A stretch of DNA of 64,000 nucleotides, taken from assembly GCA_963971535.1 (NCBI GenBank), contig OZ020589.1, positions 68,983,239-69,047,238 on the forward strand, read 5' to 3'. The notes under the pieces were generated by a model that saw only the letters and a list, made by a program, of their open reading frames with translations, was not told where the DNA came from and made no database searches. Below, in pieces: positions 1 through 64,000 of the stretch (position 1 is its first letter; each line of letters opens with the position of its first letter). Both the position numbers and the translations under genes were made by a program. This stretch comes from Notolepis coatsorum. Taxonomy: Eukaryota > Chordata > Actinopteri > Aulopiformes > Paralepididae.

Positions 1-45
1 ATTAATTGACGCTATCAATAGCCCCAGTGAGCGCGGCGGCTGGCT

Positions 46-985
46 GAATGAATGAATGAAAACTTTATTTAACAGATTGCAGAATGGGTACAATACAGTA
101 CGGCTCAATACACACAATTGTTAAGGTGATGCAGACCAGAGAAAGACGTTTGTCTTGTTTACATCAGGGTCCATACTAGCCCCTTTCGTGACTGTGCTGC
201 ACCGAGTGAATCCACAGTCACTTGCTCCTCAATGGGAAACCAACCTAGATTTACCCTGAAGGACTGGTTCTGGCCGAACCGTTCGTTATACAAGTATCAC
301 AGAGACATTACAAATGTGCTCACAGTTGCACGAGGGTTTCGGACAGAGATACGGGATGGTGCGCAGGCGCTGTGATCACCCAACGGCGGAAATAATGCCG
401 CTTTGAGCAGTTTATAAAAAAATATAAAAAATATTTATTAGCAACGCCGAGCTTTCAAACCATCCCGTATCTCTGTCCGAACATATACAGAAATAAATAC
501 AGTAAAAACATACATGACATCATGACATTTATGGCATAGGGACATACATGACATACAGGTATATACTGTAGTACTGTTACATTTGTGACATATACGATAT
601 GCAAATAATATACAGTACTGTTACCCAGAGATCCTAACAGAAAATATTATATATATATGATGGGGATGAGACTGTACATTAGGAGGAGGGGGGGGGGGGT
701 GGACATTTACGGTGGCCAGTTTCGAATTGCAGTCTCCCGTAGGTGCTCTTTAAGAGCGGTTTTGAATGTGGGCAGGGGTAAAGTGGGTTTTAGGAGTGAG
801 GTTAAGCAGTAGTCTGACCAGTTTGTTTTGTGATGTTTGTAATCTTGTTTTTAGTGCCTTTGAGGTGCTTTGGTACCATGAGGTGCAGGCATAGTCGTAG
901 TACCCTTGAATGAGTACTGAGAGTACCCATGATTTTTGCCATTTTGTTATCGTGAAATTGGTATTAAATTTAATTCTGATTGGCA
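46..985 (-). mobile_element. LINE A copy 1, 3' half, minus strand
   Basis: This is the 3' part of a non-LTR retrotransposon I call LINE A, probably of the CR1/L2/Rex1 group. On the minus strand it ends in a (ATTC)n tail (46-59). The conserved 3' UTR includes an AATAAAG-like signal just before the tail, and the reverse-transcriptase C-terminal frame lies at 750-986. The same 3' UTR recurs at 4732-5824, 16688-17060, 18517-18815, 46751-47219, 56527-57720 and 63695-64000. A foldback element interrupts it at about 173-481. The clade call is tentative because only the C-terminal end of the protein is visible. Confidence 0.75.
173..481. repeat. Foldback element, copy 1
   Basis: Arms at 337-360 and 459-481 are perfect inverted repeats of about 23 bp (ACAGAGATACGGGATGGT core). 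They enclose a loop with a GCGCAGGCGCTGTGATCAC-like stretch. Bases 173-235 match 26820-26885, and the loop matches, in opposite orientation, the foldback at 26956-27293, so the two are one family. It interrupts the LINE A 3' UTR, which continues on both sides. No coding capacity is seen. Confidence 0.6.
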
Positions 986-986
986 T
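750..986 (-). pseudogene. LINE A reverse transcriptase C-terminal remnant
   Basis: A 78-codon open frame on the minus strand contains YYDYACTSWYQSTSKALKTR followed by LQTSQNKLVRLLLNL. This is the thumb/connection segment typical of CR1/Rex1-type LINE reverse transcriptases. The rest of the protein is missing: the upstream side is replaced by a piggyBac-like MITE near 987. The downstream protein end is better preserved in the copy at 57540-57680 (WNALPTAVKE motif). This is a dead fragment, not a gene. Confidence 0.65.
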
Positions 987-1398
987 TAAAAAGTCTTAAA
1001 GCCTTAAATCTGACTGGGCTAAACCCTGGTTATTTTCAGCCCAATTTATTCATTTCACTGCAAACCATCTGATCAATATATCACCCATACTACATAAAGC
1101 ATTTACTGACGATCACATAATTATAAACGCCGCCCCCCCCCCCCTTTCCTCCGTGCATGATGACGCATAACGTATACGATCATATACAGTTGAATTTTTT
1201 AATATAGCGTGTCTAGGGAATAAACGGCAATCGATGCATTTAGGTCTATAACTCACATTCTAGGAATTACTACAGAAAATGATAAAACATACTTATATTC
1301 TAGAAGGTATTTTTGTATTTTTGTATGAATGAAAAAGTATAACGTTCCTACATCCTGAACAATAGATAATCGATGTTGAATGCAGGCATTAAAGTGTT
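987..1398 (-). mobile_element. piggyBac-like MITE remnant
   Basis: Read on the minus strand, this segment starts CACTTTAATGCC near 1398 and is alignable by eye over several hundred bases with the MITE at 4853-5697. Shared landmarks include ATTGTTCAGG followed by a TATACTTTTTCATTCA block, and a GGCGTTTATAATT block. The far end meets LINE A at a TTAA (near 983-987). The TTAA at the other end has decayed. It is noncoding and shorter than its relative. Confidence 0.5.
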
Positions 1399-1754
1399 CC
1401 GTCTCAAGACGGATTTCCGTCAATTTGATTGGGGAGATCCGTCAATTTGATTCGCAGTCTAACGGAATTGACTACCTGGTATAATATGATTTGTAGATGC
1501 ATACAGATTGAAACAAAATTGAGCCAATCAGAGGCGCCAAATATCATGAAAAGGGAATTTTTTCTACCGAGGCGGCGCCAAGCAGTCATCACTCAGGGAC
1601 TCGAGTGGTTGCAGCTGGAGGCTATTGGGCGAGTGACATTTGCGAGGTCTGTCCGCCACATGGCAGGGTAACAAAATAGTTGTGTCCCCTGCTGTGGTTG
1701 TGAGTATAGTATACGTTTATTAGCTTAACTCCGTAGCAACATCACACAGGTGTA
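1399..1754. other. Unassigned spacer
   Basis: No gene is supported here. The one local feature is a short direct duplication of CCGTCAATTTGATT (about 1426 and 1439-1452). The weak open frames on both strands overlap each other and show no family motif. Confidence 0.4.
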
Positions 1755-1835
1755 TCTGTAGACAGTCTCCTCCCCACCGTATATATATCTTTTTTCCTAC
1801 CACCCACCCCCTCCTAATGTACAGTCCCGGACTTT
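1755..1835 (+). mobile_element. LINE A 3' UTR fragment
   Basis: The pyrimidine-rich stretch beginning AGACAGTCTCCTCCCCACCG matches the LINE A 3' UTR copy at 46795-46905 in the same orientation. Both ends are truncated, and no tail is present. Confidence 0.5.
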
Positions 1836-2595
1836 CCAGTGAATCATAGTGTCCTTTTTTTTCATTTTCCCAGATGCACCATGCACCAAGGATCCAGCTG
1901 ATTACTGCCAATCTGGAGGATTGTTCCTTATCTGCTCTTCACTTGTGCCACTGATTCATTGACCTTTTGTGGTGTGGTATGTTTTGATTTTTACTTAGTA
2001 ATACACTGTATAGTTGGGATTCTGAATTAAACAGTATAATGTTCACATATATTATGGAGCCCCCAGGGGTCGGGAGAATATTGTGGAAAACAATATAAAA
2101 CTGAAATGGTAAAGCTAAAAAACTGTAGACCTGACCACAACCCCCTCGGTTCAACAGCACAATATGTTGCTTTCTCCGCTTTTAAAAGTTGAAATCATCT
2201 GATGACATTGAAGGGATAGTTCAGAATTGTGGACATAAAGTTTAATTTACTACTTGGCCATTATGTTATGTTCAATGGACTGCACTTATATAGCAATAGC
2301 GCTTTTATCCAAAGCGTGTATGGCCTCTCATTCACCTATTCACACACATTCACACACCAATGGTGGCAGCTGCCATGCATATTGATCCATAAATAGTGTT
2401 TAGATTGTACTTCTATAGGTTTTTAACTTTACATACTGTATTTAAACATTATATTTGAACAAACACTGCAAGCTAAAGTTTTAAATCATTTGAATCTGTT
2501 TTATACAGCACACTTGCTTCCAAAATAAAGCAGTTTTACAATCCTGATCGTTTGTTAACACTTGAAGCTTTTTGTTTCTAACAATCTGTACAATA
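1836..2595. other. Unassigned spacer with a teleost-type interspersed repeat
   Basis: No coding region is supported. About 2265-2370 holds a block (TATAGCAATAGCGCTTTTAT, then CACACATTCACACACCAATG, then GGCAGCTGCCATGC) of a type common at the ends of fish interspersed repeats. I cannot assign its family. The remainder is AT-rich and featureless. Confidence 0.35.
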
Positions 2596-4555
2596 AAAGT
2601 GTTTCTCTGCTGAACTTTGAGTTCTGTCACTTAATTGAAGGAGTTTGATTGTAATAATTATGGGAAAACCTGTAAAATAACAGTGTTTCACTGCTGAACT
2701 TTAAGTTCTGTCACTTTATTGAAGGAGTTTGATTGTAATAATTGAGGAAAAACCTGTGAAATAACAGTGTTTCACTGCTGAACTTTAAGTTCTGTCACTT
2801 AATTGAAGGAGTTTGATTGTAATAATTATGGGAAAACCTGTAAAATAACAGTGTTTCACTGCTGAACTTTAAGTTCTGTCACTTTATTGAAGGAGTTTGA
2901 TTGTAATAATTGAGGAAAAACCTGTGAAATAACAGTGTTTCACTGCTGAACTTTAAGTTCTGTCACTTTATTGAAGGAGTTTGATCGTAATAATTTAGGA
3001 AAAATCTGTGAAATAACAGTCTTTCACTGCTGAACTTTAAGTTCTGTCACTTAATTGAAGGAGTTTGATTGTAATAATTGAGGAAAAACCTGTGAAATAA
3101 CAGTGTTTCACTGCTGAACTTTAAGTTCTGTCACTTTATTGAAGGAGTTTGATCGTAATAATTTAGGAAAAACCTGTGAAATAACAGTCTTTCACTGCTG
3201 AACTTTGAGTTCTGTCACTTTATTGAAGGAGTTTGATTGTAATAATTATGGGAAAACCTGTAAAATAACAGTGTTTCACTGCTGAACTTTAAGTTCTGTC
3301 ACTTAATTGAAGGAGTTTGATTGTAATAATTGAGGAAAAACCTGTGAAATAACAGTGTTTCACTGCTGAACTTTAAGTTCTGTCACTTTATTGAAGGAGT
3401 TTGATCGTAATAATTTAGGAAAAACCTGTGAAATAACAGTCTTTCACTGCTGAACTTTGAGTTCTGTCACTTAATTGAAGGAGTTTGATTGTAATAATTA
3501 TGGGAAAACCTGTAAAATAACACTGTTTCACTGCTGAACTTTAAGTTCTGTCACTTAATTGAAGGAGTTTGATTGTAATAATTGAGGAAAAACCTGTGAA
3601 ATAACAGTGTTTCACTGCTGAACTTTAAGTTCTGTCACTTTATTGAAGGAGTTTGATCGTAATAATTTAGGAAAAACCTGTGAAATAACAGTCTTTCACT
3701 GCTGAACTTTGAGTTCTGTCACTTAATTGAAGGAGTTTGATTGTAATAATTATGGGAAAACCTGTAAAATAACAGTGTTTCACTGCTGAACTTTAAGTTC
3801 TGTCACTTTATTGAAGGAGTTTGATCGTAATAATTGAGGAAAAACCTGTGAAATAACAGTGTTTCACTGCTGAACTTTGAGTTCTGTCACTTAATTGAAG
3901 GAGTTTGATTGTAATAATTATGGGAAAACATGTAAAATAACAGTGTTTCACTGCTGAACTTTGAGTTCTGTCACTTAATTGAAGGAGTTTGATTGTAATA
4001 ATTATGGGAAAACATGTAGAATAACAGTGTTTCACTGCTGAACTTTGAGTTCTGTCACTTAATTGAAGGAGTTTGATTGTAATAATTCTGGGAAAACATG
4101 TAAAATAACAGTGTTTCACTGCTGAACTTTGAGTTCTGTCACTTAATTGAAGGAGTTTGATTGTAATAATTCTGGGAAAACATGTAAAATAACAGTGTTT
4201 CACTGCTGAACTTTAAGTTCTGTCACTTTATTGAAGGAGTTTGATCATAATAATTTAGGAAAAACCTGTGAAATAACAGTGTTTCACTGCTGAACTTTAA
4301 GTTCTGTCACTTTATTGAAGGAGTTTGATCGTAATAATTTAGGAAAGACCTGTGAAATAACAGTGTTTCACTGCTGAACTTTGAGTTATGTCACTTAATT
4401 GAAGGAGTTTCATCGTAAATGTAGGGAAAACTTGTGAAATAACAGTGTTTCACTGCTGAACTTTAAGTTCTGTCACTTTATTGAAGGTGTTTGATCATAA
4501 TAATGTAGGAAAAAACCTGTAAAATAACAGTGTTTCACTGCTGAACCTAACCTGT
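2596..4555. repeat. 84-bp minisatellite, about 23 copies
   Basis: The repeat unit is exactly 84 bp in most copies, with landmarks CAGTGTTTCACTGCTGAACT, TTAAGTTCTGTCACTT and GAAGGAGTTTGAT. Variant unit types alternate (ATTATGGG, ATTGAGG and ATTTAGG before AAAACCTGTG), giving a higher-order pattern. Because 84 is a multiple of three, one minus-strand frame stays open over 3808-4203 as a 28-residue repeat. I read that as a by-product of the period. The array probably belongs to the nonautonomous DNA transposon that ends at 4731. Confidence 0.85.
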
Positions 4556-4731
4556 CAATTAACAGTGATTCTCTGTTCTCGGGTTCTCAAATAATAAACA
4601 GAATTATCTGTAAATTTATTGCTTTTCCACTTTATTTTAATTAGGGTATTTCAATGTAAATTCTACAGAATATCTCTGGCACCAAGCTGCCGGACTTCTA
4701 CCGTTTTTTTACCGATTTTTTTCTTACAGTG
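4556..4731 (-). mobile_element. CACTA-type (EnSpm-N-like) transposon terminus
   Basis: Read on the minus strand from 4731, the sequence starts CACTGTAAGAAAAAAATC and continues with an AC-rich subterminal region. This matches the general form of fish nonautonomous EnSpm/CACTA ends (CACTG plus an A-rich tract). The 84-bp array directly upstream would be its interior. I could not find a matching left end, so the element is probably truncated. Confidence 0.5.
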
Positions 4732-5824
4732 TATGCCATACATGTCATGATGTCATGTATGTTGTGTATGTCATAAATGTCACTATGAATTGAAAATGGG
4801 GGACCCTGATGTAAACAAGACAAATGTTTTTCTCTGGTCTGCATCCCCTTAACACTTTGATCGCCATGGTTCAAATTCATAATTTACCATCCCTAGCCAG
4901 CTCTATTTGTCTATGGAGAAATTCCCCTTCTTTGCAGGGCTATAACTTTTTAAATTCTATTGCTAAATTGCCATTATTATGGCCCATTCAATGTCCTATA
5001 TCCATTGTTCAGGGTGTAGCAACAATATACTTTTTCATTCACATATTCATACTAAAATATGGTATAAAGTATAAGTATGATTTTATCGTTTTCTGCAGCT
5101 TTCTCCAGAACTTGATTTATAGCTCCAAATGCATTATATTGATGATCAAATACAGTTTGGTAGCGATCGTTGCCAGATGAAAAATTTCAACTGGAGGTAC
5201 TTCTAGAAGTTACTACGTATCATCTGATATTGACCGGATGGGCGAGGGGGCGTTTATAATTCCGTGGGCAACGTTATACCATTCATCTAGTGTGGGTCAT
5301 ATGATCATCAGATCAGTTAGTATAGAATACGTTAGAAAATAACCATTTCAAGGTTGTATAATACTATATACGTCCAAATAACGTTGTTTATTGAGTTAGG
5401 GCGAGCGATTGATTATCCAGTGTGTTGAGATGGAGTCCGGCTACCGATCGCGAGTGCCCGGACGGATTATGGATGAGCACTTCCTGTTTGGTGCGCCCCT
5501 CCCTCTTGGCCGATCGGCCACCAGATGGCACTCTCGAACCATTAGACAGTTGAGTGGAGCTCACCAGTACATCTCATGTCTCCGGAGGAGAAATATGATT
5601 TCGATCACAGATTTTTGAATTATTGATATCAAAGACGAGTTACGGCGTCTTCGGCAGAATGAGCATGGCGAGGCATGACGTCTAAACGATTAAAGTGTTA
5701 ACAATTGTATGTATTGAGCCGTACTGTATTGTACCCATTCTGCAATCTGTTAAATAAAGTTTTCATTCATTCATTCATTCATTCATTCATTCATTCATTC
5801 ATTCATTCATTCATTCATTCATTC
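4732..5824 (+). mobile_element. LINE A copy 2 (3' UTR), split by a MITE
   Basis: 5'-truncated LINE A 3' UTR on the plus strand. It covers 4732-4852 and then, after a piggyBac-like MITE, 5698-5759, ending in a long (ATTC)n tail (about 5760-5824). Removing the MITE and one TTAA gives CATCCCCTTAACAATTGT, exactly as in uninterrupted copies such as 16975-16990. Confidence 0.8.
4853..5697 (+). mobile_element. piggyBac-like nonautonomous element (845 bp)
   Basis: TTAA target duplications flank it at 4849-4852 and 5698-5701. The terminal repeats CACTTTGATCG and CACTTTAATCG (minus strand) differ at one base. Other LINE A copies supply the empty site, which fixes both boundaries to the base. The interior is noncoding. 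The 69-aa frame at 5409-5618 has no recognisable domain. It is related to the remnant at 987-1398, and its ends resemble those of the element at 35282-36205. Confidence 0.8.
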
Positions 5825-6004
5825 ACTATGCTAGAACATGGCTAGTCCCAGCCAGGCTGAACATAGCTAATGGAGACAAGGCATAAGAGGTGCAACTACC
5901 GCACTGGAATTTCTGCAAAACCCTCGGTACCCTACCATGCCTAAAAAGTGCATAAGTTCTTAGTGGTCGGAGTTGGGAACTTATCAGCCTATTAGCGTCA
6001 TTCA

Positions 6005-6300
6005 CTGGTGCCCGGGCGCAGTGATTTCACACATCACCTGAAAAGCTCTGTTAACCAGGAAGCGTGTATCACTTCCGCAACGGATTTAGTCGGATTTCAG
6101 TTTCCGGGTTCGCCTGATTGGCCGCGACGGCCACGTGACACGCCGTGGCACGCCCCCGCGGCAGCGGCAGACTCGGCAGGCTTGCCGCTGCGCCCTGCTG
6201 TGGCGAGACGCTGGAGTTCACTTCCCCTTTCACATCGCGCCACGCTTATGCGGTCTAGCACAGTCTCTAACAGTAACAGTAGTCTGACCAGTTTGCTACA
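6005..6300 (+). promoter_or_regulatory. CpG-rich promoter-like module, copy 1
   Basis: A roughly 290-bp GC-rich, CpG-dense block. It contains CACTTCCGC (ETS-type), CTGATTGGCC (inverted CCAAT), CCACGTGAC (E-box) and several GC-box-like runs. It is nearly identical to the reverse complement of 19255-19560. Both copies join LINE A sequence (CAAACTGGTCAGACTACTG on the minus strand) at the same point. It resembles a housekeeping-type promoter carried inside a repeat. No transcript can be shown from sequence alone. The open frame through it is a consequence of high GC content. Confidence 0.5.
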
Positions 6301-6341
6301 ACGTCCTACAGTACTGTATGTCTACAGACTGTATGAATTAA

Positions 6342-8115
6342 TGTTTACATTTACATTTACATTTAGTCATTTAGCTGACGCTTTTATCCAAAGCGACTTA
6401 CAAGTTCTGTATGACAAGACAGCAAGAAGGGTACAACTCTATCAGCTGAGTAACAATGTTCATCAAGTGTTGCGTGTTACAGTGTAGGTTAGTTTATTAG
6501 GACAAGTGCATGACAGTAAGGTTAGTCAGGTTTTTTTTTTTTTTTTATTATTATTTTTTTTTATCATTTCAGATAATGGTTGAAGAAGTGAGTCTTTAGT
6601 CGACGGCGAAAGATTGGACGGGATTCGTCTGTCCTAACTGGGATGGGTAGTTCATTCCACCATTGTGGGGCAAGGACTGAGAATAGGCGGCTTCTCTTTG
6701 ATGACCCTCTGGGAGCTTGGATAGGAGTAGGTCTGAGGCGGCCAGAAGATGCAGAGCGTAGGGGTCTTGAGGGTGTGTAGTTAGAGACCATTGACCGGAG
6801 GTAGGCGGGAGCGGTTCCCTTTGCCGCACGGTATGCTAGGTCGAGGGCCTTGAAGCGGATACGTGCAGCAATGGGGAGCCAGTGCAGGTCCCTAAGAAGT
6901 GGGGTGACATGGGCCGACTTCGGTAGGTTTGAGATCAGGCGGGCCGCTGCGTTTTGAATGAGTTGAAGTGGTTTGGTGGCAGTGGCCGGGAGGCCAGCTA
7001 GCAGTGCGTTGCAGTAGTCGAGGCGGGAGATGACTGTTGATTGGACGAGGAGTTGGGTGGCTTCTTTTGTCAGGAAGGGGCGTATCCTTCTGATGTTGCT
7101 CAGGAGGAATCTGCAGGTTCTGGTTGTCGCTGCGATGTGAGCAGAGAAGTTCAACTGGTCGTCGAGGACAACACCAAGGTTCTCGGCGGTCGGGGACGCG
7201 GTCACAGCTGCATTCTCGACTGTGATGGAGAGGTCGGTCAGGGGGGAGGATTTGGCCGGCAGGTGGAGCAATTCTGTTTTGCTTAGGTTCAGTTTGAGGT
7301 GGTTGGTCATCATCCAGGCGGAGATGTCGGACAGACAGGCCGAGATCCGCTCAGAGATGTGGATATCTGAGGGAGGGAAGGAGAGGAAGAGTTGAGTATC
7401 ATCGGCATAACAATGATATGAGAAGCCATGAGACGTGATAATGTTACCCAGTGATTTAGTGTAGAGGGAGAAGAGAAGGGGTCCTAGGACCGAGCCCTGG
7501 GGGACACCCGTCCGGAGGGGGCGGGTGGCCGACAGAGTCCCTCTCCATGACACTTGGTAGGAGCGGTCGTTGAGGTATGATGTCAGCCATGTCAGCGCAG
7601 ATCCAGCCACTCCCATTCCTGCGAGGGCCGCGAGGAGGATCTGATGGTTGACTGTGTCGAAGGCTGCAGATAGATCTAGAATCAGGACAGAGGAGAGGCC
7701 TTTCGCTTTTACTAAGTGAAGTGCCTCTGTGACCGCAATGAGGGCCGTTTCTGTGGAGTGGCCAGTCCGGAAGCCAGACTGATTGGGGTCTAGGAGGTCA
7801 TTCTGTAAGAGATAAGCAGTAAGTTGGTTGGATACAGCACATTCAAGTGTTTTAGAAAGAAAGGAGAGAAGAGAGACAGGACGATAGTTGGCTATGCCGG
7901 TGGGGTTCAGGGTTTTTTTTTTTATGAGGGGCGTGACTCTGGCTTGTTTTAGGGAGGTGGGGACCACCCCCGAGTTGAGTGAGGAGTTGATGGTTGCAGT
8001 TAGGAATGGGAGGATGTCCGGTGCTATGGTCTGGAGGAGTGGGGAGGGTAGCTGGTCCAGCTGGCATGTAGTCGGACGGTTCGACGTTACCAGTGTCAGG
8101 GTCTCGGCTTGTTGC
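6342..8115 (-). mobile_element. L2 LINE, 5'-truncated, with TSD
   Basis: A minus-strand L2 retrotransposon. The 3' end carries the typical L2 tail: on the minus strand, GTAAGTCGCTTTGGATAAAA, then TAGCTGACTAAATG-type sequence, ending in (AAATGT)n near 6342-6366. An 8-bp direct repeat, TGAATTAA, flanks the element at 6334-6341 and 8116-8123, so both ends of the insertion are present and the 5' truncation happened at integration. It splits the composite repeat formed by the CpG module (6005-6300) and the tRNA-like sequence (8249-8320). Confidence 0.85.
6564..7967 (-). pseudogene. L2 reverse transcriptase (5'-truncated but open)
   Basis: A 467-codon open frame encodes the RT of an L2 element. 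Visible motifs in order: NYRPVSLLSFLSKTLE (RT2), DQSGFRTGHSTETALI-like (here NQSGFRTGHSTETALI), LDLSAAFDTVNH (catalytic Asp), TGVPQGSVLGPLLFSLY, and CYADDTQLF (YADD catalytic pair). The C-terminal thumb region ends at a stop at 6564. The frame also extends upstream into the truncated palm (LDQLPSPLLQTIAPDI in the same element). The endonuclease is absent, so this copy cannot move by itself. The open RT implies fairly recent insertion. Confidence 0.85.
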
Positions 8116-8189
8116 TGAATTAAAGAATGAATAAGTTAAACGTGTCATTTCAGTTGTCAAAGTGTACTGTATAAATCTAACTTCATTAG

Positions 8190-8325
8190 ACGGCCAACGT
8201 ACGGCTCTCTTGTCCATTAATGGATATATAATGGATATTTTATTTATCTGGCACCGTGGTGTAATGGTTAGTCCTCATACCTCTCATGCGGATGCGGATG
8301 ACCCGCGTTCGAATTCCCCCTTTTT
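8190..8325 (+). tRNA. tRNA-like sequence with conserved 5' flank (SINE head or pseudo-tRNA)
   Basis: 8249-8320 has an A-box-like GTGGTGTAATGGTTAG, an anticodon-region CCTCTCATG (Glu-CTC-like) and a B-box-like CGTTCGAATTCC. A T-run follows at 8321, as a Pol III terminator would. The stems pair poorly, so it is probably not a working tRNA. The upstream block CTCTTGTCCATT then ATGGATATATAATGGATA is shared with the tRNA-like sequence at 18915-19078, so a larger repeat unit was copied. Confidence 0.45.
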
Positions 8326-9040
8326 CATTTTTTTTGCGATGTAAATGCTTCAATCTGGCGCACTTTGAGAGCTATATAAAGAATGACATCCTCAATGCAT
8401 GTAGATTTATAATATTTTTACTTAAAACTAGGCTACTTTTGCGTATACAGTCATTAATATTATATTCCAAAAAAAACAATATAAGAAACACAGGGTTTCA
8501 AACTCGGGTCGTCCGAACCCTGGAGTAGTTGGCCTTAACGTCCATCCACTCGTCTCTTAACATCGATCCATTCCCTTAACCTCCATCCACTCCCTGTTTA
8601 CAAAACCATGTATTATTTTGGCCATTAGTGGCGCTGTTGCGAGTTTGTGGATGCTTGCGCCGCTGTATCCACATTTAGGAGAAGAAGAACAGAAGAAGAT
8701 ATGTTTACCAATAGGTTATTGGGTTTGTGTTGCCGCTGTTTAAAGAGACTCCAATTGAATTGATTTACCGAGTGACTGAGTTCGTTTTTTCTCAAATGTA
8801 AACTACAATATAAGATCCCAACAATGTCACAACAGCAGTCATATTGTATATTTTCAACAATACGTTTGTTTACCAATAGGTTAAACTGTTTTTTGGGTTT
8901 GTGTTGGCAGTTTCAACAGTTGGATGTACTCGGTGAAGCTGACTGAGTCGTGTTTTGTTTCTGCACAGCAGATCTATAATAACGATAATACATTGTGTCC
9001 TATCTATCTATCTCACTATCTATCTGCAATGCTTTTATTT
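8326..9040. other. Unassigned AT-rich spacer
   Basis: No gene is supported. A block around 8700-8785 is loosely repeated at about 8865-8950 (TGTTTACCAATAGGTTA then TTGGGTTTGTGTTG), a diverged short duplication. A degenerate tRNA-like stretch may lie on the minus strand near 8470-8550, but I would not rely on it. A short (TATC)n run sits near 9001. Confidence 0.35.
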
Positions 9041-9235
9041 TTTACTCCGTTTATTTGATCAGGGACAGTGCATATCAATCAACAGTTATACATTTATAAA
9101 TGAATACAAATTAAAAACTGTAAATATGCCAACATTAGCAGGGTTGCTAGTTTTCAGTTGTAGTCCCTGGGCTAGATGTTTAAAGCCCAACCTCCAGGTT
9201 AAACCCTACTGATCAATTATGGGTAGTTTACATCA
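9041..9235 (-). mobile_element. Probable LINE 3'-end fragment
   Basis: The stretch TTTATTTGATCAGGGACAGT followed by an AT-rich UTR-like region resembles the antisense of a known style of fish LINE 3' end. No coding part is present, and the family is not certain. Confidence 0.3.
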
Positions 9236-9244
9236 TTGGTATAT

Positions 9245-9788
9245 AATTATATATATATCTCTACATATCTCTTACCTACTCTTACTAGTTACACTGCTGG
9301 TCAGAATGACTTACTACCATAGTGTCTTTATACCTGTATCACTGTACATATTAATACTATATCTAAATCTGTACATATCTCTTACCTACTCTTACTAGTT
9401 ACACTGCTGGCCAGTATGACTTACTACCATAGTGTCTTTATACCTGTATCACTGTACATATTAATACTATATCTATATCTGTACATATCTCTTACCTACT
9501 CTTACTAGTTACACTGCTGGCCAGTATGACTTACTACCATAGTGTCTTTATACCTGTATCACTGTACATATTAATACTATATCTATATCTGTACATATCT
9601 CTTACCTACTCTTACTAGTTACACTGCTGGTCAGAATGACTTACTACCATAGTGTCTTTATACCTGTATCACTGTACATATTAATACTATATCTAAATCT
9701 GTACATATCTCTTACCTACTCTTACTAGTTACACTGCTGGCCAGTATGACTTACTACCATAGTGTCTTTATACCTGTATCACTGTACA
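9245..9788. repeat. 110-bp satellite array, left part
   Basis: Units of 110 bp begin GTACATATCTCTTACCTACT at 9371, 9481, 9591 and 9701, with an earlier diverged unit from about 9260. Each holds GTTACACTGCTGG(C/T)CAG and CCATAGTGTCTTTATACCTG. The array is cut inside a unit by the BEL/Pao element and resumes at 16110. Confidence 0.85.
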
Positions 9789-11154
9789 TGTTGTGAAGGA
9801 TCAGATTAAACCGAATATATATATTTATTTATGGATATATATTTAATAGTATTTGTATATCGTTTGATATCCCTTGTATATTCCTTGTACATATATACGG
9901 AATATCCCTTTATTCTACTACAGCCCATAATAGTTAATTCTCTTATTGGACAAAAGGACCAGGCGCCAGGGACAAGCCCCTGGCGTTCAAGTTCAAAGGT
10001 ACCGACGAGACATGCCTTTACTAGCCTCAGCTCCGCGCAGGAATACGGCTACCGAAAGCAGAGCGGCACTACTTGTCCACTGTGCATATAAATATGGCGC
10101 AAGAAATGTAGAATTCCTCTTAGTCCTTTACCCTTCTACCCAACTAAGTAACAAGACGTGAAGCCTCACCCCACGATACCACGTGCGGTGTAGTACGGCC
10201 TGTTTGGCCTTAGAATAGCAGTGAGACCTCGTGCGAATTAATAGCTGAATTACCAGAGTTTGGCACCGTATTTCTATTAAGTAATAATAGTCTATTATGT
10301 ATGGTGCATCGTTCGGTTAGAGTTCTAAAGTGAGCAGCACCCCCATCGTTTCCTCGCGTTATCTAGAGTCTTAACCAGGCTGGGCAGACCACGCGTGGTG
10401 CTTTCATCCGAGGAGTTCTGGGCGAGGACGAGTGGACCTGCACATTGGATTACCTACCCCGACGACTGCTGAGCCCTATACGGCATGGAATATCTATTTG
10501 CTTTGGTGCTTTGATTTGTGGAGCGGATAATCGCCAACACCGGTGAGTGTTGGATTTACCCCGAGAGGAGCCAAGGTGAGACGGCGCTCAGACCAGACTG
10601 AGGTCGCCTCGCTTCTTCTTCGTTGTGGACCGACAGCGACAGCTACAGCTATCGTCTACAAGAGAGCCCAAGTGTATTCATCTGTGGATCAAGGTTCCAC
10701 GGGCACTGTTTTCTGTACCTGAATTCTCCCTGGAAATCGTTGACCAGACGGGATACAGCCGACGGCTCTCCTACCCCCCCTACTGGCTTACAACCGGCGG
10801 GACCCCTTCAGTATATTATCCAGCTATAATCATTAAGTGACCATCGCTATAATCCCCTAAGAGCCAGGTTGTATACTTGCTTCCTGTGTAACCAGAGATT
10901 GGACATTCAGTGTTGATTTGCATACGAGTACTCATTTGCCTTACAAGAGCATTCAATTCAAATCATAAATGTAATAAGTAATTATTATGTACCTTTTGCT
11001 ATATATTAAATATTTGACTATTACCTTTGTGTGGACCTGATTTCATATGTGGGAAAGTGTTCATCATACTTAGATATCGTGTACTGTATGGCCAGTAATT
11101 AAAGTACATAAAGCGGTAGTGGTTTAATGATACCATACTTACCCCTCAGTTACA
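9789..11154 (+). repeat. 5' LTR of the BEL/Pao element
   Basis: About 1.37 kb, beginning TGTTGTGAAGG and ending CAGTTACA. It is nearly identical to the 3' LTR. The small open frames inside it (near 9831-10161 and 10623-10840) recur in the other LTR and have no recognised domain. Confidence 0.85.
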
Positions 11155-14100
11155 ATTGGTCCTTCGAGCCGGAGGGTAATCAGTGTAATATTAATATAGT
11201 GGTATTAATATTGAAATGGCCTATGATGAACACTCCACGAAACGGTCCTCCTAAAGTAGAACGCCCGCAACGTAGACGACAGCCACCTCAGTACTTAGAG
11301 GATTACGCTGTCAGTAAACTACCTAGCCTTCTACAAACAGTAAACGCAGTAAAAGTAGAAAGTAAAATTATGTCCAACAACCCTATCAACCAGGATACCC
11401 CGACCACAGAGGCCCTAGTGGGTTCTAATGTAACTGACCAAGGAAATAAATAGGAAAGAAATAGGACTATCGCAGTACACCTACCCCATCGCCAAGCTGA
11501 TGGAGAAATATGTGCACCTGCGTCAACTTCCTATCCCGCTCATAGACGGCGCCACCCCGACCCTGCTGATAGGCTCCGACCATGCAGACCTCATAGTCCC
11601 GATAGACCGGGTCCATACAGGACCCAGATGTTGTCCTGCAGCAGTCGAGACCCGCCTAGGATGGACGTTACAAGGCCCCCTCGCCAAGTCTCTTAACCGA
11701 ACAGCAGCCACTGGCTGCCTCCACTCCAGAGCGACAGAAGGAGACACCACACTCCTGCAGCATGTCGAGAGGCTATGGACACTAGAGACAATGCCCTTTA
11801 AGAACGAAAAGAAAGACATTCGTTCTAAGGAAGATATCTACGCTATAGCCCTCCTCAAGCACGGGACAAAGAGAGTCAACGTCAGCGGAGTGATGAGATA
11901 CGCAACTCCACTCCTGAGGCGAGAGGGAATGCCCACCTTTCGTGCTACAAAAGAGGCGACGGAGTGGTATCTATTGAACACAGAGCGGCGCCTAGCCAAA
12001 GACCCCGCTCAAGAAGCTGTGTACCGCGCTGAGATTAACAAATTAATCACAGCGGGACACATAAAGAAAATTGACTGGCGACGTCGTGCGCTGCTCCGCG
12101 CCTCCCTGATCAAAGACGGCTTTGATCTCCGGCAGCGGGCCAGCAGCGACCCCCCAGTATTGCGCAGCCTCTCCCCAGAGGAGAAGCCAGCAAGCAGCGA
12201 GACCTGGATGGCGACCATCCCAGGAGAAGCCCAAGAAATGACACTAGGACTAGTCTGGCGCTTCAAAACAGACTCGCTCCATTATAGACACAAACCCCTG
12301 ATCAAGGAGCAGGGAAGGTCGACGGCAATACCGACCACCAGACGGAGTGTATACAGAACACTCGCCAGACAATATGACCCGTTGGGATGTATTCTACCTT
12401 ACACCACCAGGGCAAAGATGATTGTAAGAGCGCTATGGGACAAAGACCAGGGCTGGGACGATCCCATACCCGAACACCTTGCATCCACATGGAGAGAGTG
12501 GGAGACGGAACTCCGCTCACTCCCCGGTGTTAATATACGCCGCAGCTACTTCCCACCCACAGTGAGGCCAGAGACATGCAAGATCGACCTGCACGTATTC
12601 AGCGACGCCTCCGAAGTAGCCTACGGTTCGGTGGCTTACTTGCGTGCCCAAGAGGAGGGAGGAGAAATACATACTGCTTTCATCCTGGCTCGCTCAAGAA
12701 TAGCCCCACGCAAGCAACAATCGATCCCGCGCCTAGAGCTCTGCGCAGCCCTAGCAGGAGCGCAGCTCGCCACGTTAATCCAACGTGAACTCACCATTCC
12801 GGTGCAAAGAACAATCTTGTGGTCAGACTCCACGACCGTACTCACATGGATCCGGTCTGATTCGTGCAGATACAAGGTCTTCGTGGGAGTCAGAGTCACC
12901 GAGATTCAAGAGTTAACAGAAGTAACCAGCTGGCGGTATGTGGACACCAAACACAACCCAGCTGACGTCATCACCCGGGGAATGTCCCTGGATGACCTCA
13001 CCCGTCCCAACCTCTATAGTGACGGGCCAGAGTTCCTCAAGCTCCCCGAAGAAGAGTGGCCTACACCCACCCCACGGGAGGCGAGCAAAGAGGAGGCAGA
13101 GAACAAGAAACCTGTTCTGTGGGTTGACACACACACTCGTCCCCACAGACCCGGTTCTAGATGATTGCCTCACCCTAGAGAGTGCGCAGCTAAAGACATT
13201 TCTGTGGCACCACCCAGAGGTTCAGCCCACAACTGACATTTCAGCAGCTGACTACGAAGAAGCAGAACTCCTTCTACTACAACGAGCCCAGAGAGACTTG
13301 TTCCCCGATGAGCTAGCCTGTCTACAGGGAGCAAAGCCCGTCCCATCAGACAGCAGACTGCTTCACCTGGCCCCCGAGAGCGACGCCCATAATCTCATCA
13401 GAGTGGGTGGTCGTCTGCGGAGAGCCCCAGACCTACCGGATGACGTTAAGTACCCGATAGTCTTGAACAGCCGACACAAGGTTACAGAGCTGATCATAAA
13501 GAAATACGACGAGGATGTGCACCACGCAGGGGCAGAGAGAGTCTTCGCGGAGATCAGACGTCGTTATTGGATACTGCAAGGGAGAGAAGCAGTGCGGCGC
13601 TTCCAGCGAACCTGTCTAGACTGCCGTAAGTGGCGCGCGCAGCCCAGTATACCCCGGATGGCTGACCTACCTCCCTGTCGCCTCCGACTCGGCGACAAGC
13701 CCTTCCACTCCACCGGTATGGACTGTTTTGGCCCGCTGTATATAAAGAGAGGAAGAGGAACCGAGAAGCGGTGGGGTATTGTATTCAAATGCATGACCAC
13801 CAGAGCGATACATATCGAACTCCTTCCAACCATGAGCACAGACTCATTCCTTATGGCCTTCCGAAGATTCACATCACGGAAAGGAAAACCGTCTACATTG
13901 TTGTCCGATCACGGGACAAACTTCAAAGGCGGAGAAAGAGAGCTGAGAGAGAGCTTCCAAGCTATGGGCCCAGAACTTAAGACCCACCTCGCTCCATCCC
14001 AGATTGACTTCCAGTTTAATCCCCCGAACGCACCTCACTTCGGTGGAACCTGGGAACGAGAAGTACGTTCCATAAAGACAGCCCTGTACGCCGTGCTTGG

Positions 14101-14722
14101 GGCCCAGACTGTGGCGGAAGAAGTCCTAATGACAGTCCTCACGGAGATCGAGGGAGTATTGAACTCAAAGCCCCTCGGTTACGTCTCAAGTGATGTAGCA
14201 GATGTCGACCCAGTCACCCCCAACACCCTCTTGATGGTGCGGCTGGACCCCGCGCTACCACAGACAATGTACAGGCCTGAAGAAGCGAACGGCCAAAGAA
14301 TGTGGAGGTACAGTCAAGTACTGGCTGATAAGTTTTGGAACAGCTTCCTACTCCACTACCTACCGTCTCTACAGACCCGCCAGAAGTGGGTAAAAGAGAG
14401 AGACAATTTGACAGAAGGAACAGTCGTCATGATCATCGACCAGTCACTACCCAGAGCTATGTGGCCGGCTGGCCGCGTAAGCAAAGTGATCACCGGTGCC
14501 GATGGAAAGGTCCGAGCAGCTGAAGTGCTCGTCCAAGGACGGACTTACACCCGACCCGTGGCGAGGCTAATAGAACTGCCAAGGCTCCCTGATACTATTG
14601 ATGACGACCATGACCCTATGACTTTGTGAGTTGACTGACCCTTACAGCGGACATTGAGTAGTGGACAGTGCGGTTAATCTGTCTCTGCTCAGCTAATTAG
14701 GTGGGACTAATTAGGGGGCGGC
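11155..14722 (+). pseudogene. BEL/Pao internal coding remnant (pol)
   Basis: Recognisable parts in order: an aspartyl-protease/DUF1758-like segment (LGWTLQGPLAKS), a connection and RNase H region (HVFSDASEVAYGSVAY, SDSTTVLTW), a zinc-binding HHCC segment (H..H then CLDCRKW) and a BEL-type integrase core (GMDCFGPLYIKRGR, TTRAIHIEL, SDHGTNFKGG). The C-terminal part has the WxRxRV-type BEL tail region. This region encoded the polyprotein that copies and integrates the element. It is not complete. I do not list or join its frames. Confidence 0.8.
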
Positions 14723-16109
14723 TGTGAAGGATCAGATTAAACCGAATATATATATTTATTTATGGATATATATTTAATAGTATTTGTATATCGTTTGATA
14801 TCCCTTGTATATTCCTTGTACATATATACGGAATATCCCTTTATTCTACTACAGCCCATAATAGTTCATTCTCTTATTGGACAAAAGGACCAGGCGCCAG
14901 GGACAAGCCCCTGGCGTTCAAGTTCAAAGGTACCGACGAGACATGCCTTTACTAGCCTCAGCTCCGCGCAGGAATACGGCTACCGAAAGCAGAGCGGCAC
15001 TACTTGTCCACTGTGCATATAAATATGGCGCAAGAAATGTAGAATTCCTCTTAGTCCTTTACCCTTCTACCCAACTAAGTAACAAGACGTGAAGCCTCAC
15101 CCCACGATACCACGTGCGGTGTAGTACGGCCTGTTTGGCCTTAGAATAGCAGTGAGACCTCGTGCGAATTAATAGCTGAATTGCCAGAGTTTGGCACCGT
15201 ATTTCTATTAAGTAATAATAGTCTATTATGTATGGTGCATCGTTCGGTTAGAGTTCTAAAGTGAGCAGCACCCCCATCGTTTCCTCGCGTTATCTAGAGT
15301 CTTAACCAGGCTGGGCAGACCACGCGTGGTGCTTTCATCCGAGGAGTTCTGGGCGAGGACGAGTGGACCTGCACATTGGATTACCTACCCCGATGACTGC
15401 TGAGCCCTATACGGCATGGAATATCTATTTGCTTTGGTGCTTTGATTTGTGGAGCGGATAATCGCCAACACCGGTGAGTGTTGGATTTACCCCGAGAGGA
15501 GCCAAGGTGAGACGGCGCTCAGACCAGACTGAGGTCGCCTCGCTTCTTCTTCGTTGTGGACCGACAGCGACAGCTACAGCTATCGTCTACAAGAGAGCCC
15601 AAGTGTATTCATCTGTGGATCAAGGTTCCACAGGCACTGTTTTCTGTACCTGAATTCTCCCTGGAAATCGTTGACCAGACGGGATACAGCCGACGGCTCT
15701 CCTACCCCCCCTACTGGCTTACAACCGGCGGGACCCCTTCAGTATATTATCCAGCTATAATCATTAAGTGACCATCGCTATAATCCCCTAAGAGCCAGGT
15801 TGTATACTTGCTTCCTGTGTAACCAGAGATTGGACATTCAGTGTTGATTTGCATACGAGTACTCATTTGCCTTACAAGAGCATTCAATTCAAATCATAAA
15901 TGTAATAAGTAATTATTATATGTACCTTTTGCTATATATTAAATATTTGACTATTACCTTTGTGTGGACCTGATTTCATATGTGGGAAAGTGTTCATCAT
16001 ACTTAGATATCGTGTACTGTATGGCCAGTAATTAAAGTACATAAAGCGGTAGTGGTTTAATGATACCATACTTATCAATACAGTCAGGGAATTGTACCCC
16101 TCAGTTACA
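14723..16109 (+). repeat. 3' LTR of the BEL/Pao element
   Basis: Begins TGTGAAGGATCAG directly after a purine-rich tract and ends CAGTTACA before the GTACA duplication. A few substitutions and small length differences separate it from the 5' LTR. This implies a young insertion relative to the other elements here. Confidence 0.85.
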
Positions 16110-16345
16110 GTACATATTAATACTATATCTATATCTGTACATATCTCTTACCTACTCTTACTAGTTACACTGCTGGCCAGTATGACTTACTACCATAGTG
16201 TCTTTATACCTGTATCACTGTACATATTAATACTATATCTAAATCTGTACATATCTCTTACCTACTCTTAGTTACACTGCTGGCCAGTATGACTTATACC
16301 ATAGTGTCTTTATACCTGTATCACTGTACATATTAATACTACAAC
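16110..16345. repeat. 110-bp satellite array, right part
   Basis: Two further units of the array seen at 9245-9788, picking up in the same phase after the BEL/Pao element. This shows the element inserted into a pre-existing array. Confidence 0.8.
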
Positions 16346-16687
16346 TCTGTACATACATGTAGTACTCATAGTACTAATTTATATATGTTATACCCAGTTT
16401 AACCACCTGTACAGTGTATATTACTATTTCACGTTACTGCTACATAGTCACTCTGGTTGGATGCCAAACCTCTTTTAGTTGTACTGTACTTGTGCTGCAT
16501 GATGACAATACATTACAATCTGCACTGAATTAGTCACAGAATGTTTTGGGACTAGAAGGTTTACAGGGTTAACCGGCTGTCGTGTGGCAGTGAAAGGGTT
16601 AACCTTCTGTGTATTGTTGAAGGTTTAGTCCACATTGTTTATTGAACAAAAATACAACATGAAGGTTGGCCTTTAAGCCAGAAACAA
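16346..16687. other. Unassigned spacer
   Basis: No coding region. Near 16565-16605 lies GTGTGGCAGTGAAAGGGTTAA, a sequence that also occurs at about 55127-55147. It looks like a piggyBac-type end (CCCTTTCACTGCC next to TTAA). A partner end was not found. Confidence 0.35.
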
Positions 16688-17060
16688 TAGTACTGTTACA
16701 TTTGTGACATACGATATGCAAATATACAGTAAGGAACCTGACGCAAACTTTGCCATCACAACCATTGAACTATTATAATAGTTAGGATCTATGGGTAACA
16801 GTACTGTATATTTGCATATCGTATATGTCACAAATGTAACAGTACTATATACCTGTATGTCATCTATGTCATAAATGTCATGATGTCATGTATGTTGTGT
16901 GTGTCATAAATGTCACTATGAATTGAAAATAGGGGACCCTGATGTAAACAAGACAAACGTCTTTCTCTGGTCTGCATCCCCTTAACAATTGTGTGTATTG
17001 AGCCGTACTGTATTGTACCCATTCTGCAATCTGTTAAATAAAGTTTTCATTCATTCATTC
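16688..17060 (+). mobile_element. LINE A copy with inverted 5' segment
   Basis: 16796-17060 is LINE A 3' UTR on the plus strand, ending in a short ATTC tail. 16688-16795 is LINE A sequence in the opposite orientation, so GTAACATTTGTGACATACGA and its complement form a hairpin of about 40-46 bp arms. An inverted 5' end on a truncated LINE is the known outcome of twin priming during reverse transcription. Confidence 0.6.
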
Positions 17061-17061
17061 A

Positions 17062-17338
17062 GTGAGATGCTGGAGAAGCAGTAGCAACAACAACAGCGGC
17101 TCCCCAAGAGGACACACAACTGCCTCTCCTGTGGTCAGCCAAAGTCCCGGTTCCTCAGAGATGGCTCCACCATCCACTCTTTTTTTTTATCAGACTGGAG
17201 CGGTGAGATACTGTACTTCTACTGCTCCACTAAGGTCTTCCAGACCTATGCAGCAGAAGGACTCACCAATCCCAGGATGCCATTCCAGGACTTTGTTGAG
17301 ACAGAGTTTTTTCAGAGGGAGTTGGAGGCCTGGAGGGA
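17062..17338 (+). pseudogene. Coding remnant with a CxxC motif, family unknown
   Basis: One plus-strand frame, broken early by a TAG in a Gln-rich stretch, reads RTHNCLSCGQPKSRFLRDGS, then YFYCSTKVFQTYAAEGLTN, then PRMPFQDFVETEFFQREL. The CxxCGxPKSR motif and the ordered hydrophobic pattern look like a real protein segment, probably the end of a transposable-element or zinc-ribbon protein. I do not recognise the family. The reading frame ends after about 90 residues in AT-rich sequence. Codon use is more GC-rich than its surroundings. Confidence 0.4.
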
Positions 17339-17439
17339 TGTCTTTATTCTCCTTTATTTTATATATCAGAGGATTTTATAGTATGTCTGCACTTTATGTG
17401 CTCATTTCATCATTCATGTATTTTACATTCTACTAAAAC

Positions 17440-17805
17440 TGAATCAAACCATAAACAAGGTGGCCCTAAAGGATGTTAGATCCTAATGTGAAAAACTGTG
17501 ATTTTATATGTCTGCTCATTTGACTTATTTCTACTTTTATCTTTACGCCCCACTATCTGCTGGGTGCATACTATAACCTTATCATGTTTTGTAACAGATT
17601 ACAGAAGCATATTGGAACGTGAGGTTCTGATATGAATTGATTAATATATCTGCATTATTTTATCCCACTTTATGCTTTGCTCTTGCTGCTTGTTTTACAC
17701 TGATTTTATGTTTTATTTCTTACTGATGTAAAGCACTTTGAACTGCAATCCCCTGTATGAAAAGTGCTATACAAATAAAGTTATTATTATTATTATTATT
17801 ACTGA
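17440..17805 (+). mobile_element. Retroposon 3' end with (ATT)n tail
   Basis: AAAGCACTTTGAACTGCAAT, then TGTATGAAAAGTGCTATACA, then AATAAAG and (ATT)n at about 17783-17803. This is the usual layout of a fish LINE/SINE 3' end. It may be the tail of whatever carried the coding remnant at 17062-17338. The upstream part of this interval is AT-rich and unremarkable. Confidence 0.5.
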
Positions 17806-18245
17806 GACACAGTTCTTTCAGATAGATAGTTTTTAAACCAGCTCAAAGCCGTTTTACCAAGACCTATATGCAGCCAAGCCTCTGCAGTAATGCGTGATCC
17901 ACAGAGTCAAACGCTTTAGACAGATCAACAAACAATGCTGCACAGTGTTTTTTCTTGTCTAGTGCTTCAATTATGTCATTTGAGACTAGCATAGTCGCTG
18001 AAGTACTATGGATCTGAAGCCTGACTGAGACTTGTTAAGAATATTATGGTCAGCTAGAAACTCTTTCAGTTTGTTTACAAGAGATTCAAAGACTTTGGCC
18101 ATTACAGACAATCTGGAAATAGGGCGATAATTATTTAGGTCAGAGGGGTCTCCGCCCTTTAACAAGGGGAGAACCATGGCCGACTTCCATGAGCTAGGTA
18201 ATTCACCAGATATGATATGAACATTTCCTGATGACGCTGCCATTT
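17806..18245 (-). pseudogene. LINE reverse transcriptase fragment (minus strand)
   Basis: The minus strand encodes an RT palm segment: SWKSAMVLPLLKGGDPSDLN, NYRPISRLSVMAKVFESLV, KSQSGFR, followed (with a small break) by a region equivalent to VDLSKAFDSVDH and LGKTALSWFKNYLS-type sequence. It is typical of CR1/Rex-type LINEs. No ends are visible, so it is an internal fragment. Confidence 0.65.
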
Positions 18246-18425
18246 TAGCTCTAATTAAGAATGACAGTGACCTAGCTGACTATTATTTGGAAATCCAGTG
18301 GTTTGTAAACTGGTGCGACAATAACTCTGGTTTTAAATGTTAAGAAGACTGAGGAGATGGTGTTTGACCCCAGAGGTGTTGGGGACCACAGGCCTGTGGT
18401 CATCCACACACAGTCCTGTGCATAA
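18246..18425 (+). pseudogene. LINE reverse transcriptase fragment (plus strand)
   Basis: The plus strand encodes an RT C-terminal palm piece with DLADYYLEIQWFVNWC and, after a small break, TEEMVFDPRGVGDH. This pattern follows the YADD block in Rex-type LINEs. It abuts the oppositely oriented fragment at 17806-18245, so the two were brought together by rearrangement or nested insertion. Confidence 0.5.
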
Positions 18426-18516
18426 ATTAAGAAACATGATTTAAGTTGACAAAAACCTCTGCCGCTACAATCTAATGATAATCTAAATATGTGCAACAAG
18501 GAGAGACGGGGACAGA

Positions 18517-18815
18517 ATTAATGAATGAAAACTTTATTTAACAGATTGCAGAATGGGTATAATACAGTACGGCTCAATACACAAAATGTTTAAGGGGATG
18601 CAGAGCAGAGAAAGACATTTGTCTTGTTTACATCAGGGTCTGCCATTTTCAATTCATAGTGACATTTATGACATACATGACATTTATGACAGGGACATAC
18701 ATGACATACAGGTATATAGTACTGTTACATTTGTGACATACGATATGCAAATATATAGTAAGGAACCTGACGCAAACTTTGCCATCACAACCATTGAACT
18801 ATTATAATAGCTTTA
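18517..18815 (-). mobile_element. LINE A copy, 3' UTR, minus strand
   Basis: Starts with the (AATG)n complement of the tail, then the conserved 3' UTR. At its 5' side it carries the variant block also seen inverted at 16735-16795 (GTTCAATGGTTGTGATGGCA on the minus strand), which defines a subfamily of LINE A. Confidence 0.7.
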
Positions 18816-18914
18816 CTATTATAATCTAAATCTGTGCAATATTCATGTTTATTTAGTGATATTCATGTTTATTGATTCAACATAGCTGTTTATCTTTGAT
18901 AATGTATGACAGGC

Positions 18915-19078
18915 TTTTGCCCCGACCGGGATTCGAACACGGCTGCACGAGAGCAGTTCAGCTCCTTGGACAGCGTGACAAATGCACCCATTTCATTGGC
19001 TGTCAGTCTGTTACACCTATACACGGCTGGCCTCCGCTTGACAGGAATGAGCACTAACCATTACACCACTGTGCCAGA
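18915..19078 (-). tRNA. tRNA-like sequence split by a short insertion
   Basis: On the minus strand: GGCACAGTGGTGTAATGGTT (A-box side) and CGTGTTCGAATCCCGG (B-box and T-arm). About 76 nt lie between two copies of CAGCCGTG (forward CACGGCTG at 18938-18945 and 19022-19029). If one copy and the 76 nt are set aside, a tRNA-length sequence remains, with a well-formed T-arm and a CTGTCAAG anticodon region. The 5' flank (TCTTGTCCATT then ATGGATATATAATGG) matches that of 8190-8248. The alternative is a SINE head with an expanded variable region. Confidence 0.4.
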
Positions 19079-19189
19079 CAAAATATATCCATTATATATC
19101 CATCAATGGACAAGAGACCCGTGTTTCTAATATTTTTTTTTTTATTATTTATAAAATGAAATAAGAGTTCTAAATGGCTAATTTCATGG

Positions 19190-19262
19190 TACCAAAGCAC
19201 CTCAAAGGTGCTAAAAACAAGATTACAAACATCACAAAACAAACTGGTCAGACTACTGTTAC
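19190..19262 (+). mobile_element. LINE A reverse transcriptase fragment
   Basis: The plus strand encodes LQTSQNKLVRLLL, the same segment as in the remnant at 750-986. It continues directly into the CpG-rich module at about 19255. Confidence 0.55.
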
Positions 19263-19560
19263 TGTTAGAGACTGTGCTAGACAGCATAAGCGCGGCGCGA
19301 TGTGAAAGGGGAAGTGAACTCCAGCGTCTCGCCACAGCAGGGCGCAGCGGCAAGCCTGCTGAGTCTGCCACTGCCGCGGGGGCGTGCCACAGCATGTCAC
19401 GTGGCCGTCGCGGCCAATCAGGCGAACCCGGAAACCGAAATCCGACTAAATCCGTTGCGGAAGTGATACACGCAACCAGGAAACGTGCTTTCATTGAGTG
19501 AAGTGGATATCAAACAGGGCTTTTCAGGTGATGCGTGAAATCACTGTGCCCAGGCAGCAG
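19255..19560 (-). promoter_or_regulatory. CpG-rich promoter-like module, copy 2
   Basis: Reverse complement of the module at 6005-6300, highly similar over about 290 bp, with the same ETS-type (CACTTCCGC), inverted CCAAT and CACGTG sites. This copy has about 40 extra bases on the side near 19470-19510. Its LINE A junction is at the same nucleotide as in copy 1. The neighbouring tRNA-like sequence (18915-19078) also parallels copy 1. Confidence 0.5.
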
Positions 19561-19768
19561 TGGTTCGGGGAAAAAAAATTAGAGTATATATCTGCTTAGA
19601 AAACAAAAATGTCAGTGGACTTCCGGTTTAGCATGGCGACGGGATAGACGTGTTTAGAGTGGCTCCCGCACAACTTGCAAACTATCTATTTATTTGACAA
19701 GCGACATGCTACAATGCACCATCTAAACTTTAAGACTAAAAGACGAATACTGCACTACGTTTCACAAC

Positions 19769-20647
19769 ATGACGGGAAGAACAAAGAGAATTGATAAAAG
19801 AGAAATATCGAAGGCAACTGCTGCTAGCCTCGAAGCTATTGAACTTGCTAGTAGAGCTAAAGACATGCCTGATTCCCCAGCCAAAGCGACGCCAGCCTTG
19901 CCCAACGACTTGGAGAACCTCCGTACTGCCATACTTACCGACACGACGGCAGTGGTCACCTCGCTGCTAAACGCAGCTCTCACACCGGTGAATAGGACCC
20001 TGGAGGCAATAAAATCCACGCTGGATATACACGGACAACGGATCACCTCTGTCGAATCGGGCTTGTCTGACTACAGCGACAGAGTCGTCGAGATGGAAGG
20101 CGCATATGCTCAACTCAAAACGGAGAACACTCGGCTGGCCGACAAGTTGGATGATCTTGAAAACCGCTCGCGCAGAGCCAACTTGAGAGTGATCGGCATC
20201 CCTGAAAAAATGGAAGGCTCGGATCCAATCCAATTCATGACCGAATTGTTCTCAGATATTTGTGGGGCTAATTTTTTCCCCACGCCGCTCATACTGTCTC
20301 GCGCCCACAGGCTGGGGAAAGAGAATAAAGCCGGAGGAAACAACCCCAGACCGAGAGCGTTCATTGTACTTTTCCACAACTACCAGGACAAGGAGCGTGT
20401 TTTTGGGAAGAGAAGAGAGGATCTGCGATACCGTGGCCACAAGATCTCACTCTACCCTGACTTCAGCGTCGAACTGTCCCGCAAGCGCGCGGCTTACAAC
20501 GACGTGAAAGCCCGACTGTACAAGAAAGACATTCGCTTTGGAATGCTGTACCCAGCTCGCCTCCGCGTGGACTTCGAAGACCAAACGTTGTACTTTGACT
20601 CTCCCGCAGCTGCTCAGACATTCTACAACGCTCATTGGCATGACTGA
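19769..20647 (+). CDS. L1 ORF1 protein (Transposase_22 type)
   Basis: An intact 292-residue ORF1p, the RNA-binding chaperone that coats LINE RNA in the ribonucleoprotein. Residues about 40-135 form a likely coiled coil (ENLRTAILTDT through LADKLDDLENRSRRANLRV). The RRM-like domain has the family signature RRANLRVIGIPE and SRAHRLGKENKAGG. The C-terminal domain has RGHKISLYPDFSVELSRKRA and YPARLRVDFEDQTLYFDS. The ATG at 19769 gives the usual length. Codon use is balanced, and no break is seen. It is followed by an unusually long spacer before ORF2. Confidence 0.9.
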   Translation: MTGRTKRIDKREISKATAASLEAIELASRAKDMPDSPAKATPALPNDLENLRTAILTDTTAVVTSLLNAALTPVNRTLEAIKSTLDIHGQRITSVESGLSDYSDRVVEMEGAYAQLKTENTRLADKLDDLENRSRRANLRVIGIPEKMEGSDPIQFMTELFSDICGANFFPTPLILSRAHRLGKENKAGGNNPRPRAFIVLFHNYQDKERVFGKRREDLRYRGHKISLYPDFSVELSRKRAAYNDVKARLYKKDIRFGMLYPARLRVDFEDQTLYFDSPAAAQTFYNAHWHD

Positions 20648-20703
20648 GGTAACTACACAACGATCGGGGTTTGTTTACACACCAGATTTAACGTAGGCTG
20701 GCT

Positions 20704-21600
20704 AACAGCTGGCTTGGACTGAATGACGTTAACACACCAGCCTACTGGTTGGTGCTTCCCCTACTCTTTTCTTTTCATTGCTCGACAAATCTCGAGCTGT
20801 TATTCAAGTTCAGTATCTTTCAGTTATTTCTATTTCTATAATGTAATTCTACAACAGCTGGCTTGGACTGAATGACGTTAACACACCAGCCTACTGGTTG
20901 GTTGGTGCTCCCCCTACTCTTTTTCTTTGCTCGACAAATCTCGAGTTGTTATTTTCAAGTTCAGTATCTTTCAGTTATTTCTATTTCTATAATGTAATTC
21001 TACAACAGCTGGCTTGGACTGAATGACGTTAACACACCAGCCTACTGGTTGGTTGGTGCTCCCCCTACTCTTTTTTCTTTGCTCAACAAATCTCAAGTTG
21101 TTATTTTCAAGTTCAGTATCTTTCAGTTATTTCTATTTCTATAATGTAATTCTACAACAGCTGGCTTGGACTGAATGACGTTAACACACCAGCCTACTGG
21201 TTGGTGCTCCCCCTACTATTTTCTTTGCTTGACAAATCTCGAGTTGTTATTTTCAAGTTCAGTATCTTTCAGTTATTTCTATTTCTATAATGTAATTCTA
21301 CAACAGCTGGCTTGGACTGAATGACGTTAACACACCAGCCTACTGGTTGGTGCTCCCCCTATTATTTTCTTTGCCCAACAAATCTCGAGTTGTTATTTTC
21401 AAGTTCAGTATCTTTCAGTTATTTCCATTTCTATAATGTAATTCTACAACAGCTGGCTTGGACTGAATGACGTTAACACACCAGCCTACTGGTTGGTTGG
21501 TGCTCCCCCTACTATTTTCTTTGCTCGACAAATCTTGAGTTGTTATTCAAGTTCAGTATCTTTCAGTTATTTCTATAATGTGTTGCTTGTCACAGCGAAA
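20704..21600. repeat. 146-152-bp tandem array between L1 ORF1 and ORF2
   Basis: Six copies start AACAGCTGGCTTGGACTGAA at 20704, 20853, 21004, 21156, 21302 and 21448. Each holds TGACGTTAACACACCAGCCT and a CTCGAGTTGTTATT-type block. The copies differ by a TTGG duplication and small indels. The array sits entirely within the L1. Confidence 0.9.
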
Positions 21601-21659
21601 TTGCTCTGTGATATATACTTTTTTTTTTCTTTTTCTCTACACTCTTAAATTGGGAGCTC

Positions 21660-21825
21660 ACGCTCACGTTCTAGGTTAGGTTAGGTTCTAGGCTAGGGGC
21701 TAGGTTCTAGGTTAGGCTAGGTTCTAGCTTCTAGGTTAGGTTAGCTTCTAGGTTAGGTTTTAGCTTCTAGGTTAGGTTAGGTTTTTAGCTTCTAGGTTAG
21801 GTTCTAGGTTAGGTTAAGATCTGTA
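21660..21825. repeat. (CTAGGTTAGGTT)n degenerate array in the L1
   Basis: Short imperfect units built from TTCTAGGTTAGG. It looks telomere-like but lacks a TTAGGG run, and it lies inside the L1 inter-ORF region, so it is a local simple repeat. Confidence 0.75.
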
Positions 21826-22142
21826 GATGCACCGGAAGTTTAGTAGCGATTACCTGCGGTTCTCTAGATGTGGGAAGAAGAGAAGGGAACCTAGGATGGG
21901 AATGGGGAGGGGAGTATTTTGGGGGTTACTTACACCGAATGCGGTCCGGGAAAGGTCTGTATTTTCTGTTGTTATTGTTGTTGTTGCAGATGTTGTGGTT
22001 ACACATACATATGTTTATAGTTACTTATTTGTTATTTGTTTTTTTCTTTTTTATCACTTTATTACTTTGTGGAGTCTACAATACCCCTGTACAGGGGGCC
22101 TGTATATGGGACAATCAGATCACTCAAATCTTGAACTGAATC

Positions 22143-25100
22143 ATGACTTCATCTAATAATAGGAGGGACAACTCTGTTAGACTGATCACATGGAATGTCA
22201 AATCTATGAACGGGCCAGTCAAACGTTCAAGGGTTTTTACTCACCTAAGAAACTTGAAGGCAGATATCATGTTATTGCAAGAAACTCACTTATTGAAAGC
22301 AGATCAAATTAGACTACACAAGCCTTGGATCAGCCAGGTATTTCACTCCAATTTTAATATTCGGGCAAGAGGTGTTGCGATACTGGTGAACAAAAAAGTT
22401 CAATTCACATCCTCTAACGTTATCTCTGACCCGGATGGCAGATATATAATAGTAACGGGCACTCTATTCCAAACCCCAGTGCTCTTAGTCAATATTTACG
22501 CTCCCAACTGGGATGATGTTGGTTTTATGAACAAGATCCTCTCCTCCCTCCCAAACTTAAACACACACCAACTTATTTTGGGGGGCGATTTGAACTGTGT
22601 TGTGGACCCGGTTTTGGATCGCTCTTCTCTAAGACCCTCAACACTCTCTAAAATGTCCAGGTCCTTATCAGCCTTTATGAGGGAAAATGGATGTGTGGAC
22701 CCATGGAGATCTGCTAATCCACTATTAAAGGCATTCTCTTTTTTTTCACATGTACACCACTCCTATACCAGGATAGATTATTTTTTTATTGATAAAACCC
22801 TGTTAAACTCTGTCCGCTCAGTTGACTATTTAGCCATTGTAATTTCAGACCATGCGCCTATACAAATGGACATCTCCCTTACTCTGAATAAAAAAGATCG
22901 CCCTCCCTGGAGATTCGATACCTTGCTACTTTCCGACAAGGGGTTTTGCGACAAAATTTCAAAGTCAATTGATGACTTCTTACTCACCAATAGATCGGAT
23001 TCAATATCTCACTCACTGTTGTGGGAGACTCTAAAAGTGGTTCTGCGTGGTGAAATTATTTCCCATGTAGCCCATGCGAACAAAACCCAGAGAAAGCGGC
23101 TGCAGGACCTTACAGATTCTATTCTCCAGCTTGATGGTGAGTACGCCGCAGACCCTTCACCTGAATTGTATAAAAAGAAGCTGGATTTACAGTCTGAATT
23201 CGATCTATTATCCACAAAGAAAGCTGAAGGTCTGCTGCTCCACTCCCGCGGCCTGTCGTATGAATATGGAGACAAGAACAGTCGGCTGCTTGCACATCAG
23301 CTCAAGCGCAGAGCAGCCTCCAGGCTGATCTCACAGATAAGGGATCGCTCTAATAACATAGTCTCGAAACCCCAAGACATTAACAAGGCCTTTGAAGTGT
23401 TTTACTCCACTCTCTACACATCCGAACCCCCTCCCGACAGAATATCTATGGATACTTTTTTAAATTACCTAGAATTCCCGTCTATAGACCCGGAGCTGGC
23501 TAAGGATTTAGACAGACCATTGAACATTGAGGAGATCAAGGAGGCTATCAATGCTATGCAGAGTGGCAAGGCACCGGGTCCAGATGGCTATGAGGCAGGT
23601 TTTTATAAAAAGTTTTGTGACAAACTCGCCCCGCTTCTGATGGAAATGTTTAACGAGTCCCTGAAAAATGGGACACTGCCACATACACTCACCCAAGCAA
23701 CCATTTCCCTCCTACTTAAAAAGGACAAAGACCCTACAGACTGTGGATCGTATCGCCCAATTTCGCTGATTAACAACGATGGAAAGGTCATTGCCAAGGT
23801 GATGGCTAGGCGTCTGGAGAACATCTTACCTCTGATTATTTCTGAGGACCAGACTGGCTTCATTAAGGGTCGCCACTCCTTTTCTAACATTCGCAGACTC
23901 TTGAATATTATACACACTTCAGGTCCTTCTCTCCCTCCTGAGGTAATTATATCTCTGGATGCGGAGAAGGCCTTTGACCGCGTGGAGTGGGAATACTTGT
24001 TCACGACTCTGCAGAAATTTGGGTTTGGGGACACATTTATCTCATGGGTCCGGCTACTCTACTCCGCCCCCTTGGCCTGTGTCACTACCAACTCTATAAA
24101 CTCCCCTTATTTCCCACTTTCCAGAGGGACACGCCAGGGTTGTCCTTTGTCTCCGTTATTGTTTGCCGTCGCCGCTGAACCTCTATCCATTGCACTCAAG
24201 TCCTCGCCCCACTTCCGTGGTATCACCTGTCACGGAGTCGAACACAGGGTCTCCCTTTTACGCTGATGACCTTCTGCTCTATATGACGCATCCTATTACC
24301 TCCATCCCTCACATAAAATCTATGTTAAGACAGTTTGGCTCTTTCTCAGGCTATAAGCTAAATTTTCATAAAAGTGAATGTTTCCCCATTAACAACTCAG
24401 CCTTACAAATTACACAATCTTCAATTCCCTTTCGTCTGTCACAGACAGGCTTTAAATATCTGGGCATAAAGATCACCCACACCTTAAACTCTATTTTTGA
24501 AGCTAACTTCCCCCCATTAATCACTAACATGAAAGCTGACTTTCAACGTTGGAGCAGCCTGCCCCTCTCACTCTCCGGTAAAGTACAATGTGTTAAAATG
24601 AATATCCTGCCCAAATTCCTGTATGTCTTTCAATGTCTCCCTCTATTTCTACCCAAATCCTTTTTTCTCACAATAGACCAAGCAATATCTGCCTTTATCT
24701 GGGGGGGAAAGATCCCTAGAATAGGCAAAGCCATCCTACAAGGACCTAGGAGGTCAGGTGGACTTGCGCTCCCTAATTTCATGCACTACTACTGGTCTGT
24801 CAACATCCATAAAATTATTCTTTGGTTGAAAACCCCAGAAACTGACTGGTGTAGCTTAGAAGCGCAATCGTGCCGTTCATCCTCCCTGGCAGCTCTGGTC
24901 TACTCTTCTTTCCCTCTCTCTCCTTCCCGGCACTCCTCAAACCCTGTTGTTCTGTCCACTCTAAAGATTTGGATACAGTTTCGTCGTCACTTCAAACTCT
25001 GTGCAGCATCAGTCTTGGGGCCTATTAGTAATAACCACCTGTTTGTTCCCTCCACTTTGGACTCGTCTTTTACACGCTGGAACAGACTTGGAATAAATAG

Positions 25101-25949
25101 TTTCAAGGATCTATATGACGGTGACACTTTCTCTAGTTTTAGCTCCTTGTGTCTCCAATTTGGTCTTCCACGCTCCGATTTATTTTGTTATCTTCAGATA
25201 CGTCATTTTGTACGTTCACAATTTGACTCATTTCCTAGCCCCCCTCAACGATCAAATTGGGAGAGACTCTTGGGTCTATCACCAAACCAAAAAGGGCTTA
25301 TATCTGAAATGTATCAAAATACTATGTGCTTGATCAAAGACAAAAGCGCTAAGACGAGATCCAGGTGGGAGGAGGAGCTGGGGGTGGAACTGACAGAGGG
25401 GTGGTGGGGGGAGCACTGGATAGGGTGAATTCCTCCTCCACTTGTGCCAGACTCAGCCTAATACAACTAAAGGTGGTACACAGAGTACACTACAGCAAAG
25501 CAAGACTAGCTGAAATCTACCCAGACTCCAATCCCAATTGTGACCGCTGTAATAGCCCACAAGCTGATCTCTCTCATATGTTTTGGTCCTGCCCGGGTCT
25601 TAGACCATTATGGTCCTCGATATTTAATGTGCTCTCGATAGTACTAGATACCACAATACAGCCCTGTCCACTGTTGGCCATTTTCGGCGTACCAGCTGAA
25701 CCTCTCCCTATTAAGCCAAACGATACTGACATGTTGGCTTTTGCCACACTCTTGGCCAGACGGAGAATACTCCTAGCCTGGAAACTGTCTACACCTCCCC
25801 CCTTCTCCGCCTGGCTAAAAGATATGGTATCGTTTCTAAAACTAGAGAAGATTAAGTATGCACTTAGAGGAGTTAACGAAAAATTCTTTAAAAAGTGGCA
25901 GCCGTTCATTTCCTACTTTAACAGCCTATCTGTTCTCCCTCCTGACTGA
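22143..25949 (+). pseudogene. L1/Tx1 ORF2: endonuclease and reverse transcriptase, two frameshifts
   Basis: Encodes the nicking endonuclease and RT that perform target-primed reverse transcription. The APE-type endonuclease is visible in the first 240 residues: ITWNVKSMNG, LLQETHL, GGDLN, TRIDYFF, ISDHAPI. RT motifs follow: GKAPGPDGYEAGFYKK, KDPTDCGSYRPISL, ISLDAEKAFDRVEW, RQGCPLSP and FYADDLLLY. The C-terminal zinc knuckle is CDRCN..H..C. A one-base excess in a T-run just before the YADD codons (about 24257-24260) shifts the frame, and a second shift lies near 25400. Total span about 1,269 codons, normal for the family. The ATG at 22143 fits the family start (NSVRLITWNV). Confidence 0.88.
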
Positions 25950-26418
25950 GTGTCTTCCTTCTTTGAGTGATCCTCCCATCTAACCAGGCCCAACAGTACT
26001 ATGTAATACCACCAGATAACTATGTAGATACTCTATAATTGATTAATGTACCATATCTGACTCAGACTATTTTCCTTTTGTTTACTATTATTATTATTTT
26101 TTTTATTATATTATTATTATTATTTATTTTTTGTTATTATTTTTGTATTTTGTATTTAATTTAATTTAATTGTATCATTGTAAGTAGCAATTGTTATTAC
26201 TGTCTGTAATCTAACCTTTTCTCTGGTTGTATGTTATGTACGTAACCCTACCTGTTGATCCATGGGGTGGGTTTGGGGGTGGGTTTGGGGGTGGGATGGG
26301 TGGGGTAGATTATACAAAAAAAGGGGGAAAAAAAGGGTGAATGAATAATTCTGACTTTGTAATTGTACAAACTTGCTTCACCAATAAAAACTTTTGCTTT
26401 TAAGAAAACAAAAATGTC

Positions 26419-26955
26419 TAATACATTTTTTTTTCTCCACTTGGTAAATACACAGGTCACAACATGTTTACAGGAAAGTTTTGGAGTTGTATTTGGAGTG
26501 ACTGTTGGGAACTAGGCTACACTGGCGCACCTACTTCCAGTGAATGACGTTAAGCTAAGCTAATGGTGCGGCTGTTCCCTAAGCCTAATGCATGCACAGA
26601 GAATAAAAGGGTATCTGCTTGTCTAACTCCAGGATAGATGGCAAATAATTTCGAATTTCCCCAAAAGTTGGCGTGTTCCTTTAAGGTTTGGCTTTCGAGT
26701 ACTGCAGTCTATGCATGATCTTAAATGGAATCAGTTGCATTCTCAAGTTGTATGAAGCCACTTCCTTAGCCCCTCCTTCCATGTCTCCTCTGAAATGTGT
26801 AGTCTGAGGTCTGCCTCCCAAGTAGCCCCTTCCGTGACTGCGATGTGCAAGCCAGGGGCTTTTGAATCCGCAGTCACTCGCAGCTCTATAGCAGCCAGGC
26901 TAATTTTGACCACCAAGCACTGCTTATAAGCTTGGGTGGGTCCGAAATATATCAG
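26419..26955. mobile_element. Interspersed repeat pieces, no gene
   Basis: 26500-26690 contains a block ending CCAAAAGTTGGCGTGTTCCT, a form common in teleost interspersed repeats, whose family I cannot fix. 26820-26885 matches 173-235 and belongs to the foldback family next to it. Confidence 0.35.
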
Positions 26956-27293
26956 ATATGAATTTCAAAAAGGTACCCAGCATACAATTAGGGGTTCACA
27001 CACAGCCGCGCCGGGGTCTGAAAGCTTGGAGGTCCTAATAAACATTTTAAATCATTTTTATAAACTGGTCAACACGGCATTATTTCCGGCGTTGGGTGCA
27101 TGATGCGCATGCGCTGTGATCACAGCGCAGGCGCACCAGGCAGCCAAATACGGAAATACACGTCTCGCTCTGTGAGTACCACTTGTTTTATAAAAATGAT
27201 TTAAAATGTTTATTAGCAACTCCAAGCTTTCAGACCCCGGCGCGGCTGTGTGTGAACCCCTAATTGTACGCTGGGTACCTTTGAAATTCATAT
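26956..27293. repeat. Foldback element, copy 2 (about 108-bp arms)
   Basis: Arms at 26956-27064 and 27187-27293 are near-perfect inverted repeats (ATATGAATTTCAAA ... CACACAGCCGCGCCGGGGTC ... TTTTTATAAA). The loop contains GCGCTGTGATCACAGCGC, a second palindrome. The arm-and-loop junction matches copy 1 at 337-481. It is noncoding and DNA-transposon-like. I see no clear target duplication. Confidence 0.75.
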
Positions 27294-27539
27294 TGTACCC
27301 CTCCTGCCCAACCCCAAATAAATGGCAGAATTATTGAATCTATTAACTTGAAGAATGCTGCAGTGTAATGGGTACATTTTGAAATAAATATAAAAACCTT
27401 GGGAGGGAGACCATTTTGAAAGTGTTTATGAGTCCTATTAGAGAGAGCAGCAAGGTCCTTCAAAACGTAATATATATATATTTTTTTATACTTTATTGTG
27501 TCAATGAAGTCACTCTACATTTAGGTGTAGTATATGTAC

Positions 27540-27735
27540 ACACATACACACACATATACATAGATACACATATCCATACATACATGTATGCATACATACA
27601 CAAATACATACATACATACATACATACATACATACATACATACATACATACATACATACATACATACATACATACATACATACATACATACATACATACA
27701 TACATACATACATACATACATACATACATACATCT
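27540..27735. repeat. (TACA)n microsatellite
   Basis: A nearly pure tetranucleotide run. Because 4 and 3 are coprime it yields open frames of YVCM and THIHTY repeats on both strands, and none is a gene. The flanking 27294-27539 and 27736-27774 hold nothing I can assign. Confidence 0.9.
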
Positions 27736-27774
27736 ATTTTAAATCTTGACACTTACCTACGAACATACGTTTTT

Positions 27775-29400
27775 TTGTTTTGTTTTGTTTTTATTGTGGA
27801 TCCCCATTAGTCTACACCAAAGTGAGACTATTCCTGGGGTCCAAACATAAAAAATACAAACACACACAAAAAAAGTTTAAATAAAATATAAAACCACAAA
27901 CATTGAAGTACTCACAAGAAAACATCACAACGAACAAAACAGTGAATAAAAGCTCACTCAATATTCATAAGTTAATATTCAATATTCTCCAACCATAAAA
28001 TACAAATTACATAGTCAGTCGATAAGAATAAAACAGTTCAAAATCATTTATATGATGACTTTTCTCAAGTCACCGATCACCTTTATAATTCCATACTAAT
28101 TTCCATAATAAGTCAATGACCAAAATGTAACTAATTATTCATGAGCGCAATTTTAAATTTTTTTAAACATAAATTTGTTCCTTACCATAGTTATATTTCT
28201 GGGTATTTTATTCCAATAAGCAACTGCTCTATACATTACCATCTTTTTCAGAGCATTTGTTTTTGGTAGAGGTAAAGTAAAGCATGAATCTAATGCCTGT
28301 GTCATAATCACAGCACGGGCCTACTTCACTCCCCCTCCTTTTCCCCTCACATCCTCCACACGCTCCTCTTCATCCCCCTCTCCATCCACTACACACTCCT
28401 CCTCATCCTCTCTTTCTCCAGTCACCCCTTCCTTTACCCTTATACGCCCAGCTGTATTTCATCCCCCTAATTTGCACGCGGTCAAGCACCCCACTCTCCA
28501 CAGCTGCACTCAATCCTTCCCTGATGGGGGGACTACTTCTACACCTCGACGCTGACCAGAAGCTGTCGTGGTATTAATTACCACTGCCCAGGTACGACGT
28601 CTCTGCCGAAAGCTCTGCTAGATACCAACCGTGTATTTGCCTTACTCTAACCTGTTTCTCTCCTGTGCCCCAAAGGACCGCCGTCCCTGCCTGGACGTCA
28701 CCTGTTCCCGAAGAGGAACACTTGTTCTCCCGCTGCAACCCAGCAGCTCCCAAGACAAGCACCAGGACCGCTTGCTCGCTCACTGCCGCCGCGGCAGCCA
28801 CAAGACAGAACAATTCCTGTGTTGCTCAATTGACATTAAACACCCTTGAAACCGCTCCTATCTCTTCTCGTGTATTCAGCAATTGGGCTGTGCTCCAGAC
28901 CCCAGTTCTCACAGCCTGCCTTGTGCTATATCCATGTCTCATATTAGTTGGGTACAGTTGTGAGTGCAAACCCTCCGGTTTCCCAGTATTACAGATATTA
29001 AACAAAAAAGTTACCAGGCTACATGCCATCCTCTGTTTCACTGTCATCCAGGTCAGTGCGGCATGCATCCCTCCAACACCACTCCTCACAGAGCAGCGCA
29101 AAGCGAGGCGTGCCGCCCTGTTCTGAGCGAGCTGGAGTTTGTTCAGATCAAGCCTAGAGGCGTTAGATTATATAGTAGGACAGTAGTCCAGGCGGGATAA
29201 AACCAAAGATTGTAGTACAAGCTTTGCTGTACCAGTCCATTAGTCAACAGATTTCTACACCTTCTGATCATTGAAGTACCACAGCCCATCTTAGCCACCA
29301 TATTGCTAATGTGTTTCTACCAAGAAAGTGTTTCATCTATTACAACACCCAGCAGTTTTGCCTCACTGACCTGTTCGATATCAGCACTACTACTCTAGTT
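27775..29400 (-). mobile_element. LINE B, 5'-truncated, minus strand
   Basis: The 3' UTR (27775-28140) ends in a TTGTGGATCCCCATTAG-type block and a T-rich tail, read on the forward strand. Upstream on the minus strand are RT remnants in order: EQVSEAKLLGVVIDETLSW, then KMGCGTSMIRRCRNLLTNGL, then LQLAQNRAARLALRCSVRSG and MYRAVAYWNKIPRNI near the C-terminus. This matches Rex1/CR1-type LINEs. Several frame breaks are present. A separate insertion (28299-28842) splits the C-terminal region. Confidence 0.7.
28299..28842. mobile_element. About 540-bp insertion in LINE B, possibly a solo LTR
   Basis: LINE B protein similarity stops at about 28845 and resumes at about 28298. The inserted segment begins TGTCATAATCACAGCACGGG and ends TTGACATTAAACA, a TG...CA layout with a polyadenylation-like ATTAAA near its end. 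This suggests a solo LTR, but flanking duplications are not clear. Open frames inside (28574-29126) are not recognisable. Confidence 0.4.
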
Positions 29401-29509
29401 TTCTATTACCGTTTCATGTCAAACGTAATATTATTCTCAAGCTTGTCTACCAGTAACACAGCTAATTGACCACGAACAGTATGACCAAACACAAGGTTGT
29501 TGGCGCTAA
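29400..29509 (-). mobile_element. Ty3/gypsy fossil, distal piece
   Basis: A short minus-strand piece of a Ty3/gypsy integrase C-terminal region (the FGHTVRG motif). It continues, in order and orientation, the gypsy remnant that ends at 53522. The DIRS element 29510-53521 lies between them. Fossil, incomplete. Confidence 0.6.
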
Positions 29510-29804
29510 AACGTAAGGTTATGTATATAACCAAGTTCTATGAATACTGGTGACGCTCAGCGTCATCTGCACGCACTTCACTTCGTGCACGAGCACTGAA
29601 TAAAAAATTCCACAATGTACCTTTACATCCCAACATTCGTCTGGCCACACCCCTATCCGCTTACCTTCATAAGCAGGTGTGTGGTCACCTACTCGCCTCC
29701 TTCCCAAACTTTCACCACAAGGCGAGATCAAGGGCCGCAGTGGTGTCCTGACGCTGAGCGTCACCAGTATTCATAGAACTTGGTTATATACATAACCTTA
29801 CGTT
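29510..29804 (-). repeat. DIRS-B right terminal repeat and internal complementary region
   Basis: A 295-bp fold-back: AACGTAAGGTTATGTATATA at 29510 and its complement at 29785-29804, with arms of about 55 bp. It is followed at 29805 by CTATTTCATACTGGCTGCC, the same sequence as the outer left end at 53503-53521. 29551-29715 matches the left terminal repeat at 53330-53500. This is the geometry of right repeat plus internal complementary region in DIRS elements. Confidence 0.7.
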
Positions 29805-31658
29805 CTATTTCATACTGGCTGCCGCTCAGCGTCATCTGCACTACAGGAGCTGAGCGTGAGCCTGAAGCTCGACAAATGTACCCCATTGAGGCCCCCCACA
29901 ACCATCAGACCGGGGAGGACCGAGCCCCCCGACCCTCCCTAATGGAGGATACCCTCCCTATTGGAGGACGGGAGGGAGACGGATCCGACCGTGCGAAGAG
30001 GAACTCAAGCAACTCAACGCACAGGGTGAGCAGATCGTGGCTTGACCCCACGACTACGCACACGCACAACCCGCATGCCACCAGGGAACGAAGGGAAGGA
30101 ACAACCCTCGTTACTGCCCCCAAAATCACGGAGTCAAGAGCAACTCAACCCCGTGGCAAGGCCGTAGCAGCGGAGTGCGAAGGAAGACCCAGACCCACTG
30201 AAGGGACTGGATCCCCCGGAAGAAGGGGGGCCCGGAGAGGTCAATGACGCCAGGCATCAAGACCCCACCAGGCGGTCACTTAGTGACACCGCCCCCCACA
30301 TCGCCAGCGTATTCGGATAGGGCCCCTCCAAGAGCGGGCCCTTTCCCCCCAATAGTACACCGCCTGGCACACTGACCCTGCAACACAGGCAGTCAGCATG
30401 GCCGTAAAGCACTAAAAGGTTAACCAACGGAAGCAGGCAGCGCACCGGGGAAACCAGGCAGCAGGCTGTAGACCTTAGCCTGGAGCACTGCGGACGAGAC
30501 AGGCGCCAAAGGGGTCAACTGAAAACAGCCCCCCCCGGCGGAAGGGGCGTATGCTGGCGTTGTTGAGCACCATGACAAAGCCTCCATCAAAAAAAACCCA
30601 CCCAGAGGGGTCGAGGCAGAGAAGGCTGACACGATTGGCAGACGTCATGAACGTGCAGGGGCACACTCAACCGGGTAACCCGGGAGTTGACTCTGCTCCC
30701 TGTGACACCCGGGCCAACCCGGCATTTTTCCCCCCTGAAAAAAGCGCAAGTCCCTCAGGGTACCAGAACAGCAGATCTGCATCCCCGGCGGACAACGGGT
30801 TAACTGACCTGGACCAGCGTGACCAGAACCAGTCCTGTGCCCTAACCACGCCGACATGCCCACTCCAGGAGAGGGGGCAGGAATGCGTGTTGATCTAAAA
30901 CATGAAAAGAGGGCGCCACCCAGACGGTCCTATTCATACCGCGCTCAGTGGCCCACCCCCAAGGGCGTGAGACCCCTCTACCTATGTTCTGATCTATTCC
31001 GTTAACATCCCCCAGATATGAACGAGAATCCGTCGAGACCCAGTAACAGGCTCTCGGAAGAGGAAAAAATCCCCCATCCCAGTTGCCCTATAAAAACGCT
31101 GTTTTAATAACAAGCAACCAAGGCGTACTAGCCTCCTGCATGATTCTTAACAGAAACACCCCGAGCCAGCACTATGCGTCTGGACCCAAAACATATCAAT
31201 GGACAGTCTAACCAGACCCCACATTGATCCTTCAAGGCGCCTGGGAGAATGACAAGAAGGTTGTTGTGCTTCATATTCTCCACTCTTTTTATTAAAAAAG
31301 AAAGAAACACCGACTGACATGAATCCCACGTGATGCAGCCGAGGGTAATTTTTTTTTACATTTTTACATCCCGCCACCCTCACCACAGAGGAGAGACGGA
31401 ACTCCCCAGAGAGACTTCCCACGTGAGCCATAGATTGAAAAGTCACGGTAACATTGAGTCATGTGACCAACCGACTCAAGTTACACGTATATCGAGCGTA
31501 GTAGAACAGTAAGTTCCTACGCTCTGCCCCGACAACTTGACAACAACAGACCCTACATACGGGTCTAAACTCACGGAAGCCGTCGTCAAATAGAAACGTG
31601 CCTAGTGACGTTTGCTATGACGGGGGGAAACCCAAGACTCAATCGCCTGTGATAGGTG
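29805..31658 (-). other. DIRS-B 3' body, no readable gene
   Basis: A GC-rich stretch. On the minus strand, GGGGTACATTTGTCG just inside the complementary region matches 63285-63300 in the DIRS at 58346-63681, which ties it to the same family. Longer open frames on either strand (for example 29780-30247 plus) have no recognisable domain. I see no promoter or RNA gene. Confidence 0.45.
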
Positions 31659-32274
31659 CTGTGGGATATTCGGGGATATCCTGAAGAAGAATGTTCTCAG
31701 TCAACCGAGGTTCAGTTAATAACAAAGGTTTATTAACCAAACAGATAGAAATATACATAGTACATAGAGAGAATGGCTGAGGCTCTCGCCCCAGGTGATC
31801 AGCTGAAATGACCCAGGTAAAGACTTGATTGTGGTCGGGAGGAGCCCTATATAGTTAAAAGGGGGGGGATGTGGTCCCATTTGATAGGTCAATTGGGTGG
31901 GGGAGGGGCACACAGGTAAGGGGACACAGGGGCGGGGAATGTCTTTACATGAGGGCATTATATTATTCCACAGTTACTCACTTTTATTATTGGGGGATGT
32001 CTTTACATGAGAGAGTTGGGGAATCAATATATTATTCCACAGTTACTCACTTTTCTCTTCATAATGTGGGTGAGATTAATATATATTATACCAGGATTAT
32101 TTGGAACAGGTAAAATATTGAAACGTGAATAGATATGGTAAAAGAATGGGACCGATGTAATCCATCGGTTATCAGATAATGAATGAAATAGAAATGGTCC
32201 TTCGAGCCGGTTATTAACTGAACCTCGGTTGACTGAGAACATTCTTCTTCAGGATATCCCCGAATATCCCACAG
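31659..32274. mobile_element. MITE with 65-bp inverted repeats
   Basis: The ends 31659-31723 and 32210-32274 are almost perfect inverted repeats (CTGTGGGATATTCGGGGATA ... CAACCGAGGTTCAGTTAATA). The right inner edge carries TGGTCCTTCGAGCCGG (about 32196), the same string as next to the BEL/Pao 5' LTR at 11158. That may mean the ends derive from an LTR and primer-binding region. It is noncoding, and target duplication is uncertain. Confidence 0.6.
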
Positions 32275-32567
32275 TGCGGAGTCTGGGAAACCCTCCCCCC
32301 CCCCCCCCCCCTGCCTAACAGCTTGACACTGACAGAATGAAAAGAGAGTCCCAGAAACCCCCTGACCAATCAGAAGAGGGAAGGAGGGGTTTATCCGGTA
32401 CCCCCTCGCAAGCCCAACCCTTGCATATGACAACAACAACAGCCATATGATACCTTCAGTAGCAATGCCAATGAATAGCGCAAGCTAATCCAATGCACGC
32501 TAGCCACAGACATATCTGTGAACAGGGTTTATAGCAAGGCCAATTTGTGTGAACCCGACACTGTATA
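32275..32567. other. DIRS-B body remnant with poly(C) run
   Basis: No gene. A run of about 18 C at 32293-32311 and a purine-rich stretch follow. CACTGTATA (32559-32567) is repeated with one mismatch at 51216-51224 and is the candidate target duplication of the L1 inserted here. Confidence 0.4.
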
Positions 32568-32844
32568 TTTTTTTTGTATTTAATTTTTTTATTATCTTTT
32601 AAACAAACACATAAACAAACATGACAACACACGATTAGATATACAAGCATTGTAAAACAGTGTACATCAGTTAACTCACCGTTTGGATAAATGTCTTATA
32701 AAAGATATACCCCTAATACAAGATATACCCCTAATACCTGCTATCTATTCCCCTACACACATATGCTTTTGCTCGCACCCCCCGCCCTGGACCCCCCAAT
32801 GGATAATCCATCCATTATCCTTCGCTCCTAACCAGACACTACCA

Positions 32845-35800
32845 TTAAATGCTAGCTTTTATTCTCTCCACCACTTCTAACCACATTGTCAATTTGGATT
32901 CATTGAGACCCAAAATTCTTGCTGTAGATATTTCTAGATAAATCACATCGAGATATGTAAGAATCCAGACCTTTCGGCAATTTTTTTCCGGTTGAAACCA
33001 TCGTGGTGCTATCAGTTTTTTAGCCACTGTAATACCAGATAAAACCAATCTCTTTTGCTGTATAGGTACTGCATATTCAAAAACATCATTCAGCAGTAAT
33101 ATAGAGGGGTGTACAGGTATATTCAGAATTAAGAGATTTGATAATTGCTGGGTCACTTCTTCCCAGAATATATTAACTGGTGGGCAGTCCCAATACATGT
33201 GCATAAATGTCCCCTCGTCCCCATTTGTACATAAGGAGCATTTGGAGTCTTGTTTAAGACCCATTCTGTTCAGTCTTATAGGAGTCAAGTATGTCCTATG
33301 AATATAGTTAAGATGATTTGTTGATGGTCCGGGTTCCTTGATGCAAGTTGAACATTTGCCCAGGCTTCTTGCCAATCAAAATCTTTTTCTAGGTCTGGTA
33401 TATCCCTCCTCCAAACAGAGTCTAGGTGGAGGGTTTCATACGAAGCCGTTAGTAATTGATAATAAAAATCTGATACAAAACCTCTCGATGTCTCTCTTTC
33501 ATAGAAAAAATTGTGGTATCTGTGGTGTGCAATTGGTATCCTTAATGGAACACCGTGAGTCTTCAAACATAACAATAATTGTGCGTAAAAAAGATATGTG
33601 GAACCGGTGAGATACATTTTTTTTCCTATTTCATCATAGCTACAAATACCCTGTTTGTTGAAAACATCTCCTAATGTATGTATGCCTTGCTTTTCCCATC
33701 TAGGGAATCTTATAGGTCGTTTTTCTAATCAGGAGTGCATTGTTATTGAATAAGGGAGTATGATTATGCCATTTATGTGGATTAGAATATTTTTTTTGTG
33801 TTTCACGCCATATCCGGATCGCATGTGTAATTATGGGGCCAAATTTCAGTTCGCATTGCTTAATTGATATTTTGGTGTATACTATGTCCTGCAGTCTCTG
33901 TGGTGCTACTATATTTACTTCTAAATTTCTCCAGGTTACTGATGCTTGGGGTTCAAACCAGGTTGTCAGTGGTCTTAAAGTGTATGCCTTAAAATAGTGG
34001 AAAAAATGTGGGTTTGCCATCCTTCCGTCAGCTTTGTTTCTATGTGGTGGTTTGTTATTCCAAATAAATTTATATGCGGAAGAGTGTAATTTTTTCCAGT
34101 AACCATCTGGAGGGGGTAACGGAAGCATTGAGCTGATGAAGTTGATTCTAGGTAAGACATCCATCTTAACTATTGAAACCCGTGCCTGTACTGAGTTTTG
34201 AAGTTTTGACCACCTGTCAAGGTCGTATTTGATTTTATTTTGGATTTCTATGTAATTGTGTTTCACCGTTTGGCTTATGGTAGGGAATACTTCAACTCCC
34301 AAGCATCTAAAGTGTTTAACCATTGGTATTTCTTCTGGAAGACTTGTAATCTTTGCAGGGGCGTTCAGTGGAAGGAAAGCCGACTTTGGCCAGTTTATTT
34401 TAAATCCCGATAGGTCGCCAAAGTCATTAATCAACTTGAGAAGATGAGGCATTGCGGTGTTAGGGTTTTACATGAACAGTATTACGTTGTCCGCATATAG
34501 ACTAATTTTGTGTTGTGTGCCCTTGATTACGATTGGTTCTATGAGTTGGGATTGTCTTATATATTGTGCTAAAGGTTCTAGTGATAAATGGAATAGTCCG
34601 GGACTAAGAGGGCAACCCTGTCTAGAAGAGCGTGATACCGGAAATATTCCGGAGGTGATTATACCTGTTGTAATCATGGCCGATGGGTCTTTGTATAATA
34701 CTTTAATCATATCAATGAATCATTTTCCTAACCCCATCCTTTCTAATACTGCCCATAGATACGACCATTCCAGCCTATCAAAAGCTTTCATTGCATCCAG
34801 GGACAGCATCGCCTTGGGTGTGGTGTCGTCCTTGCTGGCATCTAGTACGTATAGTAATCGTCTTATGTTGTCAGTGATCAAACGGTTTCTTATGAAGCCA
34901 GTTTGATCCGGATGAACTAAAGACGAAGTCTGATGGCTAATACCTTAGAGAACAGTTTGATATCGGTTCCGAGGAGGCTTACGGGTCTATAACTACCGCA
35001 CTCGGTGGGGTCTTTGTCTTTTTTAAGGAGGACTGTTATGAGTGCAATATTGTCGTTCTTATGAAAGTTCCCCTCCTTGACTGAGTATAAAATCATATTA
35101 AGTAATAGGGGTCCAATTATGTCCCAACATGAGAGGTACATTTCTGGTGGGATACCGTCTCTTCCAGGAGCCCTACCACTTTGCATTTCGGATATGGCCT
35201 TCCTGAGTTCCTCTAATGTGATTGGTGTTTCTAACTGTTTAGCATCATCCTCTGAAAGTTTGGGGAGGTTAATTTGATTAACACTTTGAGTGCCACGCCG
35301 GGTTTTCCTTTTTACCCCCTGAATGCCACCATCGGCGCCAATGTTAACGTTAATATCGCCTAATCTATGTTTTAAATTATGGCTGTGTCTAATCTGCCCA
35401 TCGCATTATCAAAGACTATTTTCCAGTCAGTGCTGTCGAGGCAGATTGGTTTTTTATCGCGTCATTTCCGTTTCAGAGCATTTAGAAAAGCACCCGTTGA
35501 GAGATAAAAAACAGCCCAAATCGTCTTTTACTGGAATATTCCACAACGTTGATATTCGTCGGCCTTTTTATGAATCGTTTTCAAATAAACGCTAGATGAT
35601 CAATATTATACGTGCACGCAAGCACATTCGGGCCGCGCACGGATAATCGCCGCGTTGATTTCCTCTCTGACTTTTACAGTGAAACCGAAACAGCCCATTT
35701 CACAAAACAGCTTATAACTTCATCAAAATTAGTCTGATTATCCTAACACTGATAACATAGAGTCCTTACCTGACATCAGATGGTATCCAACTGGTATATT

Positions 35801-37500
35801 CCAATTCCTGATCACCATTCGAAAAGATAAGTGTATAAGTCGATAAGTGTATGGATCCAACGCGATACAGTAGAACTCCATGATCAGCGGGTCTCAGAGT
35901 CTCCAGAATGAACTGTGGTAACCCCGGCTGGATCAGTGAACTGTAAAATATGGAGTACCGGATTTTTTTCCCCATCCATTTTCATTGAGTCCATTCCAAA
36001 ATCCCTTATGTCATCTGAAAGACGATAGGGGGCGCTTTTTTCCACATATGCTCTCCGGCGGAGCTTGTGTATACTCGGGTAGGCTCGCGTGATGCAATAT
36101 GATTTCAGATTGCTGAAAAATAATAATAATTCCGAGAAATCTCGTGAGTGGCTTTCAACCACATAAAAATAAACCCGAGATATCTCGTGTGTGGCAGTTA
36201 AAGTGTTAAGATATGTGTCCATTTTGTTTTGATCGAAGGTCGTTTCTGATTTATACAAGTTGGAGTAGAATTCTTTGAATGTCGTGTTTATTTCTTTGGT
36301 GTCTGTTACAAGTCCTTGTTGTGCTTTAATGGAGGTTATATCTGCAAATTTTGCGTTAACTCTTAATCGCGTAGCTAGTAGGTGACTTGGTTTGGAACCT
36401 TGAGAGTAATGCTGTTGTCTTGTGCTACGTATTTGTACTTCAGATTGTTGTCTGTAAATGGCGTTAATCTCTATTTTTAGTAAATTAACTTGAGATTCTA
36501 GTCGAGCCGAGTCGTTATATTGTAAAGAAGTAAATAATGTAGAGTAGAGCGTTTCTAATTCCGCCAGTTTTGAGCATCGATTCTTGCGTATTTTGGATGA
36601 AAAGCTATCCGTGAAATCCTTGATCATTCCCTTTACCGACATCCATAATATTCTAGGGTCCGGCACCGAGTTCACATTCTCTGGTAGGAATACTGAAAGA
36701 GCTTCTTTGAGTTGTGTAATGAATTCCTTGTTATTCAGCAGTGTTGTGTTAAAGCGCCATCTTGGGGCTCGGGATGATAGTACACCAAATGATCCTTTTA
36801 GGAGTAAATAACAGTGATCTGATAATGCATTGGGTACCATCTCCACTTCATAGTTATCAAATAGTCTCGGTGTTGCGAAAACATAATCTATTCTGGAGAG
36901 TGTTTTATGTCTTGCTGATCGACAAGAGTACTTCCGGGTCGTGGGGTTGAGTGATCGCCATAGATCATTTACACCTGTATTCTTTGCCCAATCCTTTAAC
37001 GCATTAGATGACTTTTTTTGTTCGTTGGAAAAGTTGGGATAAGATTTATCCAACCCACGGTCCCAAATGGCATTAAAATCTGCACCAATTATAAATGAGT
37101 ATTCTGGAAGGTTTAACATTTCCCTAGTGAGTGCAGTGTAGAAATTATTTTCGTATAGATTTGGGGCATATACCGCTACCAACGCTATTTTCCTATTCTT
37201 GTGTATAATCTTAGCTATGGTTATCCGACCATCTGCATCAGACCATACTCCCTTCAATTCAATATTCAATTTCCATTTCACGACTATAGCAACTCCACAG
37301 GTTCTCGTTCCAAAGGAAGAGTGACTAATGTTATGGTATGTGTTGTCCGCTAACGTAGCTTTGTCTCCCACTAAAATGTGCGTTTCGCTTAAGAGAGCCA
37401 CATCAACCTGTTTGTTTTTCATCAATGTGAGCACGCTTTTGCGTTTATGTTGATTATTTATTCCCCCAGTGTTCCAGATCATTATATTCAAACTAGCCAT
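32845..37500 (-). pseudogene. L1/Tx1 ORF2, multiply broken
   Basis: Starts with ATG at 37500. Endonuclease motifs: NIMIWNTGGINNQHKRKS, LLSETHIL, IIGADFN, LSRIDYVF, NALSDHCYLL. After the MITE at 35282-36205 the frame resumes with the RT: SGRAPGRDGIPPEMYL, KDPTECGSYRPVSLLG (about 35186-34917), then RSSRQGCPLSPG and LYADN in place of YADD (34468-34710). The thumb and connection region (33700-34452) follows, then the C-terminal zinc knuckle CSLCTNGDEGTFMHMYWDC (near 33230). At least four frame breaks separate these pieces. The YADN motif, lacking the second catalytic Asp, would by itself inactivate the RT. Confidence 0.8.
35282..36205. mobile_element. piggyBac-like nonautonomous element in L1 ORF2 (924 bp)
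   Basis: TTAA flanks both ends (35278-35281 and 36206-36209). The termini are CACTTTGAGTGCCAC and CACTTTAACTGCCAC (minus strand). Without the element and one TTAA, the L1 reads through as KMDTYLN then QINLPKLSEDD in one frame, so the insertion site is exact. The interior is noncoding and contains CGAGATATCTCG-type palindromes. The ORF2 frame that appears to run on to 35884 is element sequence. Confidence 0.85.
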
Positions 37501-38156
37501 AATCTATACATATTGATTTGTATTTGTTGGTAATATTTCTGGAGTGCGAATTCACAATGGATTTATATCCCACTGTTGAGGTCCTGTTGAGAGCCGAGCA
37601 TAAAAACATACATACAAAAAAAAACCTGAACCCCCCTCCCTTACAGAGTCGTACAAGGTACCTATTTGATACCTCCTTCGCGTACAACCTCTTCCTTTCC
37701 TGCACCTCCGGTCTGCCCAGAATGAGCAATTTATCCTAATCTTTCCTATGTATACCATAGGATCTATGCTTTAATTCTAATTTAATAGAATGTCACCTGT
37801 GACCAAGCCTCTCTCCCCTTAATGTAATTATAACAGAATGAAAATTATATCTCGATTGGTATACTCATTTAAACCTATTTTTTTTCTTTTTAAACCTTCT
37901 ATTAACATTTATTGGTTAGAACATTTCAGAATAACGAAATAAAGAATAAGAAATAGTGATGTTTTGAATTAGATATCGAAAACCCATCTAATCCGGGAAT
38001 ATCTACTTACATTTTTTAAATACCTTTGTATGTTTACACATCTAAACAACAAGGCGATTTTAAATACTTGTATGCAGATCGTCCACCGTCATGCGTGATC
38101 ATTAATCTGTTATGGTGGTCGTTGTTCTTCACGTCTATTTCATGACCAAGACTCAT
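37501..38156 (-). other. L1 inter-ORF region
   Basis: AT-rich, no gene seen on either strand. It lies between the ORF2 start (37500) and the transposon end (38157), so it is most likely the L1 spacer between ORF1 and ORF2. Confidence 0.45.
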
Positions 38157-38170
38157 CCCAGATAGCAAAA
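38157..38170. repeat. Left terminal inverted repeat of the Tnp2 transposon
   Basis: CCCAGATAGCAAAA, the exact complement of 50519-50532. It is followed by several TCAACATTG/CAATGTTGA-type subterminal motifs up to about 38440, which may be transposase binding sites. Confidence 0.8.
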
Positions 38171-38764
38171 AATCGTTGAATCAACATTGTGTTTTTGTCA
38201 GGCTGAAGATTGGAATCAACATTGATATCAGACATAGAAAATGGCATTGAAAGTGCTCGCTATGATCAACATGGAAAGAACATTGGATTTTCAACCAAAA
38301 TTTTGAAATTTCAATTTGAAAGCCGACAATGAATCAACGTTGATTCAACTATGATATGAGCAACATTGAAATAATGTAGCATTGCATCAACATTGATTCA
38401 AATATATATATATTGCATTATACATTGAAATAATGATATTATTGAATGACCATTTCAGCACTTTTTCAACCTTCCTCTGTATGTTTTTAATATGCCTCAT
38501 TAATAAAGAAAAATAATCACTTTACATCTAAATTATATTATTAGTTGTAGTTCCACCGGGAGCATGCTAAAAGGTGTCTACTAGTGACATTACTGCCATA
38601 TGCCTGAATGGCAGTGATGTCACTGATAGACAGGCTTGGAGCAACCCCTGCAGAACTTTAAAACACCAAATAGAGTAAAGTGATTATTTTTGGCTTAAAT
38701 GAGACATATTAAAAACATACAGAGGAAGGTTGAAACATGCTGAAATGGTCCATATGCTTTACTG

Positions 38765-38936
38765 CAGTGGTTCTCAACCTTTTTATACAAAGACCTCACA
38801 GGAAAAATATTTGGGGACTCCAAACTTGATTATAATTATGCCATTCTAGGTGAATATTCGAAAATATGTTGCAAGCTTGTAGATCGGCTATTTCGAATTT
38901 TTTTCTTCTTCAAGAAACCAAGGTTGAGAACAGCTG
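38765..38936. mobile_element. hAT-Charlie-like MITE
   Basis: Begins CAGTGGTTCTCAACCTTTTT and ends with the near-complement AAGGTTGAGAACAGCTG. It is flanked by CTTTACTG (38757-38764) and CTTTACGA (38937-38944), an 8-bp duplication with two changes. These are the classic ends of hAT-Charlie elements. Noncoding. Confidence 0.8.
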
Positions 38937-38974
38937 CTTTACGACATGCTCTATGAACAAAGAAACAGACAATG

Positions 38975-40040
38975 TATTGCTTTAACCATTTATTAAAGCC
39001 AATTAATTCGCACATACATATTCTTTGAAATGCCTCTCTTTCTATTAGACTTCGATGCCAACTATGCACGTGGCTCCAGATCAGCTGACATTCAGCTGAC
39101 TCTCCCATACAAAAATGACAGAATAATAAGTTATTGAAAATATTCATACAGAACTCTGAACCTTCGCACATACATATTCTCTTTGAAATGCCTGAGTTCA
39201 ATTTGGATTTAGTATCACCAGGCGTGCATGAGAACAGATAATGAAATCTACTGTAATGTACAGTAGCTTTTTTATTTTATCAGGGTGGCACCATTGAAAC
39301 TATTTAATGATGCGTGTCCCTTCTCTTTCTATTAGACTTCGATGCCAACTACGCACGTGGCTCCAGATCAGCTGACATTCAGCTGACTCTCCCATACAAA
39401 AATGACAGAATAATAACAGTTATTGAAAATATTCATACAGAACTCTGAACCTTCGCACATACATATTCTCTTTGAAATGCCTGAGTTCAATTTGGATTTA
39501 GTATCACCAGGCGTGCATGAGAACAGATAATGAAATCTACTGTAATGTACAGTAGCTTTTTTATTTTATCAGGGTGGCACCATTGAAACTATTTAATGAT
39601 GCGTGTCCCTTCTCTTTCTATTAGACTTCGATGCCAACTACGCACGTGGCTCCAGATCAGCTGACATTCAGCTGACTCTCCCATACAAAAATGACCGAAT
39701 AATAACAGTTATTGAAAATATTCATACAGAACTCTGAACCTTCGCACATACATATTCTCTTTGAAATGCCTGAGTTCAATTTGGATTTAGTATCACCAGG
39801 CGTGCATGAGAACAGATAATGAAATCTACTGTAATGTACAGTAGCTTTTTTATTTTATCAGGGTGGCACCATTGAAACTATTTAATGATGCGTGTCCCTT
39901 CTCTTTCTATTAGACTTTGATGCCAACTACGCACGTGGCTCCAGATCAGCTGACATTCAGCTGACTCTCCCATACAAAAATGACCGAATAATAACAGTTA
40001 TTGAAAATATTCATACAGAACTCTGAACCTTGAACCCCTA
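38975..40040 (+). repeat. 289-bp tandem array carrying a copied transposon exon
   Basis: Four units, the first partial. Each contains CTCTTTCTATTAG (a splice acceptor), then ACTTCGATGCCAACTACGCA and GTGGCTCCAGATCAGCTGAC. This matches exon 43999-44058 of the element's DUF4806 gene with its upstream intron, in inverted orientation. The rest of each unit matches 49190-49470 in the same transposon (CTACTGTAATGTACAGTAGC palindrome, GGTGGCACCATT) in direct orientation. The array is therefore built from two parts of the element's own family. Confidence 0.8.
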
Positions 40041-40293
40041 TAGAATCTTCCAGGAAGTGTTGTTTTCCAAAATTCCAACGCAGAATCAAATCTAAAAGTT
40101 AAATCTATCTAAAAACACTTTTACCTATTGCTAAACTAAGTATAATACTTCAGAGTATTATAGAGACACATTAGAGATGTACATCTATATAATATATTCA
40201 CATCCACACTATAAATAGCATCCATTAATCCATCATTAATCATCACTCCATTCAGACTACCGACTACTGACAACCTTCTGAACTTGAATAAGC

Positions 40294-40705
40294 ATGCAAA
40301 ACCAACAATTAGCATTTCAGGTGGCAGACTGCCTCTCCCGGGCGCACGTCAGCCCTGTGCACCCGGGCATCGACTATGCTGCCATGGCTGCTGACCAGCT
40401 CACCGACTCAGACCTTCAGGCGTTCAGGACGGCTGTGACAGGACTTCGACTTGAGGATGTGGTGTTTCACGACAGCGGCGCCACGCTCCTCTGTGACGTC
40501 TCCACTGGCCAGCCCCGCCCCATGGTTCCAACTGACTGGCGCCGCCGGGTATTTGACACCATTCATGCCCTTTCACACCCTGGGGTAAAGGCGTCGGTCA
40601 AGTTGGTAGGGGCCAAGTTCGTCTGGCCGGGCCTTAGGAAGGACGTCAAAGTATGGGCGGCCTCCTGTGTGGCGTGCCAGCGTGCCAAGGTACATCGTCA
40701 CACTA
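40294..40705 (+). mobile_element. Ty3/gypsy pol fragment
   Basis: A short piece of a Ty3/gypsy polyprotein, from the end of RNase H (ADCLSRAHV) through the integrase zinc-binding segment (HALSHPGVKAS, then CVACQRAKVH). No LTRs are present. Fossil fragment, incomplete. It runs directly into the minisatellite. Confidence 0.75.
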
Positions 40706-42085
40706 AGGTCTGGAGGGGGGCTGAGTCTAAACTAGGGGGTGGTCCTGAGGGGGGTTGAGTCTAAACTAGGGGGTGGTCCTGAGGGGGGCTGAGTCTAAAC
40801 TAGGGGGTGGTCCTGAGGGGGGCTGAGTCTCAACTAGGGGTGGTCCTGAGGGGGGCTGAGTCTCAACTAGGGGGTGGTCCTAAGGGGGGCTGAGTCTAAA
40901 CTAGGGGTGGTCCTGAGGGGGGCTGAGTCTAAACTAGGGGGTGGTCCTGAGGGGGGCTGAGTCTAAACTAGGGGGTGGTCCTGAGGGGGGCTGAGTCTCA
41001 ACTAGGGGGTGGTCCTGAGGGGGGCTGAGTCTAAACTAGGGGGTGGTCCTGAGGGGGGCTGAGTCTCAACTAGGGGTGGTCTGGAGGGGGGCTGAGTCTA
41101 AACTAGGGGGTGGTCCTGAGGGGGGCTGAGTCTAAACTAGGGGGTGGTCCTGAGGGGGGCTGAGTCTAAACTAGGGGGTGGTCCTGAGGGGGGCTGAGTC
41201 TAAACTAGGGGTGGTCTGGAGGGGGGCTGAGTCTAAACTAGGGGGTGGTCTGGAGGGGGGCTGAGTCTCAACTAGGGGTGGTCTGGAGGGGGGCTGAGTC
41301 TAAACTAGGGGGTGGTCCTGAGGGGGGCTGAGTCTCAACTAGGGGTGGTCTGGAGGGGGGCTGAGTCTAAACTAGGGGGTGGTCTGGAGGGGGGCTGAGT
41401 CTAAACTAGGGGTGGTCCTGAGGGGGGCTGAGTCTCAACTAGGGGGTGGTCCTGAGGGGGGCTGAGTCTAAACTAGGGGGTGGTCCTGAGGGGGGTTGAG
41501 TCTAAACTAGGGGGTGGTCCTGAGGGGGGCTGAGTCTAAACTAGGGGGTGGTCCTGAGGGGGGCTGAGTCTAAACTAGGGGGTGGTCCTGAGGGGGGCTG
41601 AGTCTAAACTAGGGGGTGGTCCTGAGGGGGGCTGAGTCTAAACTAGGGGGTGGTCCTGAGGGGGGCTGAGTCTCAACTAGGGGGTGGTCCTGAGGGGGGC
41701 TGAGTCTAAACTAGGGGGTGGTCCTGAGGGGGGCTGAGTCTAAACTAGGGGGTGGTCCTGAGGGGGGCTGAGGCTCAACTAGGGGTGGTCCTGAGGGGGG
41801 CTGAGTCTCAACTAGGGGGTGGTCCTAAGGGGGGCTGAGTCTAAACTAGGGGTGGTCTGGAGGGGGGCTGAGTCTAAACTAGGGGGTGGTCCTGAGGGGG
41901 GCTGAGTCTAAACTAGGGGGTGGTCCTGAGGGGGGCTGAGTCTCAACTAGGGGGTGGTCCTGAGGGGGGCTGAGTCTAAACTAGGGGGTGGTCCTGAGGG
42001 GGGCTGAGTCTCAACTAGGGGGTGGTCCTGAGGGGGGCTGAGTCTCAACTAGGGGGTGGTCCTGGAGGCTAAATTAGGGGGTGGT
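40706..42085. repeat. 34-bp G-rich minisatellite, about 40 copies
   Basis: Units of 33-34 bp: GGGGGGCTGAGTCTAAACTA followed by GGGGGTGGTCCTGA. Variants include TCAACTAG for TAAACTAG and GGTCTGGA for GGTCCTGA. Each unit has two or more G-runs, so the plus strand can form G-quadruplexes. The array begins inside the gypsy fragment, so it probably grew from gypsy sequence. Confidence 0.9.
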
Positions 42086-42235
42086 CCTGGAGGCTAAACT
42101 AGGGGCTAAACATATGCACGCACGCATGCACGCGACAGCTGCAACCAGAGATGCTGGAGATAAATGTTGCCCCTGGATCAGCTTCCAATGATCCAACTCC
42201 CATGAAACCCACTGTCCTCCAAACCATTTGTCCTT

Positions 42236-45200
42236 TTAAGTCTTTGTCTTTCTTCGTATCCCGCCATTCCTCTCAGGTGCATAACGCAGCCACTTCTGCA
42301 GTGCATCTCTGTATATCAAGTCAGTCAACTTGCGGTCAAATTGACGAGCAGCCGCTGGGAAAAAAGAAAAAAAGAATACTTAAAGATAAACAAGAAAGCT
42401 GCAGTGGACACGTTCCATTCCAAAGTGAACAGTGTCCTTTTTAGTGTACTAGATTTTCAGGTGGCCTTAGGTGCATTTTCAACCCCATAGTCATATAATT
42501 GATCCACATTAATGCTCGTAAAAAATCTTATTGTGAGCATTACAGAGGACCACTTATATGACGTTAAGGTTGGAAATGGGTGAGGTGTTTCTTTAAGAGT
42601 GGTTGCATGTTCCATCAGGCTCATTCCATGGTGATAAAAATGCATCCATTCGTATTTACTTGAGATAAAAGTGAAAATACTTAATTAAATGAAATATCCA
42701 TCATCAAAATAGCTAAATCCACTGTAGTAAACCTAGTATTTTGAGGTGCAGATTGACTCACCAAACATGCAGTCCTGCATCAGTGTGTCCTTGAAGGCCC
42801 TCTTCGGTCCCTTTCCCGCCCAGTTGAAGATGCATGCTAGACAGTTTGTCATGGTAGCGGATAGCATTCGCCGGATCATATTTTCTGAGTTGGTCCCTCC
42901 GATTAATGCCAGGCGGGTTGTCTTAACAGATTGGAGAGGAAAAAAAGTGAGTGTGCTAAAGTGTACATTGTACTATGTCAAATGGACAGAATATGATGTT
43001 TCAAGTACACATTTTAAGACTTTTTTTTATTAACTCTAAAGAAAGACCATTACTGTGTCAAAACTCAACAAACAATACCATCAAACAAATTAGCTAAATG
43101 AATTGTCAAATATTGACTAAGAAATAAATATCATCCCGCATATCATTGCAAGGCTATTTTCACAATATTTCTATGCCAAGCACACATCCAAGCAAAAAAC
43201 TAAATAAATGCCTCCACTCCTACAATTCAGACATTATAAACACTTAGATTTCAAACAATACATTTTTAACAAAATACAAAAAATTTCACCATCTTTCGAC
43301 GGACTGTTTCGTCCTTCAGTGCAGCTTCAGCCTCATCAAACTGCTCCTCATTGGTGAGTGGCAGCACGATGGGGAAGTTCTCTTCTCTCTGTGATTCAGG
43401 TCCAGCTCCGTGATCGTTAAAGGTGGATTTAGCCATTTCAGTCTTCAGAAACTGAACGTCATGTGAAATTTGCTTCACCTCCACGAGTAGCTCTGCAAGC
43501 ATCCTGGTGTTTTTGTTGGCAGCAAGGTCTTGAAGAAAAACAATTGGTTTTACATTAAATTTCAAGGATAGATTCACCATTTCAATCATTTAGAATGACA
43601 CTAAGCAATAAGGGCCTTCAGCACATTCAAATCACGTCTAATTAAAGGGATCATCACATGACAACAACGTTACTATTTACATTTAAATGTGACGCTTAAG
43701 TCTTTGCACCCCTAACTTATAGTAACCATTAAGTGCTTAAATATTAAGCCTATAAACACCATGACAAATTACATGAAAAAAAAAAGTGACAAAGACTGTA
43801 AAGTCACAAGGGACATATGTTTCTCAATGCATCAGAAAATGATACTTGCCTTGTAACATTTGACTGGGCTCTCCATGGAATCTTCCCCGTGGCGTTTCAG
43901 GAGCTGAAGCTGAAGAAATCAACATGGCATCAGCATTGCACATTAGGTAATTGTGTATGGGGGAGGCGGGGGGTAAAGTGGAATATAGGCATCTTTACCC
44001 AGGCGATGTGAGTTGAAGTCAGCTGATCTGGAGCCACGGCTATAGTTGGCATTGAAGTCTAATAGAAAGAGAATAAAGGACACACATCATTGTTTACATT
44101 GAACACGAATTATGGAATTTTACCCAAAAAAACAACATTTAAGATGAGAAATGCATACCATTCCTTGCTCGCTCTGATGGCACAGTGTGGTAGGGTCTGG
44201 AGTTATACATTGGCTTTCCTAGAGAAAGAGCGACAGAATTAACAAAATAAGGTAAGCACCATTAAAGTATCAATGAGCACCATATACAGTAGCAAGCAAA
44301 AGACATACCATTCCTTACTTGTCCAGTGTGGTTCCCTCCTGAAATGGATTAAAATAACCGTAATTAGTCACTGTAAAATACAAGTTCTCATATAATATCA
44401 TGCCAACATTAACAGCTCATTGCAAAATAGTGAGACACTGAATAAGCTACTCATATATGCACTCAACTTTACATTTCCACCCATTTAACTAACATTTCCA
44501 GTCAGTAAGGTATCCAGTAAGGCAGGACTAGTAATCCAACCGCCACCTATTGAAACAGACTGGAGACACAAGAGTGGCTGAGAGAATCACATAGCTATAT
44601 CTAGTTTATTAATCTACTTAATCTACTTGCAGTGGTCCATTGACTCCAACTGTGCCAAGAAGCTTCCACCAAAGCCTAAAATGAGAGAACACAACAAAAC
44701 ATGAACAATGAATGCTATCAAAAGCACATTTACAATCTGTCCACCGGCTCCACCCTGACTTAGTAGTGTGAAGTGATTCACTTACCATTATTAGGCTGGT
44801 TATTCTCCGAGCAGCTTCCTCCAGAGACCGAGCAGCTTCCTCCAGAGACTAAAAGAAGGGAACACAAGACATGAATAGTGGACACTGTAACTTTTGAACA
44901 CATAACCTGACTGATATGTTTGGATGTATTGACAGAGGAACTAAATGCTTGTAAAGCTCTCATGCAACTACATTTTGTTCTGCTATGTTAGTAAATAATG
45001 ACATACCACTGCTTGCATTTGATGTTGGCACCGAGGGGTACTGGCTGGATTCTGGCTGCACTGTATTAATAAATAAATGGAATTATACATGGCAATACTT
45101 AAAGTAGGTGTAGCAGTTAGTGTCATAACTGACAAGTGTCACCACTATACCTGGGAAATGAACATCAGGTGGCTTGGCATATCTTCGCGTCACCCTGCTG

Positions 45201-45786
45201 TCTGGCTCTTCATCTGACTCCACTGCGTGCATATGATTTGTCCTAAAAAAAAAACATTTAACATTCCCAGGCTCCCAGGATAATTCAATTAATTTAGCAA
45301 TCCTTGAGACACTGTTCAGGAGCCAGCCCATGGCCCATTTCTGTTTAACCAAAAACTATCACGAGGAATTCAACTGTACCTTGCTCTTCTTTTCCGACGT
45401 ACATCTGCTTCCTCTTCAGATTCCAAATCAGTGGTTAGACATCCAGTAGTCACGTACTTGTCTTCATGTTGCTTGGCCTTTACAAATGAGTCTGTAAAAG
45501 AACAAGCAGAAAATACAGCATGACATTAATAAGAAGTATGAGGAACAATTCACATCAGACAATAGCAGTGACTATACTTACCACAAGTAATTAAGAGCCG
45601 AATTTTGTCATATGTGGTCCATCCTTCACAGGGCATCATGTTTTCTTTAAGGGCCTTTGAATAATTTGTGTTTTTTGGGGGCCATAATAATGTACCTTCC
45701 GTTGGATTGAACCAGCTGGAAAGAACTGTTGCAGTTCCGCCATTTGGAAACAGTACAACGCCCCAGAGCACCACCTCACTTTCCAT
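42236..45786 (-). CDS. DUF4806-domain protein, 12 exons, transposon partner gene
   Basis: Predicted exons, in order on the minus strand: 45582-45786, 45380-45491, 45151-45242, 45007-45060, 44786-44848, 44309-44338, 44159-44218, 43999-44058, 43850-43903, 43290-43528, 42762-42921, 42236-42354. All have AG acceptors and GT donors except a GC donor (GCAAGT) after exon 9. Lengths sum to 1,248 nt, giving 415 residues with no stop. The N-terminal exon reads MESEVVLWGVVLFPNGGTAT (a conserved opening of such proteins), then acidic and basic linkers, Gly/Ser-rich short exons (VSGGSCS twice) and the DUF4806 domain: LPLTNEEQFDEAEAALKDE, LALIGGTNSENMIRRMLS, NWAGKGPKRAFKDT, LIYRDALQKWLRYAPE. Its role in transposition is not established. 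Accessory proteins of this type accompany Tnp2 transposases in animals. A cryptic acceptor near 44689 does not fit the phase. Confidence 0.75.
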
Positions 45787-45861
45787 TCTGTGTACAATAA
45801 ATTAAATTAGAATATTAATGATAAAAAAATTATAATGACAAAAACATGAATCATAAGATGT

Positions 45862-48466
45862 CTACTGCAGATGAGCTATTGGAATAGCTATGAGGCTATT
45901 TCCCTCTGGATACAGAACACATTTACGTTTAATAAAGCTAATTTTACCAACCCCGATCTCATCACACAACTCTCTAACCTTGTATGTACCTATGAGGGAG
46001 GACTCGCAGGGATAAGTGTAATATAATTCTTGGTGTCTGAACTTTCTGTAGATCACATAGACCTCACCTTCTTCCTGGACTATATTCTGCACTACTGCAA
46101 TTGTATCTCCCACCTGAATACAATTATCCCCCTGCTTTGTAGACAAGGTAAAACGACAACTGGAGACCTTTGTGTACTGTAGAGCAACACTGAAATGTTG
46201 AGGAAGTGGACCATCAGTATGAATGTGCTTTAAAACTGGTTGATCTGTTGCTAATGGAACCTCAACATGTGGCATTTCTGACAGCCTTTTGACTACCTGT
46301 TGTAGAGGTTGGTGTGGCTTGCGTAAAAGATGCTTTATTTGGCCAAGATAATTCTCAAAAGGGAACCCTGAAACATTATCTAAAGGTCCAAATTGTTTGT
46401 ATTCATCTGCTAAATGTATAAGCTGGTGGACACTGAACACAATCTCACCCGTACCATACAACTGTCCAAAGTGGCCCACAAAGGATATCATTAATCTATG
46501 TGCAAATTCAACCATTTGGCCAGAAGTTCCAGGAGACAAAAACAAATACATGGCCACTGAAAACAACATGAAGTTGTCATAAAACTCACTGGGAAGGCAA
46601 TCCTTCAGAACTACAGGACCCCAGTATAACATGAAGGATCGGAGCTCAGTAGCTTTCCAACGATCAAGCTCATTCAAACCTCTTGGCTTGCGATTGAATT
46701 CAACAGGGGTGTGGGAATGTAACACCAGCAGTTTGCTTGATATACTGTTAGGGAGGCTGCAATTCGAAACTGGCCACCGTAAATGCCCAAAACCCCCACC
46801 ACCTCCTAATAGACAGTCTCCTCCCCACCGCATGTATATATTCCCTCCCCGCCGCATGTATATTTCCCTCCCACCCACCCACCCCCTCCTAATGTACAGT
46901 CCCCTCCCCATCATATGTATATACTCTGTCAGGATCTAGGGGTAACAGTACTGTATATTTGAATACCGCCTATGTCACAAATGTATCAGTACTAAATACC
47001 TATATGTCCCTATGCCATAAATGTCATGTATGTTGTGTATGTCATAAATGTCTATATGAATTGAAAATGGGGGACCCTGATGGAAACAAGACAAACGTCT
47101 TTCTCAGGTCTGCATCCCCTTAACAATTGTATGTATTGAGCCGTACTGTATTGTACCCATTCTGCAATCTGTTAAATAAAGTTTTCATTCATTCATTCAT
47201 TCATTCATTCATTCATTCAACTGTTTGTGAAGGAAGCCTAGTGGCTAGATTGCCCTTTAACCACATATGCAACAGTTTTCTCATCAACCCAAGACAACAG
47301 AGGTGCATATAATCTATTGGGAATGAAGAAACCATCTTTACTATCCCTGTTAAAGGACTGAGTTTCTGTTTCAAGTGGTGTTCCTCATCAATCATATCAC
47401 AATAACTCGAATCCGTCCTGAGCCTGACATTTGTTTCTGGATACGTCATTTTGTTCCTCCACACACCCTCTTGGTCACACTTGTCACACCCTGAATAACC
47501 ATTATGTGACTTAATATTCTTAACGTAGGCCCTAGCAGGAGCATCACACACAAATGAGGAAACCTGTACATTCAATTTCTTACCATTATGAACAATGCCA
47601 TTAGCCAGCACATTTTTAAGGTCGCTAACAAATTTCTGCAGATACTCAACAACACACTTTGGCTTGCTTAAACCACTAAATATACCGACAATAAATGGGG
47701 ACTTAGTGTAATCACAATTCAGGATTGCAAGTATAGGCCAGAATTGAAGTCTTGAACTCCTAAAGAGGGGGAGACCATCTATATTGAACTGTAAAGTAAG
47801 AGTTGTGAGGTTCACTGGTAAACTTAAACATTTTAATCGTGAAAGTATTCCTCGCACCAATCCAAAATGATAGTACTCGCCACCTTGCATTTGAGTGGTT
47901 GCAACATGAGATTGTGTTCCAAGCAGAGTCCTTCCATCTTTAGGGAGCTTAGGGTGAAATAGCTTTAAGATGGACAGCAGAGCAGACAAAGCAACAAGAC
48001 TAATGGAGTAGGATGTTGCCCAATATCTTAGGCTCCTTATAAGCAGATCCTGACTAGGCGGCTGCTCCTCATCGCTCTCATAGTGAGAATCTGATTCATC
48101 TTCATCATTGCCAGCTTCATCGTCTATATCATCATTTTCCATTTGCATATGATCAACTTCATTTCGAGCTACTGCACTACCATCAGAATGATCATTTTTC
48201 ATTTGCACATCGGACTCAACTTCATCATTGCCAGCTACACTGCCATCTATATGACCATTTTCTATGTCTACATGTGAAGCTGGTAGTGCATCTAGTTGGG
48301 AAAAGTGTGAGCTTGTGAAGGCAGGTTCCCTATTCACACAGGGGTAAATATTTTCTCTTTGATTATGCAGAGATTCCTCATATTCCTTAAGGATATCTTT
48401 CTCTATGCCCCTTACAGTTCGAATGACTCTACGTCTTTTAGCCCAATACGATTCATAAGAAGCCAT
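45862..48466 (-). CDS. Tnp2/Transposase_21 transposase, interrupted by LINE A
   Basis: The start ATG is at 48466 and the stop at 45862. The coding parts 48466-47220 and 46750-45862 total 2,136 nt, that is 711 residues, in one frame if LINE A (46751-47219) is set aside (LPSQTV then NSISSKLL). N-terminus: basic (YWAKRRRVIRTVRGIE), then an acidic region with imperfect repeats (residues 70-135). DDE catalytic core: Asp230 in NIDGLPLF, Asp308 in FVCDAPARA, a GCDKC zinc pair (327/330), DYMHLCCLG (385-392), and a Glu in the second part at GFPFENYLGQ. It would cut and rejoin the element ends in the nucleus. Only 75 bp separate its stop from the DUF4806 ATG. As it stands the LINE insertion disables it. 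Confidence 0.8.
46751..47219 (+). mobile_element. LINE A copy inserted in the transposase gene
   Basis: 5'-truncated LINE A 3' UTR starting GGGAGGCTGCAATTCGAAAC and ending (ATTC)n. No convincing target duplication is present. Joining the flanks base to base restores the transposase frame, so the insertion appears blunt. It is among the youngest events in this nest. Confidence 0.8.
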
Positions 48467-49704
48467 CTTAACCCATTAACTCCCGGATTGAAAGGTATAT
48501 AATAACGTATAGGTTACAACAGGTCTAAATAGAAAAGAGGTGGTGCTGATTATAATTTTTTTGTTATTACTTGGCCTTTTTTTTGCAGTGAATCCTCCAG
48601 TCCTCTTCTCTTGTAGCACAACCCTGAAAATAGAGGGGAAAAAATTATTAAAATAATATATGCATAAAACAAATATATATATCAGCCAAATTATTAATTT
48701 ATCAGGTCCTTCCAACATATTTTAAAATATTTAACCTCTTCCACCCGGAGCCTATTTTCTGAAAATCCGCCTAAAATATATACCTAGGTAAATGGAATAT
48801 TGCTCCACTTCTACAAGGGCCATTTGCATATTCTTGTATAGCGTCATCTATCTATCTAATGTATATTCACAGTGTCAGAAATATTGTGTCTATTACTAGG
48901 CTTGCTTAAATTGTGATGAAACAAAGGAGAATATTAATTATGATTTTTCTTTGCATCTTTGACAGTGAATAACACCATGCTAATAATGACCAAACATTAA
49001 AAACTGCCACTGATCTTGTTCAATACCTTCTTGAGTGTAAAATAAATAAAGGGAAGATTATTAAACAGAAGGTTCTGTAGATACTGTACTGAATTCTCCC
49101 ATCCGGACCAATGTAATTTGAAATATTATCATAGAATATACAATAGCAGGCTCATAAATTACCTTATTATAGCCAATTCGCACATTTATATATATACATA
49201 TATTATCTTTCAAATGCCCGAGTTCAATTTGGATTTAGTATCACCAGCGTGCATGAGAACAGATAATGAAATCTACTGTAATGTACAGTAGCTTTTTTAT
49301 TTGATCAAGGTGGCACCATTTTGAAACTTTTCAAATCTAATTGTTGCTGAATGCTAACAATAGGGAAGATAAACTAACTATGTTTCAATATTTGTCATAA
49401 ACGTTACCTTTTGTGGTAGAATGATCTCGAATAATAGCAGTTATTGGAGTCATTCTCGAAGTCAACTTCCTTTCTGTTTAACTTTCTGTCTAAGTGCATG
49501 TCTATGGCTTGGGGGGGAAACATACACTTTAGAATCACCAAAAAAGGCTTTCGAAATAGTGAAATGCCATGTTGGCCTCAATATTTTCAAAACAAATTAT
49601 ATGAAAAGGTTATGAAATCAACAAGAATGTGGTAAAATATGTAATAAAAACAGAGCTCAACGCAGACATTTGATCAGTAGAAATCCATTTGTTTCCCCCA
49701 TACA
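48467..49704 (-). promoter_or_regulatory. Transposase leader and upstream region
   Basis: No coding region. A plausible acceptor (TCTATTTTCAG, minus strand, about 48624-48634) lies in front of the ATG, so a 5' UTR intron is possible. 49190-49470 is the segment reused in the array at 38975-40040 and includes a CTACTGTAATGTACAGTAGC palindrome (about 49273-49292). 48719-49180 is AT-rich and featureless. Confidence 0.45.
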
Positions 49705-49730
49705 AAGATGGCGCCGTTCTCGTGACGTCA
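49705..49730. promoter_or_regulatory. YY1-like and CRE sites upstream of the transposase
   Basis: AAGATGGCG (49705-49713) fits the YY1 core, and TGACGTCA (49723-49730) is a perfect palindromic CRE. Together they suggest a TATA-less promoter about 1.25 kb upstream of the transposase ATG, which would fit a long 5' UTR or first intron. This is inferred from motifs only. Confidence 0.4.
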
Positions 49731-50035
49731 GAGTGTAGCTGACGTTAGCTTGCTAAGCTATCAGATTCGCATGGTCTGTGTAGCTGGCTAAAGCTAGCAG
49801 ACTCGCATGGTCGAGCTGACGTTAGCTTGCTAAGCTATCAGATTCGCATGGTCTGTGTAGCTGGCTAAAGCTAGCAGACTCGCATGGTCGAGCTGACGTT
49901 AGCTTGCTAAGCTATCAGATTCGCATGGTCTGTGTAGCTGGCTAAAGCTAGCAGACTCGCATGGTCGAGCTGACGTTAGCTGGCTAAGCTAGCAGACTCG
50001 CATGGTTGAGCTGACGTATAGCTGACGTACGTTAG
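49731..50035. repeat. 77-bp tandem array near the transposon 5' end
   Basis: Three full and one partial unit, starting GAGCTGACGTTAGC at 49813, 49890 and 49967. Each also has AGCTGGCTAAAGCTAGCAGA. TGACGT half-CRE sites occur in each unit. Its position between the right terminus and the transposase suits an enhancer or transposase-binding array. 50036-50518 has only the subterminal TCAACATTG-like motifs and a G-rich run near 50300. Confidence 0.7.
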
Positions 50036-50518
50036 CTCGCGCTGTTATAAGTTAACGCTACTTTCCAGGCCGGGGGTTTTGACATTTTCAAACCGTGAAA
50101 CCGGTTACCGGCACATGCCTAATGTGAATAGCATAATACATTATATTGTCAAGGACTTACCAAAGACGTGTGCGCACTTGACTAGTCACGCTGAATGAAG
50201 ACACCATGGCGCCAAGTTTTTCTTTTAATGCCTCAAGTCCCGTGAGATCTTCTAGCTGGCCTCGCGAGTTGCTTACGACCTACCCCCTCGAAGGGGAGGG
50301 GGGAGGGGAGGGGGGATTATCAGCACTACGTTGTAACCATGTAATTTCATTGTTGGGCATTTCAACATTGAAAAACAAGCATCTATACTAAATCGATTCA
50401 ACAACAGTTTTTCAAATGTTGAAATGGTGTCTGTAATTTAGATATTGAATAAACATAGCTTTTTCAACCTCAACCAAAAATAACCAATCTGACCAAAATC
50501 CAACATTTAATTAATGTC

Positions 50519-50532
50519 TTTTGCTATCTGGG
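50519..50532. repeat. Right terminal inverted repeat of the Tnp2 transposon
   Basis: TTTTGCTATCTGGG, the exact complement of 38157-38170. L1 ORF1 sequence follows within a few hundred bases, which places the element between the two L1 ORFs. Confidence 0.8.
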
Positions 50533-50912
50533 ATATCATTGTTATTTCACGGGGGCCATCATTGAAAAAGGTATTGTATTCCATAGTGCTGTCAGCCGCT
50601 CGTTACTTGCAGTTTGATGCTTTAATGTTCCAGAACATTCCTCGTGCCCTAAAACAATAACCATCCAGTGTATTCCAGAATATTCCGTTATGACTCATAG
50701 CCTTCAAGTAAGAAAAATAGAGTATAAAAATCTAGAATGTTCCAAAATGGTCGGTATCAAATCAAGATCTGCATATTACCGTGAATCTATATTTATATGG
50801 TGTTTAGCGTTTTATATCAAATTACTTATTTCTCAATGTTGTCAAAAGTTTGTATGTTGCCGTTTTTTGATGTCCATGCAATTGTAGAGTTATCCGTGAA
50901 AGATGAATCTTG

Positions 50913-51215
50913 TCATCCACTTTTTACATTCTTCATGTATTCTTCTGCCGCCTTAAGCGAACGTAGCATGAATCTCTTTCCTTCTCCCTCAACTATGGAA
51001 AGATTCGCAGGGTACCGTAGGATGGGGTGGAGACCTTTCTCATATAGCTGGTTTACTACAACCTTGTAGTGGGCCCGCAGAGTTATGGCTTCCCGACACC
51101 CGTATCTATGTTGTAAGACACAGAAAATCTGATAGAGAGAGAGAGCGGCTGAGCCGCGGTACGTTTTCATACGAGCATTACTGCAAACCAACACAATAGT
51201 GTTGCAGCTCAATAT
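50913..51215 (-). pseudogene. L1 ORF1 C-terminal domain remnant
   Basis: The minus strand encodes NARMKTYRGSAALSLYQ, then KVVVNQLYEKGLHPILRYPA, then LSIVEGEGKRFML and SLKAAEEYMKNV. This order matches the C-terminal domain of L1 ORF1p (compare YPDFSVELSRKRA and YPARLRVDF in the ORF1 at 19769). The N-terminal coiled coil and RRM are lost to 5' truncation. It belongs to the LINE whose ORF2 lies at 32845-37500. Confidence 0.7.
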
Positions 51216-51224
51216 CACTGTTTA

Positions 51225-51542
51225 AGCAACAGAGCACATAACTAACCTCTACCTTTATGTGAAGATTCAGGCCGAGGCAGAAAAACCCCTTTTTCAACCG
51301 AGTGTAGGCTGCAGGCCTTGCTTAAGCTCTAACATGAAAGTAACGTCTAGCCCTCCTATCAAACCCATACTAGTGAAAGATTCACACGTTGCATCCCCAT
51401 CATATGTTTGGTGAATAAACACACAGTTTGTTAACAAAAAATACAGTCCCCCTTTAGGAGGGACTCTTTATTTTCGAACAAAAATCATAGAGGGGCCGGG
51501 AAGGGAACAGGGGAGGACCACAGAGGGAAAAAGTCAATGAAT
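51225..51542 (-). other. DIRS-B segment downstream of ORF1
   Basis: No recognisable coding domain. It lies between the DIRS ORF1 stop and the L1 insertion. CCCCTTTAGGAGGGA near 51451 forms a small hairpin. Confidence 0.35.
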
Positions 51543-53213
51543 TTAGCGACGCCTGCCACGAGCCGCTCGGGGCTTTCCACCCCGTGGAGCCCCGGAGGGA
51601 AGGTAAACGATCGGCGGCTGGTCTCGACGATCCCTACCTTCACCTCCGGGCGTAGATGGGCCGGCTGCAGTGGCGGAGGCGCCCTCTCTCCTCCTGGCCT
51701 TCTTCGCCGAAGGTCCAGCAGTGGCGGTGGTAGCAGCGGCGGCCACGGCGGAGGAACCTCGACGACGCGGCGGCCGTCTGACTCCACCGGCAACATCGGG
51801 CGGGGGGAAATGAGGCTGGAGCACGGAGCGCTCCTCCTGCATCTCCCTGCAGGTTGAGGTCATCAGCTGCAGTGCCGACCCGAATAGTCCAGCCTCGGAG
51901 AGGGGTGCCGTCAGAAGGGGAGTCCTCTTCTTCTCCGGCACACGCGCCTGCTCCAGCCAAAGGTGGCGCTGGATCAGAGTGGCCAGGGCACGCACTTTCC
52001 CAGCGGCTATAGCCTGCGGCTGAATCAGATGCAGGATGGCTCCTGCCGACTGGGCGAGCTGATCATGCTGTAAATCAGTCAGCTCCGTGCCGCCCGTCAA
52101 TATCCCGGACATGAATCTCGCCAGCTGCGCGATGTTAAAAGTGGCAGCTAGAGATTGTGTTCCGGAGATAAATGACTGGTCGCTCCAAAATGCCAACCGC
52201 CTCGCCGATTTCCCTTGGGGAACCGGCTTCCGTAACGGCTCCCACACCACCTCAGGACAAAGGAGCGCCGCCATCAGCCTATCAAGCCGTGGCACGCCTT
52301 CCTTCATGCCGTCTACCAAACCCGCCACCCGCGTGACTTGCACGTAGGCGGGAGTAAGGCCCATGATGTGGGAGACCACCTGGCCCTGACGGACGTAGGC
52401 CGCCATTGAGGGGAAAAATGGGTAGACAACGTCCACCCCTCTCACCGGGCGACGTTGCCATAGATGACCTATGAGATCGTCAGGGACAGGAACAGGCAGT
52501 GGCTGCGGCACGCCGTTTGCGACTGCCGCCGCCGCCATGAGCTCGGGGAACAAAGCATGCAGTTCCCCCTGCATACTTTCCTCCTCCGAGCCCGCGTCCC
52601 TCACATACAGCAGACTACTGGTTAAGGAGCCACATTCTGATGTGGCTGATAGCAGGGCATCCCGCCGCCGAGTCGGAGGTTCTAACCCAACATCTGCGGA
52701 CGAGGAACCCCAAGGAGACATCTCACCCCCCTCCAGTGTTACCTGGACAGGCAGGGGACATGTCTCCACCGGGCCTTCAAACAAGAACCCGTCCGCCTCT
52801 ATCATGTAGTCCTCTGTCTCCATCGGGCATGTAGAGACCGACGCATCCTCATCTGGCTCCAGCAACTCACCAAAACCAGGCCGTTCGCGTCTGCAAGCCA
52901 CCATCTTGCGACGGGAGCGAGCTGATGCAAAAAGTTTGCGTCTCAAATCCCCCGCAACCAAAGGAGCCGGCCGCCCAACAGCGGACGACTCCCCGGAAGC
53001 AGAGGAACCAGAGCCGGAACCAGGCCATCGCACAGGAGACGGCACTGGTGCACCAGCTCCTTGGAGAGGCAAACTACCCATCGGACGCCTACCCGGCGTG
53101 GCCGCCGACCACGAGAGAGGCCTCAACCCCGCTCCAAGACGCACGACAGAGGCGGCGATGGAGAACCGCTGGTGAAGAGTAGCGTTGCGAGCGCGACCCT
53201 CCGAAGTAGACAT
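51543..53213 (-). pseudogene. DIRS ORF1 (gag-like), open frame in a fossil element
   Basis: An open frame of 556 codons. The N-terminus is rich in Arg, Pro and Ser. The central conserved part (residues about 240-460: LIGHLWQRRPVRGVDVVYPF through QHDQLAQSAGAILHLIQ) resembles the ORF1/gag-like protein of vertebrate DIRS elements. The C-terminus is low-complexity and basic (KKARRREG, RAARGRRR), suited to nucleic-acid binding. It lies just inside the left terminal repeat of DIRS-B. The rest of the element is broken, so this is a remnant part. Confidence 0.65.
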
Positions 53214-53329
53214 TATGACTTAGCTTTTTTATTTCGAAATATATGAGAGAAGAAAAAAGCAAGAAAAAATGTAAACACGTCTCAACTTTCTTCAGCTAAC
53301 AACCTCGTCAAGTGTGGGATCTACCGAAG

Positions 53330-53521
53330 GCACTTCCTTGTGGTGAAAGTGAAGAAAGAGGCGAGTAGGTGACCACACACCTGCTTATGAAGGTAAGCGG
53401 ATAGGGGTGTGGCCAGACGAATGTTGGGATGTAAAGGTACATTGTGGAATTTTTTATTCAGTGCTCGTGCACGAAGTGAAGTGCGTGCAGATGACGCTGA
53501 GCGGCAGCCAGTATGAAATAG
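53330..53521 (-). repeat. DIRS-B left inverted terminal repeat
   Basis: Matches 29551-29715 (for example CACCTGCTTATGAAGGTAAG and CCAGACGAATGTTGGGATGT). The outer end CTATTTCATACTGGC on the minus strand matches the internal complementary region at 29805. GTT (minus strand) flanks it at 53522-53524. Confidence 0.7.
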
Positions 53522-54874
53522 AACCAGTGCTCTCTTCGCCTCACAAGCAGCTAGCATTATCCAGGGCAAACCTTTCTCCCAGTCACGACCCAGCTCAGTA
53601 CAATAAGAGCACTAAAGCAACATAATAGTTTGATGGAAATTAACTTGGTCAAAGCTTTAATGATAAGACTTGGTGGTTATGTTGCGCAAGGGGTACATAG
53701 CTGGGTATCTGGTAGCTTGACAACTCACAGTGAAAAGATACACCCTATCAGATTTGGACTTGGGCAATGAGCCAACAGTCAATTCAATTCTCAAAAGGTT
53801 TACCATCTGCTGGCAAGGGAGCAGGTTTAATGGGCCGATTTGGTTTTCCTGGTTTTGATGTAGGCCAATAAAAGCAATGGACAATCTTGTCATGTGTTTA
53901 TAACCTCCAAATGCCCTGCCACCATATCATGAGCAGTCCTCAAAACCCCAGCTCTAAATTTAGTCTAATCACCAACAAACTTGTCACCTTGAGGCAACCA
54001 TTTTCTCACCAACATGCCCTCCTCAAGGAAGTTTCCATGTGCAATACTCTCCATCTCTTCCACTGGACGCACCTACAACAGCTCTGTTAAGACTTCTGTT
54101 GCTGAGGCATAGAAGGGAAAGGCAGGCAAAGGCAATAACACATTTAGAGCATTTCGTCCTTTTCTCATCAGCTTATTTTTAGTCCAAACTAGTCTGAACC
54201 CTAGTGACAACACATGTGGGAAAAACCTGTGGATGGTCTTTTTCCTCCACCTCATCCTTATCCACAGAAGGAGAGTAGGTGACCACGGGAGAAGGGAGTG
54301 AATCGGCCATCAGGAGCTAGATCATTACCCAGAATTACCTAGACTCCTTCAACCGGTAGAGCAGGCCACACTCCCAGAGCCACCTCCCCTTTAACCAGAT
54401 CTGAAGACAAAACAATCTTGTGCAAGGGAACAGTTAACACAGTCAGACCCATACCAATAGAAACTCTCCAGTGTCAGATGAGAATGAGAATCTTTTTTTT
54501 CCTATCACTCCCTGGTAAGGATACAAACCCACTGGTGACATATACAGTATTGTTTGTAACCTGGATCAACTTATTTGGTCATGTCGGCCTGGAATGAGTC
54601 TCCAGGGGAGAGCACAAGAGATTCACCAGGCCTAGGCTTGGCATACAAGGATGCATGAGCAGCTACTGCAGTTTACTTTGTGTGCTATTGAACTGCAGCA
54701 ATAGCCCCAGCCTTCTCATTCAACCATGCAGGAGCAGAAAGGGACACCACTTTTACAGGGTGGTTGCCTGGTGGGGAGTGACATGCTTTGATTTTAGTAT
54801 TGGACACTCAGCTTTCCAATGACCTTTTCTGAGGCAATAGTCTGACCTGAATCCAACTTGCCACCACTGTTATC

Positions 54875-56046
54875 CAGTGATGCCAGTAACGCGTTACTAA
54901 GTAACGCGTTATTGTAATCTGATTACTTTTCCCCGAAAATAGTAATCTAACGCGTTAATCTTTTAAAGCCAGTAATCTGATTGCAGTTACTTGTCCAAGT
55001 GGCTGTGCATTACTATTTCGTTACTATCTCATCATAAATTCATAATGCAGGCGGAATGCAGTATTTTATTTCGTTTTCGACAGTCAAAAATACATTTTGA
55101 GCTGTTTTTCTTTTGGGAGTGACGTGGTGTGGCAGTGAAAGGGTTAAATACAAGAATGTGTCCCGCGGCGTGACTGGTCCCTCTGTCTGTGAGTGACTCT
55201 GCTTTGGTCCAATCACATTCCCCATCCACAGTCTGCGAATCAGAGGCAGAGTAGGGCGGGTCTTCACAGCACGTCATGTGACATATGCGCCAATCGTGTG
55301 ACAGCAGGGCTCCGTCGTCGGAGAATATTACCCCAAAACGCTTGGCAAAATTAAAAGTGAAACCGCAAGATGACTTTTGCGGTTTCTGTTCAGAATTCCA
55401 CCCCAAAACGCTCGTCTAAACGTAGCCTCAGTCACTACTTCACGGCGGAGGAAACAAAATACTGTCTACCGCTAAAAACAGCACATCCAATTGCATTGAA
55501 AGCATCTGGAATCACAACACTAGCCGACGCTTCGACTAGGTACAGGAGGGTTGATGGTGGCAGAGCAAAAGCTCTTAATTGCCAGATTTACAGTTAATTT
55601 ACATGTTAAAGAGAGACTGATTGTATGTTTATAGAGAGACATTTATAAAAACAATTTAATAGTTACAGTTGATATAATTGAATAGTTCAGCCTGCATTTG
55701 TTAGATGTGATACACTGGTTTTGTAAAACCACTGGCTGGCTGCTCTAATGCTGTGAGCATCATAGACTGTTGCTTTACCATACTTGATGGTACAGAAGCT
55801 GAAGCACTAGTTTAACAATTTACGTTATGTGCAGAGAAACAAGTTAAAAACAATTTATGCACTTTCAATAAACCGTTTAAAAAAACTGTTGGGGGAACGA
55901 CGACGACTTCGTAACCTAGTTACTTTCAAAGTAACTAAGTTACTCTGATAATCAAGTAATCAGTAAAGTAACTTAGATTACTTTTTAAAGGAGTAATCAG
56001 TAATCAGTAATCAGATTACTTTTACAAGTAATCTGTGGCATCACTG
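54875..56046. mobile_element. hAT element, 1.17 kb, nonautonomous
   Basis: CAGTGATGCCAGTAACGCG at the left and TGTGGCATCACTG at the right are terminal inverted repeats. CTGTTATC at 54867-54874 and 56047-56054 is a perfect 8-bp target duplication. The subterminal regions are full of AGTAACG/GTTACT and AGTAATC motifs, as in other fish hAT families. The interior (55020-55600) has no transposase that I recognise. Confidence 0.85.
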
Positions 56047-56526
56047 CTGTTATCTGACTTGAAAGGAGGAAACTCACTTCCTGCACCTTTCTGATGACCA
56101 CCAACAGCACTATCTTGGCATCCATAATCACACCATACTTTATGAGTCAAGGCACATTCATCTGCTATGACAGCTGCTTCAGTCGATATCTTAGCATTTC
56201 TCTCACTCAAATAGGTAGCCATGCACTCAGGATTCTTTAAACTGCTCCAATAAGTATAGCTCACACAATGCTTCAAGCAGTGTTGTAGTCGAGTCGAGTC
56301 TTGAGTCCCCAGTGTTCGAGTCCAAGTCCAAGTCCGAGTCACCAAAGAAGAGTCCGAGTTGAGTAGGCTACCCATTACCCTAGTCCAAGTCCAAGTCCGA
56401 GTCCAAGTCATCAAGGTTGAGTCCACTCCACTCTGCCAGTCAAAGAGGTGACATACAAATAAAAAAAGGTCTACATTAAACATAAATGACACAGCGGTCA
56501 TCATTTCAAAGGGAGTTTATTTACTT

Positions 56527-57720
56527 TGATTGATTGATTGATTGATTGAAAATTGTATTAACAGATTGCAGAATAGGTACAATTAGGGCTGTCCCCGACT
56601 AAGGATTTGGATGGTCGACTAGGATTGGCCAAAATTTGCCGTTAGTCGACTATTGGTCGACTTAAAAAATTAAATAAAATAATATTTTTAAACTTTTTTT
56701 TATTTTTTATCATTCCATTTGGGCTGTGGGGGGTGCTTAATGTCTGAAGGAGTCGACTGAAGGCTTCTTGTCCTCTGCAAAAGCATGCAATTGGTCCACT
56801 GATGGATGCATCTTGATATTTGTCTAATATAGTGTGTTCATTGATTAGATGGGTGAAATCCTCTTTCAGTGCCTCTGTGCCTGTTTTCGTAGGCAGTTAG
56901 CCTCTGGTATGCGTGCCATTAGCGTTAGCCACGCTTCTAGGCCTATTTTTTTTGGAAGGAATGATAAAAAATAAATAAAAAATAATAATATTAATATTTA
57001 TTTTTATAAATTTTTTTATTATATTCGACTAAGAGGTTGGCCAGTCGACTACGGCTCCTTTCGACCGATTAGTCGACTAATCGATTAATAGGGGTCAGCC
57101 CTAGGTACAATACAGTACAGCTCAATACACACAATTGTTAAGGGGATGCAGACCAGAGAAAGACTTTCGTCTTGTTTACATCAGGGTCCCCCATTTTCAA
57201 TCATCATAACATATATGACATACAGAGACAGTACTGCTACATCTATACATTTATGACATACCAGATTTACAAATACAGTACTGTTTGTGATACAAAAAGA
57301 GTTTAAAAAAGAGAGTATATACATTTGACGAAGAAACTGTACATTGGATGAGTTGGGGTGGGGGGCAACTGTACATAGGAGGTGGTTGGGTGGGTGGGGG
57401 GGGGTAGGCGGGGTGGGGTAACTGTAGTACATTGGATTATCGACGAAACCTTACTTGGTTCCAAGAAGAGGGTCTCGTGTATTATTGGGTTAGGACATTT
57501 ACTGTACATTGGAGGGGGTTGGGTTTGGACATTTACAGGGGCCAGTTTCGAATTGCAGTCTCCCGTAGGTGCTCCTTGAGAGTGGTTTTAAAAGTGGGTA
57601 GTGATTCACATTCCTTTACAGCTGTGGGTAGGGCGTTCCACATTGATGTGGCATAATTGCGAAACGTTGACATTAATATAGCCATCAATATCTTATGGCA
57701 AATGATTAGGGCCTATTACA
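56527..57720 (-). mobile_element. LINE A copy with (TCAA)n tail, split by a hAT
   Basis: A minus-strand LINE A. Its tail is (TCAA)n (forward TTGATTGATTG at 56527-56550), unlike the (ATTC)n of most copies. It retains the C-terminal coding end: ATSMWNALPTAVKECESLPT, then FKTTLKEHLRETAIRN (about 57660-57545). A hAT of 520 bp interrupts the 3' UTR. Confidence 0.75.
56584..57103. mobile_element. hAT-Ac-like MITE (520 bp)
   Basis: Termini TAGGGCTGTCCCCGACTAA and ATAGGGGTCAGCCCTA. The 8-bp duplication GGTACAAT at 56576-56583 and 57104-57111 is perfect. Subterminal GTCGACTA motifs repeat at both ends. Noncoding. It is the innermost member of a gypsy/hAT/LINE/hAT nest. Confidence 0.9.
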
Positions 57721-60700
57721 ATAGATTTTTTAAAGAAATAACTGTATTTATCAATTAACAAGTCAGAGTCTGAGTCTGCACCTTCTGAGTCCGAATGCAG
57801 TCAATGCTCGAGTCCAAGTCGAGTCCTGAAAATGAGTCGAGGACTCGAGTCCGAGTACTGGACTTGAGTACTACAACACTGGCTTCAAGAGTGTGAACCT
57901 CAGAGGCCAGCCACCATCGACCAAAATAAGTGGACATCTCACGTGCCAACTCTACTTAGGTCCGTTTCTCATATTTAGTTGCACCCAGTAAGCCTGGGGT
58001 ACTAGTTCATATACTTTTAAAACTATGGTTTTTACCTTGGAGATAGTTTTCACTGTCTGTTATAGGCAAAGCAGCAAGCTTCCTGAGCCTCCCAGTCAAC
58101 ACACACTGTAGCAGCAGGGTCAGCTCCGCATCGCTCCACTTCCTGTTTTTAGCCAACCTCAAGCCAACAACAAGATAAATGTATCTGGGGATCAAAAATC
58201 ATACCCTCCTTGATCAGATCCAGCTTATAACGCTCCAAACGCTGACGTTTCTGCTCTTGCTGTAGCTCAGCCTCACGTAGCTGCACATTGTATTTTAGCC
58301 TCTCAATTTCAACAGCTTGTTCATTTGCATGAATAGCCTGATGTTATATTATCGTACTTGGCCATCGCGTCCCGCTCTTAAGCCTATCGAGATATACCTC
58401 ATCTCATGTACCTACTGTACTCCACTAACAAAAAACAAATACGCCCACACCTGCCGGGTCCCGCCCCTATGGAGGCGTAGCCTATAAGACACTAGGCATG
58501 GTCACCAAACACTCTTCCTCTATTTCGTTTCCATCATAACGGTCGCAGTGCGCCTTATGTAACTAGTTGTTATGAAAAGATTAGAGAAATTGCGTAATGT
58601 TGAAAGTTACCGGAGGTTTGCTTACCCCTGGAATCTTCGGGGCATGTTTCAGCGACACGTCGGGCCTATTCTGATGTTTCCTCGTCTGGTGACAGCAGAT
58701 CAGGGAGCAGCGTGCGAGGTTGGCTATCGAGCCGGCTCGCACACAGGTGAGCCCTGTGTCATCAGGCATTGATGTTAGTGTTAGTAATGCTGGTTTGTTT
58801 TGTTACACAACCATGTTGTGTGTCGGCGCCAGGAGCGGGATGGTTTGGTGAACGGTTCACTGCAGTGGACGGGTTCCAAACGATCCTGGAAGCGTGCTAC
58901 TAAACAACTAATGCTAACACTACATGCTAATGCTAATGCTATATGCTAACACTACTGCTACGCTGTTCTAATGTCTCCGCCGTGGGATTTTGCTGCTTTT
59001 CCCTCCTCTTGCCCGGTTCATCAATGAAGGTCAGTCGGTAGCTAATGTGGGGGTTTTGCTGAGTCCTATTTTACCCTTTTTACGGGGTAAATGGGTTGAC
59101 AACAGGGTGTGCCATGACTAGGTAGGCCTAGCCAGGTAGCGTTAATCCTGTGCCCCGGCGGGGTTTTGAACGGTGTTTCCACCCGGAAGCCGATGCTTGA
59201 GGCTCGGCGGGTGGCAGTAGAGCTATACTACTGCAGGATGGGACTTAGCGGCGGCCCGTGTTGTGGCTCAGCTGACTGTTTTCTGTCCATAGTAGCGTTG
59301 AACGCTATGCTATAGTAGTGTAGTGGGCTACTGTTTTGTTCTGTCTCTCCGCTACGAGAATGTCTGTCTATGCTACAGCTTTCTCTCCTCTCAACCATTC
59401 ATGCTGACGGTCAATCGGTGTCTATTGGGGGAGTAGTGCGGGGGGGGGGGGGGGGGGGCTTTGTTTACCTTTTGGGTAAATGGGCTAAGCTAGGGCTGGT
59501 GTGCTGTTGTGAATATTATGAATGAATGCGGGACTGGTTCTCTCTGGTCCGCCTCCCCTTAACGTTGTGTACATGGGCTTGCTCATTCTACAGTATTTTG
59601 TGGTGTTAGTTATTTTATTCATTTAACCCCTTCATGGTGCACACCACAGTGGAGGTTGCTGTTTGCAACCACCAATGGTGCTCCGTGTTAACATCAGTCC
59701 TTTGCTTTTGACATATTGAAACAGTGCCCCGCCCGGCCGACGCCATGAGGTGGGTCGGCCTGGCGAGTGGCTGGTGGGCTGCTAAAGCCTGTACCGCCAC
59801 GGTATGGAATTGGCAGCGAATTGCTGTTTTTTCTTGAGGGCCAGCCGACGTCGACACATCGCGCAAGGTTGTTGACGTTATTAGCTTTGACCTAGCCGCA
59901 AGCTATAACCGCTCAGGGTTCCCCTCTCCGCAGGGGATTTTGGTCTTCTGCTGGAGCGCGGGCGGTATTGTCCTAGGCCCCGCACCGCCTCACACCGCGC
60001 AGCCAGAAGAAGAGAGAGCACGGCCTCGTCAGCGGCGATGATGAGGCCCTCGACAGGCGGCCATGTTTTCCCCCGCCAGAGGTATCCTGGGCGTTGAATC
60101 GACAGGTGTCCACAAGGCCGACAGCCTTTGCGGCCGAGGGATCGGCCATGTTGGATGGGCTCGGCTTGAACAACAAGCCGTCGACGTCCTGCCGCGAGCA
60201 GCCCGCTCTCCGATCACTCCCTCCCCCAACACCAGCGGAAAAAGGGGGCTCTGATTGTTTCCTTTGGCTGCGGGCCGCGTGCCTTCGTTGAAGCGCGGGC
60301 GGCCCCACTTTTCGCTTCTCATGGGGACAGGGGCTGACACCCAGTTGATGGCTGAGCCTGGGTCTGTCCGTGAGAATGTTGTGCTGTCAAGCGGCTCCCA
60401 CACCATAACCTGTGTTGGTTGAGCCTGGTGTTATGTCTGTCAACTATAAGTGTTGTCAGCAGGGGGGCTCGAAACCTTTTGAGGCACACAGTGCGGGCTT
60501 CCCCGGCCTCGCCTTCGCCAGGCCAGGTATCATGTTGGTGCCTCCCACTCCTGAAAGATTGGCAGTGGTCTCGCAGGCACGCGTGATTTGGGTGGTAGTA
60601 ATATCACTGCAGGGCTACGGTGTGTAGGAACCCATGGGGTCCTCACGCCTTGCATGTCCGGCTGCAGAACAACTCCTCAGCATGTTCTGGAGGGGTGTTC

Positions 60701-62069
60701 AGTGGGGGGGCTTTTGTCACCTAGATTGATGTCAGCTTCCCCGTATCAAACCGGCCCTTTCTGTCGGGGTCCCCCCCTTGGGTGCGATTGCCTCGTGGGT
60801 AGTGTCAGGTTCCGACCCGACTCCACGGAACGCTCTGCTCGCAAGGGTCCAGGGTTGGCTACGCACAGCGGGTGGGACCGGGCAGACTATCTACAGTTCC
60901 TGGCGGACCTGCGCCACATGGCGGCGGGTGCGTTGGGAGTGTCATCACATATGACTACGGCAGTACCATATGTCAAGGTGGATGGAGAGAACGCTGAGGC
61001 GGAGACTTGTGTTTACACAACCCCACCCGTTTTCAGGTTTGGTACAGACCCTATTGTCAGGGTCACCTGCAGTGACAGCTCTGGTCAACGAGATCCAATC
61101 TCTGTGGATGAAGCAAGCCATCGTCGTGGCGTTCTCCTCCCGGTGTTCTCTGGTGCCTGAGAAATCGGGAGGGGGGGGGGTGTCAGACCCATGCTGGACC
61201 TGTCCCATGGGAAGGTTCAGCATTTTTTGGATCATCTCCTACCTGTTGAACACTGTCAGGTGGGGGTCTGGTTCTCCTCCATAGACCTGTAGGATGCGTA
61301 TTCGCATCTCCGATCTTCCATCCTAGGGCTTACCTACGCTTCCTTTGCAGGGTTAGCGTATGAGTACCAGAGGCTGCCGTTCGGTTTTCTCTGGCTCCCC
61401 GCATCTTCACCAAGTGCGTGGAGGCCGCATTGGGGCCTCTGCGTCGTCAGGGGTTACGAAGTGTATTCTGCCCTGACGACGTTCTGGTCCTTCGCGGTCA
61501 AGGTGGATCGTCGGGTCTCGTACCAGGCAGGTCCCTACCAGCCTGGGGTTTGCTGTAGACTGGAAGTAGAGTACTCCTCTTCCCAGTCAATGGTTGGAGT
61601 GCTATGGGCATCCCTCTCAGAGCGTGTTGTCGACACGCTCGGGAGGTTCCGTCCTAGGACGGTTACGGCGCTGTCTCACGTCACGTTTTTTACCGACGCC
61701 TCCCTCGCTGGTGACGCGTCGGGCCAACGCAGTAGGGGGCAGCTGGCAAACCATGCTGCCCGGTCTGCGCTACTTTCAATGTGTTGGTATTGAAAGCGGT
61801 ACTTCTGGTCCTCAAACGGTGTTGATCAGGACGGACAATACGACGTCAGTGTCGTATATCGACAGACAGGGAGGAGTACGCTCCCCCCGTCTGCACCAGG
61901 CGGCGACCGATGCCGTGCTGCCTGAGATTCTTCCCCATACAGTACATCTGTTAGGTCAGTTGTTGGGACGGGTACGTTGAGGGGCGCAGGTTCTTGATCC
62001 TGATGGTGCCGGACCGGGGCGCAGCTGTGTGGTTCCCGGTCCTGATTCAGCTACTGGTAGTCTGGAGAG

Positions 62070-63100
62070 GATGGACCCTTCTGTGGTTGATACCATCCGG
62101 AATGCGCATGCTCCCTCCACTGTCGCGCTTTACGCGGGCAGATGGCGTATGTTCCAAGTGTGGTGTAAGGCGGGGGGCCGGGACCCAGTCTCCTGCCCCC
62201 TGGATGCTGTCCTTAGTTACCTCCAGTCTCTCCTTGATAGACTGTCGGCTTCGACGGTGAGGGTATATGCAGCAGCTATATCCTCCTATCATGAGGGATT
62301 TGAGGGGGATGTCTTGTTCAGCCACCCTCTTGTGAAGCGTTTCCTGCTTGGCGCTCGACGCGTTAAGCCGGTGCAACGCTCTTTGGCTCCGAGTTGGGAT
62401 CTTCAATTGGTCCTCGGTCGGTTGTCCTTGGCCCCGTTTGAGCCTTGTGAGCAAGCGCTGTTGGAACAGCTGTCGTTCAAGACCGCGTTCTTGCTGGCCG
62501 TCACCTCTGCTGAACGCGTGGGTGTGCTTTGTGCTCTCTCGGTACGACCAGAGTGCCTGTCTTTCGTTCCGATTGCGGTGCCACTCTGCGGCCTAATCCT
62601 GCCTTCGTGCCTAAAAATATCTGGAGTTCTTCCCCTCCAGGGATATTGTGGTTCAGGCGTTTCATCCGCCTCCTCACGCTAGTGAGTTAGATGCGGGCCT
62701 TCACCTGTCATATCCGGTCTGTGCTTGGGAATTTACCTCAGCCGTACTCAGGACCTCTGGGTCACCGATCAGCTTTTTGTCTGTCACGGTGGTTCTCATG
62801 CCGGTAAGGCACTATCGAACAATGCCTGTCCCATTGGTTGTGCGAGGGTGTTGCCCTCTGCTACACGTTGGCCGGGCTGGATCCCCCTGGGGGCGTCAGG
62901 GCGCACTCCACTCGTGGGGTGGCAGCCTCTGCCGCTCTGCTGGGTGGGGCCTCGGTGGAGGACATCTGTGCTGCAGCTTCATGGTCCTCCCCGGGCCCCT
63001 TTGTAAGGTTTTACCTCATGGACATGACCGGGGGTTCTGTCTCCCAGGCGGTTCTGGGGTCTGTGGCCTTTCCTGCTTCCCGTCCTTTGGTAGGGTAGCA
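62070..63100 (+). pseudogene. DIRS-A tyrosine recombinase remnant
   Basis: The N-terminal SAM-like core-binding region is visible (APSTVALYAGRWRMFQVWC, LSASTVRVYAAAISSYHEGF), as is the C-terminal catalytic end with the H..R box (HSTRGVAASAALLGGASVED) and the Tyr nucleophile region (VRFYLMDMTGGS). In intact relatives this enzyme integrates a circular DNA copy without target duplication. This copy is broken. I leave its breaks undescribed. Confidence 0.7.
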
Positions 63101-63320
63101 GGAGTGTGTGGGTATGGGCCACAGTGTGTTAGGTCACACGTGGTTCCGCCTGTGCTGTGTGTTCAAGGGGTTCTAGTTCCCTCTTGCTCGCACTCGGGTG
63201 GAGTTGACTGCGCCCCCCCTTCATTAGGAAGGATGGGGTGACGGGACTCCCCAACCCCTTGATGTGGGCTTACGGGTCCTCAGGGGGTACATTTGTCGGG
63301 CCTCGCGTCCGCTCTACCCC

Positions 63321-63440
63321 ATATCTCGATAGGCTTAAGAGCGGGATGCGATGGCCAAGTACGATAATATAACGAAAGGTTATGTATATAACCTAGTTAT
63401 ATGAGTACTGGCTGAGCGTCCCGCTCTTAACGGCCCTGAG
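63321..63440. repeat. DIRS-A internal complementary region
   Basis: Contains the complement of the left outer end (GGCCAAGTACGATAATAT, about 63350-63367) joined to the complement of the right outer end (AACGAAAGGTTATGTATATA, about 63371-63390). The DIRS replication model needs this arrangement to rebuild both ends through a circular intermediate. Confidence 0.75.
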
Positions 63441-63694
63441 TCCCCTTTTGAGGAATCGTTTCCTGGAAACGTGTTTTTTGGCGAGGAAGAGTGTTTGGTG
63501 ACCATGCCTAGTGTCTTATAGGCTACGCCTCCTTAGGGGCGGGACCCGGCAGGTGTGGGCGTATTTGTTTTTCGTTAGTGGAGTACAGTAGGTACATGAG
63601 ATGAGGTATATCTCGATAGGCTTAAGAGCGGGACGCTCAGCCAGTACTCATATAACTAGGTTATATACATAACCTTTCGTTCTTCTTCTGGAGG

Positions 63695-64000
63695 AATTGA
63701 TTGATTGATTGAAAACTTTATTAACAGATTGCAGAATGGGTACAATACAGTACAGTTCAATACACACAATTGTTAAGGGGATGCAGACCAGAGAAAGACT
63801 TTCATCTTGTTTACATCAGGGTCCCCCATTTTCAATTCATCAGGACATATATGACATACATGACATACAGATATACAGTACTGCTACATCTATACATTTA
63901 AGACATACCAGATTTGCAAATACAGTACTGTTTGTGATACAAAAAGAGTCCAGAAAAGAGTATACATTTGACGTAAAAACTGTACATTGGGGGAGGTTGG
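63695..64000 (-). mobile_element. LINE A copy, (TCAA)n tail, runs off the window
   Basis: GATTGATTGATTG tail complement followed by the LINE A 3' UTR (ACAGATTGCAGAATGGGTAC ... ATCAGGGTCCCCCATTTTCA). It belongs with the copy at 56527-57720 by tail and by its 3' UTR variants. It continues beyond 64000. Confidence 0.8.

Follow-up and report, generated by a model that had tools for sequence, protein, structure and literature searches.

The CACTA transposons of plants (En/Spm, with TNPD and TNPA) encode two proteins, give rise to deletion derivatives and carry repeated motifs below their ends. These three traits recur in the element described here; the plant elements differ from it by their 3-bp target duplications, against 2 bp in our case. 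They also have CACTA ends (PMC1636069). Animal relatives from Schistosoma, Aedes and Tribolium were described under the name TRC ('Transposon Related to CACTA'); their ends start with CCC and they have 2-bp duplications (DeMarco et al. 2006, PMC1636069). The same study saw homologues in zebrafish as well, but element ends could be determined for those three genera alone. The TRC unit of Aedes measures 9.2 kb and ends in CCCAGTCAAC, and the authors name the Pfam domain Transposase_21 as a TRC feature (PMC1636069). In Hydra, the element EnSpm-4N1_HM (Spongebob_HMa) has the ends CCCAGCCAACATTGAC and a 2-bp duplication (PMC4298943), whereas the terminal inverted repeat of zebrafish CMC-EnSpm is CACTCAAAAAAAT (PMC11202377). 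Transposases of the CACTA/EnSpm (CMC) group share the signature D, D, C(2)C, H(3-4)H, E, in this order (PMC12730594).

Very probably, the element analysed here is a cut-and-paste DNA transposon with two genes which belongs to the CACTA (En/Spm, CMC) superfamily, and within it to the animal TRC type, with ends starting with CCC. With SmTRC1 of Schistosoma mansoni and the TRC elements of Aedes aegypti and Tribolium castaneum it shares the CCC start, the 2-bp direct repeats (7 of 14 copies in SmTRC1, 24 of 24 pairs here), the box I, box A and CxxC motifs, additional proteins beside the transposase and truncated derivatives (PMC1636069). It differs from them in the length of the perfect inverted end (14 bp, against 54, 27 and 10 bp) and in the size of the unit, which here reaches 12-14 kb and contains long passenger repeats. 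In addition, its partner protein belongs to DUF4806, while SmTRC-PrA and SmTRC-PrB carry no family assignment in the sections of PMC1636069 covered. The Hydra element resembles it by the CCCAG start, the 2-bp duplication and letters resembling CAACATTGA near the terminus; however, it measures 5.8 kb, its consensus transposase frame is broken and its ends otherwise differ (PMC4298943). Compared by description, zebrafish CMC-EnSpm is likewise a large fish element with two proteins, but it starts with CAC and not with CCC (PMC11202377).

The element, its ends and its target site

Positions 38157-50532 of the window, by which we mean the whole 64-kb stretch of DNA analysed, form a complete transposon copy of 12376 bp, whose genes are read from right to left (minus strand). 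The first-pass annotation had described perfect 14-bp inverted ends, and these are exact at both termini: CCCAGATAGCAAAA occupies 38157-38170 on the plus strand (left, distal end) and 50519-50532 on the minus strand (right, transposase-side end). The ends are neither CACTA nor CACTG; in the window and in the genome copies they start with CCC. A 12007-bp copy with the same ends, delimited by L061 and L062, is 98.4-99.4% identical to the window copy in its main blocks.

A window-wide scan for the 14-mer with up to two mismatches gave two matches for 0.63 expected, a count reached in 11 of 100 shuffles, and is weak evidence alone. The genome scan is decisive, since it returned 2233 exact copies (1112 + 1121) against 4 (2 + 2) for the reversed pattern. 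A 29-bp version of the left end, specific to the window's lineage (A-type, see below), was found 75 + 83 times with up to two mismatches, against 0 + 0 for the reversed control. Among the first 100 listed places of the 14-mer out of 2233, all on contig 1, 78 form 39 inward-facing pairs and the other 22 are single. The spacing of these pairs ranges from 4.4 to 35.8 kb with a median of 13.0 kb; only two outward and no same-strand neighbours lie within 60 kb of each other in this sample.

The flanking letters show the dinucleotide AT on either side of the window copy, at 38155-38156 and 50533-50534. A 2-bp target duplication is present in every one of the 24 pairs that were read, which comprise the window's and 23 of the 39 on contig 1; it has ten different sequences, and a 3-bp match was found in none of the ten pairs tested. 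An empty site gives the same length. When the flanks of a B-type element (L016/L017) are joined with one AT retained, they align gaplessly over 196 bp with the nine best-matching copies of the target repeat among 40 that were scored. Each of the nine contains a single AT and shows one or two mismatches.

The transposase and its linkage to the ends

In the window copy, the transposase consists of two open pieces on the minus strand (48475-47213 and 46935-45862). Its first part (47219-48466, minus strand) runs from the start codon to an insert and contains D230, D308 and the CxxC motif. The second part (45862-46750, minus strand) extends to the stop codon and contains HxxxH, E548 and a weak DUF4218 match (E 0.013, below the cut-off). 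The insert of 468 bp which separates them (46751-47218) ends in a TTCA repeat tail and is absent from the L061/L062 copy. Because of it the window copy is unable to make its own full transposase, whereas the L061/L062 copy, like many others, has an open frame of 714 amino acids.

Two lineages were recognised, A (the window's type) and B, whose transposases are 63% identical (452/720) and which have gene order and ends in common. Between them, dN is 0.246 and dS 1.24 over 689 codons, with dS near saturation; dN/dS is below 1. Residues D230, D308, CxxC 327-330, HxxxH 524-528 and E548 are all identical in A and B, and their order matches the CMC signature of PMC12730594. By these residues, the protein fits a DDE-type transposase and they form its candidate catalytic set. 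Box I (223-245) and box A (384-393), motifs taken from PMC1636069, are present in A. Lineage B has box I (its stop read as X) and CxxC, and its box A departs from the strict pattern at the first residue.

The first-pass annotation had called the protein a Transposase_21-type enzyme with a D-D-E core. The candidate catalytic residues bear out the core, in a copy interrupted by the insert, but Pfam does not recover the family: Transposase_21 gives no match to the 711-aa protein at E ≤ 1, unlike in TRC (PMC1636069), and a genome search with PF02992 (Transposase_21) found one locus only, unrelated to A. This missing match weakens the TRC assignment. We read it as divergence from the Pfam model, since the motifs which PMC1636069 assigns to the domain are present. 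The RNase H-like (DDE) fold of the core is putative: an AlphaFold2 model from two input sequences reached a mean pLDDT of only 32.6, and no solved structure in the PDB matched the transposase by sequence.

It had been claimed that animal and plant relatives normally carry CACTA or CACTG ends, and two explanations for the ends had been built on this claim. It is right for some fish families, which are CAC-ended (PMC11202377), but is not supported as a rule: already in 2006, CCC termini together with 2-bp duplications were put forward as the core of the animal TRC group (PMC1636069), and they were reported again for Hydra (PMC4298943). The premise of both explanations therefore fails. The first explanation is that a canonical CACTA/CACTG-ended animal EnSpm lineage lately switched its end recognition. 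CAC-ended EnSpm elements such as that of zebrafish are indeed known in fish, and termini of the CMCT group are reported to be CA..TG in most cases (PMC12730594). However, TRC elements of flatworm, beetle and mosquito and an element of Hydra reportedly combine CCC ends with 2-bp duplications, which makes CCC a widespread animal end type, and A and B already have such ends in common at 63% identity. A recent switch is accordingly very unlikely.

The second explanation, that the ends belong to another element which captured the two genes, could draw on the passengers inside the unit. A frame with an Integrase_H2C2 domain (40288-40758, plus strand, E 7e-16) recurs in the L061/L062 copy, as does an array related to the 34-bp minisatellite of about 40 units (40713-42064, plus strand). 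Within the unit there are also a 289-bp tandem repeat of 3.5 units (39035-40031, plus strand) and, near the transposase-side end, a 77-bp tandem repeat (49737-50006, plus strand). Some paired-end copies (L063, L067) have no transposase match, and a scored transposase is absent for 45 of the 100 listed A-type ends. Against capture, a correctly oriented A-type far end lies within 25 kb of 54 of 78 A-type transposase matches, where about 0.0006 would be expected for each; the other 24 have no such end (up to two mismatches in 29 bp) in this range. This count used the first 100 of 158 A-type end places and 78 of 102 transposase matches, leaving out 22 beyond the listed end places and two second pieces of the same copies. 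Nine units were read between their paired ends (the window, L061/L062 and L063-L066 whole; the interiors of L067, L068/L069 and L070/L071). Pfam searches on selected frames recognised an unrelated DNA transposase in none of them. Besides the Integrase_H2C2 passenger, the one foreign mobile-element gene set recognised in these units is a nested BEL/Pao-type retroelement. We therefore conclude that the ends belong to these genes, because two diverged lineages keep both the ends and the gene order and because of the 54/78 linkage; gene capture has next to no likelihood.

The DUF4806 partner gene and the subterminal motifs

Downstream of the transposase on the same strand lies a multi-exon gene. 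The first exon found (45582-45786, starting MESEVVLWGVV) has a GT donor and a homologous piece in B. Exons with AG/GT borders follow at 45380-45491 and at 45151-45242, the latter partly conserved in B; two further exons at 45007-45060 and 44786-44848 are predicted from AG/GT borders and an open frame. DUF4806 starts in the exon at 43290-43526, whose 5′ border is not fixed, and has its main part at 42762-42921. The last exon, with the stop codon (42236-42354), has a homologous exon in L067. Single exons score below the DUF4806 (PF16064) cut-off, but once joined they reach 37.1 bits in A and 27.7 bits in B, above the curated value of 25. The DUF4806 partner gene had thus been correctly recognised, as had the two-gene composition: transposase and partner lie between matching ends in the same order in two lineages.

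Subterminal motifs had been put forward as candidate binding sites, and their distribution agrees with this. Six of the eight TCAACRTTG matches of the window (five of seven sites) fall inside the element and within 240 bp of its ends; one site is palindromic and matched on both strands. The left cluster (38181-38395, plus strand) accounts for five of the eight matches at four sites, and a TCAACATTG site is found near the right end (50362-50370, plus strand). This partner with its end-clustered sites is the less expected part of the element.

DUF4806 has been described as a subtype of the BEN domain, and BEN domains are predicted to recruit chromatin-modifying factors (PMC11075544). The literature passages covered do not link DUF4806 to this transposase. 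The partner could instead act in silencing or in interaction with the host, or be a host gene that was captured, and not bind the ends, a reading to which we give real weight while thinking it somewhat less probable than its opposite. A collinear multi-exon gene is, however, retained by both lineages. Furthermore, the shortened units L064, L065 and L066 keep their ends and partner exons although the transposase is largely gone, a degree of retention beyond that expected of a passenger carried along by chance. By analogy, a BEN-like partner together with end-clustered TCAAC[A/G]TTG sites makes a TNPA-like end binder plausible.

Proposed mechanism and significance

In the mechanism we propose, the DDE-type nuclease would cut at the CCC...GGG ends, and the excised element would be inserted at target cuts staggered by 2 bp, which would produce the 2-bp duplication. 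The DUF4806 protein would most likely take the role of plant TNPA, binding TCAAC[A/G]TTG(A) sites near both ends and helping to pair them. Internally deleted copies which keep their ends have presumably been moved in trans.

Searches of the literature returned for CCCAGATAGC no match recognisably about this element among those listed, and nothing relevant for CCCAGATAGC and its reverse complement combined with transposon terms. We regard the element as a good further example of a kind already known, and not as a new kind, since ends of this type have been described before among CACTA transposons of the animal branch.

The median pairwise identity of 29 A-type loci is 99.53% over about 4.2 kb, a figure biased upward because these are the best-scoring matches. 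A more far-reaching possibility, which we regard as unlikely in its entirety, is that of a vertebrate CACTA-type transposon which is mobile at present. Its BEN-like end-binding partner would be an animal equivalent of TNPA that arose separately in evolution and recognises subterminal palindromes of the TCAACGTTGA type, and DUF4806 genes such as those known from zebrafish and Hydra may in part derive from it.

For a TRC-type element in a vertebrate, the end sequence, the target duplication, the empty site and the gene order are now settled, and the partner gene offers a testable companion for the transposase. Its many near-identical copies with a full-length transposase frame make the family a candidate for a CACTA element that is active in a vertebrate; it may also be of use as a tool.

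Termini, copies and target site

The window transposon extends from 38157 to 50532, has exact 14-bp inverted ends CCCAGATAGCAAAA and is bordered by AT on both sides. The window is C13:68983239-69047238 of a 3.42-Gb genome; seven pieces on one contig of this genome match a RAG1 profile that has no match in 14 control genomes, so the host is probably a jawed vertebrate and putatively a fish. In this genome, the 14-mer occurs in 1112 forward and 1121 reverse copies against 2 + 2 for a reversed-pattern control, which upholds the perfect ends of the first-pass annotation. A 29-bp version of the left end, with up to two mismatches, is found at 75 + 83 places (control 0 + 0). Among the first 100 14-mer places listed, all on contig 1, 78 make 39 inward pairs spaced by 4.4–35.8 kb and 22 are single; neighbours at most 60 kb apart include two outward and no same-strand cases.

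The flanking 2 bp agree in 24/24 end pairs read, all selected for having both 14-mers exact: 12/12 pairs from the first 30 loci, 10/10 further contig-1 pairs, the copy L061/L062 and the window; 23 of the 24 come from the 39 contig-1 pairs. Agreement over 3 bp was seen in 0/10 pairs tested by script. The duplication was also to be read from empty sites. L016/L017 is a 15.6-kb element of a second lineage (B) inserted in a repeat. With its flanks joined by a single AT, 40 scored copies (of 4489 candidates) match at 95–99%, and the best nine of these 40 all give gapless 196-bp alignments with 1–2 mismatches. This insertion made a precise 2-bp duplication. A more distant empty relative (80%) lies at window 35307-36104; it is a member of a high-copy repeat, a relative of it being the one with the 40 scored places, and this repeat serves as insertion target for the transposon elsewhere.

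As the annotation had anticipated, another copy defines the same unit of about 12 kb: L061/L062 (C1:74698086-74710092; 12,007 bp) is delimited by the same ends and matches the window copy at 98.4–99.4% identity in its main blocks; tandem-array lengths differ and a few stretches are unshared. Inside the window transposon, tandem arrays have units of 289 bp (39035-40031), 34 bp (40713-42064) and 77 bp (49737-50006). An Integrase_H2C2 reading frame at 40288-40758, common to both copies, is probably a piece of a retroelement or integrase that the transposon carries. L061/L062 encodes a 711-aa transposase without interruption; in the window copy the gene is split by a 468-bp insert (46751-47218) that ends in a tail of TTCA repeats. 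An N-terminal transposase query, with 100 of 1370 candidates scored, gave at least 102 matches in the genome, mostly 98–100% identical; many of those scored lie in a 714-aa open frame and some have stops or are truncated. Compared pairwise over ~4.2 kb, the 29 best-scoring loci of this lineage (A) besides the window have a median identity of 99.53% (92.81–99.98); being drawn from the best-scoring loci, this figure overstates the identity of the whole family. The family looks young.

Transposase, partner gene and second lineage

The transposase presents D230, D308, CxxC (327-330), HxxxH (524-528) and E548, the order described for CMC (CACTA/EnSpm) transposases (PMC12730594). It agrees with box I and eumetazoan box A of DeMarco et al. 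(PMC1636069); the first residue of box A deviates in B. Residues of the D-D-E type reported earlier are present. Pfam Transposase_21 is without a match at E ≤ 1. DUF4218 matched weakly (E 0.013), no sequence match was found in the PDB and the AlphaFold2 model was useless for the fold. L072 is the only locus over the Transposase_21 cut-off found in the genome; the similarity of its protein to the A transposase is not significant. The second, multi-exon partner gene does contain the predicted DUF4806 (BEN-like) domain once its GT-AG exons are joined, at 37.1 bits (A) and 27.7 bits (B) for a cut-off of 25, in a model whose fixed exon structure leaves out the middle part (between 44786 and 43526).

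Some copies share the outer 14 bp and have somewhat different inner ends. The interior of L068/L069 (C1:46589810-46604148), a 14.3-kb unit, encodes a transposase 63% identical (452/720) to A, with one stop in this copy. The C-terminal 483 aa of the B transposase, with 88 of 920 candidates scored, gave at least 88 genomic matches at 99–100% identity, many of them part of a 707-aa open frame. In A and B alike, the pieces of the partner gene come next and keep one order. Between A and B, dN is 0.246 and dS 1.24 (NG86, 689 codons), which suggests selection on the transposase protein, with dS near saturation.

Linkage of ends and genes

Capture of the genes by another element had been considered. 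For 54 of the 78 A-type transposase matches on contigs within the end listing, a correctly oriented A-type far end lies no more than 25 kb away (median 9.5 kb), against a chance expectation of ~0.0006 per copy. The other 24 lack a correctly placed A-type end; some of these are partial transposase matches or contain stop codons. One match has another A-type end nearby, wrongly placed. Forty-five of 100 listed A-type ends are without a scored transposase and may come from deletion derivatives or from candidates left unscored. CACTA-type ends were seen on none of the copies read. Pfam searches on selected frames recognised no unrelated DNA transposase in nine units (window, L061/L062, L063-L067, L068/L069, L070/L071), the arrangement that would have spoken for capture. 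As judged from sequence, the ends go with the transposase genes.

L064, L065 and L066 are shorter units which retain both ends, exons of the partner gene and a remnant of the transposase N-terminus; by this structure they are deletion derivatives, as had been expected. Neither transposase nor partner gene was found in L063. In L067, a B-type copy, only the last partner exon is recognised amid tandem repeats; its interior is largely tandem array, and several frames read as repeats such as IDPLNTVIDP. L070/L071, also B-type, has exons of the partner gene, and nested in it is a BEL/Pao-type retroelement with Pao peptidase, DUF5641 and Integrase_H2C2 frames.

Relatives and proposed mechanism

The premise that animal relatives normally have CACTA/CACTG ends was incomplete. 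DeMarco et al. 2006 (PMC1636069) describe TRC ("Transposon Related to CACTA") elements of Schistosoma, Tribolium (CCCTAGTAGC...) and Aedes (CCCAGTCAAC, 9.2-kb unit) whose ends begin with CCC and which have 2-bp direct repeats (7/14 copies in Schistosoma). They propose that CCC in animals corresponds to CACTA, and note zebrafish homologues, with ends definable only in those three. Hydra EnSpm-4N1_HM is given CCCAGCCAACATTGAC ends and 2-bp duplications (PMC4298943). Non-CACTA ends are therefore expected in this animal group, and the window element shares both CCC-starting ends and 2-bp duplications with TRC. A zebrafish EnSpm (PMC11202377) encodes two proteins like the window element, but its ends start with CAC. 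The reading of the window element as a two-gene, apparently young CACTA transposon of the already described TRC type is well supported.

The subterminal motifs earlier proposed as candidate binding sites do cluster near the ends. TCAACRTTG has 8 window matches (1.28 expected; 0/100 shuffles reach 8), six of them (five sites) within 240 bp of the element ends; the same 240-bp limit holds for 6/6 matches in the 12,007 bp of L061/L062, and every match in L063-L066 is about 170 bp or less from an end. In maize Spm, binding of subterminal sites and pairing of the ends are ascribed to TNPA.

Element anatomy strongly implies that the transposase would cut at the CCC ends and integrate the element with a 2-bp stagger; the missing Transposase_21 match and uninformative structure model are among the strongest contrary facts. 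Our guess, from its domain and the site clustering, is that the partner would bind the subterminal sites and pair the ends. Deletion derivatives would be moved in trans. The partner and its candidate sites are the part of the system most worth attention.
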